Assembly: GCA_944326265.1 (NCBI GenBank) | Contig: CALVDE010000001.1 | Location: 1-64,000 of the forward strand | Origin: an uncultured Bacteroidales bacterium | GTDB taxonomy: Bacteria > Bacteroidota > Bacteroidia > Bacteroidales > UBA932 | DNA length: 64,000 nt | Direction of reading: 5' to 3' | Shown: in pieces, positions 1 to 64,000 of the stretch | Position numbering within the stretch: position 1 is the first letter of the stretch | Layout: every line of letters begins with the position of its first letter | The notes under the pieces: model-generated | Told to the model about the DNA's origin: nothing | The model's database searches: none | The model's input: the letters and a program-made list of their open reading frames with translations, nothing else | Translations under genes and position numbers: made by a program

Positions 1-72
1 TACATTGCAGATCAGTTAATTATCAAATAACTGATAAATATTAATCCGTCCAACTTTTTTGGTACACCTCAG
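1..72 (-). mobile_element. possible terminal end of an IS3/IS150-group insertion sequence, cut by the window edge
   Basis: Read on the minus strand from position 72, the sequence starts TGAGGTGTACC, then an A-run, then AGTTGGACGG, followed by AT-rich DNA. Many IS3-family (IS150 group) elements begin with TG, a short stretch, an A- or T-run and GTTGGAC, so this could be an element end with its transposase lying left of the window. An inverted repeat (11-18 with 28-35, ATCAGTTA/TAACTGAT) lies inside. No transposase coding sequence is visible here, so the call rests on resemblance alone. Confidence 0.28.
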
Positions 73-334
73 CGAAATCCATCAGCTAAAAAGTTAAGAC
101 ATTGATTGCTAGTTAATTAATAGAAATCGAGATGCTCGCACATTCCGTAGATGCACCGGTGTGAGGTGATAAGTGCGGCTGGAGTGGGCGCAGACAGAGG
201 TAGGTATGATGTTGAAGGCAAGCGGGGAGAAAAGACTTGCCTTCAATGCAGCAATGGCAGTAGAGCCGGCAGCACGGATTCATTCGGGGAAGTGCTTAGG
301 ATTCTGTGAAATCGGTACACTTTCCCGGCGGGAG
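73..334. other. intergenic region with one strong hairpin, no gene recognised
   Basis: No convincing coding sequence is present; the 60-codon open frame at 173-355 has no recognisable protein and runs into the 3' end of the efflux gene. The notable structure is an 11-bp perfect inverted repeat, TTGAAGGCAAG at 212-222 with CTTGCCTTCAA at 236-246 (13-nt loop). It lies downstream of the RND operon but no U-tract follows it on either strand, so it is not a typical terminator. Confidence 0.4.
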
Positions 335-1795
335 TTATTTGCCTGTCTTTTTTGAGGCGGTTTTGGCGGTGTCTGCGGAGGCTTCGGCATCTTCGTCGGT
401 GGGAACGGACCAGCCGCCGCCGAGGGCCTTGTAGAGGTCGATGATGGTCAGGAATTCGTTACGGACGGAGTTGGAATAGTCGATCTCGGCGTTGAAGTAG
501 CTTCGCTGGGCATCGAGCACGTCGATGTAGCTGATGTAGCCGTTCTGGTACTGGAAGAGGGCAAGCTCCACGTATTTGCGGGAGGCATCCTTGAGGTTGC
601 CCATCAGGGTTACTTTCTCCCGGGCGGAGCGGTAGGATGTGACGGCATCGTTGACTTCCTTGAAGACTTCGAGGACTTTCTGCTCGTACTGGTAGCGTTC
701 CTGGTTGTATGCCTCGATGGCGGCCTGATACCTTGCCCTGTTCTTGCCGAAAGCGAATAGCGGTGAGGTCAGGCTCATGATAGGATACCAGTAAGGTCCG
801 GTGAAGAAACTGGTGAATGTATTGTTCTCGACTCCGGCTGCGAGGGAGATGGACAGGCTGGGGAATCTCTCGGCCCATGCTACTCCGACCTCGCTCATGG
901 CGGCCTTGAGGTCCTGCCTGGCTGCCATCAGGTCAGGCCTGCGCTGAAGGAGTTCCGATGGTACGCCCACATGCAGCAGATCCGGAAATTTGTCGTGGGT
1001 GTTGAGCAGCGAACGTTCAACTGCTGAGGGGAACTCCCCGGCCAGCAGGGATATCTCGTTCTCCTTGAGGGCAATGTCTCTCTGTAGATCAGGAACCAGC
1101 GATGCGGTACTGGCGTATTCCACCTGGGCCTGCTGGTAGGGAATCTCGGTGGTCAGGCCGCCGTCAAAGCGGAGCTTGGCCTGGCGGACACTCTCGCGCC
1201 TGGTATCCAGTGTGCGGAGGACGATGTCCAGCTCGTTGTCCAGGGCCGTCAACTCAAAATAGGCGGTAGCGACTGCGGCCACCAGGGTCATCTGCATGGC
1301 TCTCTGGGATTCGATGGAGGAAAGGTACTCGGCCATGGCTGCACGGTTGGCCCAGCGGAGGCGGCCGAACAGGTCTATCTCCCAGGATACTGCGGCTTTG
1401 AGCCCGAATTCGTTGTCCTTGTACGGCTCGGCATCGGTGTACTGGTAATTCTCCTGCTCCAGGTTGGCCCTGGCTCTGAATGAGGGGAACTGGTCGGCGC
1501 GGACTACCCTGTGCCGCCTTTCAAGCTCGCTGACACGGGCCGAGGCGGTGAGCATGTCCCTGTTGTTCTCAAGGGTCTTTTCAATGAGGTCCTTCAGCAG
1601 CGGGTCTGAGAAAATCTCGCTCCATTCCAGGTCGGCCAGACATAGCGAATCGGCTTCTTCTCCGGGAATTATGGTCTCGGGAATCTCCAGCTGGGGATCC
1701 ACGCATTTGCGGACGGCGGTTCCGCATCCGTTAAGAAGCAGCAGGGATGCGGTGAGAATTATAGCCGCTGATATATGTTTTACCGTATTTCTCAT
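335..1795 (-). CDS. outer-membrane efflux lipoprotein (OprM/NodT-type TolC family)
   Basis: This is the outer-membrane channel of a tripartite RND efflux pump. The 486-residue protein starts with a lipoprotein signal peptide ending LLLLNGC, with Cys24 as the lipidation site, followed by the two OEP repeats of the NodT/CusC/OprM family. The phrases DPLLKDLIEKTLENN, SWEIDLFGRLRWANRAA and YQNGYISYIDVLDAQRSYF are typical of the family. The start at 1795 was chosen because it gives the signal peptide and overlaps the stop of the upstream pump gene by 4 bp (ATGA); the open frame continues to 2350 but that extension is low-complexity antisense of the pump gene. It is third in an adaptor-pump-channel operon. 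Substrate cannot be deduced. Confidence 0.95.
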   Translation of the reverse strand: MRNTVKHISAAIILTASLLLLNGCGTAVRKCVDPQLEIPETIIPGEEADSLCLADLEWSEIFSDPLLKDLIEKTLENNRDMLTASARVSELERRHRVVRADQFPSFRARANLEQENYQYTDAEPYKDNEFGLKAAVSWEIDLFGRLRWANRAAMAEYLSSIESQRAMQMTLVAAVATAYFELTALDNELDIVLRTLDTRRESVRQAKLRFDGGLTTEIPYQQAQVEYASTASLVPDLQRDIALKENEISLLAGEFPSAVERSLLNTHDKFPDLLHVGVPSELLQRRPDLMAARQDLKAAMSEVGVAWAERFPSLSISLAAGVENNTFTSFFTGPYWYPIMSLTSPLFAFGKNRARYQAAIEAYNQERYQYEQKVLEVFKEVNDAVTSYRSAREKVTLMGNLKDASRKYVELALFQYQNGYISYIDVLDAQRSYFNAEIDYSNSVRNEFLTIIDLYKALGGGWSVPTDEDAEASADTAKTASKKTGK

Positions 1796-4700
1796 GCTTT
1801 CAGTTTCTTTTTCTTGGAGAAGCGTTCCTTGAGCCTGTAGATCCAGACGAAGAAGAACGGTACGAAAACTATTCCCAGGGTGGTGGCCGCAATCATTCCG
1901 AAAAATACGCACACACCGATACCCTGACGGCTGGCCGAGCCGGGACCTGAGGCCAGCACGAGCGGCAGCATACCGAGAATGAAGGTCAGTGAGGTCATGA
2001 CGATGGGCCTGAAACGCAGCTCGGAGGCGGTGATGGCGGCCTCGACGATATCCTTGCCTTTGGCCACCTCGTCCTTGGCGAACTCGACGATCAGAATCGC
2101 GTTCTTGGCGGCCACTCCGATCAGCATGACGAGTCCGATCTGGAAGTAGACGTTGTTCTCCATGCCCAGGACCAGAATCGAGAGGAAGGCTCCGATACAT
2201 GCCACAGGCAGGGAAAGGATGACGGCGATGGGCACTGACCAGCTTTCGTACTGGGCGGCCAGGAAGAGAAAGACGAAGAGGAATGCCAGGGCCAGGACGA
2301 GTCCTGTCTGACCGCTCTGCTGCTTCTCCTGATAGGACAGGCCGCTCCACTCGATGCCTACGTTGGCGGGCAGTTTCTCGCGCACGATCTCCTCCATGAT
2401 ATCCATGGCCTGTCCGGAACTGTAGCCGTGGGCAGCCTCACCGGTGATGGTGGCGGCATAGTACATGTTGAAACGCTTGATGGTCCCGGGACCGGTGGTG
2501 TATTCGGTGGTACCTATCGAGGTGACGGGTATCATGGCTCCTCCGTTGCCGCGCACGAAATACATGTTCATGTTGTCACGCCAGCGGCGGTAGGGCTCCT
2601 CGGCCTGGATGTAGACGCGGTAGACGCGGTTGAAGAGGTTGAAGTCGTTGACGTAGACGGATCCGGTGAAGGCTTTCATCGTGGTGAACAGGTCCGAGAC
2701 CGATACACCGAGAAGCTTGGCCCGGTCGCGGTCCACGTCGTAGTAGAGCTTCGGGATGTCGCCCTGCATCGAGCTGCTCACACGGGCGAGCTCCTTGCGC
2801 TGGGAGGCATAGTATACTAAGGTGTCGGAGGCTCTCTGCAGCTCCTCGTAGGTCAGGTCGCCACGGGCCTCGAGGGCCATCTCGAAACCTCCGGAAGTTC
2901 CAAGTCCTGGGATGACTGGCGGGGTGCTGAGGTAGACCTTGCTCTCGGGGTACTGCGAGAACTCATCGGTTACACGGGCCATGAATGCCGGCAGATCGGG
3001 GTCCTCCCGCTCGTCCCACGGTTTCATGATGACGGTCATCTGGCTGCGGGCCTGGTTGGTGCCGACGCGGGGGCTGGAGCCGGTGACGTTGAGCACATAG
3101 CGCACGTCCGGCTGGGCAAGAAGCCAGGCCATGGCGCGGTCGGTGACCTCACGGGTCCTTTCGAGGGTGGCTCCTTCAGGCAGCTCGAACTCTACGGTGA
3201 AATATCCCTGGTCCTCCTGGGGCAGGAAGCTCTGGGGTATGAGCCTGGTCATTGCCCAGATGCTGACCAGACCTATGCCGAAAGCTGCGAAAGAGCGTTT
3301 CGAGTGGCCCAGAAAACTGCGTATGGCCCTGACGTACACGGACTGGCCCTTAGAGAGCCAGCGGTTGATGGCGCGGAAGATGAAGTTCTTTTTCTCTTCT
3401 TCCCCTTCTTTCTTGGGTTTGAGGAACTGGGCGCACATCACGGGGCTCATGGTCAGTGCCACTATGGTCGATATGATCACGGATACCGCGATGGTTATGG
3501 TGAACTGGCGGTAGAGGGCACCGGTGATACCGGAGAGGAAGCTCACCGGAATAAATACGGCGCAGAGTACCAGCGACATGGCTATCAGAGCACTGCCCAG
3601 GCCGTTCATGGCTTTCTTGGTGGCCTCGTAGGCCGACAGCTTCTCCTCGTTCATGATGCGGTCCACGTTCTCGACCACCACTATCGCATCGTCCACGACA
3701 GTACCGATCGCGAGGACCAGACCCAGCAGGGTCAGGGTGTTGAGGGAGAAACCGAATATGAGCATGACTCCGAAGGTACCGATCAGGGAGATTGGCACCG
3801 CGATGGCCGGGATGAGGGTCGCCCTCCAGCTCTGCAGTGAGAGGAACACCACCAGAATCACGAGGAAGAGGGCCTCGAAGAGGGTCTTGTACACCTCGTG
3901 GATGGACTGGGATATGTACTCGGTCATGTCGAATGGAATCATGTAGGAGATGCCTTCGGGGAAGTTGCGGCTGATCTCGTCCATGGCCTTCTTGACGGAC
4001 TCGGACACCTCCATGGCGTTCATTCCCGGGAGCATACGGATGTCCATCACTGCGGCGTTGCCTCCGTTGATTCCGCTCTCGGTGTTGTAGGACTGGGCCT
4101 CGAGGGAGACGCGGGCGACATCGCGCATACGGATGATGGAGCCGTCCGGATTGGCCCTGAGGACAATGTCCTCGAATTCACTGACAGTAGACAGACGGCC
4201 CTGGGCCACTATCGGGACGGTCACGTCCACTCCGTTCATGGGCTGCTGGCCGAGGACTCCGGCGGCTGACTCGCGGTTCTGCTCGCGCAGGGCTTTCTGG
4301 ATGTCCTGCACTGTCAGTCCGAGACTGGCCAGACGCTCGGGCTGTACCCAGATCTGCATACCGTAGTAGCGGCTGCCGACATTGGATACGCGGCCCACGC
4401 CCGGGATGCGGCGGAGCATGTCGAGCACGTTGAGGGTGGCGTAGTTACTGAGGTACACCTCGTCGAACTTGGGGTCGTTGGACAGCAGTGTGATGGTCAT
4501 CAGCTTGTTGGATGCCTGCTTGTCCACCGATATTCCGTTCTGGATAACCTCTGCCGGAAGACGGGCCTCGGCCTGTTTTACCCTGTTCTGTATCTCGACG
4601 GCCGCCAGGTCGGGGTCGGTGTCTATGTCGAATGTGATGGTGACGGTGAATGAGCCGGAATTGGTGCTCCGCGACTCCATGTAGAGCATACCGGGCGTAC

Positions 4701-4914
4701 CGTTGAGCTCCTGCTCAATGGGGGTGGCTACGGCCTGTGAGACGGTCTCGGCATCAGCTCCGGGGTAGGAGGCGGAGACCTGCACTACCGGGGGGACGAT
4801 CTCCGGGTACTGGTCGACAGGCAGCAGGAAGAGACCTATCATGCCCACCAGCACGATGACAATCGATATGACCGTGGAGAATATCGGCCGGTCTATGAAG
4901 AAATCACTTTTCAT
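1792..4914 (-). CDS. RND multidrug efflux pump, inner-membrane subunit (AcrB/HAE1 family)
   Basis: Proton-driven inner-membrane pump of 1040 residues, the normal length for hydrophobe/amphiphile efflux (HAE1) transporters. It opens with the usual N-terminal helix (FFIDRPIFSTVISIVIVLVG). It carries LPVDQYPEIVPP, the porter domains, and in TM4 the charged pair of the proton relay (IGTVVDDAIVVVENV, Asp near residues 405-406, matching AcrB D407/D408). The end has the typical GVAAKNAILIVEFAK segment. It overlaps the adaptor gene by 11 bp and the channel gene by 4 bp, so the three are probably translationally coupled. The HAE1-type features argue for drugs, bile salts or other amphiphiles rather than metal ions, in contrast to the CzcA-type pump at 50-54 kb. 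Confidence 0.96.
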   Translation of the reverse strand: MKSDFFIDRPIFSTVISIVIVLVGMIGLFLLPVDQYPEIVPPVVQVSASYPGADAETVSQAVATPIEQELNGTPGMLYMESRSTNSGSFTVTITFDIDTDPDLAAVEIQNRVKQAEARLPAEVIQNGISVDKQASNKLMTITLLSNDPKFDEVYLSNYATLNVLDMLRRIPGVGRVSNVGSRYYGMQIWVQPERLASLGLTVQDIQKALREQNRESAAGVLGQQPMNGVDVTVPIVAQGRLSTVSEFEDIVLRANPDGSIIRMRDVARVSLEAQSYNTESGINGGNAAVMDIRMLPGMNAMEVSESVKKAMDEISRNFPEGISYMIPFDMTEYISQSIHEVYKTLFEALFLVILVVFLSLQSWRATLIPAIAVPISLIGTFGVMLIFGFSLNTLTLLGLVLAIGTVVDDAIVVVENVDRIMNEEKLSAYEATKKAMNGLGSALIAMSLVLCAVFIPVSFLSGITGALYRQFTITIAVSVIISTIVALTMSPVMCAQFLKPKKEGEEEKKNFIFRAINRWLSKGQSVYVRAIRSFLGHSKRSFAAFGIGLVSIWAMTRLIPQSFLPQEDQGYFTVEFELPEGATLERTREVTDRAMAWLLAQPDVRYVLNVTGSSPRVGTNQARSQMTVIMKPWDEREDPDLPAFMARVTDEFSQYPESKVYLSTPPVIPGLGTSGGFEMALEARGDLTYEELQRASDTLVYYASQRKELARVSSSMQGDIPKLYYDVDRDRAKLLGVSVSDLFTTMKAFTGSVYVNDFNLFNRVYRVYIQAEEPYRRWRDNMNMYFVRGNGGAMIPVTSIGTTEYTTGPGTIKRFNMYYAATITGEAAHGYSSGQAMDIMEEIVREKLPANVGIEWSGLSYQEKQQSGQTGLVLALAFLFVFLFLAAQYESWSVPIAVILSLPVACIGAFLSILVLGMENNVYFQIGLVMLIGVAAKNAILIVEFAKDEVAKGKDIVEAAITASELRFRPIVMTSLTFILGMLPLVLASGPGSASRQGIGVCVFFGMIAATTLGIVFVPFFFVWIYRLKERFSKKKKLKA

Positions 4915-6247
4915 CCGCTGTAGTCTCTATCTTGGTGCTGTCTGTGTTTCCGTATGATGTGCTGTCGGCCGCTGTAGCCGTGCTGTCGGTGCCGAATGAG
5001 AAGCGGCCCTTGGTCTCGGAGTCCGTTCCGGGCCGTTCCGGGGCCACGATTATGGGAGATACCTTGATGCCGTGGCTGAGCTTGTGGAAGCCCTCGACGA
5101 TGATGTTCTCGTCAGGTCCGAGCCCGCGCTCGACGACTACATTGTTGCCTATTTCGGGACCGAGTTCGATAAATCTTTTCTCGACTATGCTGTCCGGACG
5201 GCAGGCGTAGACGTAGGCTCCGCCCTTCTCGATGACGAGGGCCTTGGTGGGCACCACGATGGCATCCTCGCGCACGTCCAGGAGAAGACGCACCTTGGTG
5301 ATCTGTCCGGGAAGCAGGGCGCGGTCAGGATTGGCCATCTCGGCCCTGACTGAGAATGTTCCGGTGTTGGGGTCCACCTGGGGATCCGCGAAGTCCACGA
5401 AGCCCTTCATCGGATACTCCGAGTTGTCGGCCAGGGTGATGGTCACGTAGGGGTTCCATTTGCGGGCGGTGTCCTGCTGTCCGAGATTGACGTTTCTCTC
5501 GCGGCTCTTGAGGTAGTCGAGCGATGTCATGCTGAAATCCACCTGGACGGTGTCGCTCTTGACGATAGTGGTCAGCAGGGACTTTCCGCCTGGACCTACC
5601 AGGGTTCCGAGGTCCACGTTGCTCTCACTGATGAAGCCGGAAATGGGGGAGCGGACGGTAGTGTATCCGAGGGCGATCTCCGCCTGGGTCAGGTCCGCCT
5701 CGCTCATGACCACCTCGGCCTTTGCGCTCTCGTAGGCGGCTATGGCATTGTCAAGGTCCAGGCGGCTGGCCGCGTTCTGCTCGAAGAGTGGACGGATACG
5801 CTCAAGATCCCTCTCTGCCTTGAGCTCCAGGGCCTTGTTCTTGTTCAGCTGGGCCTTTGCCCTCTCCATGTCCGCACGGTAAGGCTTGGGGTCGATGATG
5901 AACAGGGTCTGGTTCTTCCTGACGTAGGATCCTTCCTCGAACAGTATCTCCTCGAGATATCCCTCGACTCTTGCGCGCACCTCCACGAACTGCTGGGCAC
6001 TGATCTTGCCGGCATACTCGCCGTAGATCTCCACGTCGTCGATGACCACCGGCTGGACTTCCACTATCGGATAGTCAGGTTTCGGCGGCTCAGGCCATGA
6101 AAGTATTATCCATACGGTTATGCCCGCCACGAGCACTCCGAGGACGACGTACCATATCCATTTCGGCAGTCGGCGTATTTTTCTGATTCTGACGGCCATC
6201 CTGCGGCCGGTCCTGGTAAATTTCTCTGTAGGGATGTTAATCTGCAT
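4904..6247 (-). CDS. RND efflux periplasmic adaptor (membrane fusion protein, HlyD/AcrA family)
   Basis: The adaptor joins the inner-membrane pump to the outer-membrane channel. It has a basic N-terminus and one membrane helix (WYVVLGVLVAGITVWIIL), then a barrel-sandwich half (VEVRARVEGYLEEILFEEG), an alpha-helical hairpin rich in Ala, Lys and Glu, the returning lipoyl half (TTVRSPISGFISESNVDLG), beta-barrel and membrane-proximal domains, and a polar low-complexity tail rich in Ser, Thr and Asp. It is anchored by the helix, with no lipobox. The start at 6247 (447 residues) is preferred over an in-frame ATG at 6283 because a -7 promoter box lies at 6270-6277; an ATG at 6199 is a further option. 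First gene of the operon. Confidence 0.92.
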   Translation of the reverse strand: MQINIPTEKFTRTGRRMAVRIRKIRRLPKWIWYVVLGVLVAGITVWIILSWPEPPKPDYPIVEVQPVVIDDVEIYGEYAGKISAQQFVEVRARVEGYLEEILFEEGSYVRKNQTLFIIDPKPYRADMERAKAQLNKNKALELKAERDLERIRPLFEQNAASRLDLDNAIAAYESAKAEVVMSEADLTQAEIALGYTTVRSPISGFISESNVDLGTLVGPGGKSLLTTIVKSDTVQVDFSMTSLDYLKSRERNVNLGQQDTARKWNPYVTITLADNSEYPMKGFVDFADPQVDPNTGTFSVRAEMANPDRALLPGQITKVRLLLDVREDAIVVPTKALVIEKGGAYVYACRPDSIVEKRFIELGPEIGNNVVVERGLGPDENIIVEGFHKLSHGIKVSPIIVAPERPGTDSETKGRFSFGTDSTATAADSTSYGNTDSTKIETTADEK

Positions 6248-6269
6248 AATGTTGCGGTAAAGCGTGGTG

Positions 6270-6304
6270 CAAATATAGGCCAAATCGGTTGACTACTGCA
6301 AAAA
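6270..6304 (-). promoter_or_regulatory. Bacteroidetes-type promoter of the RND efflux operon
   Basis: On the minus strand TATATTTG (6277-6270) matches the TAnnTTTG -7 box, and TTTTTG (6304-6299) lies 21 bp upstream as a -33 element. The predicted transcript start is close to 6263, just ahead of the chosen start codon. Confidence 0.6.
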
Positions 6305-6335
6305 TTGTACCTTAACGCAGATTATTTGCGGTTTC

Positions 6336-7247
6336 TCAGAGAGCGCATCCCGCTGCGAACAGCAGCGCCAGAAGAAAAAAGTTGCGCGAGGTCTTGCCCA
6401 GGAAGGGGTTCAGGGCCGCTCCGTCGGTATCGCTGATACGCCGTGACGTGGCCAGGTGCAGGGCGGCGTACAGCAGCAGGGGGGCGGCGCACCATCCGGG
6501 CTTGCTCAGGACAATGGAGGCTGCGGCGAGCATAGTGGCGCACAGCCCCAGCAGATAGTACAGGATAATGGCGGTGCTGCCTCCGAGGCGCACTACGATG
6601 GTCTTCTTCCCCTGAGCGGTGTCCTCTGCGCGGTCGCGGTAGTTGTTGACCATCAGCAGGCAGTCTACGGCCAGGCCGCAGGCAAGTCCGGCGAGGGTGG
6701 TCTGCAGATCCCAGGTCCCGGTCTGCAGATAGAAGGTGAATCCCACGGGGACAATTCCGAAGAATACCAGCACCAGAAGGTCTCCAAGTCCAAGACGGGA
6801 GAACTTCGTGGTGTAGAGGAAGCAGAACAGCACGCAGAGGGCACCGACTGCTATCATCCACGGGCCTCCGGTCCATATCAGGGGCAGGCCGGCAGCACAG
6901 GCGAGGACCGTCGTGACCAGAATCCCGGTCTTCATGGCTCCGGGGGTTATCCATCCCTGTGCGCAGGCCCGCTTAGGACCGAGCCGCTGCTCCGTATCCC
7001 CTCCCTTGCGGAAGTCGAAATAATCATTGACGAAGTTGGCATCCACCTGCATGATCCACGCGAAGAGCATACACAGTGCGAATGCCGCCCAGTCAAATGC
7101 CTCTGCCGGCAGCATCCCGCTGCCCTCCATCCACATCCAAGCGCAGGCACCGCCCATAATCACGGGCGTGGCCGCCCCTGCCAGCGTCTTCGGCCTGGCC
7201 GCGAGCACCCACGCCCTCACCGAGTTTATTTTCACCGCGCCGCTCAT
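6336..7247 (-). CDS. menA: 1,4-dihydroxy-2-naphthoate polyprenyltransferase (UbiA family)
   Basis: Integral-membrane prenyltransferase that attaches the isoprenoid tail to dihydroxynaphthoate in menaquinone synthesis. The 303-residue protein has the early MenA signature ARPKTLAGAATPVIMG. Both Asp-rich motifs that bind Mg-prenyl diphosphate are present: NDYFDFRKGGD at residues 74-84 and NNYRDRAEDTAQGKKT at 201-216. About eight or nine hydrophobic segments are visible. The length and motifs fit MenA rather than UbiA proper. Its start lies only 3 bp after the higA stop, so it probably sits on the higBA transcript unless a promoter lies inside higA. Menaquinone is normally essential in anaerobically respiring Bacteroidales, which makes this arrangement notable. 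Confidence 0.93.
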   Translation of the reverse strand: MSGAVKINSVRAWVLAARPKTLAGAATPVIMGGACAWMWMEGSGMLPAEAFDWAAFALCMLFAWIMQVDANFVNDYFDFRKGGDTEQRLGPKRACAQGWITPGAMKTGILVTTVLACAAGLPLIWTGGPWMIAVGALCVLFCFLYTTKFSRLGLGDLLVLVFFGIVPVGFTFYLQTGTWDLQTTLAGLACGLAVDCLLMVNNYRDRAEDTAQGKKTIVVRLGGSTAIILYYLLGLCATMLAAASIVLSKPGWCAAPLLLYAALHLATSRRISDTDGAALNPFLGKTSRNFFLLALLFAAGCAL

Positions 7248-7250
7248 AAT

Positions 7251-7616
7251 CTATACTCCGAGGACGATGTCGGCATCAATGTTGAGTTTGCGGCTTATCT
7301 CGCGAGCTACTTGAAGAGTCGGCTCGCAACGCCCGTTGAGATAGTCGCTGACTCGGGATGTACTCACCCCCAGCAGTTCGGAAAGTTTTGTCTGGTTCAG
7401 CCCCATCTCGAACATCCTGAGTTTGATAGCCTCTATCAGTGTCGGAGTCTTGATAGGGTAATGTTCTTCCTCGTATTCCTCTACTAGACCTGAGAGCAGA
7501 TCCAGTTCTATCAGGTTCCGGTCGTATGGCGGAGTGTCCTCCTGTACCATAGGAAGCAGTTCCTCTATCCTGTCCATTGCCGCCTTATAGGCAGTCTCGC
7601 TTTTGATGTGTGTCAT
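7251..7616 (-). CDS. higA: HigA-type antitoxin with Xre helix-turn-helix
   Basis: Antitoxin of a type II toxin-antitoxin pair, expected to bind the toxin and repress their shared promoter. The 121-residue protein has an acidic N-terminal half (YEEEHYPIKTPTLIEAIKLRM) that is a hallmark of the HigA/YgjM group. It is followed by a Xre-type helix-turn-helix at about residues 71-100 (MGLNQTKLSELLGVSTSRVS, then DYLNGRCEPT). It follows the toxin gene by 2 bp, the usual higBA order. The downstream neighbour menA begins 3 bp after its stop. Confidence 0.9.
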   Translation of the reverse strand: MTHIKSETAYKAAMDRIEELLPMVQEDTPPYDRNLIELDLLSGLVEEYEEEHYPIKTPTLIEAIKLRMFEMGLNQTKLSELLGVSTSRVSDYLNGRCEPTLQVAREISRKLNIDADIVLGV

Positions 7617-7618
7617 CG

Positions 7619-7918
7619 CTATACGTTTTTTGCGTCTATCCGGTCGTATTCGGCGTGTGTGCCTATGAACCGGATAAGGACTGTCTTAATAGTGAACTTT
7701 ATTACAACTATGAGCCTGTGACTATTGCCTTTGATGTTGAATATGTACCGTTGATTGCCTATGCTGTCGGCACTTCTGAACGTTTGCTTGATGTCGGCGA
7801 AACATGTCCATTCGGCATTTCTGACTTTGTGGAACCAGTCTTCCAATGCAATCCTGCTGTCAGGCCTGAAAGTATAATATTCAACGATCTTACTCCGCGC
7901 AATGATTCTCATACCCAT
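7619..7918 (-). CDS. higB: HigB-type mRNA interferase toxin
   Basis: Toxin of the RelE/HigB superfamily, expected to cleave mRNA at the ribosome when not bound by the HigA-like partner. The 99-residue sequence has the family start (MRIIARSKI), the aromatic/basic middle (LEDWFHKVRNAEWTCFADIK) and the C-terminal strand pattern (RLIVVIKF, VLIRFIGTHAEYDRID). The terminal His-Tyr-Asp region resembles active-site residues of PF09907 toxins. Two starts are possible: ATG at 7918 or the third codon ATG at 7912, which gives the commoner family N-terminus. Composition is more AT-rich than its neighbours, as is usual for horizontally acquired toxin-antitoxin modules. Confidence 0.9.
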   Translation of the reverse strand: MGMRIIARSKIVEYYTFRPDSRIALEDWFHKVRNAEWTCFADIKQTFRSADSIGNQRYIFNIKGNSHRLIVVIKFTIKTVLIRFIGTHAEYDRIDAKNV

Positions 7919-7928
7919 CTTTTGTCTG

Positions 7929-7959
7929 CAAAATTACATTTTAATTCTGTATTTCAAAA
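7929..7959 (-). promoter_or_regulatory. promoter of the higBA(-menA) operon
   Basis: On the minus strand TAATTTTG (7936-7929) fits the TAnnTTTG -7 box, with TTTTG (7959-7955) 18 bp upstream. The transcript would start only a few bases before the higB start. The surrounding 60 bp are strongly AT-rich, suitable for HigA autorepression, although no obvious operator palindrome is visible. Confidence 0.55.
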
Positions 7960-7975
7960 TATTTTATTGAAAAAT

Positions 7976-8009
7976 AAAACCAGTCTCACCCGCAAGTGAG
8001 GCTGGTTTT
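7976..8009 (-). terminator. intrinsic terminator of the antiporter-DUF362 operon
   Basis: A 14-bp stem (7976-7989 with 7996-8009, one mismatch) encloses a 6-nt loop and is flanked by A-runs and T-runs on both sides, so it can work in both directions. It sits between the stop at 8033 and the higBA promoter and would insulate the toxin module. Confidence 0.85.
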
Positions 8010-8032
8010 CTGTCTTGGTGCGGATATTCGTA

Positions 8033-9181
8033 TCAGATCTTGATGAGCTCGTACTGGCGGGTGCCGATGCCGATGCGCTCGGCGTGCTCGAGACCGGACT
8101 GCCAGTTGGTGTCGGGGTGCAGGATGTGGAACTTGTCGTCGCCGCAGAGGTGCTCGTGGGGATGAGTCTTCTCCAGCTTGCTGCCGGGGAGGGCAGGGGC
8201 GGCCATCACCATGTCGGCACAGGCCTGGTCGAGGGCCACGGGGTCGAAGGAGGCGGCCATTCCGAGGTCGGGCACGATGGCGGCGTCGTTGTGGTTCCAG
8301 CAGTCGCACTCGGGGGATACGTTGACTATCAGGTTGACGTAGAAGCAGGGACGGCCGGCGATGATGGCCTTGGTATACTCGGCAATCTTGCCGTTGAGGG
8401 TCTCGGAGGTGTCCCAGTCCTTCAGCACTGCGGATTCATACTGGCAGAGGGCGACGCACTGGCCGCAGCCTACGCACTTGTCGTAGTCGATGACGGCGGC
8501 TGTATGCTTGCCGGCGTAGTTTGTGCCCTCTACTGTCTCAAGATGAATCGCGTCATGGGCGCAGTGCTTCACGCAGATACCGCAGCAGCGGCAGTTCTCA
8601 ACCTTGACCACGGGCTTCGACGAGGAGTGCAGCTCGAGCTTGCCGGCCACGCTGGCGCAGCCCATGCCCATGTTCTTGAGGGCTCCTCCGAATCCGGTCT
8701 GCTCGTGTCCCTTGAAGTGCGAGAGGGCGATGAGCACGTCGGAGTCCACGATGGCCGTGCCGATCTTGGCGGTCTTGCAGTAGGTGCCGCCCTCGATAGG
8801 AAGCTCGCGGCAGTCGGTGCCCTTGACACCGTCGGCGATGATCACGTCGCATCCGGCACTGAGGCGATTGAATCCGTTGCGGGACGCGCTCTCGAGGTGG
8901 TCCACCGCGTTGGAGCGTCCGCCGGAATAGAGGGTGTTGCAGTCAGTCAGATAGGGCTTGCCGCCGAGGGAGCGCACCAGGTCGGCCATGCCGGCGGCGT
9001 AGTTGGGTCTGAGGAAAGCCAGGTTGCCGGGCTCGCCGAAGTGCATTTTTATGGCAACGAACTTGTCCTTGAAGTCAATCTTCTCGATGCCGGCGGCCTT
9101 GGCCACGGCTTTCATCTTCTCCACCAGCGGAAGTCGGGTGGAGGTGTGCAGGTCTGTGAAATAAACTTTTGCTTTTTCCAT
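8033..9181 (-). CDS. DUF362 domain protein with two 4Fe-4S clusters
   Basis: A 382-residue cytoplasmic iron-sulphur protein. Residues 1-190 form a DUF362 domain (VAIKMHFGEPGNLAFLRP and KPYLTDCNTLYSGGRS are typical). Two ferredoxin motifs of the form CxxCxxCxxxC follow at residues 197-207 and 236-246, a fold typical of proteins carrying two [4Fe-4S] clusters. The family is common in anaerobes but its reaction is not established; electron transfer is an inference. No signal peptide is seen. It begins 22 bp after the antiporter stop and ends at a strong terminator, so it is probably the second gene of that operon. Confidence 0.9.
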   Translation of the reverse strand: MEKAKVYFTDLHTSTRLPLVEKMKAVAKAAGIEKIDFKDKFVAIKMHFGEPGNLAFLRPNYAAGMADLVRSLGGKPYLTDCNTLYSGGRSNAVDHLESASRNGFNRLSAGCDVIIADGVKGTDCRELPIEGGTYCKTAKIGTAIVDSDVLIALSHFKGHEQTGFGGALKNMGMGCASVAGKLELHSSSKPVVKVENCRCCGICVKHCAHDAIHLETVEGTNYAGKHTAAVIDYDKCVGCGQCVALCQYESAVLKDWDTSETLNGKIAEYTKAIIAGRPCFYVNLIVNVSPECDCWNHNDAAIVPDLGMAASFDPVALDQACADMVMAAPALPGSKLEKTHPHEHLCGDDKFHILHPDTNWQSGLEHAERIGIGTRQYELIKI

Positions 9182-9202
9182 AATGTAGTGTGTGTTGTCT
9201 GT

Positions 9203-10867
9203 CTATTTGCCTGAAATCTCTGCGGCGGTCTGCGGCACGGTCTGCAGGGACTCGCGACGGATCTTGTTGATGACCATCACGTCGTTCTTGTGTATGACGG
9301 TGTTGCCTCTGGGGATTATGGCCCTGTTGCCGCGCTTTATCAGCACTATCAGTTCATTGCTGTCGGGCGAGTACTGGAAGACCTTCTTGCCTATCCACTC
9401 GCTGCCTCTCTCGATGCGCCGCTCGGAGAGCTGCATGAGGTCCTCGTCCTCGAAGTCCCGGGCACTCATGATGACCTTGTCTCCCGGCAGTATCTTGGTC
9501 TTTCCGCTCGGGATGATGGCTTTCTCGTCCCTGAGTATCACGGCGATGAGAGTTTCCTGCGGGATGGGCAGGTCCTTGATGACCTTGCCGCACCAGGAGT
9601 CCTTCTCTCCGATGTTCAATTGCACGAAGCTCACGTCCATGTTGTCGGAGTAGTCGGTGAATGTCTTGAGGATGTCCTCCTCGCTCGAGGTCATCCTGAG
9701 CTTGCGGGCCACCAGAGGGATGAGCGAGCCCTGCAGGGATATGGACAGCAGGACTATCATCAGCACGATGTTGAAGAGGTCGTACTCGTTGCCGGTGAGC
9801 TGCCTGGAGGCCGGCAGGGCCATGATGGCGAATACCACCGATGCCGCGCCCCTGAGTCCCACGAATGAGACGAGCAGCTGCTGTCTCCATTTGCTCCGCA
9901 GCGGGGCCATGATGGCGAATACGGACAGGGGGCGGGCGATGAATGTCATGAACAGGGCAATCAGGATGGCCGGTATCGCGATGGCCGGCAGCTGTGACGG
10001 GAAGGAGAGCAGGCCCAGCAGGAAGAATATGATGATCTGCATCAGGCTGGTCAGTCCGTCGAAGAAGGGTACCAGGGTCTTCTTGCCACGGATGTTGGCG
10101 TTGCCCAGGACGATGCCGACGATGTAGGCGCTCAGGTAGCCGTTGCCTCCGATGAGGTTCGGAATCGCATACGAGAAGATGGCCACGGCCAACACGAAGA
10201 GGGTGTCAAAGCCGGATGTGGTGGCGCGGAAGTGCTTCATGAGCCATCTAGCAGCGACGGCTATGACAACTCCGATGGCCGCTCCGTAGACTATCTGGGC
10301 GAATACCATATATATTATGCGCCCGCCTGAGACGGTGCCTTCGATTACGGCCATCATGATGACGGTGAGCATATAGGAGCAGGGGTCGTTGCTACCGCTC
10401 TCGATCTCCAGGAGGGATGCGGTGTTGTATTTGAGGCCGAGCTTGCGCGAGCGCAGGATCGAGAATACGGAGGCCGCGTCTGTGGAGCTCAGAACCGCAC
10501 CGATGAGGAATCCGAGGGCGGTGGGGAGCTTGAGCACGTAGTGGCAGAAGAGACCGGTCAGGGCGGCGGTCATGGCTACACCCAGTGTCGAGAGTATTCC
10601 GGCCTTGACCACCACGGGCCTGGCCTCTTTCCATCTGGTGCCGAAGCCGCCGTAGAACATGATGAAGATCAGAGCTACGGTACAGATGCTTTCGGTGAAG
10701 CTGAAATTGTCGAACGGTATCTTGACTATTCCGTCGGATCCGAAGACCATGCCGAGCAGAATGAATGCCAGCAGCATGGGAATGCCTATCTTGTTTGAGA
10801 CATTGTTGAGCACCACGCACAGGACAATAACGATGGCGGCCACGAGCAGGAGCAATGTAAGGGTCAT
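9203..10867 (-). CDS. CPA1-family K+(Na+)/H+ antiporter with C-terminal TrkA_C domains (NhaP2/CvrA-like)
   Basis: Cation/proton antiporter of 554 residues. Residues 1-390 carry about 12 membrane helices, including the helices around GAVLSSTDAASVFSILRSR (the conserved Asp pair region of CPA1 exchangers) and SFVGLRGAASVVFAIMAL. The soluble tail holds two RCK_C/TrkA_C-like stretches (AVILRDEKAIIPSGKTKILPG; IVLIKRGNRAIIPRGNTV), as in NhaP2 (YcgO), a potassium-proton antiporter. A role in K+ or Na+ homeostasis is inferred. It heads an operon with the DUF362 gene. Confidence 0.9.
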   Translation of the reverse strand: MTLTLLLLVAAIVIVLCVVLNNVSNKIGIPMLLAFILLGMVFGSDGIVKIPFDNFSFTESICTVALIFIMFYGGFGTRWKEARPVVVKAGILSTLGVAMTAALTGLFCHYVLKLPTALGFLIGAVLSSTDAASVFSILRSRKLGLKYNTASLLEIESGSNDPCSYMLTVIMMAVIEGTVSGGRIIYMVFAQIVYGAAIGVVIAVAARWLMKHFRATTSGFDTLFVLAVAIFSYAIPNLIGGNGYLSAYIVGIVLGNANIRGKKTLVPFFDGLTSLMQIIIFFLLGLLSFPSQLPAIAIPAILIALFMTFIARPLSVFAIMAPLRSKWRQQLLVSFVGLRGAASVVFAIMALPASRQLTGNEYDLFNIVLMIVLLSISLQGSLIPLVARKLRMTSSEEDILKTFTDYSDNMDVSFVQLNIGEKDSWCGKVIKDLPIPQETLIAVILRDEKAIIPSGKTKILPGDKVIMSARDFEDEDLMQLSERRIERGSEWIGKKVFQYSPDSNELIVLIKRGNRAIIPRGNTVIHKNDVMVINKIRRESLQTVPQTAAEISGK

Positions 10868-10914
10868 AAGCTGGGATGTTGACGGTTAAAATGATACAAT
10901 TCGATGCTGGACTG

Positions 10915-10922
10915 CAAAGGTA
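10915..10922 (-). promoter_or_regulatory. -7 promoter box of the antiporter operon
   Basis: TACCTTTG on the minus strand matches TAnnTTTG, about 48 bp before the start codon. No clear -33 TTG is seen at the usual spacing, so the promoter may be weak or activator-dependent. Confidence 0.45.
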
Positions 10923-10937
10923 CGAAAAAATGAAGAA

Positions 10938-11792
10938 TCAGAGGGCTATTTTGTCCTGAATCGGGGCGAACCACGTGATCTGCCGCTTGGCGTATCTGCG
11001 GGTGTTGCGCTGCACCAGGGCCAGGGCCTCGTCCAGGGAGATCTTTCCGTCAAGATAGTCAAAGACTTCCCGGTAGCCTACGGTCCGCAGGGCGGGCATT
11101 TGCCGGTATTGCGTAAGTCCGCGCACCTCGTCCACCAGTCCGGCTTCAAACATGGCTTCGGCGCGGCGGTCTATGCGGCGGTAGAGCTCTTCGCGGGGAA
11201 GGGTGAGGCAGAGCCTCTGAATCTCGAACGGTCTGGCCTTGCGCGGGTTGGACTTGTATGAGGAGAATTTGCGTCCGGTAGAGAGGGTGACCTCCAGGGC
11301 CCGGACGACCCGCTGCCGGTTGGAAAGATCTATGGCCGCCCAGCTTTCGGGGTCAACCAGCCGAAGCTCTTCTGCCAATGCTCCGACTCCCTCCTTCAAT
11401 GCCCTTTCCGTCAGGAATCTGCGCAGCTCCTGATCAGCGGGAGGAAAGTCGTCCAGCCCATAGCAGAGCGCATCGGCGTAGAGTCCGGAGCCTCCGGCCA
11501 TCACCAGGATGTCATGCTCCTGGAAAAGCCGGGTCAGCAGCTCCATGGCCTCCACCTCATAGAGACCGGCTGAGTAGTAGTCCGATACGGAATGACTGAA
11601 GATGAAATAGTGCCGCACCTGCCGCAGCTGTTCCTCCGAGGGAGGGGCCGTGCCGATACGCATCTCCTTGAATATCTGGCGTGAATCGCATGATATCACG
11701 GGCGACGAGTACTTCAGGGCCAGCTGTATGGCGTAGTCGGTCTTGCCCGCTGCCGTAGGTCCGAGTACCTGTATCAGCTTCTTTCCGCTCAT
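10938..11792 (-). CDS. miaA: tRNA dimethylallyltransferase
   Basis: Transfers a dimethylallyl group to A37 of tRNAs that read UNN codons. The 284-residue protein has the P-loop GPTAAGKT at residues 11-18, the DSRQ motif at 36-39 that binds the substrate, the MAGGSGLYADALCYGL segment and the NRQRVVRALEV motif. It is slightly shorter than most family members (about 300). The C-terminal RNTRRYAKRQITWF motif is present, so the gene is complete. It lies 5 bp after the pRiA4b ORF-3-like gene, third in an operon led by the LuxC-like reductase. Confidence 0.96.
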   Translation of the reverse strand: MSGKKLIQVLGPTAAGKTDYAIQLALKYSSPVISCDSRQIFKEMRIGTAPPSEEQLRQVRHYFIFSHSVSDYYSAGLYEVEAMELLTRLFQEHDILVMAGGSGLYADALCYGLDDFPPADQELRRFLTERALKEGVGALAEELRLVDPESWAAIDLSNRQRVVRALEVTLSTGRKFSSYKSNPRKARPFEIQRLCLTLPREELYRRIDRRAEAMFEAGLVDEVRGLTQYRQMPALRTVGYREVFDYLDGKISLDEALALVQRNTRRYAKRQITWFAPIQDKIAL

Positions 11793-11797
11793 GGCGG

Positions 11798-12304
11798 TTA
11801 TAAGTTTTCCTCGCCCTCGGGCAGCTCGTCTTCTTCAAAGGAGTCCTCCTCGTCTGGCGCGGCGGCCTGTGACGCACGTCTGTCCGAGAACTCCTCGTAG
11901 TCCTCGTATGCGGCCGAGAACTGGTCGGGATTGCGGCCTTTCTCCGCCACCAGCACCGGGTAGGAGAGACGGCGGTTGGGCTCCTGCTCGCCTTCAAGGC
12001 GCAGCTCGATGCAGAGGCTCAGGGTAAGATTGTAGACGTAGCGGAGGACGGTCTCCTCGTGAGAGACAGTGTTGTCTATGGTTATGCGGTCCATGGATCC
12101 GTCTCCGAAGTCGAACAGTCCGATCCTTCTGGAAAGCTTGCCGGCTGCGGAGAGAGTCTCGAACACCGTCATCTGGTCAGGCGAGAAGCCCAGCTCCCGG
12201 TCTATGTATTCACGGAGCTTGTATAGGCTCATGCCGGAATCCACGTCGTATTCCCGCATGAATATCTTATTGCCTGGGATGGTTGCTTTGTATCTTAGTA
12301 TCAT
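11798..12304 (-). CDS. pRiA4b ORF-3-like protein (IS1096 passenger/TnpR-like family)
   Basis: A 168-residue soluble acidic protein. The first 130 residues resemble the pRiA4b ORF-3-like fold (PF07929): MILRYKATIPGNKIFMREYD and LYKLREYIDRELGFSPDQM, although here as a short chromosomal version. The last 40 residues are a very acidic low-complexity tail rich in Glu and Asp. Function is unknown. Despite the family nickname there is no transposase nearby and the gene seems to be a resident of the luxC-like/miaA operon. Family assignment is moderate. Confidence 0.65.
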   Translation of the reverse strand: MILRYKATIPGNKIFMREYDVDSGMSLYKLREYIDRELGFSPDQMTVFETLSAAGKLSRRIGLFDFGDGSMDRITIDNTVSHEETVLRYVYNLTLSLCIELRLEGEQEPNRRLSYPVLVAEKGRNPDQFSAAYEDYEEFSDRRASQAAAPDEEDSFEEDELPEGEENL

Positions 12305-12314
12305 GGCATTGAAG

Positions 12315-13343
12315 TTAAAGTCGTGTCAGCATGTCCAGAGCATCCGCACCGTCGGGCCAGTCCTTGGGAGAGGGGCTCTGAGCCGAACCAAAGTTACGGA
12401 TAATTTTTTGAATTCTGTTCACATTGGCTTCTATAAATTTTTCCACTTCATTTTCAGAACGGTATTCCACGTACCATACTTCGCCCGTGTGCAGGCTCAT
12501 GTCCAGCGGCCTGCAGAGACTGATGTCTTCAGGCGCTCCGGGAATCAGTGGCCTGAGGTTTCGGAAAATGACGGAGCCGCTGTCCAGGAATTCCTCCCCC
12601 GAGAGAGTCAGTACAGCCCTGTTCTTGCGGTGGTTGTCCTGACCGAGCCGTCCCCAGTGTCCCCGGGCGAATGCTTCGGCGGCGGTCATTGTCCCGGAAA
12701 GGTCATGTCCCTGCGGCACCAGCAGGCATGTCACGCTGCGGCAGCCAAGGCCGTAGTACAGCAGCATATCCTCTGCAAGAGCTTCGAGGGCAGATCTGTT
12801 CTCGCTCCCGGTGAGCACGGCCATGCTGAACCGCGAGGACCTGATGATTTTGGGGATGTCAGGAAAATGTGTTTCAAAATACGCAGCCGCAGCATCACCG
12901 CCCATTGTCAGCAGGGCATCCGCCCTCCAGCCGTCGGCCGAGGAACAGAACTCCACTCCTGGGAAAAGTACCGGAAGCAGATGCCTGTCTTTTGAGGACA
13001 GCTTGACCAAGGGCCGCCAACCGGCAGCCAGGACTGTCAGGATATCGTGGAACGCCACTGCCGGGATGTTGCCGGCCGCGACCACTCCGCAGACCTTTCC
13101 CGATGCTGCGGGCCCCGGTTCAGGGTATTGTTCCAGCCAGTTCCTCAGCACCTCCTCCCTCAGCATCCCCTCAGCCAGGGCTCCGAGGGCACGGCGCTGC
13201 ATCCACGGCGTGAAGAACACATTGTCCCGCGCCGACATTTCCACCGCCGCATCCAGCTCCGGCCATTTCCCCGCTCCTGCCAGCCACTCTTCAATCCTCT
13301 TTCCCAGAGCCGCGTGTCTTTCTGTAAATTCAATCCTGCGCAT
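12315..13343 (-). CDS. LuxC-like acyl-CoA reductase family protein
   Basis: A 342-residue protein related to the acyl-CoA reductase LuxC (PF05893), a branch of the aldehyde dehydrogenase superfamily. Visible features are GVVAAGNIPAVAFHDIL (cofactor-binding region), the segment LLTMGGDAAAAYF, and the candidate catalytic cysteine Cys201 in YYGLGCRSVTCLLVP. LuxC reduces acyl groups to aldehydes with NADPH; that reaction is assumed by homology, and the physiological substrate in Bacteroidales is not known. It starts just downstream of a -7 box and leads an operon with the pRiA4b ORF-3-like gene and miaA. Confidence 0.82.
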   Translation of the reverse strand: MRRIEFTERHAALGKRIEEWLAGAGKWPELDAAVEMSARDNVFFTPWMQRRALGALAEGMLREEVLRNWLEQYPEPGPAASGKVCGVVAAGNIPAVAFHDILTVLAAGWRPLVKLSSKDRHLLPVLFPGVEFCSSADGWRADALLTMGGDAAAAYFETHFPDIPKIIRSSRFSMAVLTGSENRSALEALAEDMLLYYGLGCRSVTCLLVPQGHDLSGTMTAAEAFARGHWGRLGQDNHRKNRAVLTLSGEEFLDSGSVIFRNLRPLIPGAPEDISLCRPLDMSLHTGEVWYVEYRSENEVEKFIEANVNRIQKIIRNFGSAQSPSPKDWPDGADALDMLTRL

Positions 13344-13363
13344 ACCTGATTGTCAAAAACGTA

Positions 13364-13371
13364 CAAATATA
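13364..13371 (-). promoter_or_regulatory. -7 promoter box of the LuxC-like/miaA operon
   Basis: TATATTTG on the minus strand, 20 bp before the start codon at 13343. It stands back to back with the promoter of the restriction-modification operon 33 bp to the right. Confidence 0.55.
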
Positions 13372-13403
13372 ATCAGCCCCGGGAAATAAAGTGAAAATTT
13401 CAT

Positions 13404-13411
13404 TATCTTTG
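13404..13411 (+). promoter_or_regulatory. -7 promoter box of the restriction-modification operon
   Basis: TATCTTTG, only 5 bp before the ATG at 13417. In this phylum transcription starts a few bases after the box, so the restriction gene mRNA would have almost no 5' leader. Confidence 0.55.
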
Positions 13412-13416
13412 CCCCT

Positions 13417-14490
13417 ATGAATATACAGGACGCACATACACTTCCAGGTCTTTTCGGGCAGAAGCATTCCAGCAGGGATTATGCTCAGGAAAAATTCTGG
13501 GGGAAAAATCAATTCAACAGCTCTTTCCCTGCCTCGCTTGTCGCTTATATGTCTTATAGAGGGGTCAGGCCGGTCTATCTGTGCGTTGATAAAGACAATA
13601 ATCTGCGGCATTCCTATATAAGCGGAACAGAACTGTTCGGAATAGATCCGCTGGATGATAATCTGTATTACAATTTCGAGACTAACTATGTGCCGTATGA
13701 GAAATACTATGTGGGCAAACGCGAGCATATAGACCTGGTACTGGCTCACTATGACACTGGACAGCCTATTAAAGGGCTGGAAATAAAATTGACGGCACTG
13801 CCTGACAACACTACAAATATGATGGACGAGAATCATTATAGTTGTGAAATAGTGGTACGTCCCAGTACTATTTGTTATATGGTGTGCAGCATCTGCAAAA
13901 ATTATGATACGGCGGAAGGAAAGTCGAGACTGAAAGATTTACTGGGTGATTTTCCAAAAATAAGGCATTGGGATGTTGCGGATGAGGTGATTCCGTTCTA
14001 CCCCGAGATTTTGGCGGCAATAGAGAACATTGCCAAAGATATGCATGGTCTTCAGGAGCCTTTGATGATTCAGCCTGTATGGAAAACAAACGGCAGAAAG
14101 CCGCAGCTCGCGGATAATTGCCTGGATGTTTTTGTCTGGTCAAATCTTGCGGCCATTCACATGTGCACTCAGAATGAAAGGAAAATAAACAAAATCGCCA
14201 GGCACAACAGAAGCATCATCTGGATATACAAGATGCTGTTTGATTTTTACGTCTATGGGCATTTTGATTACGACAATACCATTAACGATTTATCATACGG
14301 AACAAAGAACGATAAGGCATTTGCCATAAGCGGACAAGTGTCATACCCTCTTCTGCATAGCCCGGAGCTTACGAAGCCACGTATAAGAAAAGATGAACTC
14401 AAAAATATAATTTTGGGCGGCGGACAAAATATGCTTAGTCCGGAACGGCGTTTTGATGCAATAATCGTCAATTCACCAGAGTTGTTTTAG
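13417..14490 (+). CDS. type II restriction endonuclease, HindVP/HgiDI-like
   Basis: A 357-residue protein next to a DNA cytosine methyltransferase. The N-terminus (PGLFGQKHSSRDY, then FWGKNQFNSSFPASLVAYM) and the segment KGLEIKLTALPDNTT resemble the HindVP endonuclease family (PF09519), whose known members recognise GRCGYC. Asp106, Glu122 and Lys124 form a plausible PD-(D/E)xK active site (IDLVLA then EIK). The base composition is visibly more AT-rich than both flanks, pointing to recent transfer. The gene ends 2 bp before the methyltransferase ATG. The recognition sequence is inferred from family resemblance only. Confidence 0.8.
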   Translation: MNIQDAHTLPGLFGQKHSSRDYAQEKFWGKNQFNSSFPASLVAYMSYRGVRPVYLCVDKDNNLRHSYISGTELFGIDPLDDNLYYNFETNYVPYEKYYVGKREHIDLVLAHYDTGQPIKGLEIKLTALPDNTTNMMDENHYSCEIVVRPSTICYMVCSICKNYDTAEGKSRLKDLLGDFPKIRHWDVADEVIPFYPEILAAIENIAKDMHGLQEPLMIQPVWKTNGRKPQLADNCLDVFVWSNLAAIHMCTQNERKINKIARHNRSIIWIYKMLFDFYVYGHFDYDNTINDLSYGTKNDKAFAISGQVSYPLLHSPELTKPRIRKDELKNIILGGGQNMLSPERRFDAIIVNSPELF

Positions 14491-14492
14491 GT

Positions 14493-15389
14493 ATGCGCAC
14501 AGTTGATCTATTTTGCGGCTGCGGAGGATTGAGTCTTGGCTTTTCCAAGGCGGGTTTCAATGTTGTGGCCGCATACGATAACTGGAGAGCTGCGCTCAAG
14601 ACCTACGGACTGAACTTCAAGCATAAAGCAGAAATGCTTGATCTGAAGGATGTCGCTTTAAGTGTAGACACGATAAGTAAAGATAATCCTGATATCATTA
14701 TCGGAGGGCCTCCGTGTCAGGATTTTTCATCAGCGGGAAAACGGGACGAAAATAACGGACGCGGAGATCTTACTGTGTGTTTTGCGGAAATTGTCAGCCG
14801 CATACGTCCCGAATGGTTTGTTATGGAAAATGTTGAGCGCATCGTGAAGACAGAAAAACTTCAGACGGCAAAAGACATATTCCGGAATGCCGGATATGGA
14901 ATGAGTCAGGCGGTACTTGATGCCAGTCTCTGTGGTGTTCCTCAGAAACGGAAAAGATTTATTCTCATAGGGGCACAAGGGAAGAACGATGGGTTTATGG
15001 AACCCGTTCTCAAGAAAAATTTGGCGGACCGTCCTATGACAGTGGCAGATTATTTGGGAGACAGTTTGGGATTGGAATTTTATTACCGGCATCCCCGCAG
15101 TTATGCAAGAAGAGGCATTTTCAGTATTTATGAACCTAGTCCTACGATACGGGGGGTAAACCGTCCTATTCCGAAAGGGTATGTGATAAAGCACAATGAT
15201 CCAATAAAATCAATAGAAGGAGTGCGTCCGTTGACTACAATAGAAAGAAGCTACATCCAGACTTTTCCCAAGACATTCAGGTTCTATGGCAACAAGACAG
15301 AGCTGGAGCAGATGATAGGCAATGCTGTTCCGGTTAATCTGGGATATTATGTTGCAAATGCTATAAAAGAATATCTGAATGCAGAATAA
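14493..15389 (+). CDS. DNA (cytosine-5-)-methyltransferase of the type II RM system
   Basis: Modification enzyme protecting the host from the adjacent endonuclease. The 298-residue protein has all key C5-methyltransferase motifs: motif I DLFCGCGG (residues 5-12), motif IV GGPPCQDFSS with catalytic Cys75, motif VI MENVER (Glu112), motif VIII QKRKRFILIG, a short target-recognition region and motifs IX-X ending IGNAVPVNLGYYVANAI. It is at the compact end of the family. It is cotranscribed behind the endonuclease gene, and no control (C) protein or Vsr gene is visible. Like its partner it is AT-richer than the neighbourhood. Confidence 0.95.
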   Translation: MRTVDLFCGCGGLSLGFSKAGFNVVAAYDNWRAALKTYGLNFKHKAEMLDLKDVALSVDTISKDNPDIIIGGPPCQDFSSAGKRDENNGRGDLTVCFAEIVSRIRPEWFVMENVERIVKTEKLQTAKDIFRNAGYGMSQAVLDASLCGVPQKRKRFILIGAQGKNDGFMEPVLKKNLADRPMTVADYLGDSLGLEFYYRHPRSYARRGIFSIYEPSPTIRGVNRPIPKGYVIKHNDPIKSIEGVRPLTTIERSYIQTFPKTFRFYGNKTELEQMIGNAVPVNLGYYVANAIKEYLNAE

Positions 15390-15422
15390 CAAGAAAATTT
15401 CTTAACTTAGGGGCTTAAACGG

Positions 15423-16040
15423 ATGGATATGGAAATTCAGGAGAGAAACGACACTTTCAAGAGCCTGGAGGCCCCGTCGGAGGGGCTGTATAAGGAGAAA
15501 GGCAGCAAGTTTCTCGCTTTTGCATATCCGGTGACATCGGAAGAAGAGGTAAAGCGGCATCTTGAGCGTATAAGGAAGGAATATTACGATGCGCGGCATC
15601 ACTGCTATGCGTACAGGCTCGGGCTGGAGGGCAGTGTCTGGAGGATGAACGATGACGGAGAGCCTTCGTCCACTGCCGGCAGGCCGATTCTGGGGCAGAT
15701 ACAGTCGGCGGGGCTGAGCGACATACTGATAGTGGTCGTCCGCTATTTCGGAGGCATAAAGCTCGGTGTTCCCGGGCTGATCAATGCCTATCGGAGCGCG
15801 GCTGCCGATGCGGTGTCCAACGGAAGGATTGTGGAGAAAACAGCGGCGGAGACTTTTGCCGTCACGTTCGACTACACCGGTATGGACCGGGTGATGAGGG
15901 TTATGAAAGACATGGGCCTCTCGCCTCTGAGATTTGATACGGACAATGTATGCCGCCTGGAGATGAGTGTGAGGCTCCGTGATACGGACCGGTTCATCCA
16001 GCGCATGACCGAGGCCGAGGCTAAAGTGGAACACATATAA
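15423..16040 (+). CDS. YigZ/IMPACT family protein
   Basis: A 205-residue protein of the UPF0029/Impact family. The Impact domain is clear: SKFLAFAYPVTSEEEVKRHL, HHCYAYRLG, then DDGEPSSTAGRPILGQIQ and VVRYFGGIKLGVPGLINAY, followed by a C-terminal DUF1949-like domain. YigZ is linked to translation control or to peptidase activity in different reports, so its role is unsettled. It lies 12 bp upstream of pyrB and probably shares its transcript. Start at 15423 gives a normal length; a second ATG at 15429 is possible. Confidence 0.93.
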   Translation: MDMEIQERNDTFKSLEAPSEGLYKEKGSKFLAFAYPVTSEEEVKRHLERIRKEYYDARHHCYAYRLGLEGSVWRMNDDGEPSSTAGRPILGQIQSAGLSDILIVVVRYFGGIKLGVPGLINAYRSAAADAVSNGRIVEKTAAETFAVTFDYTGMDRVMRVMKDMGLSPLRFDTDNVCRLEMSVRLRDTDRFIQRMTEAEAKVEHI

Positions 16041-16052
16041 TATAAATGATAT

Positions 16053-16958
16053 ATGCCTAAAAGTTTAATTTCAATTCAGGACTTCACCAAGGAGGAGATA
16101 CTGCATGTCCTCGACGTGGCGGAGGAGATGGAGCACAACAAGTCTCAGACGTTCCTGAGCGACAAGGTGGTGGCATGCATATTCTTCGAGCCTTCCACCA
16201 GGACGCGCCTGAGTTTCGAGACAGCCGCCAACAGGCTGGGGGCAAGGGTTATCGGTTTCTCGGACGCGGCCAATACCAGCATCCGCAAGGGCGAGAGTCT
16301 GAAGGATACCATAAAGATGGTATCGAACTACGTGGACCTTATCGTGATGAGGCATCCTCTCGAAGGCAGTGCCCGCTATGCTTCTGAAGTGGCCTCGGTG
16401 CCGGTAATCAATGCCGGTGACGGAGCCAACCAGCATCCGACCCAGACCCTGCTTGACCTCTACACCATCAGGCAGACCCAGGGCCGTCTGGACCACATCA
16501 ACATCAACATGGTGGGGGACCTGAAATACGGCAGGACCGTCCATTCGCTGCTGCAGGCCATGAGCCATTTTTCTCCGGAGTTCGAGTTCACCGCCCCCGA
16601 CGAGCTGAAACTGCCGCAGGAGTACCGCGACTTCATGGACAGCAAGGGCATTCCCTACAAGGAGACCTCGGATCTGCGTGAGTATCTTGATGCTACGGAT
16701 ATTCTGTACATGACCAGGATTCAGCAGGAGCGCTTCACCGATCCGGTGGAGTACGAGAAGGTCAAGAATGTGTACAGTCTCAATGCATCCATGCTTCAGG
16801 GGGTGCGCCCGAACATGAAGATTCTGCATCCTCTGCCCCGTCTGCAGGAAATATCCACGGACGTGGACGACACTCCGTTCGCATGGTATTTCAAACAGGC
16901 CGAGAACGGAATGTACGTGCGTATGGCCATAATATCATACTTACTGGGTAAAAGATAG
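16053..16958 (+). CDS. pyrB: aspartate carbamoyltransferase, catalytic chain
   Basis: Catalyses the committed step of pyrimidine synthesis, carbamoyl phosphate plus aspartate to carbamoylaspartate. The 301-residue protein carries the carbamoyl-phosphate loop STRTRLSFE at residues 48-56, the [12 protein letters not shown] motif, the flexible loop MTRIQQERF and the HPLPR motif near residue 260. It is followed 12 bp later by the regulatory chain gene, so the enzyme is probably the E. coli-like dodecamer with allosteric control by nucleotides. Confidence 0.98.
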
Positions 16959-16970
16959 GAGACAAGCCTT

Positions 16971-17435
16971 ATGGAAAGAAATACAATGGAAAAAAACGAC
17001 GGGCAGCAGCTTAAAGTAAGCGCCATCAAGGACGGCACGGTGCTGGACCACATTCCGAGCTCCCAGGTGTTCAAGGTGATAGACATACTCGGTCTGAGCG
17101 GGTCGGAGCATCCTGTCACATTCGGAGTCAATCTGGACAGCAAGTCCATGGGCCGCAAGGGCATCATCAAGATCTCGGAAAGATTCTTCAGGGATGACGA
17201 GCTCAACAAGATAGCCCTCATAGCCCCCAATGCCAGCGTCAATATAATCCGGAACTTCAGGGTGGCCGAGAAGAAAGTGCTGGCCATACCGGAGACGGTC
17301 AGCGGTATGGTCAAGTGCATCAATCCCATGTGCGTGACCAATCATGAGGATATTCCCACGAAATTCAAGACAATAGTCAAAGGCTCTGAGATTCAGCTTC
17401 TCTGTCACTACTGTGAGAAGATAACGGACTTATAA
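16971..17435 (+). CDS. pyrI: aspartate carbamoyltransferase, regulatory chain
   Basis: A 154-residue subunit that binds nucleotides and couples to PyrB. The N-terminal nucleotide domain (VSAIKDGTVLDHIPSSQVFK) is followed by the zinc domain with Cys116, Cys121, Cys145 and Cys148 (CINPMC, CHYC). A start at 16971 is used; ATG at 16986 would give a slightly shorter and more typical N-terminus. Last gene of the yigZ-pyrB-pyrI unit. Confidence 0.97.
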   Translation: MERNTMEKNDGQQLKVSAIKDGTVLDHIPSSQVFKVIDILGLSGSEHPVTFGVNLDSKSMGRKGIIKISERFFRDDELNKIALIAPNASVNIIRNFRVAEKKVLAIPETVSGMVKCINPMCVTNHEDIPTKFKTIVKGSEIQLLCHYCEKITDL

Positions 17436-17467
17436 TTTGGCTATTGTCACAAATATTCGTACCTTTG
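17436..17467 (+). promoter_or_regulatory. promoter of the serC-serA-DUF1015 operon
   Basis: TTTG (17436-17439) and TACCTTTG (17460-17467) are separated by 20 bp, matching the Bacteroidetes sigma consensus. A leader of about 35-40 nt is predicted before serC. Confidence 0.6.
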
Positions 17468-17509
17468 GCATTATTTTGACAGTTAAACATTTTAAACAAT
17501 TTATACGAT

Positions 17510-18583
17510 ATGAAAAAAGCTTATAATTTCAACGCCGGTCCCTGCGTTCTGCCCAAACCGGCCATCGAAGCGGCTATCGAAGCCCTTAAGGATTTCAAGG
17601 GAACAGGAATGTCCGTAATAGAAGTGTCTCACAGAAGCAAGGAGTGGGAGGCCGTTATGGACGAGTGCCGTTCTCTCTGGAAAGAGCTCCTCAACATTCC
17701 TGACGGATACAGTGTCCTCTTCCTGGGCGGCGGTGCATCCCTCCAGTTCCTCTATGTGGCCATGAACCTTCTCGAGAACAAGGCCGGCTACCTGGAGACA
17801 GGCGTATGGGCAAAGAAAGCCCTGAAAGAGGCCAAGGGTATCGGCAACGCATACGCAGTGGCTTCCTCAGCTGACAAGAACTACACCTACATCCCCAAGG
17901 GATACGAGATTCCCACTGACCTCGACTATTTCCACATCACTACCAACAATACCATCAAGGGTACTGAGATTCACGAGGATATGGATTGCCCCGTGCCCCT
18001 CGTAGCCGATATGTCATCCGACATCATGAGCCGTCCCGTGGACGTTTCCAAGTATGCTCTGATCTACGGCGGTGCCCAGAAGAACGTAGGTCCTGCCGGA
18101 GTTGTATTCGTTATCGTTAAGGACGAGATTCTCGGCAAGGTATCCCGCTACCTCCCGACCATGCTCGACTACCGTACACACATCGAGGGCGAGTCCATGT
18201 TCAACACTCCTCCTGTATTCTCCATCTTCGTTATGACCGAGACCCTGAAGTGGGTTAAGGCTCAGGGCGGTGTAAAGGCCATGTACGAGCTCAACAAGAA
18301 GAAAGCCGGAATGCTCTATGACGAGATCGACCGCAACTCTCTCTTCGTAGGTACAGCCGCCAAGGAGGACCGCTCCCTGATGAACGTATGCTTCGTAATG
18401 GCTCCCGGCCATGAGGATCTCCAGGACGAGTTCCTCGCCTTCGCAAAGGAAAGAGGCATGGTAGGTATCAAGGGCCACCGCTCTGTCGGCGGATTCCGCG
18501 CTTCCATCTACAACGCCTGCCCTATCGAGGCTGTTGAGGCTCTGATCGCCTGCATGCAGGAGTTCGAGAAGATGCACAAATAA
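17510..18583 (+). CDS. serC: phosphoserine aminotransferase
   Basis: PLP enzyme of serine synthesis (3-phosphohydroxypyruvate plus glutamate to phosphoserine), also able to act in pyridoxal phosphate synthesis in some bacteria. The 357-residue protein starts with the family hallmark [10 protein letters not shown], and has GGGASLQF for phosphate binding and the PLP lysine Lys191 in [12 protein letters not shown]. Length is normal. Codon use is strongly biased towards C-ending codons compared with neighbouring genes, a sign of high expression. It is the first gene of a three-gene operon. Confidence 0.97.
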
Positions 18584-18605
18584 TCAACATTTTAAAATAT
18601 TTGCA

Positions 18606-19526
18606 ATGAAAGTATTAGTAGCAACTGAAAAACCTTTTTCAAAGGTAGCCGTTGACCAGATCCGCGGGATCGTCGAGAAAGGCGGCCATGAGTTTGCAAC
18701 TCTCGAGAAATATACCGATGTACAGCAGCTTTACGCAGCAGTGGCAGACGCTGACGCCCTCATCGTCCGCTCCGACAAGGTGACCAAGGAGGTCATTGCA
18801 GCCGCTCCCAAGCTGAAGATCGTTGTCCGCGCCGGTGCCGGTTATGACAACCTCGACCTGGCAGCCTGCACCGAGAGAGGCATCGTAGCCATGAACACTC
18901 CCGGTCAGAACTCCAACGCCGTAGCCGAGCTCGCCATCGGTATGATGATTTACATCTCCCGCAACCAGTTCACACCCGGCACAGGCTCCGAGCTCAAGGG
19001 CAAGACCCTCGGTATCCAGGCTTACGGCAACGTCGGCCGTCTGGTAGCCGCCCACGCCAAGAGCTTCGGCATGAAGATCATGGCCTTCGATCCCTTCGTT
19101 CCCGCTGACAAGATTCAGTCCGAAGGCGTTGAGGTAGCCGCTTCACTCGAGGACCTCTATGCAAAGAGCGACTTCGTATCCCTCCACATCCCCGCAACCA
19201 ACGAGACCAAGAACTCCATCGGCTACGCTCTTCTGTCCAGGATGCCTAAGGGAGGCTGCCTCGTGAACACCGCCCGCAAGGAAGTGATCAACGAGCCCGA
19301 GCTCGTGAAGGTGCTCGAGGAGAGACAGGACCTGAAGTACATCACCGACATCGCCGCAGGCAACCAGGCTGAGCTCAACGAGAAGTTCGGCAAGAGAGTC
19401 TTCGCTACCCCCAAGAAGATGGGTGCCGAGACAGCCGAGGCCAATGTCAACGCCGGAGTAGCAGCAGCCAACCAGATCTGCGACTTCTTCGCAACAGGCA
19501 ACCGCAAGTTCCAGGTAAACAAATAG
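18606..19526 (+). CDS. serA: D-3-phosphoglycerate dehydrogenase, short form
   Basis: NAD-dependent 2-hydroxyacid dehydrogenase expected to make 3-phosphohydroxypyruvate for SerC. The 306-residue protein contains the Rossmann loop AYGNVGRLVAAHAKSFGMK, the substrate-binding RAGAGYDNLD and the NTARKEVINE region. It lacks the ACT domain used for serine feedback in longer SerA enzymes. The position between serC and the DUF1015 gene, with short gaps of about 20 bp, supports the phosphoglycerate role over other hydroxyacid substrates. Shares the strong codon bias of serC. Confidence 0.93.
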   Translation: MKVLVATEKPFSKVAVDQIRGIVEKGGHEFATLEKYTDVQQLYAAVADADALIVRSDKVTKEVIAAAPKLKIVVRAGAGYDNLDLAACTERGIVAMNTPGQNSNAVAELAIGMMIYISRNQFTPGTGSELKGKTLGIQAYGNVGRLVAAHAKSFGMKIMAFDPFVPADKIQSEGVEVAASLEDLYAKSDFVSLHIPATNETKNSIGYALLSRMPKGGCLVNTARKEVINEPELVKVLEERQDLKYITDIAAGNQAELNEKFGKRVFATPKKMGAETAEANVNAGVAAANQICDFFATGNRKFQVNK

Positions 19527-19545
19527 CAGATAGGAGACACACGAT

Positions 19546-20790
19546 ATGGTAAAAGTAAAACCTTTCGCAGCGATCCGTCCTCCCAAGTCCATCGTGACTG
19601 AAGTGGCAGCCCGCCCTTACGACGTGCTCAACTCCCAGGAGGCCAAGGCTGAGGCCGGAGAGAAATCCCTCCTCCACATCACCAAGCCCGAGATAGACTT
19701 CGATCCCATCATCGACGAGCACTCACAGCCCGCTTACGACAAGGCTGTCGAGAACTTCAAGAAATGGCAGGAGAAAGGCTGGCTCGTGCAGGACAAGAAG
19801 GAGTGCTACTATGTTTACGCTCAGACCATGAACGGCCGTACCCAGTACGGTATCGTGCTCTGCGCCAATGTGGACGACTACCTGACCGGCAAGATCAAGA
19901 AGCATGAGCTCACCCGCAAGGACAAGGAAGAGGACCGTATGATCCACGTCCGCATCCAGAACGCCAACATCGAGCCCGTATTCTTCGCATATCCCGACAA
20001 CACCGAGATCAACGCCATCGTGAAGAAGTACACCGACGGCAAGCCCGAGTACGATTTTGTAGCGCCTGACGACGGTTTCGGCCATCATTTCTGGGTAATC
20101 GACAATGACGAGGACATCAAGAGGATCACCGAGATCTTCTCGACCATCCCCGCATTCTACGTAGCCGACGGTCACCACCGTACAGCAGCTGCCGCTCTCG
20201 TAGGCGAGGAGAAGCGCCGTCAGAACCCCAACCACCGCGGAGACGAGGAGTACAACTACTTCATGGCAGTGGTATTCCCCGAGAGCCACCTCAAGATTAT
20301 CGACTACAACCGCGTGGTGAAGGATCTCAACGGCCTCACACCCGAGCAGTTCATCCAGAAGCTGGGCGAGGACTTCGAGATCAAGGACATGGGTACCGAG
20401 ATCTACAAGCCCAAGAACCTGCACAACTTCTCCATGTACATCGGCGGTCACTGGTATTCCCTCACAGCCAAGAAGGGCACCTACGATGACAACGATCCCA
20501 TCGGATGTCTCGACGTGACCATCTGCTCCAACCTTATCTTCGACAAGCTTCTCGACATCAAGGATCTCCGTACATCGAAGCGTATTGACTTCGTGGGAGG
20601 TATCAGAGGTCTCGGTGAGCTCAAGAAGAGAGTGGACTCAGGTGAGATGGCAGCAGCCTTCGCTCTGTATCCCGTATCGATGAAGCAGCTCATCAGGATA
20701 GCCGACACAGGCAACATCATGCCTCCCAAGACTACCTGGTTCGAGCCTAAGCTGCGCAGCGGTCTGGCAATCCACAAACTTGAAAGATAG
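19546..20790 (+). CDS. DUF1015 family protein
   Basis: A 414-residue soluble protein of the DUF1015 family. Recognisable segments are FAAIRPPKSIVTEVAARPYDVLN at the start, YVADGHHRTAAAAL near residue 205 and the HKLER C-terminus. The HHRTA motif is the family signature and resembles nucleotide- or phosphate-handling motifs of ParB/SerK-type folds, but the reaction is not established here. It follows serA by 19 bp and ends at a terminator. Its constant association with serine genes suggests a role in serine metabolism, which is inference. Confidence 0.92.
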   Translation: MVKVKPFAAIRPPKSIVTEVAARPYDVLNSQEAKAEAGEKSLLHITKPEIDFDPIIDEHSQPAYDKAVENFKKWQEKGWLVQDKKECYYVYAQTMNGRTQYGIVLCANVDDYLTGKIKKHELTRKDKEEDRMIHVRIQNANIEPVFFAYPDNTEINAIVKKYTDGKPEYDFVAPDDGFGHHFWVIDNDEDIKRITEIFSTIPAFYVADGHHRTAAAALVGEEKRRQNPNHRGDEEYNYFMAVVFPESHLKIIDYNRVVKDLNGLTPEQFIQKLGEDFEIKDMGTEIYKPKNLHNFSMYIGGHWYSLTAKKGTYDDNDPIGCLDVTICSNLIFDKLLDIKDLRTSKRIDFVGGIRGLGELKKRVDSGEMAAAFALYPVSMKQLIRIADTGNIMPPKTTWFEPKLRSGLAIHKLER

Positions 20791-20812
20791 CAGCGGTACA
20801 CCTTAAATTTTA

Positions 20813-20858
20813 GGGGGCCGTAATCGAAAAACGATTCGATACGGCCTCTTTATCTTTT
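20813..20858 (+). terminator. intrinsic terminator of the serC operon
   Basis: GGCCGTA (20816-20822) pairs with TACGGCC (20840-20846). An inner ATCG/CGAT stem caps it with an A-rich loop, and a T-rich tract (CTCTTTATCTTTT) follows. It lies 23 bp after the DUF1015 stop. Confidence 0.8.
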
Positions 20859-20880
20859 GATTATTTACAGTTACGAATAT

Positions 20881-21795
20881 ATGAAACCGACATTAGTAGT
20901 ATTGGCTGCGGGCATGGGCTCCCGCTACGGTTCCCTGAAGCAGATGGACGGAGTCGGCCCCAACGGAGAGGCTATTATCGACTATTCGATCTACGATGCA
21001 GTCCGTGCCGGGTTCGGGAAGGTGGTGTTTATTATCAGACATTCTTTCGAGAAGGAGTTCCGGGAGATTTTCACTCCCGAGCATTTCGGAGGCAAGGTCG
21101 AGATAGAGTTTGTATTTCAGGAACTGGAGTATCTGCCGGAGGGATTCAGTGTGCCGGAGGGCCGTGAGAAACCCTGGGGTACGTGTCATGCAGTGATGAT
21201 GGCGGCACCGGCCGTCAATGCTCCTTTCGCTGTCATCAACTCGGATGATTTTTACGGACGCGAGGGATACGCCGTACTGGCGGACTATCTGCGCAGTGTG
21301 GACGGGCAGACGGGCAAGTATTCGATGGTGGGCTACAGCCTGCACAACACTCTGTCCGATTACGGCACTGTCTCGCGTGGAGAGTGCTCGGTCAATGCGG
21401 AGGGCAACCTCACGTCTATTGTGGAACGGACGGCCATTCAGCGTATGCCTGACGGCAGGATAGTCTATAAGGATGCCGAAGGCCTGCACGAACTGGCGGA
21501 AGACACTGTCGTGTCGATGAACCTCTTCGGATTCACACCCGATTTCTTCGCTGAGTCCGATACCCTTTTCAGGAAGTTCCTGTCCGATCCCGCCAATATG
21601 GCAAACCTGAAATCGGAGTTCTTTATTCCTCTGTGCGTCAATACACTCATCAGCGAAAAAAAGGCATCGCTGAAGGTGCTCAACAGCGATGCTCAGTGGT
21701 TCGGTGTAACCTACAAGGAGGACAGGCCGTTCGTGGTAGAGCGCATCAAGAGACTCATCGAAGCCGGAGTCTATCCCGAGCACCTCTGGAAGTAG
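20881..21795 (+). CDS. sugar-phosphate nucleotidyltransferase-like protein
   Basis: Predicted nucleoside-diphosphate-sugar pyrophosphorylase of 304 residues. The N-terminal nucleotide-binding signature LAAGMGSRYGSLKQ is at residues 8-21, followed by the conserved GPNGEAIIDYSIYDA and the metal-site INSDDFYG. Later regions include VSMNLFGFTPDFF. The exact sugar is not predictable. The start at 20881 was chosen over an upstream in-frame ATG at 20857, which lies in the terminator tail. It converges with recQ, 4 bp away. Confidence 0.88.
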   Translation: MKPTLVVLAAGMGSRYGSLKQMDGVGPNGEAIIDYSIYDAVRAGFGKVVFIIRHSFEKEFREIFTPEHFGGKVEIEFVFQELEYLPEGFSVPEGREKPWGTCHAVMMAAPAVNAPFAVINSDDFYGREGYAVLADYLRSVDGQTGKYSMVGYSLHNTLSDYGTVSRGECSVNAEGNLTSIVERTAIQRMPDGRIVYKDAEGLHELAEDTVVSMNLFGFTPDFFAESDTLFRKFLSDPANMANLKSEFFIPLCVNTLISEKKASLKVLNSDAQWFGVTYKEDRPFVVERIKRLIEAGVYPEHLWK

Positions 21796-21799
21796 CCTT

Positions 21800-24007
21800 T
21801 TAGTTCGCGACCTCGGAGAGGAACTTGATGCGCACAAGGCGTACTTCCTTTTCCTGATAGTCAGGGCCCAGTTCCTTCATGGCATCTGCCACGGAGTCGT
21901 TCTGGGCCTCTTCCTTGAAATAATCGTAGATGTCCTCTACTTTGTCGTCGTCTACGGTCTGCCGGATATAATAGTCCAGGTCAATTCTGGTTCCTGCCGC
22001 CACGATTGCCTCTATCTCATCCAGTACTTCTTCTTGGTCCATCTTCTTTGCCCTGGCAATGTCTTCCAGCGGTATCTTCCGGTCGATGCTCTGGATTATG
22101 TACACCTTGTTGGCCGATTTGTTGACTATGGACTTGACCACTATGTCCTCGGGACGCTGGATGTCGTTCTCCTCGACGTATGCGGCTATCAGATTGACGA
22201 ACTCGCGGCCGAACTTGCGGGCCTTGCCCTCGCCTACGCCCTGACAGTTCTTCAGCTCGTCCAGGGTGACGGGGTAGTGGATCGACATGTCTTCCAGCGA
22301 AGGGTCCGAGAATATTACGAAAGTCGGCAGATTGAGCTTGCGTGACATGTCCTTGCGCAGATCCTTGAGCATGGAGAACAGGGCCGGATCCCCGACACCG
22401 CCTCCGTGCCTTACAGCCGATATTGCGGCTGAATCCTCGTCGTCCTCCTCGTCACCGTCGGCGAATTCCCTGTCCTCGGCGAGCATTACGGAATGCGGGT
22501 TCTGCAGGAACGCTCTTCCCTTGTCGGTGATGGACACCAGTCCGTACTGCTCTATGTCCTTGTGGAGGTAATGCATCACTATCGCCTGGCGGATGACTGC
22601 TATCCAGAACTTGGGGGTCTTGTCCTTGCCTATTCCGAAGAACTCGCTCAGGTGATGCTTGTAGGACTTGATGATGGAATTGATCTCGCCCGAGAGAATG
22701 TTGGCCAGGTGGTCCGCCTTGAAATTCTCCTGCATGGAATCCACCAGCTCCAGAACGGTCTCCAGATACTCCTTGCCTTCAAACAGCTTCTGAGGGTGCA
22801 GGCAGTTGTCGCAGTTGCAGCAGTTGTCCTGCGGGTAGTCTTCTCCGAAGTAGTTGAGCAGAATCTTGCGCCGGCACCGGTTGGATTCCGCGTATGCCAC
22901 GGTCTCCAGCAGGAGCTGCTTGCCGATCTCCTGCTCCGACAGCGGTTTGCCCTGCATGAATTTCTCCAGCTTGAGGATATCCTTGTAGCTGTAGAAAGTT
23001 ATGCAGATGCCTTCCTTGCCGTCCCTGCCCGCACGTCCGGTCTCCTGGTAGTATCCCTCCAGGCTCTTGGGTATGTCGTAGTGAATCACGAAGCGCACGT
23101 CCGGCTTGTCTATGCCCATGCCGAAGGCAATTGTGGCCACTATCACGTCCACTTCCTCCATCAGGAACATGTCCTGGTTCCTGGCTCTTGTGGCGGCATC
23201 CATTCCGGCGTGGTATGGCAGGGCCTTGATGCCGTTGACTGTCAGGAACTCGGCTATCTCCTCGGTCTTCTTGCGGCTGAGACAGTAGATGATGCCGGAC
23301 TTGCCGGGATTCTCCTTGATGAACTTGATGAGCTCGCGGCGCACGTTTACCTTGTCGCGTACCTCATAATAAAGGTTGGGCCGGTTGAAAGAGCTCTTGA
23401 ACACCTTGGCATCCATCATGCAGAGGTTCTTCTGGATGTCCGCCTGTACTTTCGGCGTGGCCGTGGCCGTGAGCGCGATGATGGGTGCGACACCCAGCTC
23501 TTCCACGATCTGCCTGATATTCCTGTATTCCGGTCTGAAGTCGTGTCCCCACTCGGAGATGCAGTGGGCTTCGTCTATAGCGTAGAACGATATGTGTATC
23601 TGTTTGAGAAGCGCGACGGTCTCCTCCTTGGTGAGCGATTCGGGAGCTACGTACAGCAGCTTGGTGACACCTGATATGAGATCGTCCTTCACTTCCTGAA
23701 TCTGGCTCTTGTTGAGGGAGGAGTTGAGGAAATGCGCCACGCCCGCTGATCCGGCGACGAAGCCCCTGATGGCATCCACCTGGTTCTTCATCAGGGCGAT
23801 AAGTGGAGATACTACTATGGCGGTGCCGGGCATGAGCAGGGCAGGCAGCTGGTAGCACAGAGACTTGCCGCCTCCGGTGGGCATCAGTACGAACGCGTTG
23901 TTTCCTTCTATGAGATGTGTTATAATCTTTTCCTGGTCTCCCTTGAATGTGTCGAAACCGAAAAACTTCTTTAAATTGGAATGTAATTCTTCAGAACTAA
24001 TCTTCAT
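21800..24007 (-). CDS. recQ: ATP-dependent DNA helicase RecQ
   Basis: 3'-5' DNA helicase of recombination and repair, 735 residues. Domain order: helicase core with Walker A MPTGGGKSLCYQLP, motif II DEAH in AIDEAHCISEWGHDFRPEYR, motif VI QETGRAGRDG; a zinc/RQC region with the cysteine cluster CRRKILLNYFGE...CCNCDNC; an HRDC domain near residues 530-610; and an extra acidic C-terminal extension common in Bacteroidetes RecQ. Start at 24007 is preferred to 24058 because it gives the usual N-terminus (MKISSEELHSNLKKFFGF). Transcribed divergently from kdsD. Confidence 0.96.
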   Translation of the reverse strand: MKISSEELHSNLKKFFGFDTFKGDQEKIITHLIEGNNAFVLMPTGGGKSLCYQLPALLMPGTAIVVSPLIALMKNQVDAIRGFVAGSAGVAHFLNSSLNKSQIQEVKDDLISGVTKLLYVAPESLTKEETVALLKQIHISFYAIDEAHCISEWGHDFRPEYRNIRQIVEELGVAPIIALTATATPKVQADIQKNLCMMDAKVFKSSFNRPNLYYEVRDKVNVRRELIKFIKENPGKSGIIYCLSRKKTEEIAEFLTVNGIKALPYHAGMDAATRARNQDMFLMEEVDVIVATIAFGMGIDKPDVRFVIHYDIPKSLEGYYQETGRAGRDGKEGICITFYSYKDILKLEKFMQGKPLSEQEIGKQLLLETVAYAESNRCRRKILLNYFGEDYPQDNCCNCDNCLHPQKLFEGKEYLETVLELVDSMQENFKADHLANILSGEINSIIKSYKHHLSEFFGIGKDKTPKFWIAVIRQAIVMHYLHKDIEQYGLVSITDKGRAFLQNPHSVMLAEDREFADGDEEDDEDSAAISAVRHGGGVGDPALFSMLKDLRKDMSRKLNLPTFVIFSDPSLEDMSIHYPVTLDELKNCQGVGEGKARKFGREFVNLIAAYVEENDIQRPEDIVVKSIVNKSANKVYIIQSIDRKIPLEDIARAKKMDQEEVLDEIEAIVAAGTRIDLDYYIRQTVDDDKVEDIYDYFKEEAQNDSVADAMKELGPDYQEKEVRLVRIKFLSEVAN

Positions 24008-24013
24008 ATTTAT

Positions 24014-24021
24014 TACCTTTG
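24014..24021 (+). promoter_or_regulatory. -7 promoter box of kdsD
   Basis: TACCTTTG lies 44 bp before the kdsD ATG, in the narrow divergent region shared with recQ. No clear -33 TTG at the standard spacing. Confidence 0.5.
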
Positions 24022-24064
24022 CGCGTCTAAAATTATCGAAAAGTTTAGTTTCTTGCAAATTAAA

Positions 24065-25036
24065 ATGAAAAATATAATAGAAAATTTGAAAAAATATGCC
24101 CTGGAGACCATCCAGACGGAGTCCAGGGCGGTCGAGGCACTGCCTTCCGTGGTGGATGACCGCTTCGGTGAGGCGGTGGCGCTGATGGCCGGATGCAAGG
24201 GCAGGATAGTCGTCTCAGGCGTAGGCAAGAGCGCCATAATAGGCCGTAAGATGGTGGCTACCCTCAATTCTACAGGAACATGCGCGCAGTTCCTTCATTC
24301 GGCTGACGCAGTGCACGGGGACATGGGCATGATAGGCCCGGACGACGTGGTCCTGTTCATATCCAAGAGCGGCAATACCGACGAGATCAAGCGTCTCTTT
24401 CCGTTTGTGAAGAAGATGGGCAATCCGGTCGTCTCCATAGTCTCCTGCCGGGATTCGTTTCTGGGAGCGCATTCGGATTATCTGATATATGTGCCGATGG
24501 AGAGGGAGGCCTGTCCCAACAACCTGGCACCTACTACAAGCACGACACTGCACCTTGTGATATGTGACGCCATTGCGATGGCTCTGTCCCGCAGCAAGGG
24601 TTTTTCGGCCGAGGATTTCGGCCGTTTCCATCCGGGAGGATCTCTGGGCAAGCGTCTGTATATGAGAGTGGAGGATGTCTTCGACAAAAGCAATAAGCCG
24701 TGGGTTGCGGAGGACGTGCCCATCAAGAACGCCATCATCACGATCTCGTCGCACAGACTGGGTGCTACTGTGGTCCTTGGAGAGGACGGTGCTCTCAAAG
24801 GCATCATTACTGACGGGGACGTAAGGCGCATGATAGAGAACGGTAAGGATATCAATACGTTGAAGGCAAGGGATATAATGTCCCGTACACCCAAGACGGT
24901 GGATAAGTCGGCACTTGCGGTGGATGCTCTCCGCATGATGGAGACCAACAACATCACCTCGGTGGTGGTGCTGAGCGACGGGCAGTATGCGGGTCTGATA
25001 CACATACACGATGTAATGAGGGAGGGCATACAGTGA
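24065..25036 (+). CDS. kdsD: arabinose-5-phosphate isomerase (KpsF/GutQ/KdsD family)
   Basis: Makes arabinose-5-phosphate, the precursor of Kdo in lipopolysaccharide. The 323-residue protein has an N-terminal SIS domain (VVSGVGKSAIIGRKMVATLNSTG; FISKSGNTDEI; the THLVIC-like stretch) and two C-terminal CBS domains (IITDGDVRRMIE; GLIHIHDVMREG). Length is standard. Start at 24065 (ATG) is used; an in-frame TTG lies 12 bp upstream. Its stop overlaps the next start (TGATG). Confidence 0.95.
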   Translation: MKNIIENLKKYALETIQTESRAVEALPSVVDDRFGEAVALMAGCKGRIVVSGVGKSAIIGRKMVATLNSTGTCAQFLHSADAVHGDMGMIGPDDVVLFISKSGNTDEIKRLFPFVKKMGNPVVSIVSCRDSFLGAHSDYLIYVPMEREACPNNLAPTTSTTLHLVICDAIAMALSRSKGFSAEDFGRFHPGGSLGKRLYMRVEDVFDKSNKPWVAEDVPIKNAIITISSHRLGATVVLGEDGALKGIITDGDVRRMIENGKDINTLKARDIMSRTPKTVDKSALAVDALRMMETNNITSVVVLSDGQYAGLIHIHDVMREGIQ

Positions 25037-26067
25037 TGGCAGAATTCGATCCGGACAGCATAGGTATCGCCAACGGCAATTTTTTCGGGCTTCCATGCTC
25101 TGAGGAGGAGGCTTCGACTGTGATAGTGCAGGTTCCGTGGGATGCGACCGTATCTTACGGCAGAGGTACTGCGGACGGTCCCTCTGCCATGCTTGACGCT
25201 TCCCTGCAGGTGGACCTGTTCGATGAGAGGATTCCCGGTGCGGCGGACATGAAAGTGTGGACACTTCCGGAAGATCCGTCCCTCAGGGCTCTGAACGCGG
25301 AGGCCCGGGAGGCGGCGGAGAAGGTGATATCGGCTCTCGGGGCGGGGGAGGATCCGGCTTCGTTGACGGAACTGTGCTCTGTGGTCAACGGCTGTTCCGA
25401 CAGGCTCAACAGCTACGTGGAGTCCGTCTCTGACAAATATCTGTCTCAGGGCAGGACCGTGGCGGTGGCCGGCGGCGAGCACAGCGTCCCTCTGGGGCTC
25501 ATCAAGGCTCTTGCGGAGAGATATCCGGGGATGGGCATACTGCACGTCGACGCTCATTCGGACACCCGCGAGGCATACGAGGGCTTCCGCTGGTCGCATG
25601 CATCCATCATGTACAACGCGATGAAGGAGGCGCGCGGGCTCGGCCGGATCACTCAGGTCGGGATAAGAGACTTCTGTTCGGCAGAGTACTCGCTGATAAC
25701 AGGCTCCCCGTTGTTTTCCGTGTTTACGGATTTCAGCATCAAGGAGAGGCTTTTCGGCGGTGATACCTGGAAGGGGATATGTTCGGACATCATATCGACC
25801 TTGCCCCGGGAGGTGTACGTGAGTTTCGACATAGACGGTCTTTCACCGGAATACTGTCCTTCCACGGGTACTCCCGTGCCGGGCGGCCTGTCTTTCCAAC
25901 AGGCATGTTACATGCTTTACATGCTGGCCGTGTCGGGGCGGCGGATAGTGGGTCTGGACCTCTGTGAGGTGGCGCCCGGCGCGACCGGGGAGTGGGATGC
26001 CAATGCCGGAGCGAGGATCCTTTTCAAGCTCTTGCTGTATTCGGAGTACTCACGTAAGAAAAAATAA
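25036..26067 (+). CDS. ureohydrolase (agmatinase/arginase family)
   Basis: Binuclear manganese hydrolase of about 343 residues. Metal-binding motifs are complete: GGEHS (about residues 146-150), HVDAHSDTRE (about 170-179), SFDIDGLSPEYCPSTGTPVPGG and a downstream CEVAPG. The DIDGL...TGTP pattern is closest to agmatinases, so agmatine to putrescine plus urea is likely, but guanidino substrates of other types cannot be excluded. The start overlaps the kdsD stop (TGATG), suggesting translational coupling. Confidence 0.88.
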   Translation: MAEFDPDSIGIANGNFFGLPCSEEEASTVIVQVPWDATVSYGRGTADGPSAMLDASLQVDLFDERIPGAADMKVWTLPEDPSLRALNAEAREAAEKVISALGAGEDPASLTELCSVVNGCSDRLNSYVESVSDKYLSQGRTVAVAGGEHSVPLGLIKALAERYPGMGILHVDAHSDTREAYEGFRWSHASIMYNAMKEARGLGRITQVGIRDFCSAEYSLITGSPLFSVFTDFSIKERLFGGDTWKGICSDIISTLPREVYVSFDIDGLSPEYCPSTGTPVPGGLSFQQACYMLYMLAVSGRRIVGLDLCEVAPGATGEWDANAGARILFKLLLYSEYSRKKK

Positions 26068-26068
26068 T

Positions 26069-26076
26069 TACTTTTG
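26069..26076 (+). promoter_or_regulatory. -7 promoter box before nhaA
   Basis: TACTTTTG matches TAnnTTTG and starts just after the ureohydrolase stop, 24 bp before the nhaA ATG. No clear -33 element. Confidence 0.45.
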
Positions 26077-26100
26077 TAGACTGCTATTATCTGACAGACT

Positions 26101-27330
26101 ATGATGCAAAGGAACATATACGTCCTGCGCCGCCGGGTGGTGCTGGAACGGATTCTGAGAAGTGACATGACGGGAGGAGTGCTGCTCCTGGTGTGTGCGC
26201 TGATAGCCGTACTGGCCGCCAACGTTCCGGCACTGGGCGGACTGCATGAGTTCTGGAGCAAGGATCTGGGGATATCGTTCGGCGGTTCATCGCTCAATAT
26301 GCCGCTCAGGGGCTGGATAGACGATGTCCTGATGGCGGTGTTTTTCTTTTCGGTAGGACTGGAGATCAAAAGAGAGCTTCTGGTCGGGGAACTGTCCACC
26401 ATGAAAAAGGCGATGCTGCCTATGTTCGCTGCACTGGGCGGTATGATTTTCCCGGCCGTAATATATATGCTGTTCAATAACGGTACTCCTTCCGCAAGCG
26501 GATGGGGGATACCGATGGCCACGGACATAGCTTTTGCAATAGGGGTTCTCTCCCTTTTGGGAAAACGCTGTCCCATGGGGCTTAAAGTACTGCTCGTGGC
26601 CCTGGCGGTGGTGGATGACATAGGAGCCATAGTGGTCCTGGCCATATTCTATCCTTCCCACGACATACATTTTATCCAGCTGGTATACGCGATGGTGACA
26701 GTGCTGCTGCTGGTGGGAATCAACAAGGCCGGCTTCAGGTCCGTGCCATTGTACCTGGCCCTCGGCATCGCGCTTTTCGTCTTCGTATTCAAGTCCGGCG
26801 TTCATGCAACTGTCGCGGGAGTCGTGCTGGCCATGGCGATTCCGGCAAGGACATCCAAAGGGGACGTGAGGGCCTTTACCGGCCCGGATTCCCTGTTGTG
26901 CCGCATGGAGGCTTTCCTCAATCCCTGGGTGCATTATCTGATCATGCCGCTTTTTGCCCTGGCCAATGCCGGTGTGGTCATAGACTCCACCGTACTGGGA
27001 CACGGTCCCGTGCCTGCGGTGATTCCGGGAGTGTTCTTCGGACTGCTGCTCGGCAAGCCGCTCGGTATATTCGCTTTCAGTTTCCTGGCCGTCAAGCTGG
27101 GACTGGCATCCAGACCCGAGGGCACGACATGGCGGCAGGTGCTGGCACTGGGTATGCTCGGAGGCATCGGCTTTACCATGTCCATATTCATAGATAATCT
27201 GGCCTTTACGGATCCGGTGCTGGTGAATGCCGGCAAGCTGGCGGTCCTGGCCACATCGTTTCTGGCCGCCTGTGCCGGGCTGGCCGCACTTTATATGACA
27301 ACAACAAATAAAAAAAGATTGATAAAATGA
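26101..27330 (+). CDS. nhaA: Na+/H+ antiporter NhaA
   Basis: Electrogenic sodium-proton antiporter of 409 residues in the inner membrane. Clear signatures are DVLMAVFFFSVGLEIKREL, WGIPMATDIAFAIGVLSLLG (containing the Asp region equivalent to E. coli D133), ALAVVDDIGAIVVLAIFY (the essential Asp pair equivalent to D163/D164) and GFTMSIFIDNLAF near the end. About 11-12 hydrophobic segments are visible. Its stop overlaps the start of the following FKBP gene by 4 bp. Confidence 0.96.
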   Translation: MMQRNIYVLRRRVVLERILRSDMTGGVLLLVCALIAVLAANVPALGGLHEFWSKDLGISFGGSSLNMPLRGWIDDVLMAVFFFSVGLEIKRELLVGELSTMKKAMLPMFAALGGMIFPAVIYMLFNNGTPSASGWGIPMATDIAFAIGVLSLLGKRCPMGLKVLLVALAVVDDIGAIVVLAIFYPSHDIHFIQLVYAMVTVLLLVGINKAGFRSVPLYLALGIALFVFVFKSGVHATVAGVVLAMAIPARTSKGDVRAFTGPDSLLCRMEAFLNPWVHYLIMPLFALANAGVVIDSTVLGHGPVPAVIPGVFFGLLLGKPLGIFAFSFLAVKLGLASRPEGTTWRQVLALGMLGGIGFTMSIFIDNLAFTDPVLVNAGKLAVLATSFLAACAGLAALYMTTTNKKRLIK

Positions 27331-28049
27331 AAAAATTTGTAATTGTAATCGCCGCAGCTGCGGCTGCTGTATCGGTGCTCTCATCATGTGCCGCCGGAAC
27401 TTACAAAAAAGGGGACAGGATGCCCGAGGTGACATCCGCTCAGATTGATACTATCAGCTATGCCCTCGGCATGTACTACGGCAGGATGCTGAAGGAGACT
27501 CCTATGGGCGAGATCAACCTGGCCCAGGTGTGGAACGGTTTCAATGATATGATCAATGACCAGGAGACCATCCTCGAGGAGGACGAGCTGATGCTCCGTA
27601 TCCAGAGCTATATCCGTGACCGCATGGCATACGTGGCCGAGCGCAGTCTGGAGGAAGGAAATGAATTCCTTGCCGCCAATAGGGAGAAAGAGGGTGTAGT
27701 GGAGACCGAGAGCGGTCTGCAGTACATAATCGATGTCGAGGGAGACGGTCTGTCTCCTGAGGGAGCCGATACGGTGGAAGTCAATTACGAGGGCCGTCTG
27801 CTTGACGGAACTGTATTCGATTCGTCATACGAGCGCGGCGAGAGCGTGTCATTCCCTCTCAACAGAGTGATCGAGGGATGGAGCGAGGGCATGACGTATA
27901 TCAAGGAGGGCGGCAAGATCCGTCTGTTCGTACCGTCTGATCTCGGTTACGGTATGCGCGGAGCCGGTCCCATACCTGGCAACAGCGTCCTGATATTTGA
28001 CGTTGAGCTCATCAGGGTCGGCAAGGTCGCTCCCGAGGAGGACAAATAA
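27327..28049 (+). CDS. FKBP-type peptidyl-prolyl isomerase, lipoprotein (FkpA-like)
   Basis: Envelope folding factor of 240 residues. An N-terminal lipoprotein signal ends VLSSC (Cys21). Residues 35-125 form the helical dimerisation region found in FkpA/Mip proteins (YALGMYYGRMLKE). The C-terminal FKBP domain includes VEVNYEGRLLDGTVFDSSYE, FPLNRVIEGWSEGMTYIKEGGK and VPSDLGYGMRG. Active-site aromatic residues Tyr, Phe and Trp are in place. Translationally coupled to nhaA by a 4-bp overlap. Confidence 0.95.
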   Translation: MKKFVIVIAAAAAAVSVLSSCAAGTYKKGDRMPEVTSAQIDTISYALGMYYGRMLKETPMGEINLAQVWNGFNDMINDQETILEEDELMLRIQSYIRDRMAYVAERSLEEGNEFLAANREKEGVVETESGLQYIIDVEGDGLSPEGADTVEVNYEGRLLDGTVFDSSYERGESVSFPLNRVIEGWSEGMTYIKEGGKIRLFVPSDLGYGMRGAGPIPGNSVLIFDVELIRVGKVAPEEDK

Positions 28050-28066
28050 CCAGCAGGAGAGAGGCC

Positions 28067-30298
28067 ATGAACAATAAGAGGAATATAATAATTTGTGCGG
28101 TACTGGCGGTTCTGCTGCTGTGCGGCATAGGATATCTTTTCCACTCCCTGTTTTTCAGCAGTCAGGCAGATGCAGTCGGTACCGACCGTCTTACCGACGG
28201 AGTAGAGGCTGTTCCTTCTGATGCCATATTCCTCTTGGAGACAGGCTCTTTTTCCGATATCATGGACATGACCGACGGTGGAAGCGCTCTCGGCAGACTG
28301 GCCGGGAGCATCCCGCCGGAGGCAGGCGGCTGGGAGGCGGCCCTGTCCATGCTTTATGTCAGCAAGAATACTGTTTCGCCTCTTCTGGTGCTGTCCATTC
28401 CTGAAAAGACGGATGCCGGAACCTTCATGCAGGAGATCCTGGATGAGTGTGGAGGCGTAGTGGACAAGCGTTACGGTCCGGTGACAGTGCACAAGGCAGC
28501 TGTCCCGGATGCGTCTTTCGCCCTTTTCGGGCATTTTCTGATAGCAAGTCCGTCCCTGGTAGCGGTGGAGTCATCGCTCAGGCATCTGGAGAACGGTACT
28601 TCCATCAAGGACAATCCGTTCTACAGCGGCATACCGGGAGTTACCTCGGATGACGGTATCCTGCACGTGAGCTTCGCCAATTTGGGAAAGATTTTCTCAG
28701 GAGCGGCCTCACGCAAGTATATAGGTTACGCCTCTTTCTTCCAGAGCATGGCGGACTGGGGCGCGTTCGGTCTCTCTTACGATGATGCTGCATTGGTCCT
28801 GGACGGACGGTTTATGAGTGTCAGGGCGGGGGAAAGATACTCCGATGTACTTCTTTCCCAGCGCGGACGCAAACCTCAGGTCTATTCGGTAGTTCCTTCA
28901 GGTGCATCCTGGGTGCTTACCCTTCCGTTCACTTCTGCTGAAAGCTATCTGAATGCCTACGGCACGTATGTCGCAGCGGACGGCCGTAAGAAAGACTACG
29001 ATTATATCAACGCACTCCAGCCCGGGGACCATACGGGAGGGGTGTCTACGTATGATTTTGCCAAATCCTTGGATCTTAGGGAGCTGGCAGTGTTCTCCTG
29101 TGATATGGCAGGAGAAGGAAGGAAGATTATGGCCATGAGGGCGCAGAATCCCGGAGTGCTTGGGGGAACAGGTGACTCGCTGTGCTCCTATTCTTTCAGG
29201 GGATACATCCCGTCCCTGTTCGGTGAGGTGTTCCGTCCGTCTTCAGAGGATTATTACTGTGTGCTCGGCGAGTGGGTGCTGGTAGGCGGGGAGGAAGAGC
29301 TTTCCTATCTGCGTAATGACTGGCGCAGGGGAACATTCTTCTCCCTGGAGGAGTATCTGGAACAGACTCCGGCTTCAGATGAGCTCAGGGAGATATCCTG
29401 TCTGTCGCTTCTGGTGAATACAGGACGTTGTGCCGATACTTTGGCCGGATTCCTAAAGGAACCCTACTCGTCCTATCTGAGAAACCGTCTGGGAAAGAAG
29501 AATTTTGAGCTGACGGCCGTCAATATGTACCGGCTGCAGGATGCCCTTGGCGTGCGTATCTCATGCTATGCGGAGGACATGACTGAGCTGCCGCGTCAGG
29601 AATCATCAGGTACCGCTCTGGTGGAGGATGTCCGGATTCAGGTCCCGTCCGGCCCTTTCAAGGTCAGGAACTTTATCGACGGTTCGACCAACTGGCTGGA
29701 GCAGATGGAAGATTATGACCTGCGTCTGCTCAACAGTTCCCGCAGGCCCGTGTGGACCGTAAGTTTCAGCGAGCCTCTGTGCGGTACGGTACGGCAGATA
29801 GATTATCTGAAGAACAACAAGCTTCAGATGCTTTTCGGAGCCGGGGACAGAATCTGGCTTCTGGATCGTCTCGGCCGCAAGGTGGGCCGTTTCCCCATAT
29901 CGCTGGGCAAGGAGATTCTCCTGGGCCCCGATGTTTATGATTTCAACGGAGACAAGAATTACACGCTTATGGTTCTTCATGCCGACAATACTCTTGTCCA
30001 GTACGATATTGACGGCAGGAGGGTGCCCGGATGGAATACGGTTTCCCTGGCTGAGCGGATTATCGCGCTGCCGGAGCTTCTTGAAGCGGGAGGGAAGAAC
30101 TATTGGGTGGTCAGGACCTCATACCAGACACTCATATATGATGCGCGTGGCATGGTATGTGCGGATTTCTCGAAAAAACGCAGGCTGAGCAGGGACTCGG
30201 CCGTCGAGCCGGTGTCTTCCCACGAGGTGGCCGTCACAACTTCTGACGGACGCAGTATGCTGCTTGACCTGGAGGACGGCTCGTTCAGAAAAAGATAG
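28067..30298 (+). CDS. membrane-anchored protein of unknown function, DUF3352-like
   Basis: A 743-residue protein that I do not recognise with confidence. It has one N-terminal membrane helix (residues 6-28) with a short cytoplasmic start, so the rest should be periplasmic. The part SDAIFLLETGSFSDIMDM and repeated beta-rich stretches resemble DUF3352-type proteins. The C-terminal 200 residues have WD- or PQQ-like beta-propeller phrasing (LWLLDRLGRKVGRFPI, YDFNGDKNYTLMVLHADN, LVQYDIDGRRVPGW). No catalytic motif is visible. It sits in the run between the FKBP gene and the DUF4834 gene with 12-17 bp gaps. Confidence 0.75.
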   Translation: MNNKRNIIICAVLAVLLLCGIGYLFHSLFFSSQADAVGTDRLTDGVEAVPSDAIFLLETGSFSDIMDMTDGGSALGRLAGSIPPEAGGWEAALSMLYVSKNTVSPLLVLSIPEKTDAGTFMQEILDECGGVVDKRYGPVTVHKAAVPDASFALFGHFLIASPSLVAVESSLRHLENGTSIKDNPFYSGIPGVTSDDGILHVSFANLGKIFSGAASRKYIGYASFFQSMADWGAFGLSYDDAALVLDGRFMSVRAGERYSDVLLSQRGRKPQVYSVVPSGASWVLTLPFTSAESYLNAYGTYVAADGRKKDYDYINALQPGDHTGGVSTYDFAKSLDLRELAVFSCDMAGEGRKIMAMRAQNPGVLGGTGDSLCSYSFRGYIPSLFGEVFRPSSEDYYCVLGEWVLVGGEEELSYLRNDWRRGTFFSLEEYLEQTPASDELREISCLSLLVNTGRCADTLAGFLKEPYSSYLRNRLGKKNFELTAVNMYRLQDALGVRISCYAEDMTELPRQESSGTALVEDVRIQVPSGPFKVRNFIDGSTNWLEQMEDYDLRLLNSSRRPVWTVSFSEPLCGTVRQIDYLKNNKLQMLFGAGDRIWLLDRLGRKVGRFPISLGKEILLGPDVYDFNGDKNYTLMVLHADNTLVQYDIDGRRVPGWNTVSLAERIIALPELLEAGGKNYWVVRTSYQTLIYDARGMVCADFSKKRRLSRDSAVEPVSSHEVAVTTSDGRSMLLDLEDGSFRKR

Positions 30299-30310
30299 AT
30301 TGATAGAGAT

Positions 30311-30556
30311 ATGGCAATTTTGAGTACGTTACTGATGTTTGTTTTCTGCGGGGTGCTGCTCCTGTTGCTGCTGCCGCTGTTTCTTCTCAGACGTTTCCGC
30401 GCACCTTTCAGGGACTTTGCCAGGCGCGGAAGACCCGGGAAAAAGGAAGGAGAGGTATCTGTCTCCGGCAGGGATGCAAACGCGGGTGAAAAGATAATAG
30501 GGGACAATATCGGCGAGTATGTCGATTATGAAGAAGTGGAAGACAAGAAGCAGTAG
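30311..30556 (+). CDS. DUF4834 family small membrane protein
   Basis: An 81-residue protein with one strongly hydrophobic N-terminal helix (FVFCGVLLLLLLPLFLLRRF), a basic stretch and an acidic end (GEYVDYEEVEDKKQ). This layout is that of the Bacteroidetes DUF4834 family. Function unknown. The short intergenic gaps and its place before the ABC exporter suggest cotranscription. Confidence 0.8.
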   Translation: MAILSTLLMFVFCGVLLLLLLPLFLLRRFRAPFRDFARRGRPGKKEGEVSVSGRDANAGEKIIGDNIGEYVDYEEVEDKKQ

Positions 30557-30570
30557 ATACTTACAACAAG

Positions 30571-32394
30571 ATGAAGGCATTTAGACGAATTCTCTCATAC
30601 GCCAGGCCGTACAGCAGATTCTGGCCCGGATATCTGGTGTTCTCGATACTTTCCGTAATATTCGGAGTTGTCAATTACGCACTGATAAAGCCTTTGCTGG
30701 AGGTCCTTTTCGACCCTGACGCAGTGGAGAAATATTCCGCCTTACCGGATTTCTCGCTGACCGTGGAATATTTCTACGGAGTCTTCCAGTACTACCTGAC
30801 GAAGGTGCTGGAGGCCAGCGGAGTGCTCCGCGGACTGATGTTCGTGTGCATAGTCCTTATCATCACCTCATTTCTGTCCAACCTGACCCGTTTCCTCTCT
30901 CAGAAGATTCTGGTCAACATGAAGACATACGTGATGAAGAACATCCGCACCGACCTGTTCAACAAGATAACCCGTCTCAACGTGGATTACTTTCAGGAGC
31001 AGCGCAAGGGGGATATCCTTTCAAGCGTATCCAACGATGTCAATGAGGTGCAGAACAGTGTGGCCAGCAGTTTCCACATCCTTTTCAGGGAGCCTCTGCT
31101 GATAATAGGATTCCTTATCGGACTTTTCTACATGTCGCCCAAGCTTACTGTCCTGACACTCGTGACGCTTCCCATATCCGCATTTGTGATCGGAGCCGTG
31201 AGCCGCAAGCTCAAGAGAGGCGCGACGAGGACACAGGCTCTGATGGGCCGTATCATCAGTCATTTCGAGGAGGCCATATCGGGCATACGCATCATCAAGG
31301 CTTTCAACGCGCAGAAATATGTCCGTGACAATTTTGACAGGACCAACGAGGAGCACAAGGCCGTCAGCCGGGCCATGTACAGCCGTCAGGAGCTGGCTTC
31401 GCCTCTTTCGGAGTTCCTGGGCATATCCGTGGCGGCCGCAGTCCTTTTTTACGGTGGTGTGCTGCAGATGAGCGGGGAGCTGGGCATGGGACTGTCGGAT
31501 TTTATCGTGTACATCGCATTTTACTGGAGGGTCCTGGAACCGTCCAAGGCCATCGCGGCCGCATATTCCAGCGTACAGAAAGGTCTTGTCTCCGGAAACA
31601 GGATTTTCGCGATACTGGATGCCGTTCCGTCCATACGCAAGGCGGAGCATCCGGTGCATGTGTCGGAGTTCAATCACTCCATCGAGTACCGTGATGTCTC
31701 TTTCAGATATTCCACCGATTACGTGCTCAAGGATATATGCCTGACCATACCAAAAGGCAAGATGATAGCCGTCGTAGGACCTTCCGGAGCGGGCAAGTCC
31801 ACACTTGTGGATCTGCTGCCTCGTTTCTATGATGTCACGGACGGCAGCATCCTTATTGACGGAGTGGACATAAGGGATTATTATCCCAAGGAGCTCATAT
31901 CGCTGATGGGAATCGTGACCCAGGAGGCCATACTGTTCAACGACAGTGTCCGCAACAACATAACGTTCGGTATGGAGAATGTCTCCGAGGAGGATGTCGT
32001 CAGGGCGGCCAGGATAGCCAATGCGCATGACTTCATCATGCAGATGGAGCACGGTTACGATACCAACATCGGGGACAGGGGCGGCAAGCTCTCCGGCGGT
32101 CAGCGACAGAGAATTGCCATTGCCAGGGCCGTGCTGAAGAATCCGCCGATAATGATACTCGACGAGGCCACATCGGCTCTCGATACCGAAAGCGAGCGTC
32201 TGGTACAGGACGCACTCACCAACCTGATGAAGAACAGAACATCGATAGTCATCGCGCACAGGCTGTCCACCATACAGCATGCTGACGAGATAGTGGTCAT
32301 GAAGGAAGGCAGGATAGTGGAGAGAGGTACCCACACCTCCCTGCTCGCTTCCGGAGGGCTGTATTCACATCTGTGCGAGATGCAGACATTCTAA
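30571..32394 (+). CDS. ABC transporter, ATP-binding and permease fusion (MsbA-like)
   Basis: A 607-residue homodimeric exporter half. The first 340 residues hold six membrane helices of the type I ABC exporter fold (ending YSSVQKGLVSGNRIFAILD). The nucleotide-binding domain has Walker A GPSGAGKST, Q-loop VTQEAILFN, signature LSGGQRQRIAIARA, Walker B IMILDEATSAL and the H-loop VIAHRLSTIQ. Lipid A or phospholipid export (MsbA-like) is the best guess for this family; drug export is an alternative. Confidence 0.92.
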   Translation: MKAFRRILSYARPYSRFWPGYLVFSILSVIFGVVNYALIKPLLEVLFDPDAVEKYSALPDFSLTVEYFYGVFQYYLTKVLEASGVLRGLMFVCIVLIITSFLSNLTRFLSQKILVNMKTYVMKNIRTDLFNKITRLNVDYFQEQRKGDILSSVSNDVNEVQNSVASSFHILFREPLLIIGFLIGLFYMSPKLTVLTLVTLPISAFVIGAVSRKLKRGATRTQALMGRIISHFEEAISGIRIIKAFNAQKYVRDNFDRTNEEHKAVSRAMYSRQELASPLSEFLGISVAAAVLFYGGVLQMSGELGMGLSDFIVYIAFYWRVLEPSKAIAAAYSSVQKGLVSGNRIFAILDAVPSIRKAEHPVHVSEFNHSIEYRDVSFRYSTDYVLKDICLTIPKGKMIAVVGPSGAGKSTLVDLLPRFYDVTDGSILIDGVDIRDYYPKELISLMGIVTQEAILFNDSVRNNITFGMENVSEEDVVRAARIANAHDFIMQMEHGYDTNIGDRGGKLSGGQRQRIAIARAVLKNPPIMILDEATSALDTESERLVQDALTNLMKNRTSIVIAHRLSTIQHADEIVVMKEGRIVERGTHTSLLASGGLYSHLCEMQTF

Positions 32395-32412
32395 ACAAAA
32401 AAGACAAGATGT

Positions 32413-34077
32413 ATGAATCCTAAATCACTGAACAAGATTATCGAGGAGAGCATCAAGAAGAACTGGGACTGCCCGGCGCTTTCCGACTATAACGGGGTCA
32501 CGCTGTATTTCAGGGACGTGGCCAGAAGAATTGAGAAGATCCATATAATGCTGGAGATGTGCGGTCTGCAGAAGGGTGACAAGATAGCGATATGCTCCAG
32601 GAACCAGGCCAACTGGGCCGTATCATTCCTGGCCGCCCTGACCTACGGAGCCGTGCCCGTTCCCCTGCTGCACGAGTTCAAGAGCGGAAACATCTATCAT
32701 CTGGTGAACCACTCCGAAGCCCGCGTCTTCTTTGTGGGTGACATGGTGTGGGAAGGTCTCTCCCAGTCGGAGATGCCCGGCCTCGACGCCATCATCCTGA
32801 TGAACGATTTTTCCCTGCTCTACGCATCCAATGAGAAGATAACTCATACCCGGGAGCACCTCAACGAGCTCTTCGGCAAGAAATATCCCCGGAGCTTCCA
32901 TCCGGACTGTGTAAATTACTACGAGGACTCCCCCGAGGAGCTGGCCATGATCAACTATACCTCCGGAACTTCCGGATTCTCCAAAGGAGTCATGCTGCCG
33001 TACCGTTCCCTGCTCTCGAACGTCCTTTTCGGCTTCGAGGTGCACGGCCATCTGGACAATGCCTCCAACTGCGTGTCCATGCTCCCTACCGCCCACATGT
33101 ACGGTATGATGTTCGAGTTCCTGGTGGAGTTCTGCTCCGGCAGCCACGTGCATTTCCTCACCAGACTCCCGACACCAAAGATCATCCTCGACGCCATGGG
33201 CTCCGTCAAGCCCGACCTTATCGTCACCGTACCTCTGGTCATCGAGAAGATTTACAAGAAGAAGCTCGAGCCTATCATCAACCGCAGGGACATCCGCCTG
33301 CTGCTCAGGCTTCCCGTCATTGACGAGAAGATACTCAAGAAGATCAACCACCAGCTGGACGAGGCATTCGGCGGCAAGTTCGATGAGGTGATTATCGGAG
33401 GAGCGGCGTTCAACCGCGAGGCCGAGGCTTTCTTCCGCCGTATCGGATTCCGCTTCACGGTGGGCTACGGCATGACCGAGTGCGGTCCCATCATCACGTA
33501 TGCCCGCTGGAACCAGACCAAGCTCTACTCCTGCGGCAAGGCTGCCCCGAGGATGCAGATTATGATAGATTCTGCCGATCCCCAGAACGTGCCCGGTGAG
33601 ATTCTGGTCAAGGGCGACAATGTCTTCCTGGGCTACTACAAGAACGAGCAGGCTACAGCCGAGGCATTTACCGAGGACGGATGGTTCCGCACCGGCGACA
33701 TGGGTATCATAGACTCCGACGGCTTCCTCTTTATCAAGGGACGCTGCAAGAGCATGATTCTCGGTCCCTCCGGACAGAACATCTACCCCGAGGAAATAGA
33801 GGGCGAGATCAACAACATGCCTTACGTGATCGAGTCCCTCGTCATTGAGGACAACGGCGGACTCCGGGCCCTGGTATATCCCGACTCCGAAATGGCTGCC
33901 GCAGACGGACTCTCCAAGGACGAGCTGCTGGCCAGGATACAGCAGAGCGTCAAGGAGATGAACGCCCATCAGCCCAATTACTGCAAGGTGGGAGCAGTCG
34001 AGCTCTTCCCCGAGGAGTTCGAGAAGACCCCCAAGAAGAGCATCAAGAGATATCTCTATCAGAGAACCAACAACTAG
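32413..34077 (+). CDS. long-chain fatty acid--CoA ligase family protein (AMP-binding)
   Basis: Adenylate-forming enzyme of 554 residues that should activate fatty or other carboxylic acids. It has the phosphate-binding motif NYTSGTSGFSKGVMLPY, the TAHMYGMMFEF region, the adenine-binding GYGMTECGPIITYA, the RTGDMGIIDSDGFLFIKGR hinge and the C-terminal catalytic lysine region TPKKSIKRYLY. Length matches short FadD-like enzymes of this phylum. It lies 18 bp after the ABC exporter gene. Substrate is not fixed by the sequence. Confidence 0.93.
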   Translation: MNPKSLNKIIEESIKKNWDCPALSDYNGVTLYFRDVARRIEKIHIMLEMCGLQKGDKIAICSRNQANWAVSFLAALTYGAVPVPLLHEFKSGNIYHLVNHSEARVFFVGDMVWEGLSQSEMPGLDAIILMNDFSLLYASNEKITHTREHLNELFGKKYPRSFHPDCVNYYEDSPEELAMINYTSGTSGFSKGVMLPYRSLLSNVLFGFEVHGHLDNASNCVSMLPTAHMYGMMFEFLVEFCSGSHVHFLTRLPTPKIILDAMGSVKPDLIVTVPLVIEKIYKKKLEPIINRRDIRLLLRLPVIDEKILKKINHQLDEAFGGKFDEVIIGGAAFNREAEAFFRRIGFRFTVGYGMTECGPIITYARWNQTKLYSCGKAAPRMQIMIDSADPQNVPGEILVKGDNVFLGYYKNEQATAEAFTEDGWFRTGDMGIIDSDGFLFIKGRCKSMILGPSGQNIYPEEIEGEINNMPYVIESLVIEDNGGLRALVYPDSEMAAADGLSKDELLARIQQSVKEMNAHQPNYCKVGAVELFPEEFEKTPKKSIKRYLYQRTNN

Positions 34078-34095
34078 CTTATTTTTCAAGACGAT

Positions 34096-34518
34096 ATGAC
34101 CAAACAGGAACAGTTTGACCGCAGCTATCTGGAAATGGCCAGGGTATGGGCGAAGAACTCCTACTGCACGCGCAGGAAGGTGGGCGCCCTGCTGGTCAAG
34201 GACCGGATGATCATCTCGGACGGCTTCAACGGGACCCCCTCCGGCTTCGAGAACATCTGCGAGGATCCCGTAACCGGCAAGACCAAGCCCTACGTGCTGC
34301 ATGCCGAGGCCAACGCCATCACCAAGGTGGCCAAGTCGGGGAACAACAGTCAGGGAGCGACCCTCTATGTCACCGATGCGCCCTGCCTGGAGTGCGCCAA
34401 ACTCATTATCCAGGCCGGGATCAAGCGGGTGGTCTATCTCATCGAATACAGTGTGCGCGACGGTATCGAGCTGCTGCGCAGGGCCGGAATCGAGGTCTGC
34501 AAATATGATGTGCTGTAG
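34096..34518 (+). CDS. dCMP deaminase family protein
   Basis: Zinc-dependent deaminase of 140 residues, probably dCMP to dUMP. The zinc site is complete: HAEANAI (His69, Glu71) and PCLECAK (Cys97, Cys100). NGTPSGFENICED before the zinc site is typical of bacterial dCMP deaminases. The gap to the following protease gene is 2 bp. Confidence 0.95.
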   Translation: MTKQEQFDRSYLEMARVWAKNSYCTRRKVGALLVKDRMIISDGFNGTPSGFENICEDPVTGKTKPYVLHAEANAITKVAKSGNNSQGATLYVTDAPCLECAKLIIQAGIKRVVYLIEYSVRDGIELLRRAGIEVCKYDVL

Positions 34519-34520
34519 TC

Positions 34521-36113
34521 ATGCCGGCTCCTGACAGATACAGAATTCTCAGATTTGTCCTCTGGTGCCTGATTCTGATTATGGCCGGAGGCATTGTGGC
34601 CAATATTGTGGGCAGACTGCAGGACCGCCGCGTCGTGTCCGTGACCGGCCATGGGTGGGACAAGCTGCTGCTGGTCCTTGAGCAGATTGACCGCAACTAT
34701 GTGGACAGTATAGATTATGAGAATGTCACCGAGAAGATTCTGCCGGTGATAATGAGGGAACTGGACCCTCATTCGGTGTATCTGCCTCCGGAGAATCTCG
34801 AGGAGGCCAATGCCGAGCTTGAGGGCAACTTCGACGGTATCGGGATAACGTTCAATGTTCCGGAGGATACGGCTATCGTGATCTCAGTCATATCGGGCGG
34901 TCCTTCCGAGAGGGCCGGTCTTATGTCCGGTGACAGAATCATCGCCGTTGACGGACGCGGTGTGGCGGGGGTACGGCTGGACCAGGACTCTCTGGTAAGG
35001 ATGCTGAAGGGGGTCTCTGGCACTAAGGTCCATCTTGACGTGATGCGTGACGGGGAGATGGTGGAGTTTGACGTGGTGCGGGACAAGATTCCGGTCAAGA
35101 GCGTGGACGTGGCCTACATGATAGACGACTCTACTGGATACATCAGGCTCTCCAAGTTTACCAGAACCAGTTACGATGAGTTCGAAGCGGTGATTCCGGA
35201 ACTGCTCGGGGCCGGCATGACCAGACTGATTTTCGATCTGCGGGACAATACGGGCGGATATATGGACCAGGCCCTGCTGCTTTCCAATGAGTTCCTGCCG
35301 GAAGGCAGCCTGATCGTCTATATGGAGGGTGCCCACCGTCCGCGTCAGAACTTCTACGCTGACGGCAGCGGAAAGTGTCAGGATATCCGCCTGGACGTGC
35401 TGATCAACGAGAACAGCGCCTCGTCCAGCGAAATTTTCGCAGGGGCCATGCAGGACAATGACCGTGCGGTGATCTACGGCCGCCGCAGTTACGGAAAAGG
35501 TGTGGTTCAGGAGCCGATATACTTTACGGACTATTCAGGCATCAGGCTTACAGTCGCACGTTTCTACACGGCGACAGGCAGATGCATCCAGAAACCGTAT
35601 TCTTCAGGAGACGTGGAGTATCTCTACGATATATACGAAAGATACCGTCATGGGGAGATGACGGATGCTGACAGCATACCCCGCAACGATTCCCTCAAAT
35701 TCACAACACCGGGGGGCAAGACCGTTTATGGCGGCGGCGGCATCATTCCCGATGTTTTCGTACCGATTGACACTGCCGGGGTCACCGATCTGCTGGTCAG
35801 AATCAACCGCCAGGCGTTTACGGTGAAATATGCCTCGGAGGTTGCAGACAGGTACCGAAGTCAGCTCCGGAATGTCAGTACCCTCGGAAGCCTTGAGACA
35901 CTGCTTGACAGTATGGATCTCGAGGACGGATTCCTGGCTTATCTCTCAAGGGAAGGAGTAGATGTGGACATGGAGCAGTGGAATGAGTCCAGGGATGTGG
36001 TCCTGACTCAGCTCAGGGCCCTTGTCGGACGTTATTCACCTATGGATGACAATGCCTTCTACCCCTTGCTGGCCCGGATAGACAATGTTATCCAGACAGC
36101 GGTCAATGATTGA
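34521..36113 (+). CDS. S41 family C-terminal processing peptidase
   Basis: Periplasmic protease of 530 residues with one N-terminal membrane helix (LWCLILIMAGGIVANIVG). A PDZ domain lies at about residues 95-185 (GGPSERAGLMSGDRIIAVDG). The S41 catalytic domain has Ser near 302 in SASSSEIFAGAM and Lys326 in SYGKGVVQ, the expected Ser-Lys dyad. The C-terminal 150 residues are typical of Bacteroidetes CtpA-like proteases. It follows the dCMP deaminase by 2 bp and ends the plus-strand run. Confidence 0.95.
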   Translation: MPAPDRYRILRFVLWCLILIMAGGIVANIVGRLQDRRVVSVTGHGWDKLLLVLEQIDRNYVDSIDYENVTEKILPVIMRELDPHSVYLPPENLEEANAELEGNFDGIGITFNVPEDTAIVISVISGGPSERAGLMSGDRIIAVDGRGVAGVRLDQDSLVRMLKGVSGTKVHLDVMRDGEMVEFDVVRDKIPVKSVDVAYMIDDSTGYIRLSKFTRTSYDEFEAVIPELLGAGMTRLIFDLRDNTGGYMDQALLLSNEFLPEGSLIVYMEGAHRPRQNFYADGSGKCQDIRLDVLINENSASSSEIFAGAMQDNDRAVIYGRRSYGKGVVQEPIYFTDYSGIRLTVARFYTATGRCIQKPYSSGDVEYLYDIYERYRHGEMTDADSIPRNDSLKFTTPGGKTVYGGGGIIPDVFVPIDTAGVTDLLVRINRQAFTVKYASEVADRYRSQLRNVSTLGSLETLLDSMDLEDGFLAYLSREGVDVDMEQWNESRDVVLTQLRALVGRYSPMDDNAFYPLLARIDNVIQTAVND

Positions 36114-36162
36114 CGGGATATAAATTTTTGCAGTCAATAGATACAACTTTCAAAAAAAGTAC

Positions 36163-36170
36163 TATCTTTG
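36163..36170 (+). promoter_or_regulatory. -7 promoter box of tRNA-Leu
   Basis: TATCTTTG, 25 bp before the tRNA 5' end. No TTG is found at 19-21 bp upstream. Confidence 0.55.
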
Positions 36171-36195
36171 CACTCCCATTTAACGGAATGTGTCT

Positions 36196-36279
36196 GCCCG
36201 GATGGTGAAATTGGTAGACACGCTAGTTTCAGGGACTAGTGGCCGCAAGGCTGTGCAGGTTCGAGTCCTGTTCCGGGCA
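36196..36279 (+). tRNA. tRNA-Leu (anticodon CAG)
   Basis: Acceptor stem GCCCGGA (36196-36202) pairs with TCCGGGC (36272-36278), and A36279 is the discriminator. The anticodon arm is CTAGT-TTCAGGG-ACTAG, giving CAG. A long class II variable arm and a T-arm with TTCGAGT are present. The CCA end is not encoded. Confidence 0.96.
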
Positions 36280-36324
36280 CAAAAAAGGTCTGAATCGCGC
36301 GATTCAGACCTTTTTTGTGCCCGG
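36273..36324 (+). terminator. terminator hairpin forming a 52-bp perfect palindrome with the tRNA-Leu 3' end
   Basis: From 36273 to 36324 the sequence is a perfect inverted repeat centred at 36298/36299. The inner part (A-run, GGTCTGAATCGC and complement, T-run) is a strong Rho-independent terminator. The outer 8 bp repeat the tRNA 3' acceptor strand CCGGGCAC in inverted form (36317-36324), so the hairpin can extend into the mature tRNA. A second small hairpin, GCATCC-GCT-GGATGC, follows at 36326-36340. Confidence 0.9.
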
Positions 36325-36408
36325 GGCATCCGCTGGATGCTTGCGGTCAATGATCAGGGCTGCATCTTTCCTGGAGTGGTGGGTACAATGGTAACTAAGG
36401 AAGCGGGG

Positions 36409-37587
36409 TTATCTGAGGCGGGGCTGGAGGTAGAGGGTGCAGCAGAGGCAGGCGGCGATGCTGATGAGACCGCCGATGTAGCCGATAGAACCTACGCTGA
36501 TGCCTGAGCAGACCAGGCCGCCGATAAGGGCGCCGCTGCCGATGCCGACATTGTAGATACCGGAGTACATGGACATGGCTATGGACGTGCCTTCGGGGAC
36601 GGTGCGGATGATCTCGGACTGGAAGACCATATTGAAGAAGCAGTTGGCCAGTCCCCAGAAGATGCACAGCACTACCACTGCCTGCGGCAGCAGAGCGGAC
36701 GGTCTGAGCAGCAGGAGGCAGCAGCCGATACCGATGACGGCGTACCGCATGAAGAAACTGCGGTGAGAGTCGAAATATCTCGAGAACAGCATTCCTCCGA
36801 TAATGCCCATAATGCCGAAAAGGGTGAGAATCATGGTGATGGATCCGGCTTTGAATCCTGCAATCTGTGCCAGGAACGGCTCGATATAGCTGTATCCGGT
36901 AAAGTGCGCCGTGACTGACAGTACGGTTACCAGGTAGATGCCCGGCAGTGACGGGGTCCTGAGCAGGCCGGGAAGCTGTTTCAGGGAGAAAGCCTTTTCG
37001 CCTTGTGTCCTTGGCAGAACCGCAGCTATCAGCAGCATCACGGTGAAAGCCACGCATCCTATAAGCAGGAACGTCATCCTCCAGCCTGCGGCAAGACCGA
37101 TGGCGCGGCCCAGGGGCAGGCCGGCTATCATGGCTATGGACGAGCCGGCGATTATGATGCTCAGGGCTGTGGAACCCTTGCCTTTCGGGGCGATCCTGAC
37201 GGCCAGCGGGGTTACTATCGACCAGAAGATGGCGTGGGAGCAGGCTACTCCGATACGGGAAAGCATCAGCATGTAATAGCCGGTGGAGAGAGCCGAGCCT
37301 ACGTGACTGATGATGAACAGACCGAATATGCCGAGCATCAGCCGTTTGGATTCAACGCCTGAGACAATGAGCATCAAGGGCAGTGAGGCGATGGCCACCA
37401 CCCATGCGTAGACGGTGATCAGTACGCCGGCCTTGGACTCAGTGATGGCGAAGTCTGCGGCGATATCGCTCAGCAGGCCGATAGGGATGAATTCCGATGT
37501 GTTGAATATGAATGTGGAGCAGGCCAGGGCCACCAGCGGCAGCCATTCTCTCAGCGCATGCCCTCTGCTTATCGATATGTTCTGCAT
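36409..37587 (-). CDS. MFS transporter, sugar-efflux/drug-efflux type (SotB/YdeA-like)
   Basis: Major facilitator of about 392 residues with 12 hydrophobic segments. The first helix (VALACSTFIFNTSEFIPIGL) carries the TSEF/EFIPIG pattern of the SotB/YdeA/NepI efflux group. PLGRAIGLAAGWRMTFLLIG and IRTVPEGTSIAMSMYSGIYN further support that subfamily. Export of sugars or small toxic metabolites is inferred. The start at 37587 was preferred over 37620 because a -7 box at 37618-37625 overlaps the latter. It is divergent from the beta-galactosidase gene. Confidence 0.88.
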   Translation of the reverse strand: MQNISISRGHALREWLPLVALACSTFIFNTSEFIPIGLLSDIAADFAITESKAGVLITVYAWVVAIASLPLMLIVSGVESKRLMLGIFGLFIISHVGSALSTGYYMLMLSRIGVACSHAIFWSIVTPLAVRIAPKGKGSTALSIIIAGSSIAMIAGLPLGRAIGLAAGWRMTFLLIGCVAFTVMLLIAAVLPRTQGEKAFSLKQLPGLLRTPSLPGIYLVTVLSVTAHFTGYSYIEPFLAQIAGFKAGSITMILTLFGIMGIIGGMLFSRYFDSHRSFFMRYAVIGIGCCLLLLRPSALLPQAVVVLCIFWGLANCFFNMVFQSEIIRTVPEGTSIAMSMYSGIYNVGIGSGALIGGLVCSGISVGSIGYIGGLISIAACLCCTLYLQPRLR

Positions 37588-37617
37588 AACAAACCGCTCT
37601 CGTTTTGAAAAATCGCG

Positions 37618-37625
37618 CAAAGATA
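37618..37625 (-). promoter_or_regulatory. -7 promoter box of the MFS transporter
   Basis: TATCTTTG on the minus strand, 30 bp upstream of the chosen ATG. It lies in the 75-bp divergent region shared with the beta-galactosidase gene. Confidence 0.5.
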
Positions 37626-37650
37626 ACTAACTTCGCAAATCGTTGACTAA

Positions 37651-40875
<3,225 letters not shown>

Positions 40876-40914
40876 TTTATAACTTGCCGCGTTTTTCAAA
40901 AATACAGATAGGAT

Positions 40915-42969
40915 ATGAAGGAATTTAAGCGTTATCTTGTTACGTCCGCTCTGCCATACGCCAACGGACCTGTTCACATCGGACACCTTGCGGGAGTGTA
41001 CGTGCCCGCCGATATCTATGTGCGTTATCTCCGGATGTGCGGCAGGGACGTGTTCTTCGTCGGCGGCTCGGACGAGCACGGAGTGCCCATTACCATACAG
41101 GCCCGCAAGCAGGGCTGCTCTCCCCAGGATATCGTGGACAAATACCATAAACTGATCAAGGATTCGTTCGCGGAGCTGGGTATCAGTTTCGACATATATT
41201 CCAGGACCACATCCAAAACCCACTACAAGACGGCCTCGGAGTTCTTCAGCAAGCTCTATAAGGACGGCAAGTTCATCGAGAAGGAGAGCGAGCAGTACTA
41301 CGATGAGGAGGCAAGGCAGTTTCTGGCTGACCGCTATATCGTGGGCACATGTCCCAAGTGCGGAAACGAGAACGCTTACGGGGACCAGTGCGAGAAGTGC
41401 GGCTGCACTCTCAGCCCGGACGAGCTCCTCAACCCCCGCTCGGCCCTGAGCGGAAACCCTCCGGTGAAACGCAGGACCAAGCACTGGTATCTGCCTCTGA
41501 ACGAATACGAGCCTTGGCTCCGTCAGTGGATTCTGGAGGAGCATAAGGAGTGGAAGGTCAATGTCTACGGTCAGTGCAAGTCCTGGCTGGACGGCGGTCT
41601 GCAGCCCAGGGCGGTGAGCCGCGACCTCGACTGGGGCATCCCGGTGCCAGTGGAGGGTGCCGAGGGCAAGGTGCTCTACGTCTGGTTCGACGCTCCGATA
41701 GGCTATATCTCCAACACCATCGAGGCTCTTCCCGACAGTTGGGAGCAGTACTGGAAGAGTCCGGACACCAAGATGGTACACTTTATCGGCAAGGACAACA
41801 TCGTCTTCCACTGCATCGTCTTCCCATGTATGCTGAAAGCCTACGGAGACGGATTCATCCTGCCTGAGAACGTGCCTGCCAACGAGTTCCTCAACCTCGA
41901 GGGCGACAAGCTCTCCACCTCGCGCAACTGGGCCATCTGGCTGCACGAGTACCTGCGGGACTTTCCAGGCAAGCAGGACGTACTCCGCTACGTGCTCTGC
42001 GCCAATGCTCCCGAGACCAAGGACAACGATTTCACCTGGAAGGACTTCCAGACCCGCAATAACTCTGAACTTGTGGCCATCTACGGCAATTTCGTCAACC
42101 GTGCAGTCGTATTGACCCACAAGTATTTTGACGGCAAGGTGCCCGCAGACCTCAGGCATGAGGCCATAGATGACGAGACCCTTGCACAGGTTCCGGTCAT
42201 CAAGGCTGCCATCACGGAGGCTCTGGAGCACTACCGTTTCCGCGAGGCCCTCAAGGAGGCCATGAACCTGGCCCGTCTGGGCAACAAGTACCTGACCGAC
42301 ACCGAGCCGTGGAAGGTGGCCAGGACCGACATGGACCGCACCGCCTCGATTCTCAACGTGTCCCTCAGGCTCTGCGCCGACCTGGCCATAGCATTTGCCC
42401 CGTTCATTCCGTTCTCCTCGGAGAAACTTCTGAACATTCTGAATCTTCCGAAAGATACCCTGAAGTGGGACAATATAGGCTGCGGCGGCCTGCTGCCCGC
42501 AGGACATCAGCTCAGCAAGGCCGAACTGCTTTTCGATAAGATTGAGGACGAGGCCATAAACGCCCAGATGGAGCGTCTGGAGAATATCCGCAAGGCAAAT
42601 GCCGCCGCAGCGGCTGCCGCAGCTCCGGTCGAGCCGCAGAAGGCCGAGTGTACTTTCGATGAGTTCGGCAAGATGGATATCCGCACGGCTACCGTACTGG
42701 AGGCCGAGAGGGTGCCCAAGACAGACAAACTTCTGAAACTCACGATAGATACAGGTATAGACAGGAGGGTGATAGTCTCGGGCATCGCCGAGTACTATAC
42801 GCCTGAGCAGATGGTCGGCAAGCAGATCTGCATCCTGGCCAACCTGGCTCCACGCAAGATACGCGGTATAGAGTCCAAGGGTATGATCCTGATGGCACGC
42901 CAGCCCGACGGCAGGATGCGTGTGGTCTCTCCCGAAGAGACTCTGAAAAACGGGTCGACTATAGGCTAG
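40915..42969 (+). CDS. metG: methionine--tRNA ligase
   Basis: Class I aminoacyl-tRNA synthetase of 684 residues. It has [14 protein letters not shown] (HIGH motif), a zinc knuckle with [18 protein letters not shown], the KMSKS equivalent KLSTSRN, an anticodon-binding helical domain, an Ala-rich linker ([11 protein letters not shown]) and a C-terminal EMAPII-like tRNA-binding domain ([20 protein letters not shown]). This is the common long bacterial form. The stop overlaps the 3' end of the convergent HU-like gene. Confidence 0.98.
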
Positions 42970-43640
42970 GCCCCCTGCTGCTGTATCAGTTCCAGCTCCT
43001 CGTCGCTGTAGAAGAGCGAATCAAGATGGCCGCTGCGTCCGAGCAGGATAAGGATGACAGCGGCTATTATTATGGCCGCCAGGACTGACAGCACGATGAT
43101 CCAGATGCGGTGCCTGCCGTTTCCTTCGCCGGCACGGACCGGCTGTTCTGTCTCCTGTACCTGTGACATGGGTATTGGCTCCGGCAGGGGAACTGCGGGT
43201 CTGGAGTCCCTGCTGACCGGTTTCAGGGTCACCGGCTCGAAACCGAATGCCTGGGCGAATATGCCGCTTCCCGTATTGTCCATGACGAAGTAGATATTGC
43301 CCTCGAGGGTGCAGCGCAGCCGTCCTATTCCGGGAAAGTCGATGCTTTTCTTGTCGAACAGAGTGATCCGCAGCTGTTTCAGGAAAGCATGCAGCTCGGA
43401 GGAGGCCGTCTCTTCATCAATGCCGGAACTGGAGGCGTAATATTTCGGGACGAGCTCTCCGGATGCTCTTTCGTCCGCTTTGAATGATATCCGTCTGGAC
43501 GGAGGATAGATGGTTTTCCTGTCTTCCGAGAAGTAGGCCGGCATGGGCTCGGTCAGAAAATATCCCATCCCGGGCAGTGGAATGCGGTCATTGTCGATGA
43601 TCAGCTCCTTGAGCAGGCGTGTGAGAAGAAGGACATCCAT
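42966..43640 (-). CDS. HU-CCDC81-like membrane protein
   Basis: A 224-residue protein with two tandem divergent HU-like domains (residues 1-75 and about 78-145; [20 protein letters not shown] and [16 protein letters not shown] are typical of bacterial HU-CCDC81 domains). A Pro-rich linker and one membrane helix ([20 protein letters not shown]) follow. In many Bacteroidetes homologues a SPOR domain follows the helix; here only about 20 residues remain. It probably links a cytoplasmic HU-type module to the cell envelope; binding partner unknown. Confidence 0.82.
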
Positions 43641-43665
43641 AAAGAATATTTAAAAAATTCGTCTA

Positions 43666-43673
43666 CAAAGTTA
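43666..43673 (-). promoter_or_regulatory. -7 promoter box of the HU-CCDC81-like gene
   Basis: TAACTTTG on the minus strand, 25 bp upstream of the ATG. It is back to back with the tRNA-Asn promoter. Confidence 0.5.
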
Positions 43674-43678
43674 ATTTA

Positions 43679-43711
43679 TTTTTGGCTTATAAAAAAAAAT
43701 ATCTATCTTTG
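43679..43711 (+). promoter_or_regulatory. promoter of tRNA-Asn
   Basis: TTTTTG (43679-43684) and TATCTTTG (43704-43711) are 19 bp apart, an almost perfect match to the Bacteroidetes consensus. The tRNA begins 17 bp further on. Confidence 0.75.
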
Positions 43712-43728
43712 CAGTCCCAAAAGGAAAT

Positions 43729-43802
43729 TCCTCTTTAGCTCAGTTGGTTAGAGCACCTGACTGTTAATCAGGGGGTCCTAGGTTCAAGTCCTAGAAGGGG
43801 AG
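43729..43802 (+). tRNA. tRNA-Asn (anticodon GTT)
   Basis: Acceptor stem TCCTCTT (43729-43735) with AAGGGGA (43795-43801), discriminator G43802. D-arm GCTCAGTTGGTTAGAGC, anticodon arm CCTGA-CTGTTAA-TCAGG (anticodon GTT), T-arm CCTAG-GTTCAAGT-CTAG. CCA is not encoded. Confidence 0.97.
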
Positions 43803-43836
43803 CGAGATTTACTATGTTTTCATAATGTTATTTTTT

Positions 43837-43870
43837 CCCCCTCTTCATGCGAATGACGAGGGGGTTTTTT
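43837..43870 (+). terminator. intrinsic terminator after tRNA-Asn
   Basis: CCCCCTC (43837-43843) pairs with GAGGGGG (43858-43864), with an inner TCAT/ATGA stem, followed by six T. It separates the tRNA from the dnaG promoter. Confidence 0.88.
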
Positions 43871-43905
43871 CTGTAGAAAATAAGGAAACGGCATCCAAAA
43901 GTTGC

Positions 43906-43913
43906 TATCTTTG
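43906..43913 (+). promoter_or_regulatory. -7 promoter box of dnaG
   Basis: TATCTTTG, only 10 bp before the chosen dnaG ATG, so the 5' leader should be very short. Confidence 0.55.
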
Positions 43914-43923
43914 GCAGTTGTTT

Positions 43924-46005
43924 ATGATAGACAGGGAAACAGTTGACAAGATTCTGGATGCGGCCGAGATCGTGGATGTTATAAGCGATTTCGTCACGCT
44001 GAGGCGGCGTGGGGCCAATTACATAGCCTGCTGTCCGTTTCACAATGAGAAGACCCCTTCGTTCTCGGTGTCGCCATCCAAGGGTATATTCAAATGCTTC
44101 GGGTGCGGAAAGGCCGGCAGTGCCGTAACGTTTGTCATGGAGCACGAGCAGATGACCTATCCGGAGGCCCTCAGGTATCTTGCCCGCAAGTACGGCATAG
44201 AGGTGCATGAGCAGGAAGAGACTGCCGAGGATGCGGCTGACCGTCTTAAACGCGAGTCGATGACGGCGGTCTCGGAGTTCGCCGCGAAGTTTTACACAGA
44301 CGCTCTTTTCAATACGGCGGAGGGCCATTCAGTAGGCCTGTCTTATTTCAGGCAGAAACGTGAGTTCTCCGACGAGACGATACGTAAGTTCGGGCTGGGG
44401 TGGTCTCCGTCAGGACATTCGTTTGCCGGAGAGCCTGCTGCGGTTTCCCTTCCGGCGGCTGCGCTGAAGGCTGGATACAAGAAGGAGTATCTGCTTGCCA
44501 CCGGACTGTGCTACGAGCATTCCGGAGAGTTGACGGACAAGTTCAGGGAGAGGGTCATTTTCCCGATTCACTCACTCAGCGGGCGTGTCATCGCTTTCGG
44601 CGGCAGGACTCTGAAGGAAGATAAGAGCGTGGCCAAATATCTCAATTCGCCGGAAAGCGAGATATATCACAAGAGCCGCTCGCTGTATGGAATATATTTC
44701 GCAAAATCGGCTATATCCAAGGCTCAGAAATGTTATCTGGTCGAGGGTTACACCGATGTGATATCGATGCATCAGGCCGGTATCGAGAATGTGACGGCAT
44801 CTTCGGGCACATCGTTGACTACGGACCAGATTCGGCTTATCAAGCGTTTCTCCAACAATGTTACGGTACTCTACGACGGAGATTCTGCCGGTATAAAGGC
44901 ATCCCTGCGCGGAATAAACATGCTGCTTGAGGAGGGTATGATCGTGAAGGTGGTGCTGCTGCCGGACGGACATGATCCTGATTCGTTCGCACGGACTCAC
45001 AAGAGACAGGAGATTCTGGATTTTCTGGAGGCTCACGAGACGGACTTCATAGAGTTCAAGTACAGCCTTCTTTCCTCAGGCATAGAGAAGGACCCTATAC
45101 GCAAGGCCGAGCTGATCAGGGACATAATCGACACCATCGCCGTCATACCGGACCAGATAGCGCGTTCGGTGTACATTGAGCAGTGCGCTTCCAGGCTGGC
45201 CATGAAGGAGGACGTGCTGTTCTCTGAGGTGGCCAGGGTAAGGCGCAGAAAGATAGAGTCGGGTGAGTATGAGCGCCGCAGGAGGGAGGAGGCCGAGGCC
45301 AGGAGGGCTGCGGTGCGGGAAAGAACGGATCCGGATGTGCCGGGAGACGTGGACGGGGCTGACGTTCAGGCTGTATCTGCGCCTGGGCGCGTACTTGTGT
45401 CTCCGGTGCCGGTTCTCGAGCCCGCCGAGAAGGAACTGCTTTATTATCTGCTGAGATTCGGAGAGACTGCCATGACCTTCGAGGAGCATCAGATGTACGG
45501 GGCGGAGGCTCCCGTGATGACCATTACGGTGGCCGAATATATCTCGGCCCAGTTGCGTAATGACGATCTGGAGATGCGCAATCCTCTGTATAAGGAGATA
45601 TACGATATGTATTTCAGTCTCAGGGATGCGGTCCGGTCTTCCGGAGGTGATGCAGTTGATCCTGAGGAGATTCAGGCCGGAATCATGCGCCGTTTTGTCA
45701 ACTGCGGGGACCCTGCCGTGGTCTCTGCGGTGCTGGATATAACTGAGGACAAGTATGTGCTTAATGTCAAGGAGTACATACGGGCCCAGATACCTGAGCG
45801 CAACGTGATATACAGGAATGTCCCGAAGGCCGTTCTGGTCTACAAGCTCAAGTACGTGGAGCTGACATGCTCCAGGCTGACAGAGACTCTGGGCAGGATG
45901 CAGCGGGACGGGAACCAGGATTCCCTGAAAGAGACAATGCACAGTCTGAAACTTCTGCTTCAGATCAAGAATGCCCTGGTCAAGGACCTCAACCGCATCT
46001 CATGA
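43924..46005 (+). CDS. dnaG: DNA primase
   Basis: Makes RNA primers at the replication fork. The 693-residue protein begins with the CHC2 zinc domain (CCPFHNEKTPSFSVSP, then FKCFGCGKAG), followed by the RNA polymerase core, a TOPRIM domain (YLVEGYTDVISMHQAG; VLYDGDSAGIKAS) and a long C-terminal DnaB-interacting region. The open frame extends upstream to 43825, but the start at 43924 gives the standard N-terminus (MIDRETVDKILDAAEIVDVI) and lies just after a promoter; the upstream extension crosses the tRNA terminator. Confidence 0.97.
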   Translation: MIDRETVDKILDAAEIVDVISDFVTLRRRGANYIACCPFHNEKTPSFSVSPSKGIFKCFGCGKAGSAVTFVMEHEQMTYPEALRYLARKYGIEVHEQEETAEDAADRLKRESMTAVSEFAAKFYTDALFNTAEGHSVGLSYFRQKREFSDETIRKFGLGWSPSGHSFAGEPAAVSLPAAALKAGYKKEYLLATGLCYEHSGELTDKFRERVIFPIHSLSGRVIAFGGRTLKEDKSVAKYLNSPESEIYHKSRSLYGIYFAKSAISKAQKCYLVEGYTDVISMHQAGIENVTASSGTSLTTDQIRLIKRFSNNVTVLYDGDSAGIKASLRGINMLLEEGMIVKVVLLPDGHDPDSFARTHKRQEILDFLEAHETDFIEFKYSLLSSGIEKDPIRKAELIRDIIDTIAVIPDQIARSVYIEQCASRLAMKEDVLFSEVARVRRRKIESGEYERRRREEAEARRAAVRERTDPDVPGDVDGADVQAVSAPGRVLVSPVPVLEPAEKELLYYLLRFGETAMTFEEHQMYGAEAPVMTITVAEYISAQLRNDDLEMRNPLYKEIYDMYFSLRDAVRSSGGDAVDPEEIQAGIMRRFVNCGDPAVVSAVLDITEDKYVLNVKEYIRAQIPERNVIYRNVPKAVLVYKLKYVELTCSRLTETLGRMQRDGNQDSLKETMHSLKLLLQIKNALVKDLNRIS

Positions 46006-46015
46006 TGCGGCAATC

Positions 46016-46876
46016 CTATTGGTTCTTGCCGTCTATGCCGTAGACTGCGGTGACAGGAACGGTCATGAGGATGACGTTGGGGTCAATCTGCTTTGCTGTC
46101 TTTACGATATCGTTGGAATAGCTCTTCCGGCTGACAACCATCAGCATCTTCTTGTCGCCCTCAGTGGACCACTGCACGGACTTTACGGGGCGGTTTCCCT
46201 CGATGCTAAGGGTCTGGAGACTGGATGCTATCTCGTCGTTACGCTCCGAGAGTATCAGAGTCTGGACGGACTGCTGCGATCCGGTCAGGAACATATCCAC
46301 TGCGTAGGAGAAGGCTATGATCTCGACGAAACCGTATACGACATCTGCCAGGGTCTTGTCGTTGACCAGCAGGATGGAGAGAACTATCATCGAGTCGCAT
46401 GCAAGGTAGATTCTTCCCGGAGAGATGTTCTTGTATTTGTTGATGGAGAGCGCGATGATGTCGGTGCCGCCTGTGCTTCCGCCCTGGGTGATGATTATGG
46501 CGATACCGATACCGCTCATGGCTCCTCCGATGAGGGCGTTGATGAGGTTGTCCGTGATGCCGGCGGACAGGCTTGTCAGGCCGGGTATCATGGGCATGAA
46601 CTGGAAGAAGACAAAGCTCATGGCTACGCAGTATATCGTCTTGATGCCGAATCCCTTGCCCAGGATGATGAAGCCGGCTATGAGCAGAAGGACATCGATG
46701 GCGAATTTGGCGTAGGAGACTGGTATGCTGTTGATGCCGTAATGGATTACGGAAGCGAGACCTGCGATGCCGCCTCCGGTGATCTCATGAGGATTGAGGA
46801 ATGCGGTCCAGCCGAAGACGAACACGGCCAGTCCGAGAGTCATGATGACGTATTCTTTGATGTATTTCAGTACCAT
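46016..46876 (-). CDS. YitT family membrane protein (DUF161 + DUF2179)
   Basis: A 286-residue inner-membrane protein with five or six hydrophobic segments and a soluble C-terminal domain. GGGIAGLASVIHYGINSIPV and IIITQGGSTGGTDIIALSINKY are hallmark motifs of the YitT family, and the tail (MLMVVSRKSYSNDIVKTAKQID) is the DUF2179 domain. Transport function is suspected in the literature but the substrate is not known. Convergent with dnaG (10 bp gap). Confidence 0.93.
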   Translation of the reverse strand: MVLKYIKEYVIMTLGLAVFVFGWTAFLNPHEITGGGIAGLASVIHYGINSIPVSYAKFAIDVLLLIAGFIILGKGFGIKTIYCVAMSFVFFQFMPMIPGLTSLSAGITDNLINALIGGAMSGIGIAIIITQGGSTGGTDIIALSINKYKNISPGRIYLACDSMIVLSILLVNDKTLADVVYGFVEIIAFSYAVDMFLTGSQQSVQTLILSERNDEIASSLQTLSIEGNRPVKSVQWSTEGDKKMLMVVSRKSYSNDIVKTAKQIDPNVILMTVPVTAVYGIDGKNQ

Positions 46877-46984
46877 TTAGTAAGATTTAAGACCGCGAAG
46901 ATAACAAAAATCAAGATATTTGTAACAAAATGAGGAGCGGGAGCGTTATATAGGTACAGATGATTTAAAAGTTAATAGAGTTAA

Positions 46985-47497
46985 GTGAATACAGAGGAGT
47001 TCAAATCCACATTTCTGCCGCTGGGCCCGCTGCTTTACCGCACCGCTTTCCGGATGCTGGGCAGCAGGGAGGATGCCAGGGACGCAGTGCAGGAACTCTA
47101 CGTGAAGCTCTGCCGCGAGGGCGACCGGGCCCTGAGGAGTGCCAATCCCCGGGGCTACTGCGTACGGATGATGCAGAATGTCTGTGCGGACATACTGCGG
47201 AGGGGCGGGCGCAATGTCCTCCGGATGGCGGCGGACGTGACGGAGGTCAGGGGAGGTCCGGCGGTCGAGGCGGCGGATGCTCCGGTCGAGGGCAGGGAGG
47301 CTGCGGCCATGGTGCGTAAGGCTCTGGCCTCAATGCCCCGGAAACTGCGGGAGGTGGTGGCCCTGAGGGACCTTGAGCAGATGGAGATGTCCGAAATAGA
47401 GGCCCTTACGGGTATGAGTCAGGTCAACATCCGGGTGACTCTGTCCCGTGGCAGGAAGCTGCTTAAAGAAAAGATTGCGGAATTTATAAAAGAATAA
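46985..47497 (+). CDS. RNA polymerase sigma-70 factor, ECF type
   Basis: A 170-residue alternative sigma factor with region 2 (LYRTAFRMLGSREDARDAVQ; RGYCVRMMQNVCADILRR) and region 4 (MPRKLREVVALRDLEQMEMS; ALTGMSQVNIRVTLSRGRKL). It appears to start at GTG 46985, because no better ATG exists upstream of region 2. It is followed 10 bp later by a single-helix protein and then a DUF4252 gene, a cluster repeatedly seen in Bacteroidetes, which suggests an envelope-responsive sigma/anti-sigma unit. Target promoters are unknown. Confidence 0.9.
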   Translation: MNTEEFKSTFLPLGPLLYRTAFRMLGSREDARDAVQELYVKLCREGDRALRSANPRGYCVRMMQNVCADILRRGGRNVLRMAADVTEVRGGPAVEAADAPVEGREAAAMVRKALASMPRKLREVVALRDLEQMEMSEIEALTGMSQVNIRVTLSRGRKLLKEKIAEFIKE

Positions 47498-47507
47498 ATT
47501 TTAAAAA

Positions 47508-47960
47508 ATGAATAAGAATTTAAAAATATCCGATCCGGAGGAGATTGTCAGAAAGGGGCTGTCGCAGATGCGTGCCGCTGCTGATGATATAACCGTCCCG
47601 GAGGATCTTTCCAGGACGATAGAGCGGACGGTGGATATGGAACTGGGACATCGCCGGGGGAGGATGAGGCTCATTGCCTCCTTGTCGTCGGTTGCCGCCG
47701 CAGCCGCCGTTGCCGCCGTGGCCCTGGTTGTACCTGCCAGACCGTCTCAGCCGCAGGATACTTTTGATACTCCGGAGGAAGCATACGCGGCGGTGATGGA
47801 GGTTTTCGGACAGATAGGACAGAATATCGGCAAGAGCATGTCTTATGCCGGCAGGAGTATAGAGGATGTCAGGAAGTCGGCGGGAGACAATCTCAAATCT
47901 GTTTTTCAGGAGGCCGGTCTGGAAAATGACGATGATAATGTGGATAAAATAAAAAAGTAA
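47508..47960 (+). CDS. single-helix membrane protein, putative anti-sigma factor
   Basis: A 150-residue protein without a recognised domain. Residues 1-58 are cytoplasmic and polar, followed by a membrane helix rich in Ala and Val (SSVAAAAAVAAVALVVPA) and a periplasmic tail of about 70 residues with an amphipathic helical pattern. The topology and place directly behind an ECF sigma gene suggest an anti-sigma factor. That role is inferred from position; no zinc-binding anti-sigma motif is visible. Confidence 0.7.
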   Translation: MNKNLKISDPEEIVRKGLSQMRAAADDITVPEDLSRTIERTVDMELGHRRGRMRLIASLSSVAAAAAVAAVALVVPARPSQPQDTFDTPEEAYAAVMEVFGQIGQNIGKSMSYAGRSIEDVRKSAGDNLKSVFQEAGLENDDDNVDKIKK

Positions 47961-47964
47961 AGAT

Positions 47965-48543
47965 ATGAAAAGGGTAATATTGATCCCGGTACTTGCAGTA
48001 CTGGCTGTTTTTCAAGGATTCGCCGCAGGGCAGGAAGAAAAAAACGGGGAAAGCCGCTTCACCGCACTGCTGTATGACAAATACAAGGAGGCTCCTTATG
48101 TCTCGGCCGTCTATATTTCGGAGTCGCTGCTCAGCCTGGCATCCGAACTTGGAGGTGTGGTGAATTTCAGTGAAGTGAATATCAACGGTGTGGATGTCTC
48201 TTCGCTCACGACAATAGGAAAACTGAAAAAACTCTATGTCATTTCTTCAGATGTAAGGCATACGGCGCAGGATATAAATAATTCCGTAGAGGCGTACATC
48301 GATAAATCCGGAAGGAAATACGAAGAGCTGGTCAGGGTGAAGAATATGTCGGATGTCGTTTCCGTATATTACTGGTCTCCGGACGCAGTGCATGTCGGAG
48401 AGTTTCTGATGATCTCGAAAGGGGTGTATGTCAATCAGGAGGATGATGTGTACAGTATATCAGTAGTGCAGTTTGAGGCTGAAGGACTCAAGTTGTCGGA
48501 TCTTGTCAATGTCGCACTGGACATTGCAAATGAGAACAGTTAA
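47965..48543 (+). CDS. DUF4252 domain protein
   Basis: A 192-residue exported protein with an N-terminal signal peptide (VILIPVLAVLAVFQGFAAG) and no lipobox cysteine. The remainder matches the DUF4252 pattern: YVSAVYISESLLSLASELGG near the start, a central LKKLYVISSD strand, and a later MSDVVSVYYW stretch. Function unknown. It follows the putative anti-sigma gene by 4 bp and is probably part of the sigma operon. Confidence 0.82.
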   Translation: MKRVILIPVLAVLAVFQGFAAGQEEKNGESRFTALLYDKYKEAPYVSAVYISESLLSLASELGGVVNFSEVNINGVDVSSLTTIGKLKKLYVISSDVRHTAQDINNSVEAYIDKSGRKYEELVRVKNMSDVVSVYYWSPDAVHVGEFLMISKGVYVNQEDDVYSISVVQFEAEGLKLSDLVNVALDIANENS

Positions 48544-48631
48544 GTGACCCGGGGCAAATCTGTCGGGGCACCGGTTTTCAATATAGTGGGTAGAATGACA
48601 GAAACTTTTCGTATATTCGCGCTTTCCTGAA

Positions 48632-48997
48632 ATGTCTATGGTAAGACGGCTGAGAAAATACCGTATTCTTAACTGCCTGCTCGTATCCCTGTTCATAGGG
48701 TTCTACGTGAGCAATACGCTGTTTGTCCATACGCATTATTATCAGGGTTATTCCATAACCCACTCGCATCCCTACGCCAAGAACACCGACGGTCTTCCGG
48801 ACCATACGCACACCGCCAATGACCTGAGGGTGATATCCGCGTTCAATGCCTCTGTCTTCTTTGCGGCGGAGACGGTGACCGTGGACGATGTCTGCCGTAT
48901 TCCGGTGGCGGTGTATTCTGAAAGCGGACGCGGTGAGGCAGTGGCCGGTGTGCCGCTGCTCCATGGCCTCAGGGCCCCTCCTGTACGTTCTGTCTGA
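48632..48997 (+). CDS. small His-rich membrane-anchored protein of the metal efflux operon
   Basis: A 121-residue protein with one N-terminal membrane helix (ILNCLLVSLFIGFYVSNTLF) preceded by basic residues. The exported part is rich in histidine: HTHYY, THSHPY and DHTHT occur within 40 residues. No named domain is recognised. It lies directly upstream of a CusB-like adaptor and a CzcA-type pump, so metal capture in the periplasm is a reasonable inference. The last 25 residues look unstructured. Confidence 0.72.
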   Translation: MSMVRRLRKYRILNCLLVSLFIGFYVSNTLFVHTHYYQGYSITHSHPYAKNTDGLPDHTHTANDLRVISAFNASVFFAAETVTVDDVCRIPVAVYSESGRGEAVAGVPLLHGLRAPPVRSV

Positions 48998-49082
48998 ATT
49001 ATTTCCCCATTCCATTCTCTCCCGGCGGGCCGCAATGTGTCCGGTCGGGAAACAGTATTGTAATTATTTAGATAGAATATTC

Positions 49083-50180
49083 ATGTACAGATATTTCATA
49101 CCCGGCCTCATGCTGATGCTGACAGCATGCGCCGGCAACAGGACCGCACAGGAGACCGCAGAGGTAGTCCGTCGCGGCGACACTGTGATAATCAGCAATA
49201 ATTCACCTATACTCAAACAGATAGAATTCACTACCGTAGAACCTGAGACCTGGTCGGCCCAGTTCCGTACTGTGGGCGAGGTGACCCCTGTGGCGGGAAG
49301 GATAGCGGAGATTTCCGCACCTTTTTCCGGCAGGGTGGAGGGATGCAGCGTGCGTCTAGGGCAGAGGGTTGAGGAGGGGTCTCCGGTATTTGCCCTCGGC
49401 TCCTCGGATTTCTACGAGGCTGTGAGGACGTATTTTTCCGCAAAGTCCAATAATGAACTGGCGGCAAGGCGCTATGCCCGTCAGAGCGGACTCTCCCGCA
49501 ACGGAGTGGGGGCGGTCCGGGAGCTGGAACAGGCCGGGAGCGAGGCCTACATCGCGGAGCGGGAGCTGGAGCAGGCTGCCGCGGTGCTGCGTATTTTCAA
49601 TGCGGATACGGCCTCTCTGCGGATGGGCCAGCCGCTTACGGCAGTCTCTCCGATAGCGGGCGAGGTGCTCAGCTGCGACATGACCATCGGCAGCTATGTC
49701 TCCGAGGGGGAGGGTCCGTTGGCAGTGGTGGCTGATCTCTCGAAAGTGTGGGTCAGGGCCTTTGTCAAGGAACGCTATTTCGGTGCGGTGCAGGAAGGGG
49801 ACAGGGCTGTGGTACACGTGCCTTCGGCTCCGGATCGGACATACGCGGGGCGGATACACTATGTTGGCGAGATGGTCGACCCGGACAGCCGGGCTCTGGA
49901 GGTGATAGTGGAGTGTGACAATTCTGCCCGCACTCTAAAGCTCGGGATGTTCTGCAATGTCCTCTTCTCCGGCACTCCGCAGGAGTCCGTTATCCTGCCG
50001 GCCACGGCCCTGATGCAGGAGAGCGGCAGCGATTTCGTGTATCTGCGGCTAGGGGACGGCTCCCTGCTGCGGCACCGGGTGGTCTCCGAGACTGTCGGGG
50101 ACGGCAACGTGCGCATAATCAGCGGACTGGACGGAGGCGAGACGGTCATGACAAGCGGTGGAATATACCTGAATATGTAG
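49083..50180 (+). CDS. CusB/CzcB-like efflux adaptor, lipoprotein
   Basis: Periplasmic adaptor of a heavy-metal RND pump, 365 residues. A lipoprotein signal ends LMLTAC (Cys16). The barrel-sandwich halves are IAEISAPFSGRVEGCSVRLG and AVSPIAGEVLSCDMTIG, flanking a shortened helical hairpin (SKSNNELAARRYARQ...AYIAERELEQA), then LSKVWVRAFVKERYFGAVQEG and a C-terminal membrane-proximal domain. The start at 49083 gives the signal peptide; the open frame upstream overlaps the His-rich gene and is rejected. Ends 3 bp before the pump gene. Confidence 0.92.
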   Translation: MYRYFIPGLMLMLTACAGNRTAQETAEVVRRGDTVIISNNSPILKQIEFTTVEPETWSAQFRTVGEVTPVAGRIAEISAPFSGRVEGCSVRLGQRVEEGSPVFALGSSDFYEAVRTYFSAKSNNELAARRYARQSGLSRNGVGAVRELEQAGSEAYIAERELEQAAAVLRIFNADTASLRMGQPLTAVSPIAGEVLSCDMTIGSYVSEGEGPLAVVADLSKVWVRAFVKERYFGAVQEGDRAVVHVPSAPDRTYAGRIHYVGEMVDPDSRALEVIVECDNSARTLKLGMFCNVLFSGTPQESVILPATALMQESGSDFVYLRLGDGSLLRHRVVSETVGDGNVRIISGLDGGETVMTSGGIYLNM

Positions 50181-50183
50181 GCT

Positions 50184-53100
50184 ATGGAGAAGTTTATAGA
50201 CAGACTGCTCGAGCGCAGATGGCTCGTGCTGGCCGTGTTCGTACTGCTCGCGGCCCTCGGAATGTATGCCTGGAAGCATCTGGCGATAGACGCCTATCCC
50301 GATATCGCCGATGTGTCGGTGGGAGTGGCCACCCAGGTGCCAGGACTCGCCGTAGCCGAGATAGAACAGCAGATTACCGTACCTTTGGAGAGGGAACTGA
50401 ATGGAATACCCGGCCTGAAGGTGATGCGCAGCAAGAATTTTTTCGGCATATCCAAGATAACCCTGGTCTTCGAGGACGGAGTGGACGACTACTGGGCCAG
50501 GCAGCGGGTGATGGAGCGGATTGCGGACATCGAGCTGCCTTTCGGGGCGCAGCCCGGACTCGACCCTCTGACCTCCCCGACGGGCGAGATATTCCGCTAT
50601 GTGGTCACGGGAGACCGCAGTCTCAGGGAACTGACCGACCTGAACCATTGGGTGATAATCCCACGTCTGAAGCAGATCTACGGCATTGCGGATGTCTCCA
50701 ATTTCGGCGGCATCACGACTCAGTATCAGATCGAGATCGACCCCGACCGGCTGACCGCCTACGGTCTCTCGCTGAGCGAGGTGACCGATGCGATAGAGGA
50801 CAATAACGCCAATGCCGGAGGCAGCACCCTCATGCGCGGAGACCTGAGCTATGTGGTGCGCGGGGTCGGCCTGGTGCAGGATCTGGAAGATCTGGGCAAC
50901 ATAGTGGTGCGCAGCGACGGGGGTGCTCCCGTCTACCTCAGGGATATCGGTACGCTCAAGTACGGCAATCTGGAGCGCAAGGGCATCATGGGCTATCTCG
51001 ACGATGAGACGGACTATGAGGACGGAGTGCAGGGCATGGTCCAGCTGCTCCGTTACGAGAATCCCTCACGGGTGCTCCGGGAGGTGAAACGGGCGGTGCA
51101 GGACCTCAATGAGAACATCCTTCCTGAGGGAGTGCGGCTGAAGGTCTTCTACGACCGTACCGATCTGGTGGGGGCAACCCTCAATACCATAGTGCATACG
51201 CTTTCTTTCGGCATTCTGCTGGTGCTGGCCGTGCTGGTTATCTTCCTCGGCAGCCCTAAGGGTGCCCTGCTGGCGACCGTCACCATACCGTTGTCGCTGC
51301 TTATTGCATTTATCCTGATGTGGCTGACGGATATCCCGGCCAATCTGCTCTCGCTCGGCGCCATTGATTTCGGCATCATAGTGGACGGCACAATCGTGAT
51401 GATGGAGACAATCCTCAAGAAGAGGGAGGACGATCCTTCCGCTCCGCTGGACCGCAGTACAATAGCCCGGAGAGCGGCTGAGGTGGCCAAGCCTATTTTC
51501 TTCGCTACCCTTATCATCATTACCGCTTATCTGCCGCTCTTCGCATTTGACCGGGTGGAGCGCAAGCTGTTTACCCCGATGGCATTTACCCTGAGCTTTG
51601 CCTTGTTCGGAGCCTTGGCGGCGGCCCTGCTGCTCATCCCCGGACTGGCCTATTCGGTCTATCGCAAGCCGCAGAAGGTGTACCGCAACAAGTGGATGGA
51701 GACACTGACAGTCAGGTATAAAGCTGCTACGGCTGCCATCATCGGAGCTCCCCGGAAGCTGATTGCGCCCATTGCCGCAGTGCTCGCGGCTGTCATCGGA
51801 CTGTCGGTGTATGTGGGCAAGGATTTCATGCCGGAACTGGACGAGGGCAGTATCTGGATACAGGTGCAGCTGCCGGCCGGTATGTCCCTCGAGAAGTCTT
51901 CCGAGATGGCCACAGAACTGAGGCACAGGCTGAAGGAGTTCGACGAGGTGACATACGTCATGACCCAGACAGGGCGCGATGACGAGGGCGTGTGTCCGTT
52001 CTCGTTTTCCCATATCGAGGTGATGGTCGGACTCAAGCCCTATAAGGAATGGGAGAGGGGACGCCGCAAACAGGATCTGGTCAACGACATGGCGGCCATG
52101 CTGGAGACGATGCCCGGTTACGGGGCCGGATTCTCGCAGCCTATTATCGACATGGTGATGGACCAGATAGCGGGGTCGCACAGTGACCTGGCTGTCAAGA
52201 TATACGGTGAGGACCTGGATGAGGCCAGGCGCATAGCGGAAGAGATTGCGTGGGTCGTATCCGGTATCGAGGGAGCGGGGGATGTCAGGCTGGCGGAGGA
52301 GCCCTTCCTGCCGCAGCTGCAGATAGTGGTGGACAGGGATCGGATAGCCCAGTACGGGCTCAATGTGGCCGATGTGGCTGAACTCATCGAGGTGGCCCTG
52401 GGCGGAAAGGCTGTCTCCCAAGTCTTTGTGGGCAGCAGGGTCTACGATGTGACCTGCCGCTACACCGAGGATTCCAGGGATACGCCCGAGAAAATAGGAG
52501 CCCTCATGCTCACCTCGGCTTCCGGGACCAAGATACCCCTGGCGGCAGTGGCGGACGTGCGCACTACCATAGGAGCCAGCATGATATCCCGGGAGATGAA
52601 CCGCCGTGTGACCACCGTCCAGGTCAATCTCAGGGACCGGGACCTCTCCTCCTTCGTGGCCGAGGCCGACCGTGCGATAAGGCACAATGTGTTCTACGAC
52701 CACCGGGATTTCAGTTATGCCTGGGGCGGACAGCTTGAGAATCAGGACAGGGCCTTCAGCCGGCTCGCGCTGATCGTGCCGGTGACCCTCGCCGTGATGT
52801 TCCTGCTGCTGTTCTTCTCCTTCGGCAACTTCCGTCAGGCCGGACTGCTGATAGCCCTGCTGCCGCTGATGATATTCGGCGGTATGCTGGCCCTGGTAGT
52901 GAGAGGGATGACCTTCAACATCTCCTCGGCGGTGGGATTCATAGCCCTTTTCGGACTGGCGATACAGAACGGGGTCATCATGCTCTCCCATATCAATATC
53001 CTGCGCAAGCGGGGCTACGAGCTGCGGCTGGCCGTCATCGAAGGAGCCTCCCACCGTCTGCGTCCGATGCTGATGACAGCTACTGTGGCCATATTCGGAC

Positions 53101-54548
53101 TGCTGCCGGCCTCGCTGGCCACAGGCATAGGTTCTGATGTGCAGCGGCCTCTGGCGACGGTCATCGTCTACGGACTGCTCTTCGCCACTCTCGTGACCCT
53201 TTTCGTGCTGCCGGCACTGTACTACCTGGTGGAGAGGCGCAGGCTCAGATTGTCGGACAATAAAAATAATATACACTCCGGGGCAATGCTCAGGACTCTG
53301 CTGCTGCTCCCGGCAATCCTGGGCACCGCAGGAATTCTGCACGCCCAGCCTGTGAAAATAGGCTACGGGACCTATCTGGAAGCCGTGGCGGTCGGCAATC
53401 TGGAATATGCCGCCGAGAAACTGAATATAGACATATCGCAGGCCGAGCTGACGGCGGCGCGGGTGTTCAGCGACCTGACCCTGTCAGCATCGTACAGCAA
53501 CAACAGTGACTGGAGCATGGCGATGGGCCAGGGAGCGGAGTTCGGGCTGAGCAAGAACATCACTTTCGGGGTACGTCGGGCCCGCATGGATCTGGCTGCA
53601 AATCAGAAGGCCATGACCGAGGCTCTGCTGGACGACTATCTGCGCCGTCTCAGGGCTCAGGCGACCGTGGTCTACCTTGAGGCCATGAGACAGCAGGAAC
53701 TGTACCGGGTGCAGCTCGACTCATACGACAATATCCGGCGGCTGGCGGAGAGCGACAGTCTGCGCTTCGAGGCCGGAGAGATTACTGAGGTGGCTGCGCG
53801 GCAGAGCCGGCTGGAAGCGGACATACAGCACAATGAGATGGCCGGTGCCGAGGCGGACCTGTATCAGGCCCTTGCAGCCCTGGGCGTGCAGATGGGAAGG
53901 TCCTCGCGGGATACCCTTTTCGGACCGGATGCCGTACTGCGGCCGCTGGTACGGGATTTTGTCCTCGATTCGCTGCTTGCCGCCGCATACGGAGGCCGGG
54001 CCGACCTGATGGCGGCCATGCGCAATGAGGATGTGGCCGCAGCGGCTCTCGCACTTACACGCAAGGAGAGGGGACCGGACATAGAGCTGTCATTGGGAGT
54101 TAATATCAATTCGGAGGTACTCAATGAGATAGCCCCGGCTCCGGCATTTACCGGAATTTCCGCAGGGCTGGCCATTCCCCTGAAATTCTCCAGCATCAAC
54201 CGTGGAGCGGTCGATGCAGCCCGGGGACGGCAGGCACAGGCCAGGATGCAGACCCGACAGGTGGAGCTGCAGATAGAGACCGAGGTGCTCCAGGCTTATC
54301 GGCGTTATATGCTGCTGTCTCAGCAGATTCTGTCAAGCGGAGACCGCCTGCTGTCAGATGCCCGCAGCGTGATGGACGGTATGCTGTACAGCTACAGCCA
54401 GGGAGAGGTCTCGCTGCTCGAGGTCCTCGATGCCCAGCGTACCTACAATGACGTGCGGGCCAGGTATATCGACGTGGTGTACGGACAGGCGCTGGCCCTC
54501 GTGGAGCTGGAACTTGCGGCCGGAATCTGGGACATTGTCCTTCTATAG
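50184..54548 (+). CDS. heavy-metal RND pump fused to an outer-membrane factor (CzcA-CzcC fusion)
   Basis: A 1454-residue protein with two parts. Residues 1-1030 are a CusA/CzcA-type pump: LAIDAYPDIADVSVGVATQV, TM4 with AIDFGIIVDGTIVMMET (Asp395 and Asp401, the heavy-metal proton relay) and the last helices ending YYLVERRRLRLSD. From Met1035 a new signal-like hydrophobic stretch (LLLLPAILGTAGILHAQP) precedes a complete outer-membrane efflux protein (TolC/CzcC type, about 420 residues, ending with SLLEVLDAQRTYND). No stop or frameshift separates them. Such fusions are known in Bacteroidetes; here the internal signal may serve as an extra membrane helix or the second part may be made from Met1035. 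Metal specificity (Cu/Ag versus Zn/Co/Cd) is unclear. Confidence 0.94.
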   Translation: MEKFIDRLLERRWLVLAVFVLLAALGMYAWKHLAIDAYPDIADVSVGVATQVPGLAVAEIEQQITVPLERELNGIPGLKVMRSKNFFGISKITLVFEDGVDDYWARQRVMERIADIELPFGAQPGLDPLTSPTGEIFRYVVTGDRSLRELTDLNHWVIIPRLKQIYGIADVSNFGGITTQYQIEIDPDRLTAYGLSLSEVTDAIEDNNANAGGSTLMRGDLSYVVRGVGLVQDLEDLGNIVVRSDGGAPVYLRDIGTLKYGNLERKGIMGYLDDETDYEDGVQGMVQLLRYENPSRVLREVKRAVQDLNENILPEGVRLKVFYDRTDLVGATLNTIVHTLSFGILLVLAVLVIFLGSPKGALLATVTIPLSLLIAFILMWLTDIPANLLSLGAIDFGIIVDGTIVMMETILKKREDDPSAPLDRSTIARRAAEVAKPIFFATLIIITAYLPLFAFDRVERKLFTPMAFTLSFALFGALAAALLLIPGLAYSVYRKPQKVYRNKWMETLTVRYKAATAAIIGAPRKLIAPIAAVLAAVIGLSVYVGKDFMPELDEGSIWIQVQLPAGMSLEKSSEMATELRHRLKEFDEVTYVMTQTGRDDEGVCPFSFSHIEVMVGLKPYKEWERGRRKQDLVNDMAAMLETMPGYGAGFSQPIIDMVMDQIAGSHSDLAVKIYGEDLDEARRIAEEIAWVVSGIEGAGDVRLAEEPFLPQLQIVVDRDRIAQYGLNVADVAELIEVALGGKAVSQVFVGSRVYDVTCRYTEDSRDTPEKIGALMLTSASGTKIPLAAVADVRTTIGASMISREMNRRVTTVQVNLRDRDLSSFVAEADRAIRHNVFYDHRDFSYAWGGQLENQDRAFSRLALIVPVTLAVMFLLLFFSFGNFRQAGLLIALLPLMIFGGMLALVVRGMTFNISSAVGFIALFGLAIQNGVIMLSHINILRKRGYELRLAVIEGASHRLRPMLMTATVAIFGLLPASLATGIGSDVQRPLATVIVYGLLFATLVTLFVLPALYYLVERRRLRLSDNKNNIHSGAMLRTLLLLPAILGTAGILHAQPVKIGYGTYLEAVAVGNLEYAAEKLNIDISQAELTAARVFSDLTLSASYSNNSDWSMAMGQGAEFGLSKNITFGVRRARMDLAANQKAMTEALLDDYLRRLRAQATVVYLEAMRQQELYRVQLDSYDNIRRLAESDSLRFEAGEITEVAARQSRLEADIQHNEMAGAEADLYQALAALGVQMGRSSRDTLFGPDAVLRPLVRDFVLDSLLAAAYGGRADLMAAMRNEDVAAAALALTRKERGPDIELSLGVNINSEVLNEIAPAPAFTGISAGLAIPLKFSSINRGAVDAARGRQAQARMQTRQVELQIETEVLQAYRRYMLLSQQILSSGDRLLSDARSVMDGMLYSYSQGEVSLLEVLDAQRTYNDVRARYIDVVYGQALALVELELAAGIWDIVLL

Positions 54549-54611
54549 GACCGTTGTGCGGAGTTTCTCCCTCACGGTCTGATGCTTTGACGGGCTGTCG
54601 CAAACGTGTCG

Positions 54612-54651
54612 AAACGGTTATAAACGACTATAAACGTTTATAGCCGTTTTT
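54612..54651 (+). terminator. hairpin between the metal-efflux operon and recA, probable terminator
   Basis: AAACGGTTATAAACG (54612-54626) pairs with CGTTTATAGCCGTTT (54635-54649), 15 bp including one G-U pair, loop of 8 nt, followed by T-rich DNA. The sequence contains TATAAACG twice at 10-bp spacing (54619, 54629) and a 16-bp perfect palindrome CTATAAACGTTTATAG (54628-54643), so an operator role for recA is a second possibility. Confidence 0.7.
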
Positions 54652-54654
54652 ACA

Positions 54655-54685
54655 TTGCTATGGTTTGAAATTTCGCTTATATTTG
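54655..54685 (+). promoter_or_regulatory. promoter of recA
   Basis: TTG (54655-54657) and TATATTTG (54678-54685) are 20 bp apart. The ATG is 22 bp after the -7 box. No LexA-type box was recognised. Confidence 0.6.
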
Positions 54686-54707
54686 CATCTGAATTAATTG
54701 AAAAAGT

Positions 54708-55739
54708 ATGGCAAAAGAACTCGAACAGATTGATGTTGCCGCAGCTAACGCCGCTAAACTCAAGGCCCTGCAGGCAACGATGGATAAGATTGAAAAGGAT
54801 TTCGGCAAGGGTGCCATAATGAAACTCGGAGACCGTCCGGAAGGTGACGTGTCAGTCATTCCCTCCGGCTCCATCGCCCTGGACCACGCTCTCGGGATAG
54901 GTGGCTATCCGCGCGGCAGGGTGATCGAGATATTCGGCCCGGAGTCCAGCGGTAAGACTACTCTCGCCATACACGCCATAGCCGAGGCCCAGAAAGCCGG
55001 CGGCTTCGCGGCCATTATCGATGCGGAGCATGCATTTGACCGCACATACGCGAAGAATCTGGGAGTGGACGTGGACACCCTCCTCATATCCCAGCCCGAC
55101 AACGGCGAGCAGGCCCTTGAGATAGCCGATGACCTGATCCGCAGCGGTGCCATCGACATCATCGTGGTGGACTCAGTGGCGGCTCTGACTCCCAAAGCCG
55201 AGATTGAGGGCGAGATGGGAGACCAGAAGATGGGACTGCAGGCCAGGCTGATGAGCCAGGCCCTGAGGAAGCTCACGGCCAACATCTCGAAGACCAACAC
55301 CTGCTGCATCTTCATCAACCAGCTGCGCGAGAAGATCGGAGTGATGTTCGGCAATCCCGAGACCACTACCGGCGGCAATGCCCTGAAGTTCTACGCCTCC
55401 GTCCGCATCGACGTGCGCAAGGTCACCCAGCTCAAGGACGGCGAGGACCCCACAGGCAACCGTACCCGTGTCAAGATCGTCAAGAACAAGATGGCCCCTC
55501 CGTTCCGCAAGGCCGAGTTCGACATCGTCTTCGGCGAGGGTATCTCCAAGATAGGCGAGATCGTGGACCTCGGAGTGGAATTCGACATCATCAAGAAGAG
55601 CGGATCATGGTTCAGTTACGGAGATGCGAAGCTGGCCCAGGGACGCGAGGCCGTCAAGAAGCTGTTGATGGACAATCCGGAGCTCTGCGAGGAGATCGAG
55701 GGCAGGATCCGTGAGACTATGAAGAACCTGGAAGACTGA
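54708..55739 (+). CDS. recA: recombinase RecA
   Basis: Strand-exchange ATPase of homologous recombination, 343 residues. Walker [10 protein letters not shown] begins at residue 77, followed by [20 protein letters not shown], Walker [11 protein letters not shown], the L2 loop region [20 protein letters not shown] and a short acidic C-terminus. Standard length, with C-ending codon bias suggesting strong expression. trpS follows after 33 bp. Confidence 0.99.
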
Positions 55740-55772
55740 GTTTAACATTTAGACAGAAACATACACTACAAT

Positions 55773-56822
55773 ATGCAGACGGTATTAAGCGGTATCCGCT
55801 CCACCGGCCACCTTCACCTCGGCAACTACTTCGGAGCGCTGCGCAACTTCGTAAAGATACAGGACGACTACAACTGCTTCTATTTCATAGCGGACCTGCA
55901 TTCGCTGACCACTCATCCTCATCCGGATGACTTCCACGCCAACGTGAAGACCATCCTGGCCGAGTACCTGGCCTCGGGCCTCGATCCCGAGAAGGTCACG
56001 ATATTCGTGCAGAGCGACGTGCCGGAGGTGAGTGAGCTGTACGTGCTGCTGAACATGATATCCTACAAGGGCGAGCTCGAACGTACCACCACCTTCAAGG
56101 ACAAGGTGCGTCTGGCCAAGGCCAAGGCCCGCAACGTCCGTCTGGAAGATGTAGCCGAGGATGACCACAACGACGAGGGCATCAACATCAGCGCCGGTCT
56201 GCTGACCTACCCCGTACTGATGGCCGCCGACATCCTGATCCACCGTGCGGACTACGTGCCCGTGGGTAAGGACCAGGAGCAGCACCTGGAATACGCCAGG
56301 GTACTGGCCCGCCGCTTCAACAATATGTACGGCGAAGAAGTTTTTGTAGAGCCCCGCGGCTTCAACTTCGGAGGCGAGCTCATCAAGGTGCCCGGCCTCG
56401 ACGGCAGCGGCAAGATGGGCAAGAGCCAGGGCAACGGCATCTACCTCTACGACGACGAGAAGACCATCACCAAGAAGGTCATGAAGGCCCTTACCGACAG
56501 CGGTCCTGTAGAGCCGAACAGCCCCATGCCCGAGTGCATTGACAACCTCTTCACCCTCCTGGCCCTGGTATCCGAGCCCTCGACAGTAGAGTACTTCCGC
56601 GAGAAGTGGAACGACTGCTCCATCCGCTACGGAGACCTCAAGAAGCAGCTTGCGGCCGACATCTGCAAAGTTACCCTGCCTATCCGCGAGCGCATAGATG
56701 CCATCTACAACGACGACACCTACCTCCATCGCGTAGTGTCCGAAGGCCGCGACAAGGCCCGCTCCTCCGCTTCGGCCACCCTCGCCCTCGTCCGCAAGGC
56801 CATGGGCTTCAAAGTCTTCTGA
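55773..56822 (+). CDS. trpS: tryptophan--tRNA ligase
   Basis: Class I synthetase of 349 residues. HIGH-type motif in RSTGHLHLGNYFGALRN, a tryptophan-binding region including YPVLMAADILIHRADYVPVG, and the KMSKS equivalent GKMGKSQGN. The length is typical of the bacterial enzyme. It ends at a strong terminator hairpin and likely shares the recA transcript in part. Confidence 0.98.
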   Translation: MQTVLSGIRSTGHLHLGNYFGALRNFVKIQDDYNCFYFIADLHSLTTHPHPDDFHANVKTILAEYLASGLDPEKVTIFVQSDVPEVSELYVLLNMISYKGELERTTTFKDKVRLAKAKARNVRLEDVAEDDHNDEGINISAGLLTYPVLMAADILIHRADYVPVGKDQEQHLEYARVLARRFNNMYGEEVFVEPRGFNFGGELIKVPGLDGSGKMGKSQGNGIYLYDDEKTITKKVMKALTDSGPVEPNSPMPECIDNLFTLLALVSEPSTVEYFREKWNDCSIRYGDLKKQLAADICKVTLPIRERIDAIYNDDTYLHRVVSEGRDKARSSASATLALVRKAMGFKVF

Positions 56823-56853
56823 CTCCAATCACAATATTTCATAATACTCCAAC

Positions 56854-56897
56854 CATCGCAGCCCGCCGCTTATCCGGTCCGGCTGCGATGCTTTTTT
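56854..56897 (+). terminator. intrinsic terminator of trpS
   Basis: CATCGCAGCC (56854-56863) and GGCTGCGATG (56881-56890) form a perfect 10-bp stem followed by CTTTTTT. The following 136 bp (56898-57033) show only imperfect repeats of GCCGTTTCTG and no gene. Confidence 0.92.
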
Positions 56898-57033
56898 GAG
56901 TTGCCGTTTCTGTGTCGCCGTTTCTGAGTCATCGTATATGAGCCGCCGTATCTTCGCCCTGTTGCTTTCCCGGCCCGCCAGTCTTCTCCATTGCTCCACG
57001 TCCGCATATCACCGCCCGGCTTTCTCGCTCTCC

Positions 57034-57205
57034 CACCTTCGGAAGGTGAGCAAGTTCCGCACAATTTCTACTCACCTTCCGAAGGTGCGCAGAAGCCGCA
57101 CTGCCTCGAGAGCGGCCTGTAGCCGCATATCCCCACCCACCGTACCATTCCCACCTTCCGAAGGTGGGCTGTTTCCCTACAATTTCTACTCACCTTCCGA
57201 AGGTG
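57034..57205 (-). repeat. tetra-palindrome array A (RAYT-associated), inverted relative to arrays B and C
   Basis: Four 15-bp palindromes with 7-bp arms, CACCTTC-N-GAAGGTG, at 57034-57048, 57073-57087, 57152-57166 and 57191-57205. The gaps are 24, 64 and 24 bp, so the array is 172 bp and the two halves repeat at 118 bp. The central base is G in the first and C in the others as read on the plus strand. Aligned without gaps in reverse complement, the 24-nt spacers and the 64-nt core match arrays B and C at many positions, including an invariant GGCT at core positions 28-31. The array fills the space before the cutC promoter. Confidence 0.9.
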
Positions 57206-57221
57206 CGCAGAAAAAATCAAG

Positions 57222-57229
57222 TAAATTTG
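57222..57229 (+). promoter_or_regulatory. -7 promoter box of cutC
   Basis: TAAATTTG, 30 bp before the cutC ATG. The expected -33 position (around 57199-57202) falls inside the last palindrome of array A. Confidence 0.5.
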
Positions 57230-57259
57230 CTGCGACAAATCACTAAACCACTAAAGAAT

Positions 57260-58009
57260 ATGTACAACCACTACACCATAGAAATCTGCGCTCCGTCATA
57301 CGAGAGTGCCCTGGCCGCGCAGAGAGGCGGGGCTGCGAGAATCGAACTGTGTTCCGAACTGGATGCCGGAGGAGTGACCCCTTCCTACGGACTGATTCAA
57401 GGAGTGCGGGCGGCTCTGACTATTGCCGTCAACGTGCTGGTCCGTCCGAGGTCCGGAGATTTTCTGTATTCGTCCTACGAGGTGGAGACAGTGACACGCG
57501 ATATAGCGCTGTGTGCGCAGGCTGGTGTACAGGGTGTTGTGGTAGGTGCGCTGACGGCGGATGCGAAAGTGGACCGGACGGCGGCTGCCGAGTGGCTGAA
57601 GGAGGCCCGCAGACATGGGTTGTCGACGACGTTTCATAGGGCCATCGACTGTGCTGACGGTATTTACGATGCCCTTGAGGATATTGCCTCATTAGGATAC
57701 GATCGCGTACTGACTTCCGGTGGATGTCCGACTGCCTGGGAGGGCCGTGAGACGATAGCCCGTATGCAGGCTATGATGGCCAACCATACCGGGAGCTCCC
57801 GCAAACCGTTGATAATCATGCCTGGCTCCGGTGTCAATCCGACCAATATACGCGACCTGGTGCTTCAGACCGGGGTCAGCGAAGTACATCTGTCGGCTAC
57901 CAGGCGACACAAGTCCGGTATGCGCGTGCTCTCCGGCATTGCGCAGGAGGAGACGGTCGTCCACAGCGACGAGGAGACTGTGCGCAGGGCAGTGGCGGCA
58001 ATCTGCTGA
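57260..58009 (+). CDS. cutC: CutC family protein
   Basis: A 249-residue TIM-barrel protein of the CutC family. Hallmarks are EICAPSYESALAAQRGGAAR, RIELCSELDAGGVTPSYG, NVLVRPRSGDFLYSSYE, TFHRAIDCADG, RVLTSGGCPTAWEG and EVHLSATR. CutC was linked to copper tolerance in E. coli, but that role is disputed and the reaction remains uncertain. Start at 57260 gives the usual family N-terminus; the open frame upstream to 57164 runs through the palindromic array and is rejected. Confidence 0.94.
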   Translation: MYNHYTIEICAPSYESALAAQRGGAARIELCSELDAGGVTPSYGLIQGVRAALTIAVNVLVRPRSGDFLYSSYEVETVTRDIALCAQAGVQGVVVGALTADAKVDRTAAAEWLKEARRHGLSTTFHRAIDCADGIYDALEDIASLGYDRVLTSGGCPTAWEGRETIARMQAMMANHTGSSRKPLIIMPGSGVNPTNIRDLVLQTGVSEVHLSATRRHKSGMRVLSGIAQEETVVHSDEETVRRAVAAIC

Positions 58010-58263
58010 ACTCTGCTGACTTGTTGCTGAGGAGGTCCTAGGATCGCAAGTCTGTGTCTTCAGGATTGGCCTTATTCGCGATGCGTTGTCTTTCAGCAGG
58101 TCGTCACAGGACGAACATGCACATTACGGTGCACCATCGCCGGGGTTGCGCGGAAACTCCAGGTAGTCAGTGCGTAATGACTCAAAAAGTATTTTTATAA
58201 AAAATAAGAAATTTAAAAACGTAAAAATCTTCTGCGGAAGAGCATATTCTCTGAACTTTTCCC
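58010..58263. other. intergenic region between cutC and the RAYT promoter, function not recognised
   Basis: No coding sequence is evident. There are scattered short inverted repeats, such as CATTACG near 58122 with CGTAATG near 58173. The section from about 58185 to 58240 is very AT-rich. It could hold a small structured RNA or degraded DNA, but nothing can be named. Confidence 0.3.
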
Positions 58264-58293
58264 TTGATTATCAGTAGATAAACTATATCTTTG
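58264..58293 (+). promoter_or_regulatory. promoter of the RAYT gene
   Basis: TTG (58264-58266) and TATCTTTG (58286-58293) with 19 bp between them, an exact consensus match. It lies 114 bp before the RAYT ATG. Confidence 0.65.
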
Positions 58294-58406
58294 AGGAGCC
58301 TGTCGGACCTCTCGAGCCGGACCATCCGGGTCATTTGAGCCAGTTGATTGGAGCCGGCAGGCATCAGCGTTATTATTTACTAACCTTAACATAAAGAGTA
58401 CAGATT
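58294..58406 (+). promoter_or_regulatory. long, potentially structured 5' leader of the RAYT gene
   Basis: GCCTGTCGG (58298-58306) can pair with CCGGCAGGC (58354-58362) as a 9-bp stem with one G-U pair, and the enclosed part can form smaller stems. Other leaders predicted in this window are mostly 5-45 nt, so about 107 nt is unusual and could regulate transposase expression. Confidence 0.35.
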
Positions 58407-59345
58407 ATGAAGGGAAAGATCTACCATCTATGCTATACCTCCCACGGCGAGGTTCTATGTAGGAAGTATCTGGATTACTGCATGCTGTTCAACTGTATCG
58501 CTCAGGCGACGATTGGCACCGGTGCTCAGCTGCTTGCGTATGCCATTATGTCCACCCACGTTCATCTCATAGTGATAACGGAGTATCCGGCGGCTTACAT
58601 TCAGAGGATAAGATCGTCTTATACTCAGATGTTTAACAGGCGGTATCGTAGAAAAGGAACATTAGGAGAACCGTCTTTCTATTCTGTGGAACTGATAGGA
58701 AGGCGTCATGTTACGGCTGCGATAAGTTATGTTCTTAGAAACCCCGTGCATCATGAACTGACATCGAATCCGTATGATTATGAGTTCTCGTCGATCGGTT
58801 TGTATTTCAGGAAAGAAACGAGGAGACCGGAGAACATGTGTCCTAAGAAAGCGACAAAGCCTTTCGCTACAATAATCCGGAGAGATAACAGACAGAGGCT
58901 TCCGGAGGGATTGATATTTGATGAAACTGGACAGATAGAACCGTCTCAGCTGGTGAACAGTGCTGTGGTAGAGGGATTTTTCGGCTCTTACGCTGCGTTT
59001 GATTATGGTCTTCAAAGGCGTGACTATCAAGTGTGGGAAACGGAACAGTTGCAGGATAGGGACGGACAGTCAGCGATAACGGTTGGAATTATTGAACCTT
59101 ATCTTTCTGGCAAAGACCTTGAGCGTATTTTGACTCAAAGCAAGCAATGGGCAAGGGAGAAACCGATTCTGGATATGGATATTTGTGCGGTAGTGGATGA
59201 AAAGTATGTGCCGGAGTATGGGAAGAAAAGTTATGCGCAACTTACGGATTCAGAAAAGGTTGTGATAGCAGATAGTATCAAGAGGCAATATGGTGTCGGA
59301 GACGCTGTGCTTTCGCGGTGTCTTGGGATAGTGCTTTGCAAATAG
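58407..59345 (+). CDS. REP-associated tyrosine transposase-like protein (RAYT, Y1_Tnp/IS200-like HUH superfamily)
   Basis: A 312-residue single-strand DNA transposase-like protein. Residues 1-130 form the Y1_Tnp domain, with the HUH metal motif in MSTHVHLIV (His51, His53) and the candidate catalytic Tyr108 in ISYVLRNPVHH, the same setting as the YIHLNPV motif of RAYTs. Residues 140-312 are an extra domain of unknown fold, likely for DNA recognition. It has no terminal repeats or second orf as in IS200/IS605. Palindromic array B starts 35 bp downstream and arrays A and C are nearby, exactly the association that defines RAYTs. Composition is slightly AT-richer than the flanks. Confidence 0.85.
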   Translation: MKGKIYHLCYTSHGEVLCRKYLDYCMLFNCIAQATIGTGAQLLAYAIMSTHVHLIVITEYPAAYIQRIRSSYTQMFNRRYRRKGTLGEPSFYSVELIGRRHVTAAISYVLRNPVHHELTSNPYDYEFSSIGLYFRKETRRPENMCPKKATKPFATIIRRDNRQRLPEGLIFDETGQIEPSQLVNSAVVEGFFGSYAAFDYGLQRRDYQVWETEQLQDRDGQSAITVGIIEPYLSGKDLERILTQSKQWAREKPILDMDICAVVDEKYVPEYGKKSYAQLTDSEKVVIADSIKRQYGVGDAVLSRCLGIVLCK

Positions 59346-59380
59346 GGAATATGGACTGTCGGGGCGGTGGCGTTTTAGCT

Positions 59381-59552
59381 CACCTTCGGAAGGTGTGCGA
59401 AAAATGGCGGGAAACTGCTCACCTTCGGAAGGTGGAATCGGCACGATGTGTCGGCCAACGTGGCTACAATATGCTCCAGTGGTGGTGGCGTTTCTGTCCA
59501 CCTTCGGAAGGTGTGTAGAAAACGCTGGAAACATGCTCACCTTCGGAAGGTG
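59381..59552 (+). repeat. tetra-palindrome array B (RAYT-associated)
   Basis: CACCTTCGGAAGGTG occurs four times, at 59381-59395, 59420-59434, 59499-59513 and 59538-59552, all with central G. Spacing is 24, 64 and 24 bp, giving 172 bp and a 118-bp half period, exactly as in arrays A and C. It lies just after the RAYT stop and before the 3' end of the convergent lipoprotein gene. The remaining 118 bp up to 59670 contain one weak inverted repeat (AACCGG near 59570, CCGGTT near 59596) and no gene. Confidence 0.92.
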
Positions 59553-59670
59553 GAATGCGACGAAATAAGAAACCGGCAGAGCGCACGCGACTCCACCGGT
59601 TCGGTCCTCACAGTTTAAGTGCGTCGTCCCCTTGGACTGAGTGCCGTTCCAGGAGGGACATCAAAGAGAA

Positions 59671-60954
59671 TCAGTCGTAAGAGACGGTGACGGTCAGGCT
59701 CTGCTCGGTCTCTCTGGGTTCGCCGGCGGGTACAGGCTCGGAGAGAGTAATCTCAAGGTCGTCTCTGTAGTAGTACTTTTCGTCTCCGTTGAGGTAGAAA
59801 TTATCCGGATTTTTGATTTTGACAGTTGCACTCTGGCTGTATTTGGTGGCGGTCATAGGAACTGTGGACTGGGTCCGGATCATGTCTCCGTCAGCATCGA
59901 ACTCAATGCCGCCGGTCAGGTCGTCAATGGAGCAGGAGTACTGGACGTAGGTCCAGGACCAGGTGCGCTGTGTCTCTTCTTCGGAGAATTCATATTTGCT
60001 CATGAAGGATACATAATCCTCATCTACGACTACTCTGTCCCCGTCGTACAATCCTATGGATGGCAAGAATATGTGAGCGCTTCTGTTTCCCGTCAGTCCC
60101 AGAAGGTTCAGGATACCCATGACGACATCTTCATCCTCGAAGAAATAATTCAGGAATAAGTTAAAATCCAGATACCCGGTGTTTTCATATTCCGTTATGA
60201 CCGGTAAATATGTTTCACCGTTATACGTCATGGAGGTCAGATCCCTGTTTTCCCACGAGTATGTGAACTGTCCCGAATTGACATCTTTCAGGTAGCCCTC
60301 CTGATCGTATGTGATATTCCATATTGTGCCGTACATATTGTCCAGGACGGTGGCTTTTCCTTCGTCGTCTACAGTGAATTTCCCCATATCTGTCATGAAG
60401 ACTTCACCTTGACTATATTCAAAATAGTAAGTTTCGGTATACGGGTAGTCATCGGAATACTGTAGTGAGGACAGCCTGCCCTGTTCATCATAACCGAATG
60501 CCCAGCTGAAAGAATAATCAAACGATCCGTCATGGAAAAACTCAAGCAGTATGCTCTTGGGCTTCTTTCTGGTCGGCTGCTCCGGTTCTTCCGGATTCTC
60601 CTCGTCGGTAGCATTCTGGGTGACGGTCACCGTGGTCTCATCGGTACCGCAGGATATGCGGACGGTGGCGGTGCGGGCCTCTGTCTTATTGTTGGCGGAA
60701 GCCGAGAGGGTAGCGGCGATTTCCCCGGCCTCACCGGAAGCAGGCGAAACGCTCAGCCAGTCTCCGCCCTCGACGGCAGCAGTCCATTCAGCGGTGGCGG
60801 TGAAGGAAATGGTAGTGTCGGTCTCGGCAGCTGGCAGAGTCATCTGTGCATCGGAACGCAGGGACACGGAACCGTTCTCCGGCTTCTCCTGGCAGCCGGC
60901 AGCCATCAGCGCGGCGGCTGCGGCAACAGTAAGAATAAGGGTAAAATGTCTCAT
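59671..60954 (-). CDS. BACON-domain lipoprotein with DUF4595-like C-terminal region
   Basis: A 427-residue surface or periplasmic lipoprotein. The signal peptide ends LMAAGC (Cys21). Residues 25-115 resemble a BACON domain (GGDWLSVSPASGEAGEIAA; TVRISCGTDETTVTVTQ), a beta-sandwich module often tied to carbohydrate or mucin interactions in Bacteroidales. A Pro/Glu linker follows. Residues 135-427 are rich in Tyr, Asp and Gly with RHS-like phrases (YDEQGRLSSLQYSDDYPY; YDQEGYLKDV), as in DUF4595 proteins. No enzyme motif is seen. Its promoter carries the same dyad as that of the two-component operon. Confidence 0.8.
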   Translation of the reverse strand: MRHFTLILTVAAAAALMAAGCQEKPENGSVSLRSDAQMTLPAAETDTTISFTATAEWTAAVEGGDWLSVSPASGEAGEIAATLSASANNKTEARTATVRISCGTDETTVTVTQNATDEENPEEPEQPTRKKPKSILLEFFHDGSFDYSFSWAFGYDEQGRLSSLQYSDDYPYTETYYFEYSQGEVFMTDMGKFTVDDEGKATVLDNMYGTIWNITYDQEGYLKDVNSGQFTYSWENRDLTSMTYNGETYLPVITEYENTGYLDFNLFLNYFFEDEDVVMGILNLLGLTGNRSAHIFLPSIGLYDGDRVVVDEDYVSFMSKYEFSEEETQRTWSWTYVQYSCSIDDLTGGIEFDADGDMIRTQSTVPMTATKYSQSATVKIKNPDNFYLNGDEKYYYRDDLEITLSEPVPAGEPRETEQSLTVTVSYD

Positions 60955-60977
60955 ATTCTGTAGAAATTTTATTTATG

Positions 60978-61008
60978 CAAATTAAGGAACAATAACGAAT
61001 CGAGTCAA
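60978..61008 (-). promoter_or_regulatory. promoter of the BACON lipoprotein gene
   Basis: On the minus strand TTG (61008-61006), 20 bp, then TTAATTTG (60985-60978), one mismatch from TAnnTTTG. The start codon is 24 bp further on. A shared dyad lies directly upstream. Confidence 0.5.
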
Positions 61009-61026
61009 TCACGGAAAACCATGATT
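61007..61026 (-). promoter_or_regulatory. dyad operator site 1, upstream of the lipoprotein gene
   Basis: Plus-strand AATCACGG-AAAA-CCATGATT, an 8-4-8 inverted repeat with one mismatch. Its centre (61016.5) is 35 bp from the centre of the -7 box, the position of a class II activator site. It matches site 2 (63856-63875) at 18 of 20 positions. Confidence 0.6.
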
Positions 61027-61046
61027 TTAAACGGTTCCGCGCTTCC

Positions 61047-61218
61047 CATCTTCGGAAGGTGTGCAGAAAATGTGGGGAAAGTCCTCACCTTCGGAAGGTG
61101 GGAAAGGTGCCGTAGAAGGAGAAACGTGGCTGTAGTTGCTTCTCGCAGGGGTGCCTCCTCTGCGCACCTTCGGAAGGTGTGTGGAAAATGTGGGGAAAGT
61201 CCTCACCTTCGGAAGGTG
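61047..61218 (+). repeat. tetra-palindrome array C (RAYT-associated)
   Basis: Palindromes at 61047-61061 (variant with T at 61049), 61086-61100, 61165-61179 and 61204-61218, all with central G. Gaps are again 24, 64 and 24 bp. The two 24-nt spacers differ from each other at only two positions. The core shares AACGTGGCT with array B at identical core positions 23-31. It lies between the promoter of the lipoprotein gene and the 3' end of the response regulator gene. The 69 bp to 61287 hold no recognisable feature. Confidence 0.92.
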
Positions 61219-61287
61219 GGACGGATGAGTGAGTGCAGGAAGGACGGAAGGGGGTATGGAGAAATGTGGTGGAAGGGGTGCGGGGGG

Positions 61288-61995
61288 CTACTGCAGGCGG
61301 GCGGGGGGTATGAGGCCGAGGGTGATGGCTTTCATGACCATGTCGGCGGCGTTGGTGGCCCCGAGCTTGCGCATGATGTGGCTGCGGTGGGACTCGACGG
61401 TGTTCTCGGTGATATAGAGGATAGAGGCGATCTCGCGGGAGTCCTTGCCGTCGGCTACCAGCTGGAGTACTTCGAGTTCTTTCGGGGAGAGGGGGGAGCT
61501 TCCGGCTCCGGTTTTGCTGCCAGAGGCGGTCTGTGACGGCTGTCGCTGTCCGGGTGCGGTCTGCGGCTGCTGCTGTCCGGGATGTCTTTGTGCTGGGAAT
61601 TGTGCGGGGGATTTCTGTGTGTGGCAGGCAGCAGGGTCCTCGAGCACGCGCCGGACGGTCTGTATCAGCTCCGAGGAGTCCACGGATTTGAAGACTGTTC
61701 CGTCCACGCCGCTCTGCTCCAGCTGTCGGAGAGTCCAGATCTCCTCGTGTACCGTGTTGACGACTATGCGTATGCCTGGTACCTCGCCGCGCAGAAGTTC
61801 GATGAGCCGGAAGCCCGGGATGTCCGGCAGTTCCAGATCCAGGACGGCGAGGTCCACGTGCGTGCCGTGTGCGGCTTCAATGGCTTCCCTGCCGTTGCGG
61901 GCTGTCAGGAAACAGGCATCGGGAAAAGCATTGCCCAGAACGGTATGCAGGCCTTTCAGCACCAGGTCGTGGTCGTCTATGAGGAGTATTGTCAT
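61288..61995 (-). CDS. NarL/FixJ-type response regulator
   Basis: A 235-residue two-component regulator. The receiver domain (residues 1-120) has the acidic pocket DDHD, phosphoacceptor Asp53 in VLDLELPD and the conserved Lys in FKSVDSSEL. The C-terminal LuxR-type helix-turn-helix (SPKELEVLQLVADGKDSREI, ITENTVESHRSHIMRKLG) binds DNA. The linker of about 45 residues is unusually rich in Gln, Pro, Ser and Thr and longer than normal. It is transcribed behind the sensor kinase gene (23 bp gap) and is the likely partner of that kinase. Confidence 0.95.
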   Translation of the reverse strand: MTILLIDDHDLVLKGLHTVLGNAFPDACFLTARNGREAIEAAHGTHVDLAVLDLELPDIPGFRLIELLRGEVPGIRIVVNTVHEEIWTLRQLEQSGVDGTVFKSVDSSELIQTVRRVLEDPAACHTQKSPAQFPAQRHPGQQQPQTAPGQRQPSQTASGSKTGAGSSPLSPKELEVLQLVADGKDSREIASILYITENTVESHRSHIMRKLGATNAADMVMKAITLGLIPPARLQ

Positions 61996-62018
61996 GGCTG
62001 TCAGAGTTGGAGTTGAAA

Positions 62019-63797
62019 TTATTTCTCGTTATTGAAAGGAACGTCGAGCCGGAATACCTGCATTTCCCCGGATGCGGAGCCGGAGATGACCGCGCCGATG
62101 GCCTTGGCCCTTTCGGACATGACAGTCAGGCCGATGCCCTCCCGGGAAGGGGTAGGGTCGAAGGCCCGTCCGTCGTTGCTGATGGTCAGCGACAGCACCG
62201 TGTCGGAGAGTTTCAGCGCAGCCTCGATGCGGGTGGCGCCGGAGTGCCGGATGATATTGCCCATCTGTTCCTGGAATATCCTGTAGACCTCGTAGGCGAT
62301 GCGCTCGGGGACCTGCTGCCAGGTGCGGGAGCCTTCGAGGGAGGCATTGAACTCTATGCCGGCGGAGGTCTGGGAGCGGAAGCGCTCGGTGTACATTTCC
62401 ATTACTTCCTCGATATCGGAGAGATTGAACTGCGGGGGCATCATGTCATGGGAGATGGTGCGCACCTCGCTCCGCAGCCCTTCCAGCATTGACAGCACCT
62501 CGTCCCTTTCCGGGGTGTCCGGCCCCATGGCCGAAAGCTGCATTCCGATGCCCAGAAGGTCGTTGCACACCCCGTCGTGCAGGTCGCGGGCCATCCGGGC
62601 CCTCTCTTTTTCCAGTCCGTCGATGTATTTCTGGGCGAGCCGCAGCTCCTCCACTTTCTTTTGGTGCCTGCGTCTGAAGACTACTGTCAGGACCACTCCG
62701 GCCAGGACGGCAATCAGCACCACCGCTATGATGATCCACAGCTGCAGGGCCGCCCGGTTCCGGAGGGATTCCTGCTCGAGGCGGGATATTTCCAGTTCCT
62801 TCTCGGCCGCTCCGTATTTGGCCGACCACTCGGAGACCTGGGCTGTGATGTCGGCGTTGTAGATGCTGTCCACGGCGAAATAGGCTTTCTCGTAGGAGTC
62901 GGCCGCCTTGCTCCATTGTCCCATGTCGGCGTAGTTGCGGGCGATGTTGAGCCAGCCGGTGTCCTCCCGGACGGAGGAGTTCTCGCCTGCTGAGGAAAGG
63001 AGCTTGCGGAAGATGGCATTGCTCTCGGCATAGCGTCCCATGTCCCTGAGTACCTGGGCCTGGGTCTCGCGGAATCCCAGGACGGCCACTGACTCCGGAG
63101 GCAGCTGCTCCGCGAATTTTTCTGCCCGTGCCATGTAGTAGTCGACGGAATCCCGCTGGCCGGAGAGCTTGTGCAGCGTTACTATCATGGTGAGGGCCGA
63201 GAGCTGTTTGTCCGGCAGTCCGCTCTCTCCGGCCTTGGCCATCGCCGTGCGCAGGGCCTCCGTACCCTTGTCGAACTGTCTGTTGCGGGCGTAGATGCCT
63301 CCCGCGTTGGTGGCCGCGTACATGACCATCTCCATGTCGGTGTCATGCTCCGCCATCTGCATCGCCCGGTCGGCGTACTGCATCGACTCCTCGTCCCGGC
63401 CCATGAATGTCAGCAGTATGGCCATGCTGGTGAGCAGGCGGGTCTTCTCGGAGACGGCGGCAGGGGAGGTCTTGTCCTGGATGATGTCCCAGGCCCGGTT
63501 GTAGTAGCAAAGGGTCGAGTCCATCATCGAGATACGGCGGTAGCATACTCCGAGAGACTGGAGAAATCCGCTGTAGGTCAAAGAGTCCTGCTCTGTGGCG
63601 GCATACCGGTCAGCAATCTCCGCCGCTTCGAGCCAGAGGCTTATGCAGCCTCTCATGTCTCCCTCGGCGAAGGATATCTCGGCGAGGCTGTCAATCTGTA
63701 GGGCGTATTGAAAATCCCGCGCGGGCTCGGCCTTCAGGGAAAGGCTGCCGGCGGTGAGGGTCAGGAGCAGAAGTCCTGTCAGGAGTAAGCGGTGCAT
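62019..63797 (-). CDS. sensor histidine kinase with periplasmic TPR repeats (HisKA_3 type)
   Basis: A 592-residue membrane kinase. A signal peptide (LLLTGLLLLTLTAGSLSLKA) is followed by several TPR-like helical repeats to about residue 340 (YYNRAWDII, AVLGFRETQAQVLRDMGR). One membrane helix lies near 350-370 (LWIIIAVVLIAVLAGVVLTV). The HisKA_3 phosphoacceptor His is near residue 407 in MARDLHDGVCNDLLG, followed by a HATPase domain (YEVYRIFQEQMGNIIRHSGA, then GIGLTVMSERAKAIG). Start at 63797 is chosen because the longer frame to 63848 crosses the promoter at 63827-63834. Confidence 0.95.
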   Translation of the reverse strand: MHRLLLTGLLLLTLTAGSLSLKAEPARDFQYALQIDSLAEISFAEGDMRGCISLWLEAAEIADRYAATEQDSLTYSGFLQSLGVCYRRISMMDSTLCYYNRAWDIIQDKTSPAAVSEKTRLLTSMAILLTFMGRDEESMQYADRAMQMAEHDTDMEMVMYAATNAGGIYARNRQFDKGTEALRTAMAKAGESGLPDKQLSALTMIVTLHKLSGQRDSVDYYMARAEKFAEQLPPESVAVLGFRETQAQVLRDMGRYAESNAIFRKLLSSAGENSSVREDTGWLNIARNYADMGQWSKAADSYEKAYFAVDSIYNADITAQVSEWSAKYGAAEKELEISRLEQESLRNRAALQLWIIIAVVLIAVLAGVVLTVVFRRRHQKKVEELRLAQKYIDGLEKERARMARDLHDGVCNDLLGIGMQLSAMGPDTPERDEVLSMLEGLRSEVRTISHDMMPPQFNLSDIEEVMEMYTERFRSQTSAGIEFNASLEGSRTWQQVPERIAYEVYRIFQEQMGNIIRHSGATRIEAALKLSDTVLSLTISNDGRAFDPTPSREGIGLTVMSERAKAIGAVISGSASGEMQVFRLDVPFNNEK

Positions 63798-63826
63798 AGT
63801 GGTTCCAATCGATTTTGATATGGATG

Positions 63827-63834
63827 CAAAGATA
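63827..63834 (-). promoter_or_regulatory. -7 promoter box of the two-component operon
   Basis: TATCTTTG on the minus strand, 29 bp upstream of the kinase ATG. No -33 TTG is present at the normal distance; instead a dyad is centred 35 bp upstream, suggesting an activator-dependent promoter. Confidence 0.6.
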
Positions 63835-63855
63835 GGAAAATCCTGCATATAGGGG

Positions 63856-63875
63856 TATCACGGTTTTCCGTGATT
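63856..63875 (-). promoter_or_regulatory. dyad operator site 2, upstream of the two-component operon
   Basis: Minus-strand AATCACGG-AAAA-CCGTGATA, 8-4-8 inverted repeat. The centre (63865.5) is 35 bp from the centre of the -7 box, exactly as at site 1. Confidence 0.6.
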
Positions 63876-63887
63876 CGGCTGCCGGTG

Positions 63888-64000
63888 TCAGTCTGAGACC
63901 CTGAGACAATATCCTACGCTCCGGTGGCTGATGATGGAAACGGTCGGGTCGGCGGCCAGGCGCTTGCGCAGGCGGGTGATGTGGACGTTGAGGCTGCGGG
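63888..64000 (-). CDS. OmpR/PhoB-type response regulator, C-terminal fragment cut by the window edge
   Basis: Only the last 37 codons are inside the window; the gene continues beyond 64000. The fragment reads SLNVHITRLRKRLAAD followed by VSIISHRSVGYCLRVSD and a TGA stop. This is the recognition helix and wing of a winged-helix Trans_reg_C domain (VHITRLRKRL and GYxLRV are diagnostic). The downstream kinase gene starts about 90 bp away with its own promoter. Confidence 0.85.
   Translation of the reverse strand, partial: RSLNVHITRLRKRLAADPTVSIISHRSVGYCLRVSD

Follow-up and report, generated by a model that had tools for sequence, protein, structure and literature searches.

A RAYT-like transposase gene and tandem hairpin repeats as a probable REPtron-type system in a Rikenellaceae genome

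The window (the whole stretch of 64,000 nt analysed here, from a Candidatus Coprenecus-type Rikenellaceae draft genome) carries a gene for a RAYT-like transposase and three intergenic arrays of a 15-nt palindrome, A, B and C, as listed in Table 1. RAYT/REP systems have been studied mostly in Proteobacteria, and repeat choice has been examined for a few enzyme-repeat pairs. A scan of the window retrieved the twelve palindromes described in an earlier note on this DNA, at the positions given there and with the same spacing of 15-24-15-64-15-24-15 in all three arrays. The sole palindrome with a change is that at 61047-61061 in array C. With up to 2 mismatches allowed, 13 palindrome matches were found versus 0.2 expected, and none of 100 shuffles of the window came near this number, placing the arrangement far beyond chance. 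The inverted orientation proposed for array A was also observed, its loops being inverted relative to those of arrays B and C, and array B begins 35 nt past the RAYT stop, again as the note had it. Two further arrays are located on the same contig, shortly beyond the window (C1:66215 and C1:68575).

Table 1. Coordinates of the RAYT-like gene, its motifs and the repeat arrays in the window
Feature	Coordinates	Strand	Remarks
Array A	57034..57205	-	57034-57087 and 57152-57205 form REP-like hairpin units on either side of a 64-nt linker; orientation opposite to that of array B
Linker of array A, 64 nt	57088..57151	-	conserved GGCTACAGG core on the reverse complement
RAYT-like HUH/Y1 transposase, 312 aa	58407..59345	+	under purifying selection
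HUH motif H51-V-H53	58557..58565	+	histidines invariant in 12 homologs
C-terminal RAYT part, ~aa 83-312	58653..59345	+	exchanged in the relative G007 along with flanking palindromes; proposed to determine specificity
Presumed catalytic Tyr108 in SYVLRNPVHH	58728..58730	+	invariant in 12 homologs
Partial linker end GGGGCGGTGGCGTTTTAGCT	59361..59380	+	directly before array B; resembles 3' end of internal linkers
Array B	59381..59552	+	hairpin units 59381-59434 and 59499-59552, with 64-nt linker
Linker of array B, 64 nt	59435..59498	+	conserved GTGGCTACA core
Array C	61047..61218	+	61047-61100, whose first palindrome differs at one position, and 61165-61218 form hairpin units on either side of a 64-nt linker

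The 69 arrays examined in 11 genomes within the genus consist of a repeated 54-nt element, palindrome-24-palindrome (P-24-P), with a 63/64-nt linker after it. The unit can be written [P-23/24-P]-63/64 and occurs in either a 24/64 or a 23/63 form. Arrays were composed of 1-5 units and carried 1-10 palindromes, mostly in even numbers, so that the strict four-palindrome unit of the earlier note did not hold. "Tetra-palindrome" names the wrong unit; each window array consists of a tandem hairpin repeat with two units. Each P-24-P unit is itself an inverted repeat. Units ran head-to-tail throughout the array in 36 of the 40 arrays that could be scored. Besides the palindromes, linkers and loops are repeated too, with a near-invariant ACAG core in the linker and a loop motif shared only in part (61 of 117 loops match a simple core pattern). 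As a single strand, P-24-P is predicted to fold into one hairpin (-13.6 to -19 kcal/mol, z -5.4 to -7.4). Arm positions vary together in the alignment columns; since the arms are self-complementary and the elements are copied as wholes, this covariation is uninformative on the fold and fits a long P1:P2 hairpin and two short ones equally. No GT[AG]G guide was found 0-3 nt from the hairpin foot on either strand of the 117 elements, and no Rfam match was obtained for the 17-kb region.

Copy numbers were obtained by pattern searches of genomes. The host genome contains 50 exact palindromes, compared to 0 for a reversed control pattern, and its relatives contain up to 117. Among 300 family genomes the palindrome is limited to the genus, save for one copy in all 281 genomes outside it. 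Copy number followed possession of the window-type RAYT in 19 genomes (Spearman 0.90, Mann-Whitney p 0.00025, kinship ignored), and 5 of the 15 host arrays are situated within 12 kb of the RAYT gene (binomial 3e-7, post hoc). Two genomes are exceptions to this relation: G007 has 63 copies of the CACC type, yet the arrays beside its RAYT are of another type, ACTCC, and G003 has 23 copies and no intact close RAYT in an assembly that is 81% complete. The repeat, its geometry, its genus restriction, its covariation with RAYT presence and the variation in unit number at orthologous sites (see below) are all read from sequence. The unit is multi-copy and its abundance tracks RAYT presence, as expected from the link that the earlier note drew between arrays and gene. 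The note's "non-autonomous element family" likewise finds support, in the form of a REP-like family.

Many related Rikenellaceae RAYTs have their own, different inverted repeats on both sides. Cognate-count tests covered three other repeat families. The rare GAGTGTAC family matched its RAYT carriers (G009, G010, G013 and G015), with one additional copy in G017, and for the AAGGTGCC family a rough fit between counts and RAYT carriers was observed. The count of the CAACGGCA family did not track presence of the detected 42% RAYT. These observations bear on the idea that the palindromes are recognized by some DNA-binding protein of the host, or act as regulatory hairpins in RNA, with the RAYT nearby by chance. 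Perfect 7-bp dyads do look like operator sites and the window arrays sit between genes; nevertheless, the tracking of RAYT possession by palindrome counts, the different repeats flanking each of many related RAYTs, the repetition of linkers and loops and the failure to match any Rfam family make this explanation very improbable. REPtron-like systems would extend to a family of gut Bacteroidales in which several RAYT-repeat families exist in parallel.

The RAYT-like protein shows dN/dS values of 0.07-0.15 against three relatives. A fold search with its structural model gave as best PDB match 4ER8 (E 1.6e-5), a structure of the E. coli RAYT in complex with a REP hairpin, whereas a PDB sequence search gave nothing relevant. 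In this model helices at aa 256-306 are of high confidence and the middle part, aa 111-253, is unreliable. The only NCBIfam family matched was REP_Tyr_transpos (NF047646; 43.8 bits, E 2.3e-11, under the curated cut-off of 80 bits), which was matched by 12 of 12 homologs as well. The spacing between H53 and Y108 is 55 residues, an SS motif is located at aa 128-129, and an HTH profile search of the protein returned no match. The host has a sole gene of this type, none of its five other RAYT-like genes exceeding 42% identity; no mobile copy of the gene was evident, and no relatives were found in the viral contigs searched. Compared to the TnpA of IS200/IS605 elements (IS608, ISDra2), the fold and the presumed chemistry on single-stranded hairpins are alike, while a large C-terminal part is absent from IS200 enzymes and the window type is present as one gene in the host.

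RAYTs and REPtrons are recognized by the histidines of the HUH motif and a catalytic tyrosine as in IS200/IS605-type enzymes, by a gene flanked by inverted repeats whose abundance depends on the cognate RAYT, by a GT(A/G)G head at the palindrome foot and by RAYT cutting and rejoining of the single-stranded repeat (Nunvar et al. 2010, PMC2817692). At our locus H51, H53 and Y108 are invariant in the 12 homologs, the loops score negative in array A and positive in array B, and repeat abundance follows the RAYT with the exceptions given above. Like the REPtrons of E. coli, Stenotrophomonas and Pseudomonas (RAYT/TnpA_REP with REPs and BIMEs), the system combines an HUH/Y1 enzyme with cognate hairpins inverted around the gene and many scattered copies, and RAYT and repeats change together. 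Unlike those REPtrons, it has no GT[AG]G foot, each arm is a perfect palindrome in its own right, and the elements follow one another in direct orientation, joined by a conserved linker, where a REPIN or BIME has inverted REP pairs. Its protein is also longer, and the C-terminal part of that protein can be exchanged. On balance, the locus is in all likelihood a REPtron-type system in which a RAYT-like HUH/Y1 single-strand transposase, probably a domesticated one, reads REP-like elements.

For Bacteroidetes, Quentin et al. (2018, PMC6006769) reported that TnpA_REP genes of subclass 2.6 (RAYT group 5) have repeated "atypical secondary structures" on their flanks. Our locus shares with them the phylum, the lack of GT[AG]G and flanking structures of a non-canonical kind that recur in the genome. 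In contrast, the subclass has a median HuH-Y distance of 82, a YIH[QN]NP tyrosine motif and a length of about 179 aa, compared to 55, YVLRNP and 312 aa here, and the window protein has no W between HUH and Tyr. The best reading is a new REPtron variant, without the GT[AG]G guide, without the conserved W and outside subclass 2.6 by its published features. Alternatively, the arrays may be the TIR family of a TIRYT, a subclass 2.1-like enzyme, instead of REPs. Subclass 2.1, which holds 20 of 26 TIRYTs, is marked by an SS motif past the core and a C-terminal HTH; the window protein has the SS motif and helical C-terminal elements, its gene is flanked by inverted repeats, and TIR families in dimers and clusters have already been described (Di Nocera et al. 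2013, PMC3733652). However, SYVLRNPxHH departs from the YIELNP or Y[IV]HLNP listed for 2.1, the core differs from GGGGWSAS, and the repeats form tandem hairpin-linker arrays of up to 5 units, not one terminal repeat per side. We consider this assignment unlikely. Both published groups show that the earlier statement that a strict four-palindrome unit was not known in Bacteroidales was partly wrong.

For the preferred REPtron-type reading, we infer a single-strand mobilisation with a division of labour between protein domains. On strand exposure, for example at replication forks, the two 15-nt arms would pair around the 24-nt loop to give the 54-nt hairpin followed by its linker. The N-terminal HUH domain would hold the folded DNA and cut a nearby strand via Tyr108, the C-terminal part reading the arm sequence. 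Cutting and rejoining would scatter elements into intergenic sites, and replication slippage or recombination between identical palindromes would lead to gain or loss of whole 117/118-bp units.

The role assigned to the C-terminal part comes from G007. Its RAYT is 99% identical to the window RAYT over aa 1-83 and 48% over aa 96-312, with silent divergences of 0.23 and 1.5, respectively. Both arrays flanking it carry ACTCCTTC-N-GAAGGAGT (ACTCC type), whereas the DNA between these arrays is ~92-95% identical to the window (92% for cutC). G017 independently combines a G007-type RAYT C-terminal part with ACTCC repeats. A chimeric assembly of G007 was considered and is thought unlikely, given this independent pairing and a mosaic gene lying within a 66-kb contig with syntenic neighbours. 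Since the RAYT C-terminal part and the adjacent palindromes changed together while the intervening DNA was conserved, this exchange, which like the conserved catalytic residues and fold is known at the sequence level, suggests that palindrome specificity resides in the C-terminal part. We tentatively propose a modular RAYT lineage in Rikenellaceae, composed of a conserved N-terminal HUH part and an exchangeable part from codon ~83-95, including the tyrosine helix, that dictates the arms read; recombination might swap this part, adjacent arrays being rewritten to match, and specificity would switch in one step. The G007/window pair is a natural domain-swap experiment: as the RAYTs of two close species differ mainly past codon 83-95, beside different palindromes, specificity is directly testable.

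Comparison of orthologous regions, as suggested in the earlier note, revealed sites that differ by whole units and one site that is array-free in G003. At most sites several species have an array, with the number of tandem units as the main difference, which does not favor the description "still mobile". The sites lacking an array (G003 site 40, G017 site D and G004) have altered flanks, and for this reason no precise insertion boundary or target emerged. These shared arrays, together with purifying selection on the RAYT and the many CACC copies retained by G007 and G003 without a matching RAYT, would fit relic arrays: the RAYT would have spread units once, only slippage and recombination would now act on them, and the gene would be retained for a non-transposing host function. 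The higher counts in relatives (up to 117 copies versus 50) argue against such relics, as do the two G007 arrays, whose palindromes switched without such a change in the intervening DNA; at the RAYT locus at least, specificity is therefore still of consequence. Relic arrays are possible, though we regard them as doubtful. In their favor, one G010 site is short of exactly P-24, the expected outcome of recombination between the two direct palindromes.

CACCTTC-N-GAAGGTG (CACC) palindromes occur twelve times in the window (11 exact, one differing at a single position), split over three arrays which all have the spacing 15-24-15-64-15-24-15. This arrangement, described in the earlier note, was confirmed by pattern count, with 13 matches at ≤2 mismatches in the window against 0.2 in shuffled sequence. 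The RAYT (312 aa), of the transposase class paired with REP hairpins, was likewise found where that note had placed it, between arrays A and B with its stop 35 nt before array B. Gene order is trpS - array A - cutC - RAYT - array B - lipoprotein gene - array C - response regulator - histidine kinase, the neighbour names being our reading of the translations. Extra diverged copies of the lipoprotein gene lie beside single palindromes in three other genomes of the genus, G007, G008 and G011 (loci L060, L061 and L063). The window also carries a single 1454-aa ORF in which a TolC-like outer-membrane part appears to be joined to a CusA/CzcA-type RND efflux pump.

Coordinates of arrays and genes (window positions unless a locus is named)
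Feature	Position	Strand
1454-aa ORF	50184-54548	+
Array A	57034-57205	
RAYT (HUH/Y1-type)	58407-59345	+
Array B	59381-59552	
Lipoprotein gene	59671-60954	
Array C	61047-61218	
Large ORF through array E	L016 13503-16754 (contig CALVDE010000001.1 ~68502-71753)	
Distant RAYT-like gene with hairpins	L046 (G005) 476-2466	

The strict four-palindrome unit proposed earlier did not survive the parsing of 69 arrays from 11 genus genomes. Gap lengths were 24 (122 times), 64 (47), 63 (26) and 23 (19), any other value occurring at most twice. These gaps define a repeat unit of palindrome-24-palindrome followed by a 63/64-nt linker, with a period of 117/118 and one to five units per array, and four palindromes represent two units. 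Units were head-to-tail in 36 of the 40 scorable arrays. The linkers have a near-invariant ACAG core in common, and the 24-nt loops an A-tract with a G-rich stretch after it. As single-stranded DNA, the 54-nt element is predicted to fold into one long hairpin between its two palindromes (-13.6 to -19 kcal/mol, z-scores -5.4 to -7.4). A large carboxypeptidase-regulatory/TonB-type-looking ORF stays open right through the eight-palindrome array E, whose last palindrome carries an in-frame GTG that could act as its start codon.

The host genome (2.36 Mb, 24 contigs) contains 50 exact CACC palindromes and no copy of the reversed control pattern. Five of its 15 arrays lie ≤12 kb from the RAYT, a clustering spotted post hoc. 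Among 300 family genomes the palindrome is confined, save one single copy, to the host's genus, whose named members are Candidatus Coprenecus MAGs (Rikenellaceae, Bacteroidales). Of 19 genus genomes, six have a close RAYT that is intact, almost intact or present as a terminal fragment, and carry 50-117 copies; G003 has 23, G017, with a broken close RAYT, has 8, and the remaining eleven have 0-7. These numbers are lower bounds, since contigs of these draft MAGs often end inside arrays. The earlier note would have dropped the transposition link for a unit found nowhere else or uncorrelated with the RAYT; the unit is multi-copy, and its number tracks the presence of the RAYT (Spearman 0.90 for count versus best RAYT identity; Mann-Whitney p 0.00025; both statistics ignore the kinship of these genomes).

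Comparison with G007 revealed a mosaic RAYT. The surrounding DNA is ~92-95% identical to the window (recA-trpS stretch 93.5%, cutC 92.2%), as is the part encoding RAYT aa 1-80 (94-97%). In the first of two low-identity islands, from RAYT codon 83-95 to the gene end and on across array B, identity is 73-78% over aa 81-112 and 45-59% beyond; the second covers array A (58%) and the array A-cutC gap (60%). The two protein parts are 99% and 48% identical, with silent divergence of 0.23 and 1.5, respectively. The saturated silent sites are explained by a replaced segment, and would not be by fast selection alone. Both arrays adjoining the G007 RAYT carry another palindrome type, ACTCC. G017, with the same RAYT C-terminal type, has 50 ACTCC copies and carries ACTCC at array A. 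G007 retains 63 CACC copies elsewhere, in line with a recent change of type in its RAYT, a timing that we infer.

Arrays at orthologous sites vary by whole units: one site holds 4, 6, 6, 2, 2 and 1 palindromes in six genomes, and site D 4 versus 10. In G010 exactly one palindrome and loop are missing, the outcome expected from recombination between direct copies. Some sites are empty. G003 lacks an array at a site filled in G002 and G007 and has there an intact CAACGGCAG-family hairpin, while in the other two the left arm of that hairpin is replaced; G017 lacks the site D array and retains a short scar; G004 lacks arrays at two further sites. The empty sites in G003, G017 and G004 define no clean insertion boundary, and present-day transposition is no more than plausible. 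At array site 8 (L108, L125, L120, L119, L097), species with RAYTs just 47% identical share a left flank of 97-100% identity, pointing to a recent exchange of the region or to MAG cross-contamination.

The RAYT matched Pfam Y1_Tnp (E 0.0011) and NCBIfam REP_Tyr_transpos (E 2.3e-11) below the family cut-offs; both were matched by all 12 homologs, which without exception conserve the HUH histidines (51 and 53) and Tyr108. Its AlphaFold model, of moderate quality for the HUH part and low quality over aa 111-253, best matched 4ER8 (the E. coli RAYT with REP hairpin), then the ISDra2 and IS608 transposases. With dN/dS of 0.07-0.15 against three relatives, the gene is therefore maintained. RAYTs have been defined by inverted flanking REPs, a REP number correlated with RAYT and a GT(A/G)G head (Nunvar et al. 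2010, PMC2817692). The window locus shows the first two, whereas the head is absent from all 117 CACC elements checked. Subclass 2.6 of Bacteroidetes has atypical repeats without GT[AG]G (Quentin et al. 2018, PMC6006769), but a different tyrosine motif with 82-residue spacing; the window RAYT has YVLRNP, a spacing of 55 and, unlike 2.6, no W between HUH and Tyr. Subclass 2.1 comprises most TIRYTs (a related class with TIR families), with an SS motif, a C-terminal HTH and no REPs found (Quentin et al. 2018, PMC6006769). Because of these shared and divergent features, compared by published descriptions, we file the locus as a variant of the RAYT/REP kind, at that level rather than in a subclass.

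TnpA_REP groups were concluded to have co-evolved with their REPs (Corneloup et al. 2021, PMC8266576). The host genome has five further RAYT-like genes; a 42% paralog on contig 17 has CCACAACGGCAG hairpins on both flanks with period 105. Many homolog loci in the genus and family are flanked on either side by an inverted repeat of their own (ACTCCTTC, GAGTGTACC, AAGGTGCCG, GCAGGTGAACC, AGACTTGTACA, GAAATCCAC, CGAAAGGGAT and others); by the same method no flanking inverted repeat was found at some, e.g. L029-L031, L059, L084, L086 and L087. A TTTCCCGC[AG]TTT-like core recurs in several loops from different families; a simple version of it fits just 61 of 117 CACC-family loops. Hairpins from other RAYT families (CCGCAACGGCAG; AAAAAGCAACG) occupy intergenic sites at L133 (G003) and L142 (G004) where relatives have CACC arrays, so insertion sites are common to different families. 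Another unrelated cognate family was seen in G005, where a distant RAYT-like gene has many CACCTGGAGC hairpins on both sides.
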